DNA of 31,894 nucleotides, taken from IMG/VR virus record IMGVR_UViG_3300035670_007331, positions 1 through 31,894 of that record, one strand, 5' to 3'. The position numbers and the translations under genes are program-made. Positions 1 to 31,894 of this stretch are shown piece by piece; position 1 is the first letter of the stretch; every line of letters begins with the position of its first letter. This DNA comes from a virus. The notes beneath the pieces were generated by a model. The model was not told the origin of the DNA. It worked only from the letters and a program-made list of their open reading frames with translations, and ran no database searches.

Positions 1-745
1 CTTCTTTGGCTAGTTTAGCAGTTGCTTTTTCAATACCAGTAAGACGTTTTCTAGCACCCTTTCTATAGTCTTGTGCTACATCCCAATATGCTGTTTTATT
101 TTCAGGATTTCTTTTTCTTGCGCCTTGTGTTTCAAAACTGGCAGCAATTCCCGACTTTGCGCGCACTTGGTTCGCTGCTTTGTTGACATAAGAAGCGAGT
201 GTTGATTTCTTGAGTTCATCAATCTGCTCGACTTCTTCTTTTTTCATCTTTGCAGCAACTTTCGCTGCACGAAGTGCTCGACCATACTTATAGCCAGCTT
301 TTTCTTTGTTTGTTGCAAGTTCAGAGGCTTTAAGTTTATCAGCGACTGCTTGTTGTTTTGGAAGAAGAGCTTCATCTGTTTGCTCGATTTCTTCTTTCTT
401 TAGTTTAGCCATAACTTGAGATGGAGACATTTTACCAGTCTCAAGTTTCTTTTGCATTTTTTCTGTTTCAGGATCATAGAGTTTTGCTGTACCATCCTTT
501 TCTGATTTCTCAGTCTTAGGATTGTAGTGCACCACGCCGCCGCCTCTTGGGAAAGAAACTGCTTCTTCAATGACTTTTGCTTCACGGACTAAAAAACCGA
601 GAGCACGTTGTTGATTTGCAACACGATTAAGTGCTTCTTTTTCATCACGAGCTTCGACGATACGATTAACTGTATCTACACGACGACGTAATGAAACATG
701 TTCGTGAGCAGGATTAGTATACTTTACTTCTACTAGATATTTCAT
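1..745 (-). CDS. Modular acidic/lysine-rich phage protein, 3' end cut by window
   Basis: The frame is open from an ATG at 745 to the window edge (248 codons, no stop), so the C-terminus is missing. Residues 1-60 form a compact domain beginning MKYLVEVKYTNP. The rest is Lys/Ala/Glu-rich and probably helical. Two acidic linkers, KKEEIEQTDEA (about 116-126) and KKEEVEQIDEL (about 168-178), separate the modules. The second is followed by a KKSTLASYVNKA segment, a short motif I recognise as recurrent in T4-like phage proteins of unknown function. The ATG overlaps the stop of the upstream gene by one base, which indicates translational coupling. A virion or head-associated role is inferred from the neighbours and composition only. 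No enzymatic motif is visible. Confidence 0.8.
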   Translation of the reverse strand, partial: MKYLVEVKYTNPAHEHVSLRRRVDTVNRIVEARDEKEALNRVANQQRALGFLVREAKVIEEAVSFPRGGGVVHYNPKTEKSEKDGTAKLYDPETEKMQKKLETGKMSPSQVMAKLKKEEIEQTDEALLPKQQAVADKLKASELATNKEKAGYKYGRALRAAKVAAKMKKEEVEQIDELKKSTLASYVNKAANQVRAKSGIAASFETQGARKRNPENKTAYWDVAQDYRKGARKRLTGIEKATAKLAKE

Positions 746-2391
746 TATTCTTTCCCCATTTTTTCAGCAGCCTTCTTCTTAATTGCTGCTCCGATAGCCT
801 TACGCTTTGAATGTAGATAAACATCTGTTTTATCGGTATCGCCGTCATTGTCGATATCTTTATCTTCTTTGCCAACTGCATCAAGAGCAGCTTCGCTCAT
901 CTTTTTTCCAGCGGCAGCAGCAGCTTGAAACTTTTTCTTGCCATATTTTTTGCGACCGATAGCAGCAGCAACAGCGGCAGGATTACGAGCACCACCCTTT
1001 GACTTGATGGTTGAAACGAGTTTCTCGAATCCCATATATTTTTCATCAACTTGTTCAGGCTCTTTGGCTTCTTCCACTTGTACTTCTTCAGACATCTCGC
1101 CTTCCATATAATTAGCAGCAGTGAGAACATAGTCTTCAGCAAGAGTAATCTTACTTTGTACCCACTCAGGTAGGTTTGAATTATCTTCAAGCATGTCATG
1201 CAAACGTTTTGCGTTGGTCATAATGCTACGCAATTGCGATTTAGCCATATCACCTTCGTAGTCATATTCGCCAGCATCACCGTGCTTTGGTTCCTCTGCG
1301 ACTTCATTGACAAATTCTTCTTTTTGCATTTCTTTCATCTTTTTTGTCATTGCTTGTTTTGCAAGCCATTTTGCTTGAGACATTGGTCCTCCTCGTCCTC
1401 TGCGAACTGGGTTTTTATCTGGTGTGAACGGTAAATCTTTTTCTTTCATTTTGCTTTCTGCAAGTTCAACATCTTCGCCCATTTTTGTCATTTCTTTTTC
1501 CATGGCTTTACGAACAGCGCGATCTGCCGCAGCTCCTTTAAGAATTTCTCTGCCGAATCTTTGTGGGCTATGACCGCGAGCTAGGTCAACTTTACCTTGC
1601 TTCATGGCTTTTAAACCAATTTGACGGACATATTCTTTTTTCTTTTCTTTGTTTGACATATCAGCCTCTTCAAGTTCGACTTCTTCTTTTCTTAGATTAC
1701 CTGCATGAGTTGCATAAAGTTTGCCGCTTTCGTGACGGAAATAAACTTTGCCATTTTCAATTTTTTCTACTTTACCAGGAATTGGCATCTTTATCGTGCG
1801 AACATTGTCGCCGACTTTTAGGTTAGAGGAGCGAGCCTTATCAGCTTTATCCATTGCAGTTAAAACGCCCACGATTTCGTCTACTTTTTCCATTTCTTCG
1901 TTATATCCTTTACGAATATGCAATGATTGATGAAGATCTCTTAGATCATCGTGACCTTCATCATCTGGTTCCATGGTAGGAACATCATATTTTGATTTAG
2001 CCTTGCGAGCTGCAGCGGCAATAGCAGATAATCGTTGATCTTTAGTTAATGGCGCTTTTTTAGCAGCACGAGCAGCAGCCTGGACTTTAGAATGCTGATC
2101 GCGTGTTAATGGTGCGATTGTATCGCGAAGTGTTTCGCCGCTACCGTCTTCAGAACCCATACGAGTTCCCTTTGTGGCGCCATAGGCTTTTAGGCTTTGT
2201 TGAGCAAGTTTCTTAGATCTTTCCGTTGCCTTTACTTCTTTAGATGCTTGCTTGACACTTTGCCCAGCTCCATGACCGCTGGACTGCAGCCATGTCTGAA
2301 ATTTTGGGTTTTTAGCATGCGCTTTCATAAGGCGATTTTGCAACGCCTTTGAACCTTGAGTAAACGCTTTGTTCCATACTGCTTCAGACAT
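745..2391 (-). CDS. Modular head-associated-like protein with KOW-like and EF-hand-like segments
   Basis: This 548-residue protein is built from short modules joined by Glu-rich linkers. Residues 1-140 are Ala/Lys-rich helices. Residues about 190-233 (VGDNVRTIKMPIPGKV...) resemble a small KOW/SH3-like barrel. Residues about 377-430 contain the LPEWVQSKITLAEDY segment that recurs in T4-like phages. Residues about 452-498 hold the MGFEKL...AAIGRKKYGKKKF module. Residues about 511-523 (DIDNDGDTDKTD) have the spacing of an EF-hand/dockerin-type calcium loop and are followed by a basic helix. The linkers include VELEEAD and VELAES. The start ATG lies immediately after the cupin stop. No catalytic motif is visible. 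A structural or internal-head role is an inference; I am confident it is a gene but not of its function. Confidence 0.85.
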   Translation of the reverse strand: MSEAVWNKAFTQGSKALQNRLMKAHAKNPKFQTWLQSSGHGAGQSVKQASKEVKATERSKKLAQQSLKAYGATKGTRMGSEDGSGETLRDTIAPLTRDQHSKVQAAARAAKKAPLTKDQRLSAIAAAARKAKSKYDVPTMEPDDEGHDDLRDLHQSLHIRKGYNEEMEKVDEIVGVLTAMDKADKARSSNLKVGDNVRTIKMPIPGKVEKIENGKVYFRHESGKLYATHAGNLRKEEVELEEADMSNKEKKKEYVRQIGLKAMKQGKVDLARGHSPQRFGREILKGAAADRAVRKAMEKEMTKMGEDVELAESKMKEKDLPFTPDKNPVRRGRGGPMSQAKWLAKQAMTKKMKEMQKEEFVNEVAEEPKHGDAGEYDYEGDMAKSQLRSIMTNAKRLHDMLEDNSNLPEWVQSKITLAEDYVLTAANYMEGEMSEEVQVEEAKEPEQVDEKYMGFEKLVSTIKSKGGARNPAAVAAAIGRKKYGKKKFQAAAAAGKKMSEAALDAVGKEDKDIDNDGDTDKTDVYLHSKRKAIGAAIKKKAAEKMGKE

Positions 2392-2661
2392 TTATAATTC
2401 CTCGATCTTTACAATTAGATCAGTTTTCCCGCGCTTTATACGGTGAAAGGTTTTTGCAGGAATAAAAAACCGATCACCTTTTATAAGTTTTTTTGGGAGT
2501 CCATTTTCAATCTGAAATTCCCAATCCTCACCTTCTAATATTGTAATAAATCTATCTTTTTCATCGCGATGCCACTGCATCTCTTCTTCGAGCACATTCT
2601 TATCAAATGTGCGCACGAAACTCCAAGTATTTAGTTTTTCATCAAGATACGGTGTTACCAC
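2392..2661 (-). CDS. Small cupin-like protein
   Basis: This is an approximately 89-residue single-domain cupin. The residues WHRDEKDRF, ILEGEDWEFQ, KGDRFFIP and FHRIKRG follow the usual cupin order: a metal-side His, the glycine turn of motif 1, then the G-D-x-x-x-I-P and H of motif 2. Similar stand-alone cupins occur in T4-like phages with no known substrate. There is no ATG at the 5' end. The candidates are GTG at 2661 or TTG at 2664, with CAGG at 2671-2674 serving either, so the start overlaps the upstream stop by 7-10 bp. It is too short and lacks the residues expected of RmlC, so it should not be read as the missing dTDP-4-dehydrorhamnose epimerase. Confidence 0.8.
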   Translation of the reverse strand: MVTPYLDEKLNTWSFVRTFDKNVLEEEMQWHRDEKDRFITILEGEDWEFQIENGLPKKLIKGDRFFIPAKTFHRIKRGKTDLIVKIEEL

Positions 2662-5411
2662 CAAACTTTACCTGAATTACTAAAAAATCTTGGCCAACGG
2701 CATGCCCAGTAGGAAGCCGAAGTCTTATCTTTATTCGTCAAACAACGGTGACGAGCGACAAAACTACGAGTAGCACCTGGATCCATATACTTTTTCTTCA
2801 TTCCAGACTGACTGAAACGAATCTTACGAATCGATTCACCGTCACGAACATAGACAGCACCGCCGCCACCTTCGCGCCATGGTTTACCGATACCCTTTCC
2901 ATCGGTCTTATCTTCTTCATTTACAGGAACGCAATTAGGAACCATCTTGTCGCCTTTCTTTTTCATTCCTTTTTGAGTATATCCTGACCAACAGGCTTCC
3001 TCTAAACCTTCCTCAACTGGGTAATCAAGAACAACAGTTTGACCCTCAAACTCAACGATTTCGCCGATATTTGATTCTAACATATCCTTTTCCCATTCGT
3101 TTTTTGGCTCATACTTGCCTTCAGCATAGAGACGCTTGGCTTCTTTGATCATTTCAAAGAACATATCTGAACCTGGACGGAATACATTTTCTGTGAAGGA
3201 GATTTTATTCTCTAGGTGATATTGAATGGCTTCTTCTAGAGTCACTTCCTCTTTAACAAGTTTAAATCCAGCAATATGGTCGCGAACTCTTTTGAATCCT
3301 TTTGGAACATTATGCTGTGGAACGCCGTCAATTACCTTTGTTCCAGCAGGAACCTGTGCAGGCACTTGACGCGGCACAGGCATAAATTTAAATCCTTTTA
3401 ATTTTTCTTCAGAAGTTAATCGGCTTACAACAGGCAAACCATCGCTAGTTGCTTTGGATGTATATGCTTGCGCCTTGACTTTACCAGTTACTTCACCTTT
3501 TTTGAGCGTTGGCGTTGTGTCGACGATTTTTTCTTCTTCTTTTTTTTCTTCGGAGATTTTTCGGAGATCAGAGAACTTTCTAGCAGCTCTTGGAATTCCA
3601 TCTCTATTTTCCGAAATCGTTCCATTGCATCCGCATTCGCCCTGGCATCCTCCACCGCACTCGCAGTTTCCTCCGCATCCACATGCTCCTTCTTTGACGG
3701 AACCCATAGCAGATCCTTTAGTTGTTCCCAAATTTTCGAAAGCATCATCAATCTCCTGTTTTTGTCCTGGCGTCATAGCAATAGCATGTCTACGATATTC
3801 GTCAGTTCCTACTAGTTGTCGTTCGAAGATAACGTCTAAATCGTTTTCTTCTCTTAGATCCTTATCAGCGGTGTGATAGGTTTTACCTTTGTTGATATAA
3901 GAATTCACACGAGCATGACCCCACTGTTGCGGCGTCGTTCCTGGGCGATGACCTGAGTTCCAAGCAGCAACTCCACGATTATAAACTTTACGAAGTGTTG
4001 ATACTGAAATTCCTGACTTTTCCGCTTTAGCGGCAAGAGAAGTATCTGCCTTTTCGACAACAACTTCTTCTTTAGCCATCATCTTACGAACAGCGAGAGT
4101 ATGCTTGCTAGGTTTTGTTTCAGAAGTTGCATCTCCTGGTGCTGGCTTATAAGCACGTGGATCTTTATCTGAATACTTTGACATCTTTTTCCAATGAGCA
4201 GCACGCGCCTTCGCTGTTGATGTGCTTAATCCAGAAACATACTTTTGTGGTAAGCCTGATTCTTTATCTTTGCGAACAGTTGGAAATTTCTTTTCTTTAA
4301 TTACAGTAAATGACTTTAGTTCAGTAGTTTCATTTAACTGTAATCCGTAATTAATTAATCGTTCTAATAATTTTTCAATTTGACCTGTAAATAATAGTTT
4401 TTCTATTTCACCAGATTCATTCAAATTAATAGAATTGTTAAATACAAAACAATCTAGTTTTTCTTTTAGTTGTTCGCTTCTGTACCACTTTTCTAATCTT
4501 TTGTTTTCGTTTAATGGATTTTCGCGAAGCGAATTACGAAGTTTAGATACTCTATTTGTTACTGAAACATAAACATTGTCCAGAGTATATCCTTCTAGAA
4601 TTTGTTTTACAATAATAATCTTTTCTTCATCAAGAGCACCATTAATTATAATGTTTGCTTTAGATTCGATAAGTTCTGCTGCTGAGCCATTTAAAATGTG
4701 TTCAACTTGAACTTCAGTTAAATCAAAACGTGAGAAAATATTTTTTAAAACATAATCCTTTCCGCTACCAGGACCACCTATTAAAAAAATTCCGATTGGT
4801 GATGTAGATTCCATTTGTAATCCTTTGCGAGTGTCATTCCACAAATCTTCTTTATGTTCGTCTGACATTTTAGGTGGCGCCATTTTAAAGAATGATTGTT
4901 TATCTTTTTTAGTTCCACCCTGGGCAAATTGTCTCATATTTGTGCCAGAAACACCCTTCATACCCTTACCCTTTTTACCACTATCAACTCTCTTTTCACC
5001 GAATTGTTTAACTTCAATTTTATCAAACTTATATTTTCCGTGTCTGCCTTCTTTACCATTATATGCATTTAACAATTTATGGAATTCGTCTACACGATCA
5101 GATGACGCATGAACAACTAAATGGCGAACTCCTTGAGAATGCAAATTTGAAGCGTGGTGTAATAATGTTGGTGCGTCTTTACTGGCAACTTTAAAGTTTA
5201 CTTCTGGTGCTGCGCGTTGAGCATGTTTTAATTTTTGTTCTGGTGTGAGTGGATTTTTCTTTGCATCTTGAGAGCGAGATAATATGATAGAATGCCCTGC
5301 TTCACCTGTATCGGCAGCATCTTTCACATGTTCTGCGAAAGCAGCATGAGCAGAAGTAAATGGATTGCCTCGTAAGAATCCTAGATGATGTACTTTATTT
5401 AATTTACTCAT
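2655..5411 (-). CDS. Giant mosaic protein: cytidylyltransferase-like, P-loop kinase-like, Cys-rich and phage-specific modules
   Basis: This is a 918-residue mosaic. Residues 8-200 form a cytidylyltransferase-like nucleotidyl-transferase domain: NPFTSAH is a variant of the T/HxGH motif, SRSQDAKKNPL and SSDRVDEF follow, and GVSGTNMR matches the family's S-x-T-x-x-R motif. Residues 205-365 are a P-loop domain with Walker A GGPGSGKD at 212-219, kinase-like and unusually AT-rich at DNA level. Residues 385-440 (QKYVSGLSTSTAKARAAHW) and 455-510 (GHRPGTTPQQWG) are modules I recognise from other T4-like phages. Residues 576-595 are a Cys/Gly-rich cluster with eight cysteines. Residues 745-805 and 805-918 (CWSGYTQKGMKKKG, ending SNSGKVWW) are further phage modules with paired cysteines. 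It overlaps the upstream gene by 4 bp. Domain calls are by motif only; the overall role is unknown, probably virion-associated. Confidence 0.85.
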   Translation of the reverse strand: MSKLNKVHHLGFLRGNPFTSAHAAFAEHVKDAADTGEAGHSIILSRSQDAKKNPLTPEQKLKHAQRAAPEVNFKVASKDAPTLLHHASNLHSQGVRHLVVHASSDRVDEFHKLLNAYNGKEGRHGKYKFDKIEVKQFGEKRVDSGKKGKGMKGVSGTNMRQFAQGGTKKDKQSFFKMAPPKMSDEHKEDLWNDTRKGLQMESTSPIGIFLIGGPGSGKDYVLKNIFSRFDLTEVQVEHILNGSAAELIESKANIIINGALDEEKIIIVKQILEGYTLDNVYVSVTNRVSKLRNSLRENPLNENKRLEKWYRSEQLKEKLDCFVFNNSINLNESGEIEKLLFTGQIEKLLERLINYGLQLNETTELKSFTVIKEKKFPTVRKDKESGLPQKYVSGLSTSTAKARAAHWKKMSKYSDKDPRAYKPAPGDATSETKPSKHTLAVRKMMAKEEVVVEKADTSLAAKAEKSGISVSTLRKVYNRGVAAWNSGHRPGTTPQQWGHARVNSYINKGKTYHTADKDLREENDLDVIFERQLVGTDEYRRHAIAMTPGQKQEIDDAFENLGTTKGSAMGSVKEGACGCGGNCECGGGCQGECGCNGTISENRDGIPRAARKFSDLRKISEEKKEEEKIVDTTPTLKKGEVTGKVKAQAYTSKATSDGLPVVSRLTSEEKLKGFKFMPVPRQVPAQVPAGTKVIDGVPQHNVPKGFKRVRDHIAGFKLVKEEVTLEEAIQYHLENKISFTENVFRPGSDMFFEMIKEAKRLYAEGKYEPKNEWEKDMLESNIGEIVEFEGQTVVLDYPVEEGLEEACWSGYTQKGMKKKGDKMVPNCVPVNEEDKTDGKGIGKPWREGGGGAVYVRDGESIRKIRFSQSGMKKKYMDPGATRSFVARHRCLTNKDKTSASYWACRWPRFFSNSGKVWW

Positions 5412-6550
5412 TTCTTTGCTCTCAATAGTGCGCTTCTTTCACGATTTGCTTTACTAAATTCTGGTCTATTAACAACCTTTAATCCATTAGCAACGAATCC
5501 TTCACCGCCTGATGGTTTGCCGCCAATTTCCGTTGTTACTCCGCCATGTGCAGTTTTATTTAAACTATCTGCAAGAAGATTGGTTGCGGTTTGCATATGG
5601 TGATGAATTTGAAATGATCGATCAAATGCTTTTTTATTAGAATCGATTTGAGAAACCATAGCGTCTCTTTGGGCGGCTTTAGTATTTTTTGCTTTTTCAG
5701 TTTTCACTTTATCTATTTCTTTTTGCCAACGTGCTTTTAAATGCTCTTTATAATCGTTGGTGTTAGGTTTGCTACCAGAATCAACTGTTGAATTGACATA
5801 TGTTCTTATATGAGTTTCATGACCGCTTAAATGACCATAATCATGGTCTTTCATAAGTTTTTCTGCAGAAGAAATATGCCCTAATATGGTTCTTTTAGTT
5901 TGTGCTGGTAGTTTAGTTTGTTCGCCTGATGCGATATGATTAACTAAATGTACATCTGAATGTTGTCTAAACTCAGATTGATCTAAAATCGGCGTCGGAG
6001 TTTTCTTAGGACCTTTTAGTTCCGAGTAAATTGCTAAACTGACTTTAGAACCCGCAAGTTTTTTACCTTCAGGCGAATCCTTTTTTACAGAGTATGATAT
6101 TGTATTTGGCGTATGACCAATTTTACCACCTTTCTCGGTTCTTGTTTCAGGAGTAGACATAAAGCCACCCTGACCTTCGAATTCTCTGTTTGGAAGAACT
6201 TTATGGGCATGGGCTAAAATAGTTTTCAATGGTCCAGCAACATATGGCTTATTGCCATGTTGTCTTTCAATATCGTCATTAGAGTAATTGTAATCTGATC
6301 CAGGACCTTTGTACTTAACTCCGACGCGCCCTTCTTTGTCTTTTTTAATTAAAACAGACATTTTATCGTCTATTTTGCGCGTCAATGGAGTTCGACCCAT
6401 CGCGACTCCACGAAGGGTAGTTAATGCATGCCTTGCTGCTTTTTGACCGTCGAATGTTCGGTCTGAAGGATGTTCTATGTGCTGAATACCGATTACTGGC
6501 TTTTTGGCTTCTGTAATTAGTGATTCAACAAAAAACTTAAATTTTTGCAT
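5408..6550 (-). CDS. DUF6267-like protein: degenerate ligase/nucleotidyltransferase-like fold with capsid-targeting-like N-terminus
   Basis: This 380-residue protein opens MQKFKFFVESLITEA, resembling the T4 capsid-targeting peptide (MKTYQEFIAEA type) that the prohead protease removes after L/I-x-E. Here I-T-E precedes the body. The order RKIDDKMSVLI, then GQGGFMST, PNTISYSV and VSLAIYSE parallels the K-x-D-G and later motifs of the phage DUF6267 family, which looks related to the ATP-dependent ligase/nucleotidyltransferase fold. The glycine of K-x-D-G is replaced (KIDD), so activity is uncertain. The second half is a His/Lys-rich helical region. A late-promoter-like sequence and a hairpin precede the start. 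Family assignment is by memory of the motif pattern and needs a profile search. Confidence 0.75.
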   Translation of the reverse strand: MQKFKFFVESLITEAKKPVIGIQHIEHPSDRTFDGQKAARHALTTLRGVAMGRTPLTRKIDDKMSVLIKKDKEGRVGVKYKGPGSDYNYSNDDIERQHGNKPYVAGPLKTILAHAHKVLPNREFEGQGGFMSTPETRTEKGGKIGHTPNTISYSVKKDSPEGKKLAGSKVSLAIYSELKGPKKTPTPILDQSEFRQHSDVHLVNHIASGEQTKLPAQTKRTILGHISSAEKLMKDHDYGHLSGHETHIRTYVNSTVDSGSKPNTNDYKEHLKARWQKEIDKVKTEKAKNTKAAQRDAMVSQIDSNKKAFDRSFQIHHHMQTATNLLADSLNKTAHGGVTTEIGGKPSGGEGFVANGLKVVNRPEFSKANRERSALLRAKK

Positions 6551-6582
6551 AGTTCTTCCACACTGCGGGATTACAGAACTAT
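6549..6582 (-). promoter_or_regulatory. Hairpin covering the start codon and SD of the 6550 gene
   Basis: The minus-strand arms ATAGTTCT (6582-6575) and AGAACTAT (6556-6549) pair perfectly over 8 bp around an 18-nt loop. The right arm holds the first two bases of the ATG and the end of the GGAAG ribosome site. Within the loop, TCC (6570-6568) can pair with GGA (6559-6557) and tie up the rest of the SD. RNA read through from the rml genes would therefore hide its own initiation site. Confidence 0.6.
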
Positions 6583-6587
6583 TTAGG
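6580..6587 (-). promoter_or_regulatory. Late-promoter-like octamer CCTAAATA
   Basis: The sequence shares the last six bases of the T4 late consensus TATAAATA. CTAAATA-like late promoters are reported for marine T4-like phages. It overlaps the stop codon of the upstream reductase and lies 30 nt before the ATG at 6550. With T4 spacing the transcript would begin near 6574, just past the left arm of the hairpin. The location at a module boundary supports the call; the sequence match alone is weak. Confidence 0.5.
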
Positions 6588-7368
6588 CAGATTTGGCTTT
6601 CATATTTGCTATTGCTTCTGCCAAGGCATGTCTAACTTCTCGCATTTCATGGTATGCAGGAATAACACATGTCGACCGACCAGCGGCAGTAACTAATTTA
6701 AATTCCTCATCAGTATACCACTGTGGATTAATACCCATCATATCAGCCAATTCATGCATATTGATTGAACCGCTATTAACCAAATTATAATAACCATTTG
6801 GCTCGCCTCGTTCGATCAAATTGCAGGCAACACGAACTGCCTCGTCTAGATCCGTTAGAGAATTACTTCCTGCGTCTACAAGTTTACCGTTTGCAGCATA
6901 ATTCGCGACCTTGAACAAGTAGTTTTTACGCTCATTTTTGCCTGTGAATGGCATACGAATACGATAGACTTGTGCTTTATCACCCAAGTATACGTCTGAA
7001 ACACCCTTTGAAACTGAATAGATGCTTCCGAAGTAATTTGGCTCAGCGTTGACGTCGGAAATTTCACCCTGATAAATGCATCCACTCGAAAAATGGCTCA
7101 TTCGAGTAAAAGTCTTAGCGCAAGCCTGTTCTAAAAGAATTGGGAAAACGACGTTTCCAGCAATAGTATTTTGTTTGTCAGACTCACATGCATCAACGTT
7201 TGGTGTTCCAGTCACGCCAGCACAGTTTACAACCCAGTCATATTTGTTGGTGTGTAAGATTTGAATTGCTTTATCGTTAGGAGATAACGTAACAACATGA
7301 CCTCTGGAAACTAATTCCTTAAAGACCTTTCTGCCAGCCCAACCTCTACCTACAACTAAAATGTTCAT
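6583..7368 (-). CDS. RmlD-like NAD(P)-dependent sugar-nucleotide reductase/epimerase (SDR)
   Basis: This 261-residue extended short-chain dehydrogenase probably reduces the 4-keto group of a dTDP-4-keto-6-deoxyhexose. The Rossmann motif is GRGWAG at 7-12, NCAGVTG follows at 48-54, SSGCIY gives the Ser/Tyr region at 94-99 and YSVSK supplies the catalytic Tyr117/Lys121. It is somewhat shorter than typical RmlD (about 290). It lies 2 bp downstream of rmlA in a three-gene operon. RmlD normally follows RmlC, which is absent here, so the product may be dTDP-L-rhamnose using host RmlC or a different dTDP-6-deoxyhexose. The family is secure but the exact substrate is not. Confidence 0.85.
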   Translation of the reverse strand: MNILVVGRGWAGRKVFKELVSRGHVVTLSPNDKAIQILHTNKYDWVVNCAGVTGTPNVDACESDKQNTIAGNVVFPILLEQACAKTFTRMSHFSSGCIYQGEISDVNAEPNYFGSIYSVSKGVSDVYLGDKAQVYRIRMPFTGKNERKNYLFKVANYAANGKLVDAGSNSLTDLDEAVRVACNLIERGEPNGYYNLVNSGSINMHELADMMGINPQWYTDEEFKLVTAAGRSTCVIPAYHEMREVRHALAEAIANMKAKSA

Positions 7369-7370
7369 TA

Positions 7371-8246
7371 TTAATACCTCGTGTGAATAATTTTATAAAG
7401 ATACTTACCATAATCTGATTTACTGTATTTGTCAGCTTGATTCTCAACTTGTTTTTGTGTGATCCATGATGCTCTATAGGCGATTTCCTCTGGACAAGCA
7501 ATCATGGTGCCTGTTCTTTTTTGGACAGATCCAACAAACACCGAGGCTTCTGATAAGGATTCAAATGTACCAGTATCGATCCAAGCCACTCCACGATTCA
7601 AATATTCAACCTTACAATCGTAGTCTTTAATATATTTGTTGATTACATCAGTGATTTCTAACTCGCCTCTGGCTGATGGCGAGATTTGATATGAATAATC
7701 CACGACTTTATTATCGAAGAAATATAATCCTGTGATCGCATAGTTTGATGGAGCGACTTTAGGTTTTTCTAAAATTTCAACAGGATCTCCATTCTCATTA
7801 TACTTTATAACGCCAAATCTTTCTGGATCATTGACATGATACGCAAATAGTGTACAGCCAACATGATTCCAATTGGCTGCATTAAATCTGTTAATCAAAT
7901 CGTTTCCGTAAAAAAGATTATCGCCAAGAATTAGCGCAACGTCATCTTTACCGATCCAATCAGCACCGATACGAAAACATTCAGCAATACCCTTTGGCTC
8001 TGGTTGCACGCGATAACTAATATTAATTCCCCACTGAGAACCATCGCCGCATAGACGCTTAAATGCTTCCACATCATTTGGTGAATTGATAATCAAAACG
8101 TCACGAATACCAGCCATCATCAATGTAGATAATGGATAATAGACTAGAGGTTTGTCATATACTGGAAGCAATTGCTTTGACGTGACTTCCGTGCAAGGAT
8201 ACAATCTCGTACCCATGCCGCCTGATAAAATAATTCCCTTACGCAT
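7371..8246 (-). CDS. rmlA: Glucose-1-phosphate thymidylyltransferase
   Basis: RmlA joins glucose-1-phosphate and dTTP to give dTDP-glucose, the committed step to dTDP-deoxysugars. The 291-residue length is typical. The nucleotide-binding signature GGMGTRLYP (9-17) is followed by SKQLLPVYDKP with the conserved Lys, and LGDNLFYG (about 107-114) carries the metal-binding Asp. GLYFFD and RGELEITDV later in the protein are standard RmlA blocks. The ATG at 8246 overlaps the end of rmlB by 8 bp, indicating coupled translation. The protein appears intact and catalytically complete. Confidence 0.95.
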   Translation of the reverse strand: MRKGIILSGGMGTRLYPCTEVTSKQLLPVYDKPLVYYPLSTLMMAGIRDVLIINSPNDVEAFKRLCGDGSQWGINISYRVQPEPKGIAECFRIGADWIGKDDVALILGDNLFYGNDLINRFNAANWNHVGCTLFAYHVNDPERFGVIKYNENGDPVEILEKPKVAPSNYAITGLYFFDNKVVDYSYQISPSARGELEITDVINKYIKDYDCKVEYLNRGVAWIDTGTFESLSEASVFVGSVQKRTGTMIACPEEIAYRASWITQKQVENQADKYSKSDYGKYLYKIIHTRY

Positions 8247-9195
8247 TACGATACCACTCCACTGTTTGTTCTAATCCTTGTGCGAGTTTACACTTTGCAC
8301 TCCATCCCAAATCCCGCAAAAGTTTTGACGAATCCATTGCATAACGCAAATCATGACCCTTTCGATCTTCAACGAATTTGATCCAATCTTGATACATATG
8401 AACTGGTTTGCCCATAACATCAAGAATCATTGAAACCATTTCAACATTACTTAGTTCAACTCCACCACCGATGTTATATCGCTCACCTTTCTTTGCTTTT
8501 TCACCAATCGTAAGCAAAGCGTCGCAGTGATCTTCAACAAACAACCAGTCACGAACGTTTTGCCCGTTGCCGTATACAGGAACTGGATGGTTGTCTAAAA
8601 TATGCCGAATAGCAGTTGGAACAAATTTTTCGTAATGCTGTCGTGGACCATAATTGTTTGAACAGTTGGTCACGATGGCATCTAGACCATGCGTGTTTAC
8701 ATAGGCACGAACAAGATGATCGCTTGATGCTTTCGTTGCTGAGTATGGATTGCGAGGATTGTATGGCGTTTCCTCGCTAAATTTATCATCGCCTTCTAGT
8801 GGTAAACTGCCATAGACTTCATCAGTCGAAATATGAATTAGCCGTCCACCATACTTCCGTACACATTTGAGAATGTTATGAGTTCCAAGAATATTTGTAG
8901 CCACAAATACATCATCACCAGCGATGGAATTATCCACATGAGATTCAGCAGCAAAATGAAAAGTAATGTCTGGGGTGAAAGTCGCATACATTGCCTCCAA
9001 CATTTCTAGATTGCAAATGTCGAGATTTTTACAATTCACTCGCCAATCATCCCAATAGCCTTTTAAATTATTCTTATTAGAAGAATATGAATAATTATCA
9101 AGAATAACAATTTCTTGAGATGGATATTTTTTAAGGTGAGAGATTACAAAATTAGAACCAATAAATCCCAAACCACCAGTCACAAAAGTTATCAT
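8239..9195 (-). CDS. rmlB: dTDP-glucose 4,6-dehydratase
   Basis: RmlB converts dTDP-glucose to dTDP-4-keto-6-deoxyglucose using bound NAD. The 318-residue protein has the Rossmann motif GGLGFIGS at 7-14, AAESHVDNS at 82-90, the family-specific STDEVYGS at 123-130 (catalytic Asp/Glu) and YSATK at 151-155 with the catalytic Tyr and Lys. NNYGPRQ near 180 is also conserved. An SD (GAGG) lies 4 nt before the ATG. It is the first gene of the rmlB-rmlA-reductase operon, and a CTAAATA element lies 39 nt upstream. All key residues are present. Confidence 0.95.
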   Translation of the reverse strand: MITFVTGGLGFIGSNFVISHLKKYPSQEIVILDNYSYSSNKNNLKGYWDDWRVNCKNLDICNLEMLEAMYATFTPDITFHFAAESHVDNSIAGDDVFVATNILGTHNILKCVRKYGGRLIHISTDEVYGSLPLEGDDKFSEETPYNPRNPYSATKASSDHLVRAYVNTHGLDAIVTNCSNNYGPRQHYEKFVPTAIRHILDNHPVPVYGNGQNVRDWLFVEDHCDALLTIGEKAKKGERYNIGGGVELSNVEMVSMILDVMGKPVHMYQDWIKFVEDRKGHDLRYAMDSSKLLRDLGWSAKCKLAQGLEQTVEWYRNA

Positions 9196-9205
9196 AAAGC
9201 CTCAA

Positions 9206-10207
9206 TTATAATCTTTTCAATAACACTCTTAAATATTTAGGTCCTTTATCAGAAGGTTTAGTTCCACGAAACTGAAAGTGTGCTTCGTATCTATGTCCAT
9301 TAATTGTTGCGTTTACTTTGATGTTTGCATATTTGCGACCAGGCTCAGGGTAAACATATGATTCTTGACTTAAATTCGTCACAGAAACTCTGTTTGTACT
9401 TTTGTTTATACCAACCAACACATCGTTTTCTGCTTTTTTGTGAATCACGATAACATTAATCCCAACAGCTGTCGCCAATATTTCTGCTAAATTACTTGAT
9501 ACCGCAGCATAATCAACTGTTCTTTTAGTGAGGCAAGCAAACTCTTTACCGAAACCGCCCATCTTTTGCCCATTAAAACCAAAATATTCGTTTATTTTAA
9601 TTTTAGTTTGTCGATTAGCAAAATATTCACCAACTGACGCATTCATAATATAATATGTCTTAGACATCTTTAGCGAGAGATAAAGTTTTTTCTGAGGTTT
9701 TGCGTTTTCATCAACCAACGTCAAGTCTGTTAGAGTAGGACCATCTGAATTGGTGATAACCAGTTTAGATCCATCAAACATAATTTGACGCTTTTTATTT
9801 TTACTTCCTTCTTCAACAATAGAATACTTTTTTCTTCTGTTGAATCCTAAAACTTTCTCCATTTCTTTAAGAACATCGGCATTTTTCAATCTATTATATT
9901 CAACACCGTTCAAATAGTTTTTAATGTCAGTACTTAAATCCGCTTCAAACTTAACACCGCCCTCTCCTCTTCGAGTTAGAGGTTTAAAAATGATATCCCC
10001 GCCGCCTGTAATTTCCAATACATCAATAGAACTAGACTTTCGTTCTTTGAAAACTGATTTAAATGCGTAACCTTTTTTCTTAAGATGCTTCTCAATCTTT
10101 GCTTTAGTTTCGTTTCTATCTTTAGACTTTATAATGATGTCGTTCTTTTTCTGCTCAACCAGAATTCCTCGATCTGCTGCTCGTATTTCTTTTAGGAGAT
10201 TGCTCAT
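9206..10207 (-). CDS. Unassigned phage protein, possible PD-(D/E)xK-type nuclease
   Basis: This 333-residue protein is not firmly recognised. The N-terminal 60 residues are strongly basic. Residues 61-100 include GGGDIIFKP and a Glu in VKFEADL. Residues 158-180 read TLTDLTLVD...KKLYLSLK, an acidic strand followed by S-L-K, which is the spacing seen in PD-(D/E)xK nuclease cores. A Gly-rich segment GFNGQKMGGFG is at about 210-220. The frame extends upstream, but the ATG at 10207 (MSNLLKEIRAADRG) has an AAAGG ribosome site about 11 nt before it and avoids a large overlap, so I chose it. It overlaps the upstream metallopeptidase-like gene by 53 bp. The nuclease idea is a weak inference; structure prediction would settle it. 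Confidence 0.75.
   Translation of the reverse strand: MSNLLKEIRAADRGILVEQKKNDIIIKSKDRNETKAKIEKHLKKKGYAFKSVFKERKSSSIDVLEITGGGDIIFKPLTRRGEGGVKFEADLSTDIKNYLNGVEYNRLKNADVLKEMEKVLGFNRRKKYSIVEEGSKNKKRQIMFDGSKLVITNSDGPTLTDLTLVDENAKPQKKLYLSLKMSKTYYIMNASVGEYFANRQTKIKINEYFGFNGQKMGGFGKEFACLTKRTVDYAAVSSNLAEILATAVGINVIVIHKKAENDVLVGINKSTNRVSVTNLSQESYVYPEPGRKYANIKVNATINGHRYEAHFQFRGTKPSDKGPKYLRVLLKRL
9234..9240 (-). promoter_or_regulatory. Candidate late promoter CTAAATA upstream of rmlB
   Basis: CTAAATA sits in the last codons of the upstream gene, 39 nt before the rmlB ATG, a spacing that would give an approximately 33-nt leader containing the GAGG ribosome site. The seven bases also encode part of Pro-Lys-Tyr, so the match could be coincidental. 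Confidence 0.35.
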
Positions 10208-10814
10208 TATTTTTATAAACCTTTTTGAGAAATTTCTTCCAGATCTTTGGATCTTGATTTCGGAACGTTTGCCGATACATAAAAATGGCTTCACATTCTT
10301 TCCAGCCAATTTTATGAGCCGTTCTCAGTTTATTTATATCTAAGCGTTCAGCTTGAGTTTCGTATGCATGGGCGTCCAATTCATCAGGATTCCCATAGTA
10401 CATAGCCTTCAACTTGTTTTGTTTTGGTTTTGGAGCGTATTCTTTCTGCAACAGAAATGGACGCTGCCTTTGTTGATGTTTGTGACGGTATTCGTGGTGT
10501 ATAGCCCGAACGATTTTCACCGCAAGATTATGAGCGCCTTCTTTAGTTAAATTTGCTTTTTTTAGACGTTTTGGGAAATTTAAGCAAATGTAAATATGCT
10601 CAGGAACTATGTCTGAAATGCGATTGCAATAATGCGCATTGACTATGACATTATGATGTTTAAAGTATTCGCCTTCGAATCTTTCTGAGGAAAAGCAAAC
10701 AATGTTTCGTTTGAATGCCTTGTTTAAGGATCGAATTATTGAAGGAATATGTTTTTTTCCAACCCAGTTCTCTGAGAGAGCATAGACCTTCTTCTCGATC
10801 TTCTGTAGTTGCAT
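10155..10814 (-). CDS. Putative HEXXH zinc metallopeptidase-like protein
   Basis: This 219-residue protein has a helix-borne zinc motif HEYRH (H107, E108, H111) in AIHHEYRHKHQQ, and further on NPDELDAHAYE (about 142-152), which could supply the third ligand (Glu or Asp). This arrangement, HEXXH followed some 35 residues later by an E-x-D-A-x-A-like helix, is typical of small zinc proteases. The C-terminal 30 residues are very basic and Ser/Asn-rich. There is no signal peptide, so it probably acts in the cytoplasm or virion. It starts 1 bp after the gp41 stop, so it is expressed with replication genes. The substrate is unknown. An amidase or non-peptidase zinc protein is possible. Confidence 0.7.
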   Translation of the reverse strand: MQLQKIEKKVYALSENWVGKKHIPSIIRSLNKAFKRNIVCFSSERFEGEYFKHHNVIVNAHYCNRISDIVPEHIYICLNFPKRLKKANLTKEGAHNLAVKIVRAIHHEYRHKHQQRQRPFLLQKEYAPKPKQNKLKAMYYGNPDELDAHAYETQAERLDINKLRTAHKIGWKECEAIFMYRQTFRNQDPKIWKKFLKKVYKNNEQSPKRNTSSRSRNSG

Positions 10815-10815
10815 T

Positions 10816-12195
10816 TTACACCTTCAGATTTTTGAACTTGTCTCTCGACTTTCCTCTATCGAATACTGGCTTCGACGGCTCAGGTTCTTGCATCACAGCA
10901 TCTTGCGCTTTCTGCTCAAGATCATAAAGTTTCATCTTTGCACGATCAACGCCAATAGTGAATCTTTTGTGAAGATTCGGATCATTATAACGATTCTTCA
11001 ACTGCTTTACGAGGAGCTGATTCAGTTGCTGCAGTTCTTCAGTACTAACAAGAGCGAACATGAAATCAGCAGTGGCAGGTAGACCAAAACTCTCACTAGT
11101 GTCTTCGAGCCCAGGATCTGAGTTACTAAATCCTGACCGAGTCGTTTGAGTAGCGGATACAATCGGAACATTATTCTCTACCGCAAGACCACGCAACTCC
11201 TCTGCGATAGCCTTGATGTAAGTATAACTATTAACATTCGCGCCAGCTTTAATCCTTGCCGACGCACAAATATTTAGGTAGTCGACGAATATAATATCTG
11301 GACGGAAGTTTTTCTTCAAAGCGAGATCGTTGATGAGTGCTCGGAAGTGAGCAGGATTCGCTGACGCAGTTGGATACTCTTTAATGATCAACTTACCCTT
11401 GACCGAACCTTTCAATTTTTCCATTCGACGCTCATACATGTCTTTGGGCATGTTCATAAGGTCTTCAAGGGAAACGTTAAGAAGATTCGCGTCAATACGT
11501 TCAGCGATCTTCTCTTCAGCCATTTCAAGAGTAATATAAAGAACGTTGTAATTTTGCGTTAGGCAAGAAGCAGCCACATGACACATAAACAAAGACTTGC
11601 CGACGCCAGTACCTGCAAGAGCAATGTTAAGGGTCTTTTGCGGAAGTCCCCCTTTAGTGATCTTGTTGAAGTATTCAAGATCAAAGGGTATTCGTTTTTC
11701 GATACGATGATAGAAATCGTAGCGATCAGCGTAACTATCCAAAAAGTCGTGACCAATATGAGGATCGAAACTAACCCCCAAAGCATCAGACAAAAGAGTA
11801 GGAATGCTTCCTTTACCCCTCGCCTGATCTTTGCCATCCAGGATCTGAATACTGTCCATGATAGCATTATAGATTGCTTTTTCTTGGCAAAACTTTTCTG
11901 TAGTGTCAAGAAGCCATTCGAGTTTTTGTTCTGATTTGTCACTTGCTATTTCCTTTAGCAGTTCCAGTGACTTATTTAATTCAATTTCAGTGAGTTTAGT
12001 AGATTCTTTAAGACTGATCTCCAGTGCTGCTGTCGGTGGCAGACTGTTGTACTTCAGAACGAACTCTTTTATTTCTTCGAACAGTTTTCTTTCGTGGCTT
12101 TCGGTCAGATACTCTTTCTTCAGAAACGGCAACGCTTTCCTCATGAAGGACTCGTTCCGCATCAAATTCGACAAGATCAGTGTTTCGGTTTTCAT
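10816..12195 (-). CDS. 41: Replicative DNA helicase, T4 gp41-like (DnaB family)
   Basis: This is the hexameric 5'-3' replicative helicase of the T4-type replisome, which works with primase and the helicase loader at the fork. The 459 residues match gp41 length. The N-terminal domain starts METIIL-like (ETLILSNLMRNESF). The RecA core has Walker A AGTGVGKS at 194-201, ITLEMAEEKIAERID after it, Walker B IIFVDYLNI at 301-309, and SATQTTRSGF with the finger region near 345-355. The ATG at 12195 has a good AAGGA ribosome site 5 nt upstream and matches the family N-terminus, although it lies 188 bp inside the preceding gene. Confidence 0.95.
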   Translation of the reverse strand: MKTETLILSNLMRNESFMRKALPFLKKEYLTESHERKLFEEIKEFVLKYNSLPPTAALEISLKESTKLTEIELNKSLELLKEIASDKSEQKLEWLLDTTEKFCQEKAIYNAIMDSIQILDGKDQARGKGSIPTLLSDALGVSFDPHIGHDFLDSYADRYDFYHRIEKRIPFDLEYFNKITKGGLPQKTLNIALAGTGVGKSLFMCHVAASCLTQNYNVLYITLEMAEEKIAERIDANLLNVSLEDLMNMPKDMYERRMEKLKGSVKGKLIIKEYPTASANPAHFRALINDLALKKNFRPDIIFVDYLNICASARIKAGANVNSYTYIKAIAEELRGLAVENNVPIVSATQTTRSGFSNSDPGLEDTSESFGLPATADFMFALVSTEELQQLNQLLVKQLKNRYNDPNLHKRFTIGVDRAKMKLYDLEQKAQDAVMQEPEPSKPVFDRGKSRDKFKNLKV

Positions 12196-12514
12196 TCAAT
12201 TCCTTCTTAGCATTTTCTACAGACTTAAGAATTATACTACGAAAAATGGCAGAGGTATACCTTTTAAAACGATTTGATTCAACATCACAAAGATTTGGAT
12301 TAGCAATAACATCAAAATCGTATGACATATCCTGGTCAGTTACCATTTGAATACCTGAAAATTCAATTATGACTCCAGGATATTTCTTCAAGATTTTTAT
12401 CGAAATTGCTTCTGGTCTTGATACATCAAAAAAGAAATCAAAATGTTTCCCGACTTCTAATTTACTTGCGCGCCAAAATTCATATTTCGCTTTAAGTTCT
12501 TGCACATCAATCAT
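12008..12514 (-). CDS. Unassigned phage protein between uvsX and gp41, overlapping gp41
   Basis: This 168-residue protein is of unknown function. The N-terminal 108 residues (MIDVQELKAKYEFWRASKLE...) look folded, with alternating strands such as PGVIIEFSGIQM. The last 60 are low-complexity and charged (SDRKPRKKTVRRNKRV), a likely flexible nucleic-acid-binding tail. ATG 12514 is preferred over an in-frame TTG because GAGG lies 6 nt before it. The gene overlaps uvsX by 8 bp and gp41 by 188 bp, the longest overlap in the window; the overlapping part encodes only the disordered tail. Its position suggests a recombination or replication role, which is inference. Confidence 0.75.
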   Translation of the reverse strand: MIDVQELKAKYEFWRASKLEVGKHFDFFFDVSRPEAISIKILKKYPGVIIEFSGIQMVTDQDMSYDFDVIANPNLCDVESNRFKRYTSAIFRSIILKSVENAKKELNENRNTDLVEFDAERVLHEESVAVSEERVSDRKPRKKTVRRNKRVRSEVQQSATDSSTGDQS

Positions 12515-13547
12515 CTGCAACCTCTACAGATTCATTAATAGCGCCAAACGAATAGTTTTCACGAACCCAATCTTTAAACGATTCAGTTGCGAGAACAGGA
12601 TCCCAGAACTCAGCTGAATCTGTATCAGCAAGACGCCACTTCTTGGCTTCTACTTCACCAGTCTCAGTGTTTACACGTGAATACCAGCCGTTAGATGGCT
12701 TGGTGACGTGACCTGATTCAAGCGCCATATCCAAGAGCCCAGAGAACCTGCTAACACCACCATCAAAACGGACAGTAACAGGGATTTTCGATTTTTCACG
12801 AACATAACGAGACTTCTCCACATTGATGATATAACTATATCCAACCAAATCAGTACCATCTTTTTCTTGCTGACGACCGAGAATATAGATGTTATCAGCA
12901 GAATAATAGGAGCCTGTTCCGCCGCCGACGATGGCTTTTGGAAACATACCGATTTCCATATAAGTGTGATTGACCACAACCATCGGGATATCCTTCAGCG
13001 TAAGGTGCGGGGTGACCATACGGAACAGGGATTTGATTTGCTTAGCACGAGTCATGTCCGCAGCAGATTTCTGCTCAATAGCATCTTCAACTTCTTTCTT
13101 AGAAGCAAGATTGCCGATTGAGTCAATCAGAATCATCACGCGATCACCACGCTCAATGTTAGTCAACTGATTCATGATGTCGAACTTCAATTGCTCAACA
13201 TCAGTAATAGGTGTGTGAACAACACGTTCCTTATCAATACCGAAGTTCTGGAAATAAGATTGCGGAGTACCAAACTCAGAATCGTAAAAAAGAATTACAG
13301 CATCAGGATACTTGTCCTGATATGCTTTTGCCATAATTAAACTGAAGGCAGTCTTGAAGTGCTTACTTGGACCAGCCCACATTGTGAGACCAGGAGTAAA
13401 CCCGCCATCAAGAGAACCAGATAATGCAACGTTGACCGCAGGAATCATCGTTTGAATCATGTCCTTCTCTTCAAAGAAGATTGAACGTGAAAGAATTGCG
13501 GTATCCTTAATAGTAGAATTTTTCTTTAGTTTATCGAGTAGGCTCAT
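12507..13547 (-). CDS. uvsX: UvsX RecA-like recombinase
   Basis: UvsX forms filaments on single-stranded DNA and drives strand exchange for recombination-dependent replication and repair. The 346-residue protein has the characteristic phage Walker A GPSKHFKT at 59-66, FYDSEFGTP at 88-96, Walker B VMILIDSIGNL at 137-147, and MVVVNHTYMEIG with a DNA-binding loop next to it (IVGGGTGSYYSADN). An acidic C-terminus (VEVADD) resembles other RecA/UvsX tails. The SD GGAG lies 7 nt before the ATG. A 40-bp gap upstream contains a promoter-like sequence. Confidence 0.95.
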   Translation of the reverse strand: MSLLDKLKKNSTIKDTAILSRSIFFEEKDMIQTMIPAVNVALSGSLDGGFTPGLTMWAGPSKHFKTAFSLIMAKAYQDKYPDAVILFYDSEFGTPQSYFQNFGIDKERVVHTPITDVEQLKFDIMNQLTNIERGDRVMILIDSIGNLASKKEVEDAIEQKSAADMTRAKQIKSLFRMVTPHLTLKDIPMVVVNHTYMEIGMFPKAIVGGGTGSYYSADNIYILGRQQEKDGTDLVGYSYIINVEKSRYVREKSKIPVTVRFDGGVSRFSGLLDMALESGHVTKPSNGWYSRVNTETGEVEAKKWRLADTDSAEFWDPVLATESFKDWVRENYSFGAINESVEVADD

Positions 13548-13574
13548 TTGTATTCTCCGTATTGCGATATATGT

Positions 13575-13603
13575 ATTGTATAATAAGTCATGAGAAAAAG
13601 CAA
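13575..13603 (-). promoter_or_regulatory. Candidate sigma70-type promoter for uvsX
   Basis: TTGCTT (13603-13598) and TACAAT (13580-13575) are separated by 17 nt. The -10 matches 5 of 6 consensus bases and the -35 only 3 of 6. Predicted start near 13568 leaves an approximately 20-nt leader with GGAG. It lies in one of the few gaps of the replication block, so an early promoter is plausible but unproven. Confidence 0.4.
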
Positions 13604-16125
13604 TCTAGTGACTCAACTTTTTCAGTATTCCAATTAATAACAGATAAAATAATATCCAGTGGCTCCAAGAATGCCTTTTCAAATTGAAGATCATAATCTA
13701 TGAAAGGTTGCGCCTCAAACTTCTTGGGAATAATTGATAAGAACGCAAGAGTATTATTATTGAATGGATTTGGTTGTTTCAAATAAACAAACTTAATCTT
13801 TTCGCCTTCTTGAATCAATTGATACTTCTTGGTCAAATTATGTGCTTTCAAGAGATGATTGAAAACCAGAGCACCCTTAACATGGATTGGAGTTCCTTTA
13901 GTAAAGATACTCGAATCATCAGAATACTCTTTTAATCCGTTCACACTTCTTGGGAAGGCAATATCCTCAACAGGAAGATTATGAAATTCATTGCGGAACT
14001 TTTCAATAAACTTGTGAAGAGCAGACTCATCCTCATTTACAATGATATTGATTGCTTCTTTAATCTTAACTCGGCAAGCAGCAGGTGTCGATGAACGCAC
14101 TGCCGAGATGCCCATCATCTTGAGTTTGGGTTTGGCATATTCAACACCCTCGCTGTCGTAAACATTGAGGATATAGTTTTTCTTCGCAACCCAAATGGCT
14201 TTATCAGCAAGAGATTCACGCTTCATCTCCATGCGCTGCTGAAACGCATTTACATAGTCGGCAAGTTCTTGGTAGGAAGAATCAATGAACGGTTGAATCT
14301 TTTCCTCGCAAATTTTATTCATCAAACGAATAACTTTTTTCGGATCGGATTTGTCTTTAATAAATTTATCTACGATTGGACCCATATTCAAATAAATCGA
14401 ATCGGTATCAGAAGCGATAACGTAATCTTCATTTCCTGACTTGAGCAAAAGATTCATGTAATGATTAATCTTCTTTTCAATCCAGCGAATAGACAACTGA
14501 CCTGCCGTCGTAATACCTTCCGCGATGCGAATATCATAGAAGCGGAAGTATTGATTACCGAGCGCACCGTAAGCAGAGTTCAGCGTCACTTTCTTTGCTA
14601 ACTGAAGATTGTTATACCTTGCTACTTGCTTGTTCAGATACTCAACTTGATTCTTATCTTCTAGTACCGTCTCAATTTTCTTCTTGGCTTCAAGAGCCAT
14701 TTTTTTGTAACGAGTGCGATCCTTATACATGTTGTCCATGATTTCAGGAAGGACACCTTGTTCTTGAATCTTAAACAGTTGACCATTTGGCGTTAGAGTT
14801 ACACCCAAACGTTTTAATGGCTCTGTGGTAATGTTTTGATGCAGTAGGTTGTTGACATCAACTTTACTTGCCATTAGAAATTCGCGCATCTCGAAGTTGT
14901 AGTTTTTAGGATCAACTAGCGTTTCCATTGAGATATTATATTGCATAATCAAGTGAGGATAAAGACTATTCAAGTCAAACGAGGCAACCCACTCATGCAT
15001 TCCAAGGATAGGATCCTTAACATACGCGCCTTCATACTGAGAGTTTTTAGTTCCCCTTGACATCTGCGGAATTACAATGTTTTTCTTTTTCAGATAATTA
15101 TAAACAATCGCATCCCACATGCGCACCTGAGTGAACACATCATCATAGTTTACTTTGTTGTCATACGCAAGAGTCAATGCCAACTCAATGAGTCGCATTT
15201 TATCTTCTAACTTCTCAACTAGTTCTACGTCGCGAATGTTATATTCAATGAATTTTTGATAGTCGAGTTTGTAGAGTTGGTGTAGTGTTTCAAACTCTGA
15301 GTAATCAATTTTTTTCTCGCCCAACTCAACGTGAGTAATATGATCAAGACGATATGACTCTTGCTGTGAATAAGTAAACTTCTTGTAGAGTTCTAGATAA
15401 TCAAGAATAGCGGTGCCAAGAATATCATAGGTCTGTTCTTCGCGATTGCGAATCATTACTTCACGAGCAGAAATTTTGTTCCAAGCAGAAAGTTTCTTGG
15501 CTTCAGCCTCACCGAATAGTTTTGTGATTCGGTTTACAAGATAAGGAATATCGAAGAACTGAACGTTCCAACCAGTTACTACATCTGGATGCCATCTTGT
15601 CCATAAATCAAGGAAGCGTCGGATGAGATCTGACTCGTCTCGGCAGCGAGCATAATGCACATCGTCACGATGCTTACTATAATCCCCCACACCAAATACG
15701 AAGTAATTCCCCTTGACTTTAATTGTGATTGCTGTGATGGCTTCATTAGCATGTCTGGGTTCTGGGAATCCGCTCTCGGATCCAACCTCAATATCAAGAT
15801 AGGCAATAAGAACCTTATCAACATCCCAAAGAATATCGTCAGGATACTCATCAGCAATATAAGCGTAATCATAGCGATTGTTGCCAAAAATAGGAAAATT
15901 GTCGACATTCTCGTATCTCTTTAAAAATTCACGACACTCTGGGATTGTTCCAGGTTGAATGGGTTTTACATAGTCGCCAGCAAGAGTTCGGAATTCCGAT
16001 TGCTCTTGCGAAGGCAAATAAAAAGTGGGAAGATACTCAATCTTTCGACTAACTCTCTTCCCACTCTCGACACCACGCAGTAGAATATACTTACCAATGG
16101 TGCAAACGTTTGTATAAAAATCCAT
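13588..16125 (-). CDS. 43: DNA polymerase gp43 (family B)
   Basis: This is the replicative polymerase with proofreading exonuclease; at 845 residues it is slightly shorter than T4 gp43 (898). Exonuclease motifs are LDIE (110-113), NVQFFDIPYL (D192) and YNIRDVELV (D299). Polymerase motif A is FDLNSLYP (D384), motif B KKVTLNSAYG (511-520) and motif C ASDTDS (D573, D575). The C-terminus ends VESLDCFFS, resembling a sliding-clamp-binding peptide. All metal ligands are present, the gene is uninterrupted, and no intein or intron is visible. It begins 1 bp downstream of the stop of the small Sm-like protein gene. Confidence 0.97.
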   Translation of the reverse strand: MDFYTNVCTIGKYILLRGVESGKRVSRKIEYLPTFYLPSQEQSEFRTLAGDYVKPIQPGTIPECREFLKRYENVDNFPIFGNNRYDYAYIADEYPDDILWDVDKVLIAYLDIEVGSESGFPEPRHANEAITAITIKVKGNYFVFGVGDYSKHRDDVHYARCRDESDLIRRFLDLWTRWHPDVVTGWNVQFFDIPYLVNRITKLFGEAEAKKLSAWNKISAREVMIRNREEQTYDILGTAILDYLELYKKFTYSQQESYRLDHITHVELGEKKIDYSEFETLHQLYKLDYQKFIEYNIRDVELVEKLEDKMRLIELALTLAYDNKVNYDDVFTQVRMWDAIVYNYLKKKNIVIPQMSRGTKNSQYEGAYVKDPILGMHEWVASFDLNSLYPHLIMQYNISMETLVDPKNYNFEMREFLMASKVDVNNLLHQNITTEPLKRLGVTLTPNGQLFKIQEQGVLPEIMDNMYKDRTRYKKMALEAKKKIETVLEDKNQVEYLNKQVARYNNLQLAKKVTLNSAYGALGNQYFRFYDIRIAEGITTAGQLSIRWIEKKINHYMNLLLKSGNEDYVIASDTDSIYLNMGPIVDKFIKDKSDPKKVIRLMNKICEEKIQPFIDSSYQELADYVNAFQQRMEMKRESLADKAIWVAKKNYILNVYDSEGVEYAKPKLKMMGISAVRSSTPAACRVKIKEAINIIVNEDESALHKFIEKFRNEFHNLPVEDIAFPRSVNGLKEYSDDSSIFTKGTPIHVKGALVFNHLLKAHNLTKKYQLIQEGEKIKFVYLKQPNPFNNNTLAFLSIIPKKFEAQPFIDYDLQFEKAFLEPLDIILSVINWNTEKVESLDCFFS

Positions 16126-16126
16126 G

Positions 16127-16423
16127 TTACCCCGTAATCAATTGTTGCGGTGGAACCACAATTCCTGCTCCGAAGATTTGATTATACCCGTTTTTCACTT
16201 CATCAGCAACCTCTGCGACGCAAACAATCTTTTCAAGTTTAATTTTGAAAGGACCATTACTTGCTTGCATCCAAGGCAAGAATCCAAGAGCAGGACCATT
16301 TGGCGTGTTACGCATTGAGACTGCGACTGGATTTTTAAATTCAATTACGCCTTCTTCTTCACTTGTAATTTCGACTACTAATTCCTCGCCACTTAGAAGT
16401 TTTAACGCTGCTAGATTTGACAT
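16127..16423 (-). CDS. Small Sm/Hfq-like beta-barrel phage protein (tentative)
   Basis: This 98-residue protein has an N-terminal half, LAALKLLSGEELVVEI with KNPVAVSM and LGFLPWM, that has the strand-turn pattern of an Sm-like fold, and similar small proteins occur in marine T4-like phages. No RNA-binding residues can be assigned with confidence. The frame extends further 5', but ATG 16423 is preceded by GAGG at 8 nt and matches a natural domain start. It precedes gp43 by 1 bp and is probably co-expressed with it. Function is unknown. Confidence 0.7.
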   Translation of the reverse strand: MSNLAALKLLSGEELVVEITSEEEGVIEFKNPVAVSMRNTPNGPALGFLPWMQASNGPFKIKLEKIVCVAEVADEVKNGYNQIFGAGIVVPPQQLITG

Positions 16424-16613
16424 TTGATTTCCTCGTTTTATATGTTGTCCAAAAATTCTTATCTTTAATGGACTGTGGCTTACCATTCAAATAAAAAATA
16501 CCATCAGCCATAGTCCAGATATCCTTTCCTATTGTAATCTTCCATCCATTGAATGAATCGATTTCAATTTCTTTTTCTTTCAAGAAAACTTTAAATTCTG
16601 ATAGAGAGTGCAT
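16359..16613 (-). CDS. Small unassigned phage protein
   Basis: This 84-residue protein starts MHSLSEFKVFLKEKEIEID. The middle (WKITIGKDIWTMADGIFYLNG) reads as a beta-rich fold. The last 25 residues are basic and Ser-rich (SNVKSSSVKTSKWRG) and lie in the 65-bp overlap with the next gene. The ATG abuts the stop of the sugar kinase gene. I cannot name a family; expression as a gene is supported by tight packing and the otherwise empty stretch. Confidence 0.6.
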   Translation of the reverse strand: MHSLSEFKVFLKEKEIEIDSFNGWKITIGKDIWTMADGIFYLNGKPQSIKDKNFWTTYKTRKSNVKSSSVKTSKWRGISSRNYK

Positions 16614-17372
16614 TTAAAATCCTGCGTAGTATGCAGCACCTATAAGTCCTGCTTTATTTCCCATTTTTGCTTTATATAGATTAAATGGATAACTTGTTAA
16701 AAGATGCGACCACTCGTTCCAAGCATCGCTCACTCCACCACCTATAACAATATTATCTGGCCAATATAATCTATTGAGTTCATTTAAATATAAATTAACG
16801 CGCTGAGCATATTGAAGCCAATCCAAATTTTCTCTGGTCTTAACACTTACTGATGCGATGTCTTCAGCATTGTTTATACCACCAGGCATCGCCATTCTAC
16901 CAAACTCTGTATTAAACATCAGGGAACGATTATTGTATATGGCTGTGCCAATTCCAGTGCCGAGTGTAATCATAATAGTCACACCCGTCAATTCCTTCAT
17001 CACACCAAACTGTATTTCTGCTATAGCGGCGGCATCCGCATCATTTAAAGCACTACACCCAACTTGAAAGTAATCTTCTGCTAATTTAGCAAAATTTAAT
17101 CCAATCCATCGTGGATCTTTTGGCGCAGTTAGTAAAACATTATCCTTTACAATACAAGGCAATCCGAATCCTATAGCATAACAATTATTTGGCACATGTT
17201 CTTTTATGATCGGAAAGATCTCAGAAGGCATCGCATTTTTTGGAGTGTCAAAACATTTATAGTCTGTAACTTCTCCTGTAAGAGCATTTACAGCAGCCAG
17301 CTTAATTGCTGTGCCACCCACATCAACGCCAAGAATATTACTCTGATTCTGCTGCGTCACGGTTATTCTCAT
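16614..17372 (-). CDS. ROK-family sugar kinase, polyphosphate-glucokinase-like
   Basis: This 252-residue protein probably phosphorylates glucose (ATP or polyphosphate donor). The phosphate motif is VDVGGTAIK at 16-24, LNDADAAA at 109-116 carries the catalytic Asp, LGTGIGTAI is at 137-145 and NTEFGRM at 154-160. Overall block order and length match polyphosphate glucokinases such as PPGK rather than longer ROK proteins. The His that usually follows E-x-G in this motif is Arg here (EFGR), which may affect the sugar site. Glucose-6-phosphate could feed RmlA after host phosphoglucomutase. Placement beside glycosyltransferases supports a sugar-supply role. Donor specificity cannot be told. Confidence 0.8.
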   Translation of the reverse strand: MRITVTQQNQSNILGVDVGGTAIKLAAVNALTGEVTDYKCFDTPKNAMPSEIFPIIKEHVPNNCYAIGFGLPCIVKDNVLLTAPKDPRWIGLNFAKLAEDYFQVGCSALNDADAAAIAEIQFGVMKELTGVTIMITLGTGIGTAIYNNRSLMFNTEFGRMAMPGGINNAEDIASVSVKTRENLDWLQYAQRVNLYLNELNRLYWPDNIVIGGGVSDAWNEWSHLLTSYPFNLYKAKMGNKAGLIGAAYYAGF

Positions 17373-17544
17373 TATTTCGCTTCAATTTAAAACCAACGTG
17401 GTTTTGATGGGCAGCAATAAATGCCCGTTTGAAGGCTCCATATTCATGAGAATCTTTAATATATCCATAGGTTCTGCCCATGGCGAGAAGTTTCTTTTGA
17501 CTTCTTGGGAGTTTCGCATTAAAAAAGTCGCTACGATTAGCCAT
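17338..17544 (-). CDS. Small unassigned phage protein (MANRSDFF family-like)
   Basis: This 68-residue basic protein begins MANRSDFFNAKLPRSQKKLL. N-terminally similar small proteins occur in T4-like phages and have no assigned role. The sequence is helical and rich in Lys/Asn/Arg, with a loose C-terminal tail that overlaps the kinase gene by 35 bp. It overlaps the upstream glycosyltransferase-like gene by 8 bp. It is a real gene by packing and composition; function is unknown. Confidence 0.65.
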   Translation of the reverse strand: MANRSDFFNAKLPRSQKKLLAMGRTYGYIKDSHEYGAFKRAFIAAHQNHVGFKLKRNNENNRDAAESE

Positions 17545-18235
17545 TCAATAATTCCTCACACTTTTTCCAAAAACGCTCTTGTTGACCAGGATGGAAAATT
17601 TGCCAGCAGTGCCAAAACATATCTTCATCATCCTTACCGTAAGTTGTACCGATACCATAATTCGGCATGCCATCAGCCAAACGCCAGAATGGTTCACTTT
17701 CTTTTTCCCAAGCCATACGAATAGGTGGTGCATCATATCGTAATGGCATGAGAGTTTCAACTTCTATATTACTCTCCCTTGCTCGCCAAGTCAACTCTTC
17801 AGCAACATCACCACGCGGAGTTGGCTCAAAAGTTGGCTTTCCACATTTTTCGTATGTTTCAATTGTAAATGTGATATTATGAGCACCACAGAAAACGTGC
17901 TGACCATTATCAATATGATTGCTACGCTGAGCATCGCCCATGAGTTTTCCATTGTATGCACCAACAAACATATTATCTATTGCAGTGTAATTCAGTGGAA
18001 CGCAGTCAATATCTAGGAACATAATTGCGTCATGCCCACGTTCTTTTAGCATTGGAACAACTTGAGTCATTGTTGCGCCATGGGAACCATCTGTAAGTAG
18101 ATGATAAAATTGTATATTCGATTTATTGAATTTCGTTACAACTTGTCTCTGTAGTTGTACTGTTTGTTGATCAATATTGTTCATGAATATTGAAGCAATG
18201 CAAGGACGTCTTGCGATTAAAGGATCACCACTCAT
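17537..18235 (-). CDS. Putative glycosyltransferase, GT-A-like
   Basis: This 232-residue protein contains AIMFLDIDCVPL with a D-x-D at about 74-76, the metal and nucleotide-sugar motif of GT-A enzymes, following a predicted Rossmann-like N-terminal part. Similar proteins occur in other T4-like phages. It starts with a four-base ATGA overlap with the preceding gene, so it belongs to the sugar cassette. The acceptor and donor cannot be inferred; candidates are phage or host surface glycans. The moderate confidence in function rests on the D-x-D context and location only. Confidence 0.6.
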   Translation of the reverse strand: MSGDPLIARRPCIASIFMNNIDQQTVQLQRQVVTKFNKSNIQFYHLLTDGSHGATMTQVVPMLKERGHDAIMFLDIDCVPLNYTAIDNMFVGAYNGKLMGDAQRSNHIDNGQHVFCGAHNITFTIETYEKCGKPTFEPTPRGDVAEELTWRARESNIEVETLMPLRYDAPPIRMAWEKESEPFWRLADGMPNYGIGTTYGKDDEDMFWHCWQIFHPGQQERFWKKCEELLNG

Positions 18236-18936
18236 ACATATTCCCCTCTGAGTTTATACTTCAGGTTGAAGCGTTCAATTTTAAGTTTTGATATTTCTAG
18301 ATGTTGACGTAAAACTGACTCAGGGTGAAATCCCATGCCAGAATTAGCATAGTTGAATAGACTTGGGAAAAGCAAACAATACTTTTCCATAGAAGCATTA
18401 TCGCCGAGTGCCATCAGATCATTCAGACCTCCGCGATGATCGGATCCAGCAGGAACATAAATTGAGTCGGGAGCGAGTTCTTTAATTTGTGGAAACTCGT
18501 CAAACTGAAGATCAAAGCGCATACGAATCACAAGATCATATTTGACTTCATTTAATGACTCATAGTTTTTCATTAAATCGAATGCGCGCCAAACTTTATA
18601 GTACATGTAAAAAATATTTGGAACAATAGTTTCATGCGCCCAACTACCATCATATGCCTTGCGATTTTCAATTTTAACTTTAGACAACGCTTGCATTAAT
18701 TTTGAAGTATCAAAGTCTTCAAATGTTGCGAGTTTTGGACGAAATTCTCTAAGAACCTCGTCTACTGACATATCATTAGGTATGTATTGACCACGATGGT
18801 CTAGCGTATAATTATTCGGGAGCCATGTGTCGATAAACACATCAGCGTCGTATGGTTTAATTATATGTTCGTAAAGAGAATTGTAGCATTCTTTTGCATT
18901 ACGAATTTGCCCTGAAATCAATACCGCAGTTTTCAT
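18232..18936 (-). CDS. Glycosyltransferase-like protein, SGQ-R type
   Basis: This 234-residue protein begins MKTAVLISGQIRNAKEC, followed by ADVFIDTWLPN, the opening of a family of surface-glycan glycosyltransferase-like proteins found in bacterial polysaccharide clusters and large viruses. YDLVIRMRFDLQFD at about 130-143 may provide the R-x-D/D-x-D region. It is overlapped by 4 bp at both ends (ATGA junctions), so translation is coupled. No membrane segment is visible; action on a cytoplasmic precursor is likely. Substrate is unknown. Confidence 0.6.
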   Translation of the reverse strand: MKTAVLISGQIRNAKECYNSLYEHIIKPYDADVFIDTWLPNNYTLDHRGQYIPNDMSVDEVLREFRPKLATFEDFDTSKLMQALSKVKIENRKAYDGSWAHETIVPNIFYMYYKVWRAFDLMKNYESLNEVKYDLVIRMRFDLQFDEFPQIKELAPDSIYVPAGSDHRGGLNDLMALGDNASMEKYCLLFPSLFNYANSGMGFHPESVLRQHLEISKLKIERFNLKYKLRGEYV

Positions 18937-19385
18937 AAATCATATCTCTTTCTATAGTCATAAGAAAAATCAGTGCATATACCAATACACTGTGAAACGT
19001 CATCATTATATAGTTCTGGTAACACAGAAATGCTATTCTTTACTGGTTGTTTCCCAGGATATACCCAAAGATACCCTTTACTTGTTAGCGTCAGCGTATC
19101 TTCTTCATGCCAAAAGTAATGTAATTTGTTTGGGTCATTTTTAAAGAATAACACAGCGTCTATATTTTTGCAGTGAAACCAAGAAAACGGTGCAATAGAT
19201 AACAACCAGTCAAAATCAACTTCATAGTCTGGGTTATCATGACCTAAAATTATCCTACCCTCGATAACGCGAACATCAACTTCAACATTAAAGTTTTGTT
19301 CTATCGCTAATTCTAATTGCGCTGGATGATTTTCTGTGGTTGCATTCGGACCTTCTAATAATCCTCTATGGGCTATAATAATCAT
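18933..19385 (-). CDS. GDPD-like (glycerophosphodiester phosphodiesterase fold) protein
   Basis: This 150-residue protein carries IIAHRGLLEGP (H6, R7), TTENHP (E18), VEVDVRV (E35, D37) and LGHDNP (H49, D50). These match in order the metal and catalytic residues of GDPD enzymes, including both histidines. It is only half the length of full GDPDs, with a shortened barrel and FHCKNIDA following. Related short proteins occur in capsule and LPS gene clusters. It lacks a signal peptide. It may trim or transfer a glycerophosphate group in the glycan, but activity is inferred. Confidence 0.65.
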   Translation of the reverse strand: MIIIAHRGLLEGPNATTENHPAQLELAIEQNFNVEVDVRVIEGRIILGHDNPDYEVDFDWLLSIAPFSWFHCKNIDAVLFFKNDPNKLHYFWHEEDTLTLTSKGYLWVYPGKQPVKNSISVLPELYNDDVSQCIGICTDFSYDYRKRYDL

Positions 19386-20176
19386 AATTCCTCCATAGAA
19401 TATTGGATATCTTTGGTTTCATCAAAATATCCATAAGAATTTACATATATTCTCTTTTCACTGTTTGCAACGATATAGAAATCTCCCAACATTGAGCAAC
19501 TGACTATATCAAAATATTTTTGCATCAGTTCTTTCGTTACTTCATAGTCAGAAGGTATTTTATATGGATATTGTTCGACGCGCTCATGCATTTCAATCCA
19601 CTTTATACCAATTTGCTGTTCAACGAATAAGAAAAAATCGTGCTGATTGAATGGGGCATACTTTAGTGCGTTTTGATTAAACTGGCAATCATACATCAGC
19701 AGTTCTAACATTTTCTTAAACTTATCAGTTTTAGCAGCCATTATATGATCTGATGGATGATATCTCAAATACGAGATCCTTCGGAAGAAAACATCATTTG
19801 TTACAAGTTTAGTATCATCTTGCAATAACAATCTCATTATTGGCATTAAATCTGAATAGTATTCATCGCTTCTAATTTTAATTGTATATTTCGTTGAAAC
19901 TCTACTGATGCCCTTGAACGTAGACAGAAACTGCAAGTATCTGTTTTGTTTGTTATAAACTTTATCGAGTTTACTTTGCTTTGGTAATGGATTGATGTAA
20001 ATTTGTAGATTATCTCGCTTTATTGGTTCGAGATATTCCCTGATGGTGGGATGCGTCCATTTCGGATCTTCCCACGTGCTTATGATAGTGTTTATGTTTG
20101 GGTGTAATAAACACATCGTCATTAAATTACGATGTATTGGTCCTTGGATAATTATCGTGAAGTCGTCTTCGATCAT
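19382..20176 (-). CDS. WavE-like lipopolysaccharide synthesis protein
   Basis: This 264-residue protein opens MIEDDFTIIIQGPIHRN, with NTIISTWEDPKW following and IKIRSDEYYSDLMP near 98-111. The IIQGP, STWE and R-S-D elements in this order are typical of the WavE family, linked to LPS core synthesis in Vibrio and seen in other phages and giant viruses. It overlaps the gene before and after by a few bases. DNA here looks more AT-rich than the polymerase block. A glycosyltransferase-like role is inferred from the family. Confidence 0.7.
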   Translation of the reverse strand: MIEDDFTIIIQGPIHRNLMTMCLLHPNINTIISTWEDPKWTHPTIREYLEPIKRDNLQIYINPLPKQSKLDKVYNKQNRYLQFLSTFKGISRVSTKYTIKIRSDEYYSDLMPIMRLLLQDDTKLVTNDVFFRRISYLRYHPSDHIMAAKTDKFKKMLELLMYDCQFNQNALKYAPFNQHDFFLFVEQQIGIKWIEMHERVEQYPYKIPSDYEVTKELMQKYFDIVSCSMLGDFYIVANSEKRIYVNSYGYFDETKDIQYSMEEL

Positions 20177-20802
20177 CAGAGTTTTTCACAAATCCAAAAT
20201 CTTCTATGACCTTTGGTAAATAGATTAGTTGTTAGAGGCTCCCAATCATAACAGTGGAAATCGTGATTGAGTTCTTTGTTATCAAACCTATTATACAAAA
20301 ATCCATTTTCAATAATTTGTTCTTCAATCGCCGCCGCTGATGGGCGAGTTGAAAATTTACCCAAGTCTTGATCATAACCATCAACTTGATCTACCTTAAT
20401 TTCAAACTCAGGATCTTCGCTATCGCAAACTTCAGATTCAAGAAATAGTAAGTTAGTGTGTTTGGCTGCACATGCTAGATCCTGGCGCCAGTTGTCTAGA
20501 TGATATAACACGCCCCAATGAATAACTATGTCAAAGGTTCTTTCGAGATCCCATGGATTGTTTTGATCTATACATATTGTTTCGGCAGAAGGCATAACTC
20601 CCCTCAAAACATCTAAATGTCCGAGTCGACCATCACTGAAAGTAACTTTTGCGCCGAGTTGATTCTGTAGATAACGACCAATGTGACCGTGACCGCATCC
20701 TAGTTCTAGGATTGTTTTATCGCGAAAAAATGATTTTCCATACAACTTCTCGATGAAGTTGACTCGGTTTACTCTCCATTGAATATAATGATCAAGGAAC
20801 AT
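20176..20802 (-). CDS. SAM-dependent methyltransferase (class I)
   Basis: This 208-residue protein has motif I ILELGCGHGHIG at about 30-41, an acidic residue after the next strand (VTFSDGR), and FDIVIHWGVLYHLDNW as motif post-II/IV. These are the SAM-binding blocks of class I enzymes. There is no DNA-methyltransferase catalytic motif (no PC or DPPY), so a small molecule or sugar is the likelier substrate, consistent with the glycan cassette. It starts with a 1-bp stop-start overlap. The exact target is unknown. Confidence 0.8.
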   Translation of the reverse strand: MFLDHYIQWRVNRVNFIEKLYGKSFFRDKTILELGCGHGHIGRYLQNQLGAKVTFSDGRLGHLDVLRGVMPSAETICIDQNNPWDLERTFDIVIHWGVLYHLDNWRQDLACAAKHTNLLFLESEVCDSEDPEFEIKVDQVDGYDQDLGKFSTRPSAAAIEEQIIENGFLYNRFDNKELNHDFHCYDWEPLTTNLFTKGHRRFWICEKL

Positions 20803-22187
20803 TACTTCTTATAGTTTTGCAAATAATTTGTTAGATCTTCTGGTGTTCCCAGACCCCACATTCCTTCGGCTTCCTTGATGCGAACTTTCTTGCCGTCACC
20901 AATCGCCTCATTGAATACTGGGCAAACATAGAACTCATTGTTGACGCGAATGTTCTTTTCAATCATTTGCTCAGCATACTTAACATAGTCTGATCCCTTC
21001 TTCCAGAAGTAGATACCAACCGTGGCATTATCGCTGATTGGTTTCTTTTCGGCAACTTCAGCAACAAAGCCATCTTCACCAACGCGAGCATAAGACCACT
21101 TCGGATGAGTTGCTTTAAACGTAATGATGCCACCGTCAACACCTTCAGCATTGAAGGCATAGAGACATTCGTTGCTGTTCCATTCTACGAACTGATCGCT
21201 GTTGGCAATTACTAACTGATCGTCGTTATTAATGTATTCTTTAGCAAGCAGCGTGGTACAAGCAGCACCCTCAGTCACACCCTCAACCTGAACAATTTTA
21301 CAGTTAGGTGCGATGAGATTCAAAAGCACTTGGAGATTGTATTTCTCATAGTGTTCTTTTTGTACAATGAAAATATACTGCGCTTCAATGTTAAGATTGT
21401 CGACGACAACCTGAATCATTGGCTTGTTACGAACATCGATCAGTGGCTTCGGGAAAGTATAACCAGCCTGAGCGAAGCGAGACCCAGCACCAGCCATTGG
21501 GATTAGTACATTCATTTTGCTAGACTTCCATGGAATAGAGACATCTTTATATTCTTCAAGAGTATTGATAATGCGATCAATGGTCGTGTAGTTCAAGTCA
21601 CTTCGATTTTCTACAGGAACAAGTTTCGCTCCACTATCTAGTGCGCCTTGTCGACCGATATGACTGTCCTCAACAACTACGGTGTTGCGCGGCAAAGCAT
21701 TACAAGCAGTCATGGCTTGCCAATACATTTCAGGATATGGCTTCGTGCGTTTTACGTCTTCATTGCTGACATAGTAATCAATATATTCTAGAATGCCGAG
21801 TTTAAGAAGAACAAGTTTAACTGTATTGCGAATACTATTGCTGGCTACAGCGATAAGGTATCCGCGTTCTTTGAGTTCACGAAAGAAACCAACAAGTTCA
21901 TTATCAACTTCAAGTTCACGGAAAATATCAAACGTTGCTTTTTGTTTATCTTCCCAGACTTGATTGTGTTTACTTACAGGAAGATTTTTGCGCTGAGTAA
22001 GCATGTTGAGTTTCTTGGTCGTTGAAAGACCATCATATAAACTCAAATGTTCTTCTTGAGAGATCACAAACTCAGGACCAACAATCTCAAGCGCACGATT
22101 GAGTGCTTCATAATGAATCTCGCGGCTGTCCAAGAGAACGCCGTCGAGATCAAAGATAACTAGTTTATTTGTTTTTAATTTTTCCAT
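20802..22187 (-). CDS. Bifunctional HAD phosphatase-sugar nucleotidyltransferase fusion
   Basis: This 461-residue fusion has two halves. Residues 8-215 are a HAD subfamily IA phosphatase: FDLDGVLLD (D13, D15), VASNS (S116), a lysine in VKRTKPYP and VVEDSHIG (D174). Residues 226-461 are a nucleotidyltransferase: MAGAGSRFAQAGYTFPKPL with signature Gly and Lys, VIANSDQFV (D331) and GLGTPEDL near the end. The two activities would act in sequence, removing a phosphate then activating the remaining sugar phosphate, as in heptose activation, although the substrate is not determined. It overlaps its neighbours by 1 and 13 bp. A linker at 205-225 shows no break or frameshift. Confidence 0.85.
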   Translation of the reverse strand: MEKLKTNKLVIFDLDGVLLDSREIHYEALNRALEIVGPEFVISQEEHLSLYDGLSTTKKLNMLTQRKNLPVSKHNQVWEDKQKATFDIFRELEVDNELVGFFRELKERGYLIAVASNSIRNTVKLVLLKLGILEYIDYYVSNEDVKRTKPYPEMYWQAMTACNALPRNTVVVEDSHIGRQGALDSGAKLVPVENRSDLNYTTIDRIINTLEEYKDVSIPWKSSKMNVLIPMAGAGSRFAQAGYTFPKPLIDVRNKPMIQVVVDNLNIEAQYIFIVQKEHYEKYNLQVLLNLIAPNCKIVQVEGVTEGAACTTLLAKEYINNDDQLVIANSDQFVEWNSNECLYAFNAEGVDGGIITFKATHPKWSYARVGEDGFVAEVAEKKPISDNATVGIYFWKKGSDYVKYAEQMIEKNIRVNNEFYVCPVFNEAIGDGKKVRIKEAEGMWGLGTPEDLTNYLQNYKK

Positions 22188-22921
22188 GGCAACTTTCCAT
22201 TATATTTTTCTAGCATTGCCTTATTACCTCTCTCGAAGAAGTCATGTTGCACCGAGAGTCCTGTGTTACCAACACGATATTTTACTGTATATTCCCTAGT
22301 TGTGTCAAACTTTAAATTATTTTGCTTAGACATCAACGTACCTGCGATCACACGATCGATCTCAGGCTGACCTGGTTCGCGGAACTTACGATACCATATA
22401 GGAGAAATTTGAACTGCTAACATTTTATGAACCATGTAGCAGTTTACATCTACGAAATAATCTTCGGGATGAAGAACACTTGGCCAAAGACCGAGGCTTT
22501 CGCAATTATCCTCACAGAGAATGTTACTATCCTTGTCAATAATGTGACGGAAAGAAAATGCCCAGTGAAGTTGTTTTTCTTTTACAAGTTTAACAAGGCT
22601 CTCAACATGGTTCGGTGAAAGCATGTTGTCATCATCTAACCAGATATGATAATCGCCATCTGCGAAATAAGTAGCAGCACCGTACACACGGTGACCATTA
22701 TAACGGTTGACGCCTGTAGGATATGGCAATATCGCGATATGTTCATTACTAGGTCTCGGAAACTCTGCTGCCTTTAAAATAGGTTCTGCTTTTTCCCAGC
22801 GTTCTTTTCCATCAACTACAATGATGTGTTCAATGTTATCATAAGTCTGGCTGCGAACAGATTCAATGCACTCAGCAAGAAAAGAATTTCCAGTTGTTGG
22901 TGTAATGATTGATATTTTCAC
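22175..22921 (-). CDS. Glycosyltransferase family 2
   Basis: This 248-residue GT2 enzyme transfers a sugar from a nucleotide-sugar to a glycan. ISIITPTTGNSFLAECIESV opens the Rossmann-like donor domain, HIIVVDGKE supplies the first Asp, and YHIWLDDDNML has the DDD motif at 96-98. The start is GTG at 22921; there is no upstream ATG, and GGGA precedes it by 7 nt. No membrane segment is visible. It is the first gene of the sugar cassette and overlaps the fusion gene by 13 bp. Donor and acceptor unknown. Confidence 0.85.
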   Translation of the reverse strand: MKISIITPTTGNSFLAECIESVRSQTYDNIEHIIVVDGKERWEKAEPILKAAEFPRPSNEHIAILPYPTGVNRYNGHRVYGAATYFADGDYHIWLDDDNMLSPNHVESLVKLVKEKQLHWAFSFRHIIDKDSNILCEDNCESLGLWPSVLHPEDYFVDVNCYMVHKMLAVQISPIWYRKFREPGQPEIDRVIAGTLMSKQNNLKFDTTREYTVKYRVGNTGLSVQHDFFERGNKAMLEKYNGKLPWKN

Positions 22922-22924
22922 AAA

Positions 22925-23413
22925 TTAATCCCACAAATTTTGATAATACTTCCCAAACAAACGGAAACCATTTTTCTTGCGTTCCCAATATGCTTTGGCT
23001 TTTTCTTCGTTGTAGATGCCTGGATCAACAGTAACAAGTTCACTCCAATCGTGCCCTTCTTTCGGCACACGTTTGTACTTTGGTCTCTTGATCCAGAAGT
23101 TTGGTTCGCGATCTTTTGCGTGCTCACCAAAAGTCCAGATCATCTCTTTTAAAATCCAGTCCCAACGCTTGAAATGAAATTCGTCTACATCCCAATCGTT
23201 TTCTTTTGGCTTGGCAGCAGTTGAGCGAAGATTCTCAGGAACATCCTCGTCGTCAGTGCAAGGCGCACCGTGCTGAGTTTTGAGTAATTGTTTGAGCATC
23301 GGATGAATGATGTCAGCAAGAGTATGGTCCATGCTCCATGTATCCCACGGATCAATCCGAATGGACTTCTTCTGCTCGCCCTTTTTTGGGTATCTACCGA
23401 TAGAAATTTTCAT
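22925..23413 (-). CDS. Conserved T4-like phage protein of unknown function
   Basis: This 162-residue protein starts MKISIGRYPKKGEQKKSIRI. DTWSMDHTLADIIHPMLKQL and EDVPENLR are segments I recall from many marine T4-like phages in a protein of unknown role. The sequence is rich in Trp, Lys and Asp and lacks membrane segments or catalytic motifs. It sits directly before the sugar cassette with 3 bp to the GT2 start. No function is proposed. Confidence 0.75.
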   Translation of the reverse strand: MKISIGRYPKKGEQKKSIRIDPWDTWSMDHTLADIIHPMLKQLLKTQHGAPCTDDEDVPENLRSTAAKPKENDWDVDEFHFKRWDWILKEMIWTFGEHAKDREPNFWIKRPKYKRVPKEGHDWSELVTVDPGIYNEEKAKAYWERKKNGFRLFGKYYQNLWD

Positions 23414-23416
23414 AAA

Positions 23417-23506
23417 TCACTTTTTCTTACGACGTGCTGCTCGCTTCTTTGAACCAAGTTTTGCGCGACCTTTACCGTGTCTCTTCGTTCCCGTTTTCGC
23501 TGGCAT
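23417..23506 (-). CDS. Tiny 29-residue highly basic peptide
   Basis: ATG 23506 is preceded by a near-perfect SD (AAGGAG, 9 nt before the start), and the frame stops at 23417. The peptide MPAKTGTKRHGKGRAKLG... ends in a run of Arg/Lys and has 14 Lys/Arg and no acidic residue. Such composition suits nucleic acid, ribosome or polymerase binding. It overlaps the 3' end of the preceding gene by 35 bp and lies in a gap that is otherwise unexplained. Function is unknown; the strong ribosome site is the main support. Confidence 0.65.
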   Translation of the reverse strand: MPAKTGTKRHGKGRAKLGSKKRAARRKKK

Positions 23507-23699
23507 TTTGTTCAACTCCTTCGTTTTCAACAACAGCAAGATACTGATTGCTGTCAAATCTAACACCTGTAGAAGAAAGAAAGTTTTGAACGGAATCTAA
23601 TACGTCAAGAATATTTGTTGCGTTTTCTACAACATAAACACTAGCGACCTTTTTGTCGCCATCTTGATATTCATATGTTAATGTATATTTCGTAGACAT
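23472..23699 (-). CDS. Small unassigned protein
   Basis: This 75-residue protein begins MSTKYTLTYEYQDGDKKVAS. Alternating hydrophobic residues suggest a small beta-rich fold for the first 45 residues, then a helix (ILDVLDSVQNFLSS) and an acidic/Asn-rich tail (NASENGNEETR) in the 35-bp overlap with the basic peptide gene. I cannot assign a family. Confidence 0.65.
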   Translation of the reverse strand: MSTKYTLTYEYQDGDKKVASVYVVENATNILDVLDSVQNFLSSTGVRFDSNQYLAVVENEGVEQNASENGNEETR

Positions 23700-23700
23700 A

Positions 23701-24144
23701 TCAAACCTCGTTCATCAAAAACTCGCCGCCGCGCACACTCACTTCAATCAGTTTGCTATGCGGACTTCTTCTTATATAGTCTCTGCCACCGTCAATCATA
23801 TGACCATCTTTTTCTCTATAGTCATTACGATAGCGCGAGATCAGCACCTCGCCATCGTCACATAGGACGCCATAGATTGGTTCTGAGAATGCTGTCTTAG
23901 CATCGCAGATGTACATATTCAATTTACCGTCCTCACCATTTGCTTTAAAGACGCCAAAATAATATGAGTGCCCCTTTTCTAAATCTGGGTTTGGTTGATA
24001 GAAAACATCAACAGGTGTATTGTTCCAATTTCCGTATTTGTCTTTGATGCACCACGCGCCCATATACTTGGCTTTGTAGTATTCTTCAATTTTACCCAAA
24101 CCATCTTCAGCAAAATGATAAGGTATGTTTCTGATATGCATCAT
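23701..24144 (-). CDS. Conserved phage protein of unknown function
   Basis: This 147-residue protein starts MHIRNIPYHFAED, from either of two adjacent ATG codons (24144 or 24141). CIKDKYGNWNNTPVDVFYQP and SRYRNDYREKDGHMIDGGRD resemble a recurrent phage-protein pattern in which the last part reads as a turn-rich motif. No signal or membrane segment is visible. It overlaps the next gene upstream by 4 bp. No catalytic role can be supported. Confidence 0.7.
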   Translation of the reverse strand: MMHIRNIPYHFAEDGLGKIEEYYKAKYMGAWCIKDKYGNWNNTPVDVFYQPNPDLEKGHSYYFGVFKANGEDGKLNMYICDAKTAFSEPIYGVLCDDGEVLISRYRNDYREKDGHMIDGGRDYIRRSPHSKLIEVSVRGGEFLMNEV

Positions 24145-24404
24145 GTGAATAACACCCTCAAAATTCCAGCAAATAATACAACACCAATTACACCATTTAA
24201 AATCATAAGAGCGCGATCATTCCACTTCATACCAACATAAAACCATCCAACTGCGCCAATCCAACTACACACAATGTCAATCCATTGAAATTGTGTTAAT
24301 CCACTGGCACGGATCGTGATTCCTACAAGCGTAATGATACTTGCAGTCCACTTCACATACCATGTAATTCCTTCTTTTGGTGTAACTGATTTAAGTGTGC
24401 TCAC
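24141..24404 (-). CDS. Small three-helix membrane protein
   Basis: This 87-residue protein is predicted to cross the inner membrane: hydrophobic stretches lie near residues 15-32, 41-58 and 65-86 around short charged loops (GMKWNDRAL). I recall similar phage proteins being assigned DUF6552, but this needs a search. The start is GTG at 24404, with GAGG nine nt before it, overlapping the upstream stop as GTGA. No function is known. Confidence 0.7.
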   Translation of the reverse strand: MSTLKSVTPKEGITWYVKWTASIITLVGITIRASGLTQFQWIDIVCSWIGAVGWFYVGMKWNDRALMILNGVIGVVLFAGILRVLFT

Positions 24405-24583
24405 TTAATTTTGCCTCTTTCTTCATATAATTCTTCACGCTCTTTACATTCCTTTATTATACGCTCTTTTTCAAAGAAAGGCAACTTGATCCAAGAAGTA
24501 ATTTCAGCAGTTGTGCGAAAACACCCAACGCAAAATTCACGTTGGGTGTCTAGTGTGCATATTCCTTTACATGGACTGATCAT
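24401..24583 (-). CDS. DUF1289-like small cysteine protein
   Basis: This 60-residue protein matches the DUF1289 pattern: SPCKGICTLD (Cys at 5 and 9), then FCVGCFRTTAEITSW with Cys 18 and 21. Four cysteines in C-x3-C...C-x2-C spacing probably bind a metal or iron-sulfur centre. This family is common in Proteobacteria and unassigned in function, so a phage copy could be a recruited host gene. The C-terminal half is charged and helical. It overlaps its neighbours by 4 bp on each side. Confidence 0.8.
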   Translation of the reverse strand: MISPCKGICTLDTQREFCVGCFRTTAEITSWIKLPFFEKERIIKECKEREELYEERGKIK

Positions 24584-24807
24584 TTCTTGAAATATTTTTC
24601 CTCAATCTCAAGTTGAGAAACATTATAATCATACACCAACCAAGTCATATATGACAGGATAACAGCACCAAAAGTAATCATTGCAGCATTCTCGCCGAAA
24701 TAATTACCAATACCAATCAAGATCAATGCACCAACTGTACCACCAGCCAATGCTGCACCAACAAAACCAAGAGTTCTAATAGCAGCCTTTGTACGAATAG
24801 TATTCAT
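24580..24807 (-). CDS. Small two-helix membrane protein
   Basis: This 75-residue protein has hydrophobic Gly/Ala-rich helices near residues 9-34 and 40-60, and a charged C-terminal tail (SQLEIEEKYFKK). ATG 24807 (MNTIRTKAAIRTLG) has GAGG eight nt upstream and is preferred over an in-frame GTG at 24828 that would overlap the preceding gene. It probably sits in the inner membrane next to the 24141 product. Roles such as superinfection exclusion or lysis timing are only possibilities. Confidence 0.7.
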   Translation of the reverse strand: MNTIRTKAAIRTLGFVGAALAGGTVGALILIGIGNYFGENAAMITFGAVILSYMTWLVYDYNVSQLEIEEKYFKK

Positions 24808-24820
24808 ATAAATTTCCTCA

Positions 24821-25141
24821 TTAGCCACGACGCATTCGCGAAATATCTTTCATTTGTTCCTCGTCAATGACGGGAACGGCATTACTCTTGTGCATTGTCG
24901 CGATACCTTTGACAAGAGTGCCAGTATATTTGAGAGATTCTTTTCGTTGAGTGTTTGATACGTTTGTGTTTAGAGACTGAATATTGCTCGCAATGTCTGC
25001 ACCAATGCGAGGACTATACTGTAAGCGCGGAATTTCACTTGTTCCCAGAATATGCGCGCTCGGTTTATACTTTTTTGCAACAACACCTTTCACCTTCCGT
25101 TTCTTTTTAGGTTTGAAACGAGCAGCGCAATATATCATCAT
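24821..25141 (-). CDS. Conserved phage protein of unknown function
   Basis: This 106-residue protein starts MMIYCAARFKPKKKRKVKG (ATG 25141 or 25138), with a strongly basic segment then a flexible Ser/Asn-rich middle. The C-terminal block KYTGTLVKGIATMHKSNAVP resembles a segment known from cyanophage-type proteins with no assigned role. A nucleic-acid-binding N-terminus is suggested by charge. It overlaps the upstream gene by 4 bp (ATGA). Confidence 0.7.
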   Translation of the reverse strand: MMIYCAARFKPKKKRKVKGVVAKKYKPSAHILGTSEIPRLQYSPRIGADIASNIQSLNTNVSNTQRKESLKYTGTLVKGIATMHKSNAVPVIDEEQMKDISRMRRG

Positions 25142-25332
25142 ACAATTACAGGATACGTCTCAACGTGCCAGTTATAGAACTTCTTAATCTCGAGAATTTT
25201 CTGACGCACAGGCTGTGGCGTGTTAATGCCATACTGATGCTCAAGTTCAATCAATTCATTTGTAAGTTTACGCAACTCACGAACCTCAACCATCGTGCCG
25301 ATAGGCATAACTTCAAAGTCACCGTTACTCAT
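25138..25332 (-). CDS. Small unassigned helical protein
   Basis: This 64-residue protein (MSNGDFEVMPIGTMVEV...) has a long amphipathic helix, REL-R-K-L-TNELIELEHQYG, with possible coiled-coil periodicity, then PQPVRQKILEIKKFY. It is tightly packed with overlaps at both ends. Its family is not recognised. Confidence 0.6.
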   Translation of the reverse strand: MSNGDFEVMPIGTMVEVRELRKLTNELIELEHQYGINTPQPVRQKILEIKKFYNWHVETYPVIV

Positions 25333-25550
25333 ACTTTCTCCACAAGTTTAGATAGAGTGTGATCAGCAATTTTTGCTCGAATCATGGAGGGAATGTCCGT
25401 ATAAGGATCTTCCAAGAAATAGGAACAACCATCACTCCATGTATTATACTTGACAAATTTCGCAAAATCAAGCATGTGTTTGCGATTGCTAGGGTCAAAT
25501 TGAATTCGTTCTTTTTGAGCAAGAACAGAACGACGATATTCATTTGTCAT
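25329..25550 (-). CDS. Small unassigned protein
   Basis: This 73-residue protein starts at ATG 25550 (MTNEYRRSVLAQKERIQFD) with AAGG nine nt upstream; an in-frame TTG at 25556 is less likely. FDPSNRKHMLDFAKFVKYNTW in the middle looks helical, and WSDGCSYFLEDPYTDIPSM follows. Similar short proteins occur in phages, but no function is known. It overlaps the downstream gene start by 4 bp. Confidence 0.6.
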   Translation of the reverse strand: MTNEYRRSVLAQKERIQFDPSNRKHMLDFAKFVKYNTWSDGCSYFLEDPYTDIPSMIRAKIADHTLSKLVEKV

Positions 25551-25552
25551 AA

Positions 25553-25744
25553 TCAAACGCCTTCTCTGGTCTCCGTCGAAACAGTATCAATTACATCCCA
25601 GCCAAGTTCAACTAAACGATCTTCAACATGGTCTGGGTTTGCGCCACGCAATTCACCAGGAGTAAAGCAAACAACTGCATATCCCGCATGACGCATTTTC
25701 TTACAAAGTTCAAAGACCTTGTTTTCTGTCATCACTTCGCTCAT
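25553..25744 (-). CDS. Small conserved phage protein
   Basis: This 63-residue protein contains MRHAGYAVVCFTPGELRGA then VEDRLVELGWDVID, an alternating strand-helix pattern. The ELRGA...VEDRL...GWDVI motif recurs in phage genes of this kind, without function. It starts with a one-base stop-start overlap. Only the gene call is supported. Confidence 0.65.
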   Translation of the reverse strand: MSEVMTENKVFELCKKMRHAGYAVVCFTPGELRGANPDHVEDRLVELGWDVIDTVSTETREGV

Positions 25745-25977
25745 TAGTAATGCTCCGCATTGTAATCAACATCACCTGGATCAAACGCCAGATCGTCGTA
25801 ACTGACCATGTCAGCATCAGACTCACTGTAATCCATATCGCGATTCTCATATGCCGCGAGAATTTCACTGACTTCAGTTAGTGACAATCCCGTGATCTTG
25901 GCAATTTCTACTTCTCGAAGACCATCTTCGCGATACAGTTCAATAACATCAATTTCTACATTCTTAAAATAACCCAT
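25744..25977 (-). CDS. Small helix-turn-helix-like protein
   Basis: This 77-residue protein has a helix-turn-helix-like segment, LREVEIAKITGLSLTEVSEI, at about residues 20-39, then a very acidic tail with many Asp/Glu (SESDADM, FDPGDVDY). The SD GAGG precedes the ATG by 9 nt. It may bind DNA or a host transcription component. The acidic C-terminus is unusual for a DNA binder and could mimic nucleic acid. No operator site is visible. Confidence 0.65.
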   Translation of the reverse strand: MGYFKNVEIDVIELYREDGLREVEIAKITGLSLTEVSEILAAYENRDMDYSESDADMVSYDDLAFDPGDVDYNAEHY

Positions 25978-25992
25978 AACAAAAATCCTCTT

Positions 25993-26211
25993 TTACCACT
26001 TTTTAGACATATCAGGAAGAACACCATTTTCGGCAAGATAGTTCACGGCACGTTGCCCTGCTTCAGCAGCATCACCTGAATTTTCCCATACAGGAGCAGA
26101 TTCAAATTTGCTCACCTTACCAGCACCGACTTCCAAATCAAGTTTAACAGAAAATTTACGGGAGCCAACGCTGTAGTTGAGACCTGTAAATGTTGCAGAT
26201 GTAATAGCCAT
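25993..26211 (-). CDS. Small unassigned protein
   Basis: This 72-residue protein starts MAITSATFTGLNYSVG at ATG 26211, with GAGG eight nt upstream; the frame extends 5' but overlaps the next gene. The first half is beta-rich, then the segment WENSGDAAEAGQRAVNYLAEN reads as a helix. A promoter-like AATAAATA lies 32 nt before the start, so it may be expressed late. Function is unknown. Confidence 0.65.
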   Translation of the reverse strand: MAITSATFTGLNYSVGSRKFSVKLDLEVGAGKVSKFESAPVWENSGDAAEAGQRAVNYLAENGVLPDMSKKW

Positions 26212-26242
26212 TAGAGTAACCTCATACGATTGGTTTGTTCTA

Positions 26243-26250
26243 TATTTATT
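26243..26250 (-). promoter_or_regulatory. Candidate late promoter AATAAATA
   Basis: The minus-strand AATAAATA differs from the T4 late consensus TATAAATA in one base and lies 32 nt before ATG 26211. It is framed by the inverted repeat GTTCTA (26255-26250) and TAGAAC (26242-26237), an unusual setting. The octamer overlaps the upstream stop codon. Confidence 0.45.
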
Positions 26251-26473
26251 AGAACGGCACTCCCTCACCCATCGGGATCTTATTCAAGTCATCCTGCGTC
26301 TTGCGATCACCGATAACCAAAAGCAGATGACAAGCACGCTCAAGTTTCTCTGCCATGTTGTAGCAGTCCTTGGCACTGACATCATATTGAGTCATAGTAT
26401 TCGCCAAAACATGATCAACGCTGTTCACCAGATCGATCGCATCATTCAATAATGTTTCAGTTTCTCGCTTCAT
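26249..26473 (-). CDS. Small unassigned helical protein
   Basis: This 74-residue protein starts at ATG 26473 (MKRETETLLNDAIDLVNSVD); a GTG at 26485 in the same frame is placed too close to the AAGGAG ribosome site to be preferred. The sequence reads as two or three amphipathic helices (LANTMTQYDVS, AEKLERACHLLLVIGD). No family is recognised. Confidence 0.65.
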   Translation of the reverse strand: MKRETETLLNDAIDLVNSVDHVLANTMTQYDVSAKDCYNMAEKLERACHLLLVIGDRKTQDDLNKIPMGEGVPF

Positions 26474-26475
26474 AA

Positions 26476-26685
26476 TTATTCCCACTCCTTGAAATTGCCA
26501 GACGCTTCATTGTCGTCATAGCCAAGATTATACTCAGCAATCTGCTGCTTCGTCATGAATCGCTCTTCGATTTCTTCGCTGCGATACGTCGCATCAGTAA
26601 AGAAATGCGGACGACGAGGACGACGATAGTAACTATCAGCAGAACCACGGTCATACGGACCACCATGTCGAGTGTCAATGTTCAT
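26476..26685 (-). CDS. Small conserved T4-like phage protein
   Basis: This 69-residue protein begins MNIDTRHGGPYDRGSADSYY. The DTRHGGP-DRGSADSYY-RP-PH pattern is one I recall from T4-like marine phages in a protein of unknown role. The rest is charged with EEIEERFMTKQQIAEYNLGYD. It overlaps the upstream stop by 1 bp. No function. Confidence 0.75.
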   Translation of the reverse strand: MNIDTRHGGPYDRGSADSYYRRPRRPHFFTDATYRSEEIEERFMTKQQIAEYNLGYDDNEASGNFKEWE

Positions 26686-26957
26686 TAGGCAAGCACCTCA
26701 ATGCGGGGAGCGGCACCCTTTTCTTCAGCCAGATCGTCGAAGAAAGAATTGCCAGGGAGCGGAGCAGTGAAGAAGTCAGACGGAAATTTCTTGTCCAACT
26801 GACCCTGCCACACACGCTTGATGGTCTTGGCGCGGAAAGTGCCGTCCATCTTGCTGATGCCGACCACGAGACCGACATAATAACAGTTATTGATACCAAC
26901 GAAGTCAAGACTCTTGACGACGTCACCGATTTTTACAATAGTGTTTTCGCTTTTCAT
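26685..26957 (-). CDS. Small beta-barrel-like phage protein
   Basis: This 90-residue protein starts MKSENTIVKIGDVVKSLDFV. IGDVVKSLDF, CYYVGLVVGI and KRVWQGQL suggest a small beta-barrel fold seen in phage proteins of unknown role. The C-terminus is flexible (GAAPRIEVLA). It follows the 135-bp gap that holds the 27035 hairpin. Confidence 0.7.
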   Translation of the reverse strand: MKSENTIVKIGDVVKSLDFVGINNCYYVGLVVGISKMDGTFRAKTIKRVWQGQLDKKFPSDFFTAPLPGNSFFDDLAEEKGAAPRIEVLA

Positions 26958-27092
26958 ATTATCATTATCGCCTTTTTCGCCTAAAAAGTAAATCGAAAAA
27001 ACTCTAATGAAATCAATAACTTGCGCAATGGGTCCAAGACCGCTTGCAGTCCTATTGCAGCGGTCTTGTTTTATAGGGGAACAGGGGTAGGT
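26958..27092 (-). other. Largest non-coding gap, with strong hairpin and AT-rich leader
   Basis: The longest gap in the window (135 bp) lies between the stop of the 2OG oxygenase and the 26957 start. It holds the hairpin at 27035-27068, an AT-rich stretch and the repeated AGGCGA motif before the ATG. GATAAT occurs twice just before the ATG, too close to act as a promoter for a normal leader. No ORF with a ribosome site was found in it. Confidence 0.6.
27035..27068. terminator. Strong hairpin, terminator-like on the plus strand
   Basis: The arms CAAGACCGCTTGCA (27035-27048) and TGCAGCGGTCTTG (27056-27068) pair over 13 bp with one bulged base and a 7-nt loop. On the plus strand the 3' arm is followed by TTTTATAG, a short T-run. 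On the minus strand, where all genes lie, no T-run follows the structure. It may end antisense transcripts, or serve as a processing or stabilising structure for the message. The strand of action is uncertain. Confidence 0.5.
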
Positions 27093-27665
27093 CTACTGGA
27101 ATTTAGGACCTTCGAACCATGCTACTAGGCTGTGGCGTGTGCCACGTGTAACTGGCTCAAGTCTGTGGTACACAAAGGAAGGAAATGCGATCAGAGTTCC
27201 TTGTGTTCGGATCAATTCTTGCGGTGGGTGCTCTTCCACATTTTCCAAAACCAAGTTTCCGCCATCATATTCAGATGGGTCTGTGAGTTGGAGAACCATT
27301 GAGAGTTTTCTGTGGCGCGGAGAATCGTTCAACCAAAACACATCTTGATGCGATTTATATTCGCCCAAATATTCGCCTTTGTATTCTGTAAATTGTAATG
27401 GTGGTAGACGAGTCACATTGAATCCAAACCAATCGCCATTGATTCTGTTCATAAATTTCCAAAATTCTGAAACAACTGGTTCAAATTGTGGATGAGTGTA
27501 TGCATCAACCCAACGAACTCTTGATCTGCGATAGTTTTCATTTTTGGATTGATTCTTCAATCCCATTCCTGGTTCTACTTCAGGCAATTCCATCGCCATT
27601 TGAATTATGTTTTCGCAGTCTTGCTTTGAAAAGTATGCTGCGTTATAAACCCATTCGCCTCTCAT
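27093..27665 (-). CDS. 2OG-Fe(II) oxygenase (prolyl-hydroxylase/PiuC-like)
   Basis: This 190-residue protein belongs to the Fe(II)/2-oxoglutarate dioxygenase fold. Iron ligands are H106 and D108 in YKSHQDVFW and H167 in FVYHRLEPV, and R177 in RGTRHSL fits the 2OG-binding Arg. ATG 27665 has AGGTGG about five nt before it, so an in-frame GTG further upstream is less likely. Such oxygenases are frequent in T4-like aquatic phages and may hydroxylate proteins or bases; the substrate is not known. It is followed by the 135-bp gap. Confidence 0.9.
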   Translation of the reverse strand: MRGEWVYNAAYFSKQDCENIIQMAMELPEVEPGMGLKNQSKNENYRRSRVRWVDAYTHPQFEPVVSEFWKFMNRINGDWFGFNVTRLPPLQFTEYKGEYLGEYKSHQDVFWLNDSPRHRKLSMVLQLTDPSEYDGGNLVLENVEEHPPQELIRTQGTLIAFPSFVYHRLEPVTRGTRHSLVAWFEGPKFQ

Positions 27666-27674
27666 ATTTACCAC

Positions 27675-28160
27675 CTATGGTTCAAAATTAAAACCCACAT
27701 CTATATAGGTCACCTTAACACCTGCTTCTCTTAACATCTCATCAGAGAAGTCAACAGTGTAATGTTTACCTGTTCCAACACCCGACCATTTACGATCTGG
27801 TCCGATAACTTGTTTAATTCCTGCTTGAATCAAAGCACGAGTGCAATCAGCACATGGCTTTGGTTCCCAATTCAAATATGCTTTTGCGCCATTGAGTGAA
27901 ACACCAACGCGAGCAGCATTGAAGATTGCATTGCGCTCAGCATGTTCAACCCAAGAATATTTTTCAGGACGCTTCCAACGAGAGTTGTGATGGACTTCAT
28001 CAATGCCTCTTGGAAAGCCATTAAAACCCGTCGACAAGATGACGTTATCATCATTGACGATTATACACCCCACCTTTGTCGACGGGTCCTTGCTTTTCTG
28101 AGAGATCAGAGCAGCCTGTAAGATAAACAATTCATCCCACGAAATTTCATCATAATTCAT
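27675..28160 (-). CDS. cd: Deoxycytidylate (dCMP) deaminase
   Basis: This enzyme deaminates dCMP to dUMP for thymidylate synthesis. The 161-residue protein has the zinc site HAERNAIFNA (H73, catalytic E75) and PKPCADCTRALI (C103, C106). The N-terminal half has STKVGCIIV and STGFNGFPRG, standard for dCMP deaminases. It sits two genes downstream of dUTPase with hsp20 between, so both dUMP-supplying enzymes are in one cluster. The closest T4 counterpart is gene cd. Allosteric control by dCTP/dTTP is known for this family but not visible here. Confidence 0.9.
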   Translation of the reverse strand: MNYDEISWDELFILQAALISQKSKDPSTKVGCIIVNDDNVILSTGFNGFPRGIDEVHHNSRWKRPEKYSWVEHAERNAIFNAARVGVSLNGAKAYLNWEPKPCADCTRALIQAGIKQVIGPDRKWSGVGTGKHYTVDFSDEMLREAGVKVTYIDVGFNFEP

Positions 28161-28179
28161 AATATAGTTATCTCAATGG

Positions 28180-28620
28180 TTACTTAATTTCAATCTTACG
28201 AGGTCTCTGTTCTTCAGGAATGACGTTCTCAAGATGAACGGAGAGAATGCCATCAGCAAGAGCAGCATCACGAACCACTACTGTGTCAGACAATACAAAT
28301 TGACGAGAGAACTTGCGACCTGCAATACCCTTTACAAGATAGTTGCGTTCTTCTTCCTCTGCCTTTTTGCCTGTGACTTTGAGAGAGTTTCTCTCAGCAG
28401 TGATTTCGATCTCATCTTGCTTATAGCCAGCAACTGCAAGTTCAATGATAAAATTGTATTCGTCTTTTTTGACGATATTCACTGGAGGAAACGCAGTTGA
28501 TGTTGCCGTAAGTAGATGAGACGCATTGTCGAGAGCAGCGAACGCATTTTCAAACCCAAGAGCAGTTGGAAGAAGGCGATCGAGTCCGTAGTTTGATGCG
28601 AGTGTAGTGATATTTGTCAT
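28180..28620 (-). CDS. Hsp20 small heat-shock protein
   Basis: This 146-residue protein is an alpha-crystallin-type chaperone. The core spans about 45-146, with YNFIIELAVAGYKQDEIEI as the first strands, LKVTGKK, the region IAGRKFSRQFVLSD, ADGILSVHLENV, and the C-terminal KIEI, an I-x-I-type oligomerisation motif. Hsp20 genes are a hallmark of marine T4-like phages. The SD AAAGGAG lies seven nt before the ATG, and a perfect TATAAATA lies 66 nt upstream. Its role in capsid assembly or host stress is inferred. Confidence 0.95.
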   Translation of the reverse strand: MTNITTLASNYGLDRLLPTALGFENAFAALDNASHLLTATSTAFPPVNIVKKDEYNFIIELAVAGYKQDEIEITAERNSLKVTGKKAEEEERNYLVKGIAGRKFSRQFVLSDTVVVRDAALADGILSVHLENVIPEEQRPRKIEIK

Positions 28621-28659
28621 TTGTGTACTCCTTTAATAAGCAAGTGACATTTTAGAAAT

Positions 28660-28680
28660 GGAACCCCAAACGGGCATTCC
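28660..28680 (-). promoter_or_regulatory. Predicted 5'-terminal hairpin of the hsp20 message
   Basis: The minus strand reads GGAATGCCC-GTTT-GGGGTTCC. It folds with four outer pairs, a G-U pair, one bulged G and three inner G-C pairs around a four-base loop. Its first base is where the TATAAATA promoter should start transcription, so the hairpin would cap the RNA 5' end. It may slow decay of the message. Confidence 0.5.
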
Positions 28681-28685
28681 ACTTC

Positions 28686-28693
28686 TATTTATA
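28686..28693 (-). promoter_or_regulatory. Consensus T4 late promoter TATAAATA
   Basis: The minus strand carries a perfect TATAAATA in the gap between dut and hsp20. With T4 spacing the RNA would begin at 28680, giving a 60-nt leader with the hairpin, a short MSLAY reading frame and the AAAGGAG ribosome site. The octamer overlaps the stop codon of dut. Confidence 0.65.
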
Positions 28694-29246
28694 CACCAGT
28701 TGAGCCAAATCCACCATCACGTTCAGAATGTTTTTCAGGTGCCTTTGATAGCACAACAAATTCAACTTGCTCATTACAGGTAACTTCAGCCTGAGCAATG
28801 CGATCGCCTTTACGAATAGTTTGACCCATTTGCGAGATATTTGTCAATAACACAAACACCTGTTCTTGATAATCTACGTCAACAATGCCTTCTGAGTTGG
28901 CTAAAACTAGACCTCTCTTAAGAGACAATCCAGAACGTGGATGAAGGCGAATGCTATAATTGTGAAGCGGTGGTGGAGAAGTATAGATATCCTTAAAAGT
29001 TTCTATAGTAAACCTTCTTTCGATCTTAAAAATCAATCCTGTAGGAATCAACAGGCGATCTCCTGGATAAATAGAAATCTCACCAAAATCATTTACTTTT
29101 TGACTAATTGGATTGTTATACTTATCATATCCAATCACGGACTCAGCCGTGGGCTGGAAAGAGAGATCAAAACAATTAGCCATCGAAGTGCCATATGTTG
29201 GCAATTCGAGATCATCACGAAGTCGATACACATTTACTGCAATCAC
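28689..29246 (-). CDS. dut: dUTPase (dUTP pyrophosphatase)
   Basis: This enzyme hydrolyses dUTP to dUMP and keeps uracil out of DNA. The 185-residue homotrimer-type enzyme has HPRSGLSLKRG (motif 2), NSEGIVDVDYQEQV (motif 3, catalytic Asp), IRKGDRIAQAEV (motif 4) and RDGGFGSTGV (motif 5). It is longer than bacterial Dut (about 150) through inserts before motif 2 (TIETFKDIYTSPPPLHN). Its start is GTG at 29246, supported by GAGG eight nt upstream; no usable ATG lies nearby. It precedes the hsp20 late promoter. Confidence 0.93.
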   Translation of the reverse strand: MIAVNVYRLRDDLELPTYGTSMANCFDLSFQPTAESVIGYDKYNNPISQKVNDFGEISIYPGDRLLIPTGLIFKIERRFTIETFKDIYTSPPPLHNYSIRLHPRSGLSLKRGLVLANSEGIVDVDYQEQVFVLLTNISQMGQTIRKGDRIAQAEVTCNEQVEFVVLSKAPEKHSERDGGFGSTGV

Positions 29247-29249
29247 AAA

Positions 29250-29648
29250 TTATACCTCTTTCTTTTTCTTTCCGATAGTATATTTTGAAACTAACTGCCA
29301 ATCATTCTTTTCCTTGAATGGAAGAATCTTAATTTGAGAGAGCGGAGCAACGTCATCCTTTGTCTTTGCTGGATCGACGAGTTTTACCAATCCCCATTCA
29401 GCCATTAGGTTTGCGATCGTGTTTCTACGTTGGATATCGTTATCGCTCATATTAGATGGCTTACCATCTAACTCAAAGAGTTCCTTGAAGTGAACAATGT
29501 AATATTTGCCTTGCTTATGCAAAATATGGCAAGATTGATACAAGACATTTTCGTTTTTAGCAGCAACGCCAATACGTGTGAGTGTTTCGCGGACTTTGAG
29601 GAAGTCGTCCTGCTGCGCTAATGTAACCTCAACTAATTTATCGACCAT
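29250..29648 (-). CDS. regA: RegA translational repressor
   Basis: RegA binds ribosome sites of many early phage mRNAs and shuts off their translation. This 132-residue protein matches T4 RegA closely through FLKVRETLTRIGVAAK, VLYQSCHILHKQGKYYIVHF and LVSKYTIGK at the end. ATG 29648 (MVDKLVEV) is chosen over a TTG at 29654 that lies 5' of it; AAGG precedes it. It overlaps or abuts gp62, as in T4, where 44-62-regA form one operon. In T4 RegA also represses its own operon. Confidence 0.95.
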   Translation of the reverse strand: MVDKLVEVTLAQQDDFLKVRETLTRIGVAAKNENVLYQSCHILHKQGKYYIVHFKELFELDGKPSNMSDNDIQRRNTIANLMAEWGLVKLVDPAKTKDDVAPLSQIKILPFKEKNDWQLVSKYTIGKKKKEV

Positions 29649-29650
29649 GG

Positions 29651-30031
29651 TCAATCACCCTTATATAATTGTTTTTTTATCGCGGTGACTTGGTCGTCAG
29701 ATAGGATCTTTAATGCCTCAGTCGCTTTCGCGTCCGAATATCCATAATACTCTTTTATGACTTCCAAATCACTGTTTTTCGCCTTTTTGTGCCATTTACT
29801 ATATGGACGCTTTGAGGCTCTCACAATATTTAGTAAAAAGTCATACTTGAGTTTGTTATCTAGGTTCGGGTACTTATTAATCTCATTCGCGAAAAGAACG
29901 GTATCACGATGAAAGGAAAGTGCTCGGTTCACCATAAATGACGAATATGACTTTTCATCCTGTTCAGTCAGGAGCGCATATTCTTTCGTCTGTAAGATAG
30001 ACGGGATAATTTCTTTAAATAGATCAGCCAT
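29651..30031 (-). CDS. 62: Clamp-loader small subunit gp62
   Basis: With four gp44 subunits it forms the clamp loader that places the gp45 clamp on DNA. This 126-residue protein is shorter than T4 gp62 (187) but comparable to that of marine T4-like phages. Conserved blocks include FMVNRALSFHRDTVLFANEI, LKYDFLLNIVRASKRPYSKW and LEVIKEYYGYSDAKATEAL. The gene overlaps the HNH endonuclease gene by 8 bp, so it is separated from gp44 by an intruder. Expression may depend on coupling through that gene. Confidence 0.9.
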   Translation of the reverse strand: MADLFKEIIPSILQTKEYALLTEQDEKSYSSFMVNRALSFHRDTVLFANEINKYPNLDNKLKYDFLLNIVRASKRPYSKWHKKAKNSDLEVIKEYYGYSDAKATEALKILSDDQVTAIKKQLYKGD

Positions 30032-30557
30032 AAATTAAATGTTCTAGCGTATTGATAATTGTATGTCGATTTTGATTGTTCTTTTTATTTTTTAAATGAC
30101 CGCCATAAAATTCTATAGCCTTTCTAGTGTTTTGCATTGGTGTAACATATTCTAAATTTGATATATGATTGTTTAATGGATTATGATCAATATGATTAAT
30201 AATTATAGTTTTTTTAATCCAAACTTTAGCAGGTTGGGGTATAAGATCCCAGCATTCTACTAACTCTTCTGGTGGAAATTTATCTATTGGTTTAAATGCC
30301 CACATCACCAATTGATGTATATAAGTATTTTTTCTAATTTTTTTTGATTCCACATCATATGTGTATCCATCTTGTTCAGTTCCATCAAAAAAATCTAATG
30401 GAAAGTACATCTTATAAGATTTCCTTTCTGCGCGAGATAAATCGGGTTTTATTATTTTACCAGATAGATTGCTCATGAGATAGCCATGATCAGATATCAT
30501 GTACCACGGATGTGGTTTTTCAGCGACCACAACTTCTTTCCATGTAAATTCATCCAT
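30024..30557 (-). CDS. HNH homing endonuclease (NUMOD4-HNH) inserted between gp44 and gp62
   Basis: This 177-residue protein is a free-standing homing-endonuclease-like enzyme. It has a NUMOD4-type start (WYMISDHGYLMSN at about 18-30) and an HNH core: HQLVMWAF (H81), IINHIDHNPLNNHISNLEYVTP with H122, D124, H125, N129 and N134. It has no intron around it and overlaps gp44 and gp62 by 8 bp each. The DNA looks more AT-rich than both neighbours, as expected for a mobile gene. The enzyme would cut endonuclease-free relatives near gp44-gp62 and copy itself in. Confidence 0.9.
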   Translation of the reverse strand: MDEFTWKEVVVAEKPHPWYMISDHGYLMSNLSGKIIKPDLSRAERKSYKMYFPLDFFDGTEQDGYTYDVESKKIRKNTYIHQLVMWAFKPIDKFPPEELVECWDLIPQPAKVWIKKTIIINHIDHNPLNNHISNLEYVTPMQNTRKAIEFYGGHLKNKKNNQNRHTIINTLEHLIYG

Positions 30558-31488
30558 TAAATTTACACTCCACCATCATCTCGGTGAGACATGCGGTTAG
30601 ATTGAGTTCCTGATCGGCAACAAATGCTGCCTGATATTGATACTTGGCAAGAATCAAAACAGCATTAGGAATAGTAGACTTATCCATAATGTCGTAAAGG
30701 TTGTCATAAATTTTACGATAAACAACGGCAGGATCATCGCCACCAAAGTCAGCTACCCACTTGCGCATTGCACCGAAGTTTTGATCTTTGAGTGATGTTA
30801 CAAGTTCGTTGATAGAAACGTCAGCAATGCTCTTTAAAATACCAGCATCAATCTTTCCGCTGACAGAATACCGTTGAAGTTCGTTTAAGACGCGACGATA
30901 ATCTGGGAAATGCTTTTTTACAACTTCAACAAGGACCGTCTTATCATATGGAATCTTTTCATTGGCCAAAATTTCAGCAGCACGCTTCATAAACGAAGCA
31001 GCCATCTTTGGCTTATCTTCTTTACGGAGTTTGAATTCAATTACAGCGCAACGACTATGCAATGGTTCAATGATTCGATTCTTGAAGTTGCAAGTCATAA
31101 TGAACGTACAGTTATGCGCAAACTCTTCCATCGCCGCACGCATGGCTGGCTGAGTTGAGTTTGGGTTCAGATAATCTGCCTCATCGATGATGATAACTTT
31201 CTTACCACCACCGAGAGACATCGCGCTCGCATAGTTCTTGATCTTGACGCGGAAAGTGTCAATGCCCGATTCATCCGAGCCATTGATCATTAGATAATCA
31301 CAGCCGATCTCGTCGCATAACGCACGAGCAACGGTAGTCTTACCTGTACCTGGAGTGCCGCAAAGCAAGAGATGGGGAATCTCCTTGCGGTCAACATAAG
31401 ATTGGAAAGTTGCTTTGTATTCATCAGGAAGAATACAATCGGCAATAGTATGAGGTCTAAATTTCTCGACCCACAACACTTCATTCAT
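30550..31488 (-). CDS. 44: Clamp-loader ATPase subunit gp44
   Basis: This AAA+ ATPase opens and loads the sliding clamp. The 312-residue protein has VEKFRPHTIADCILP at the start, Walker A GTPGTGKTT at 44-52, Walker B IIIDEADYLN at 99-108, sensor-1 MTCNFKNRI and the SRC motif at 145-147, which supplies the arginine finger. T4 gp44 has about 319 residues, so it is full length. The SD AGGAG precedes the ATG by nine nt. The next gene on is the HNH endonuclease rather than gp62. Confidence 0.96.
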   Translation of the reverse strand: MNEVLWVEKFRPHTIADCILPDEYKATFQSYVDRKEIPHLLLCGTPGTGKTTVARALCDEIGCDYLMINGSDESGIDTFRVKIKNYASAMSLGGGKKVIIIDEADYLNPNSTQPAMRAAMEEFAHNCTFIMTCNFKNRIIEPLHSRCAVIEFKLRKEDKPKMAASFMKRAAEILANEKIPYDKTVLVEVVKKHFPDYRRVLNELQRYSVSGKIDAGILKSIADVSINELVTSLKDQNFGAMRKWVADFGGDDPAVVYRKIYDNLYDIMDKSTIPNAVLILAKYQYQAAFVADQELNLTACLTEMMVECKFNG

Positions 31489-31505
31489 AATAAACTCCTG
31501 ATTGG

Positions 31506-31862
31506 TTATTCAGTGACTATTTTACGCCATTTTCCGTTTGTACGCAAGTACAATTCACCATCAGGACCAGGAACCATATCGACACTTACTGTCTTCAATT
31601 TGATTTTTGGTGCACTTGTTCCAAGATGCAAAGTGCCAGTGCTGTCCAATCTAAATGCTTCGCTATGATTGCTGGTAAATGTCAAATCATTTTTACCATA
31701 ATCTTGAGTGAATCTTAATGAAGAATGACCACCTTCTTCAATTTGTTTTACTGCTTCTGATTTTGCACTAGAAGAAACTAAAGATGCGGCGGCAACTGCA
31801 CCACCTGCAGCGGCGCCACCAGCGAGACCAAGATACTTGAAAAAATTACGTCTTGTGTTCAT
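31506..31862 (-). CDS. Tat signal-peptide protein with tail-fibre-like motif
   Basis: This 118-residue protein begins MNTRRNFFKYLGLAGG, with a twin-arginine motif T-R-R-N-F-F-K followed by a Gly/Ala-rich hydrophobic segment to about residue 28. This fits a Tat signal, implying export of a folded protein through the host Tat pathway. The mature part includes FRLDSTGTLHLGTSAP at about 70-85, resembling the G-x-L-x-L-G-T motif of tail-fibre-type repeats, and ends LRTNGKWRKIVTE. The SD GGAG precedes the ATG by 8 nt. It lies upstream of gp44. Function unknown; a surface or exclusion role is only a possibility. Confidence 0.7.
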   Translation of the reverse strand: MNTRRNFFKYLGLAGGAAAGGAVAAASLVSSSAKSEAVKQIEEGGHSSLRFTQDYGKNDLTFTSNHSEAFRLDSTGTLHLGTSAPKIKLKTVSVDMVPGPDGELYLRTNGKWRKIVTE

Positions 31863-31894
31863 AATATAATCTCCAAAGAAGGATGGGGTGGGGA

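Follow-up and report, generated by a model that had tools for sequence, protein, structure and literature searches.

A probable transcription-coupled translational switch at the start of the DUF6267 gene in a virus with T4-type replication genes

The window, meaning the whole 31,894-nucleotide stretch of DNA analysed, is a 31.9-kb virus record carrying T4-type replication genes (clamp loader, DNA polymerase, UvsX, and helicase), all of which lie on the same strand as the DUF6267 gene. Sugar and surface-glycan genes adjoin the DNA polymerase gene on the minus strand (16614-22921) and include ROK kinase-like, WavE-like, methyltransferase, HAD/nucleotidyltransferase fusion, and glycosyltransferase genes. 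The genes upstream of DUF6267 are co-directional with it, and a single weak minus-strand terminator-like site (7936-7922) was located between the rml genes and DUF6267. The features around the DUF6267 start were as follows.

6583-7368, minus strand: upstream RmlD-type nucleotide-sugar gene, the presumed source of read-through RNA
6586-6580, minus strand: late-type promoter CTAAATA, positions -12 to -6
6582-6575, minus strand: left arm ATAGTTCT, positions -8 to -1, not part of the predicted late RNA (sequence and arm exchange tests)
6574, minus strand: predicted late transcript start, +1 = G, placed by T4-type spacing
6557-6570, minus strand: nearly invariant core TCCCGCAGTGTGGA, which includes an SD-like GGA
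6556-6549, minus strand: right arm AGAACTAT, overlapping the SD region at its end and the start codon at its first two bases (sequence and folds)
5408-6550, minus strand: DUF6267 / phrog_455 gene, 380 aa

The minus-strand leader in the window reads CCTAAATAGTTCTGTAATCCCGCAGTGTGGAAGAACTATG. Read directly from this sequence, ATAGTTCT and AGAACTAT form a perfect stem of eight Watson-Crick pairs closed by an 18-nt loop, which confirmed the original prediction of a perfect 8-bp hairpin between the region next to CTAAATA and the SD end and start codon of the downstream gene. The late start proposed at 6574 also stood, whereas the span given for the element was corrected to arms lying within 6549-6582. 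The right arm takes in the first two bases of the ATG (6550-6548), A and T, and the 3′ end of the SD region; GGA (6559-6557) is paired with UCC (6570-6568) in the minimum-energy fold. With the C of CTAAATA set at -12, where it also lies in the late promoter predicted for phage Aeh1 (PMC1524935), +1 falls at 6574, immediately after the left arm. The TAA inside CTAAATA (6585-6583) also terminates the upstream rml gene. An intrinsic terminator was ruled out, as the hairpin is not followed by a T-run. A second CTAAATA, without a switch hairpin, was found at 9234-9240 on the minus strand, 38 nt before the start of the rml operon (ORF 8239-9195), and a similar sequence occurs in lineages L105 and L033.

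As a lone sequence, the hairpin is no more than moderately unusual. The window contains 32 hairpins of 8 bp with loops of 3-30 nt, against 21.5 ± 6.9 in shuffles; equally strong arm-to-start pairing arose in 0.22% of shuffled leaders; and the 46-nt element alone gave a folding z of -2.2. The surrounding 121-nt region folded at the shuffle mean (z 0.04), a value that is uninformative, and an Rfam search with the window and the local region returned no family above threshold. It is the comparative evidence that decides.

Relatives were collected by pooling motif-selected loci with loci sampled by the DUF6267 protein alone, the latter being added because the first set had been chosen by motif. 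In the pooled set, TAAATA was present 10-45 nt upstream of the ATG in 84 of 94 distinct DUF6267 leaders. Close orthologues conserved CTAAATA and a core, TCCCRCAGNGTGGA, but their flanking arms differed. Most core-containing leaders used CTAAATA as the promoter (L175 has TATAAATA); sister lineages without the core mostly carried TATAAATA within another leader sequence, often in the same geometry (e.g., AUAGGGU...ACCCUAU). Among the close relatives of the window in the tree, the arms were GTTCT/AGAAC (window), CATAG/CTATG (L002), and GCATAT/ATATGC (L124), and the pairing registers of the sister pair L175/L169 differed. Because the arms vary, a search of viral contigs for the exact arm pattern yielded no match. 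The original prediction had named retention of the promoter without the pairing in related genomes as evidence against a switch. When 36 representative lineages (<80% protein identity) were compared, 22 kept both promoter and pairing, with different arm sequences and a sometimes shifted register, and 14 kept the promoter with weak pairing (e.g., L003, L103, L161, and L210). In the 22 strongly paired lineages, the left arm ended between about -3 and +2, and the predicted late RNA therefore loses nearly all of it. Homologues from cyanophages and pelagiphages, at about 28% identity or below, provide a contrast and no support: of four that were examined, none had a late-type promoter at the start, and three have a start that overlaps the upstream gene.

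Across related contigs, CTAAATA stood 12-45 nt upstream of long ORFs 13 times, compared with 3.0 ± 2.5 for its letter permutations, among which it ranked first; a large part of these 13 is DUF6267 itself, and among the others are a structural-looking gene and the rml operon. Over the related contigs as a whole, the motif was rarer than its permutations (40 occurrences, compared with a permutation mean of 86). A late sigma factor of the gp55 family (phrog_234) was present in three sister-lineage contigs of 104-131 kb; none was found in the fragmentary core-type contigs. In core-type loci, the slot upstream of DUF6267 was occupied by either a 261-aa RmlD-type or a 294-aa epimerase-like nucleotide-sugar family, and the leader stayed with DUF6267, which suggests that genes may have been exchanged at this boundary.

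The core TCCCRCAGNGTGGA remained nearly invariant while the leader arms and the protein diverged, the latter to about one-third identity. Nine contigs of 33-80 kb each contained a single copy of it; it was seen only at DUF6267-type genes and had no Rfam match. A possible inner hairpin consists of CCGC (6568-6565), the loop AGT, and GTGG (6561-6558). The core changes that were seen (A/G opposite U, and the third loop base) keep this 4-bp stem, and no compensatory changes were seen within it.

Whether the arms covary was assessed by scoring the pairing of the ten promoter-end bases with sixteen bases around the start and exchanging right arms between lineages; column-wise covariation counting was left out because the pairing register shifts between lineages. 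Among lineages below 75% protein identity (n = 29), own arms paired at -5.39 kcal/mol and exchanged arms at -2.61 kcal/mol (p = 0.0002, the lowest value that 5,000 permutations can give). The difference persisted when exchange was confined to the same leader type (-5.39 vs -3.13, p = 0.0002), when only lineages below 65% identity were kept (n = 15, p = 0.0002), and when each arm type was represented once (19-35 types, p = 5e-05); at the coarsest arm clustering (6 types), it reached p = 0.034 only. Moving the left window 12-40 nt upstream abolished the signal (z -1.0 to 0.7, compared with -10.6 in place). Other TAAATA-type promoters lying 15-40 nt before starts at the same loci gave no significant difference (-1.92 vs -1.57, p = 0.10), in a control set that holds a few DUF6267 relatives and is therefore conservative. 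T4 gene e, the positive control, scored -9.5, the strongest among the T4 genes tested. These tests treat representatives as exchangeable, and the type-level and positional controls lessen rather than remove the dependence due to descent. The arm sequences, which differ between lineages and can pair within most of them, covary across lineages. Strong hairpins of the same design were also encountered on two genes of the control set with other TAAATA-type promoters: in L186 (2686-2718, CTAAATAGAGAATACCTATGGGAGTTCTCTATG), a hairpin whose stem has 8 bp, on a 420-aa gene other than DUF6267, and in L159 (4004-4044, TATAAATAGGGGT...ACCCCAATG), a strong hairpin on a 547-aa gene of unknown function.

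Folding predictions compared the accessibility of the start in the two RNAs. For the window, the start was cheaper to open in RNA beginning at 6574 than in read-through RNA (5.1 vs 8.6 kcal/mol), as the original prediction had anticipated, and the mean unpaired probability from the SD to the start rose from 0.08 to 0.59 when the RNA began at +1. Across lineages, the median opening cost fell from 8.8 kcal/mol (read-through) to 6.7 kcal/mol (late; p = 3e-6), and the start opening cost was 9.15 with the own left arm versus 7.04 with an exchanged one (p = 1.6e-4). The predicted opening was partial (mean unpaired 0.33 to 0.42), with no gain in some lineages, because the inner core hairpin, which touches the SD, stays in the late RNA.

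Translational control by a hairpin that is present on read-through RNA and incomplete on late RNA has been documented for T4 genes e, soc, 49, and I-TevI (PMC3014915, PMC2988022), and the gene e leaders of related phages likewise carry a late promoter in the left arm (PMC3014915). The layout of T4 gene e matches the one predicted for the window: a left arm that contains the late promoter and is missing from the late RNA, and a right arm placed over the SD and start. The distance from TAAATA to the ATG is 26 nt in T4 e, counted from its upstream promoter, and 29 nt in the window, and the leader of lineage L158 closely resembles that of T4 gene e (ATACCTTAT/ATAAGGTAT). The window differs in having DUF6267 instead of lysozyme, in belonging to another phage lineage, in using CTAAATA instead of TATAAATA, and in adding the invariant core between the arms. 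By description, the leaders of T4 soc, 49, and I-TevI and of Aeh1 mobE, which precede different genes, similarly hide the ribosome-binding site on read-through RNA; in I-TevI, the site is described as freed on late RNA.

In our preferred reading, DUF6267 would be controlled similarly. Read-through RNA from the upstream genes would carry both arms, and the hairpin would shut the SD end and the start codon and block ribosome loading; the overlapping late promoter would give an RNA from about 6574 that lacks the left arm and is translatable. The outcome would be a late, possibly head-internal, protein made only from its own promoter. We assign a probability of roughly 0.77 to the reading that the DUF6267 gene is under a translational switch coupled to transcription, as are T4 genes e, soc, 49, and I-TevI; the gene would then probably be translated only from its own late RNA, like the T4 lysozyme gene. 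All three of the start site, the translational effect, and the late timing of this switch are what we infer. Because a CTAAATA also precedes the rml operon (9240-9234), RNA reading through from there could itself be late rather than early, and the gate is more aptly described as one between late RNA from the gene's own promoter and read-through RNA. The e/soc-type arrangement originally proposed is supported by the arm exchange, with its late-only gate restated in these terms.

The stop codon inside CTAAATA raises the alternative of translational coupling, in which ribosomes ending rml at this TAA would open the hairpin and DUF6267 would be made along with the upstream gene. This TAA is the upstream stop in most core-type leaders, a few bases before the left arm or overlapping it, and a terminating ribosome could disturb the left arm in many core-type lineages. 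In sister lineages, however, the upstream stop lies at a distance of 4 to more than 100 nt, in genes that are unrelated to one another, which argues that coupling is not the shared function; the arms and promoter nevertheless persist in several of these lineages, and the left arm is positioned relative to the promoter. We consider coupling improbable as the explanation of the arrangement, and it could coexist with the late-promoter switch. The idea that the hairpin is a functionless chance structure beside a promoter draws on the frequency of 8-bp hairpins in the window and on the ordinary local fold, but it is contradicted by the arm exchange and the positional controls, and we give it hardly any credence.

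The core could instead be the main conserved element, bound by a protein as DNA or as RNA (for example, in autoregulation by DUF6267) and only presented by the outer arms. Its near-invariance beside diverging arms and protein, its single copy per contig, and the preserved inner 4-bp stem fit such a role, whereas the absence of compensatory changes in that stem counts against it. Sister lineages lacking the core keep the promoter, and several keep paired arms, which shows that the shared arrangement does not depend on the core; a reading in which it replaces the late-promoter switch therefore seems very improbable to us. A role as a second control layer added to the switch is also unlikely, though less so: located near the 5′ end of the late RNA, the core might be a hairpin operator for a phage protein, possibly DUF6267 itself. 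The T4 gene 43 translational operator, relevant to the core only, is another hairpin of a T4-type phage that is conserved and lies close to a start codon; in that case the gene product binds, and, unlike here, the hairpin contains no late promoter. If such a layer existed, one short leader would join promoter-coupled unmasking with protein feedback.

The nature of the DUF6267 protein bears on the need for such timing. Its AlphaFold model had a pLDDT of 89.7, and a structure search gave weak matches of which the top ones were all DNA ligases (best E 0.015, probability 0.96), whereas a PDB sequence search gave no match; the label "ligase-like" used originally holds only in the sense of a weak structural likeness. 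The invariant residues K59 and D61 sit where a ligase-type KxDG motif might be. A literature search on DUF6267 found nothing. T4-type head-internal proteins carry an N-terminal capsid-targeting sequence that is cut after (L/I)xE. The N-terminus of DUF6267, MQKFKFFVESLITEA, resembles a T4 capsid-targeting sequence (cf. MKTYQEFIAEA of IPII/IPIII), with E14 invariant and L12 nearly so, and residues 1-17 were of low confidence in the model. DUF6267 is thus possibly a head-internal protein, and this likeness to T4 internal head proteins would explain a need for late synthesis.

The arrangement is known from a handful of T4 genes, and here it is conserved and covarying in a gene that is widespread among environmental T4-like phages. 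It points to late, possibly head-internal, expression of an uncharacterised ligase-like family, for which the many natural arm pairs are ready-made compensatory experiments. Arm exchange at a late promoter, a sequence-level test that picked out T4 gene e, could locate such switches in other phages.
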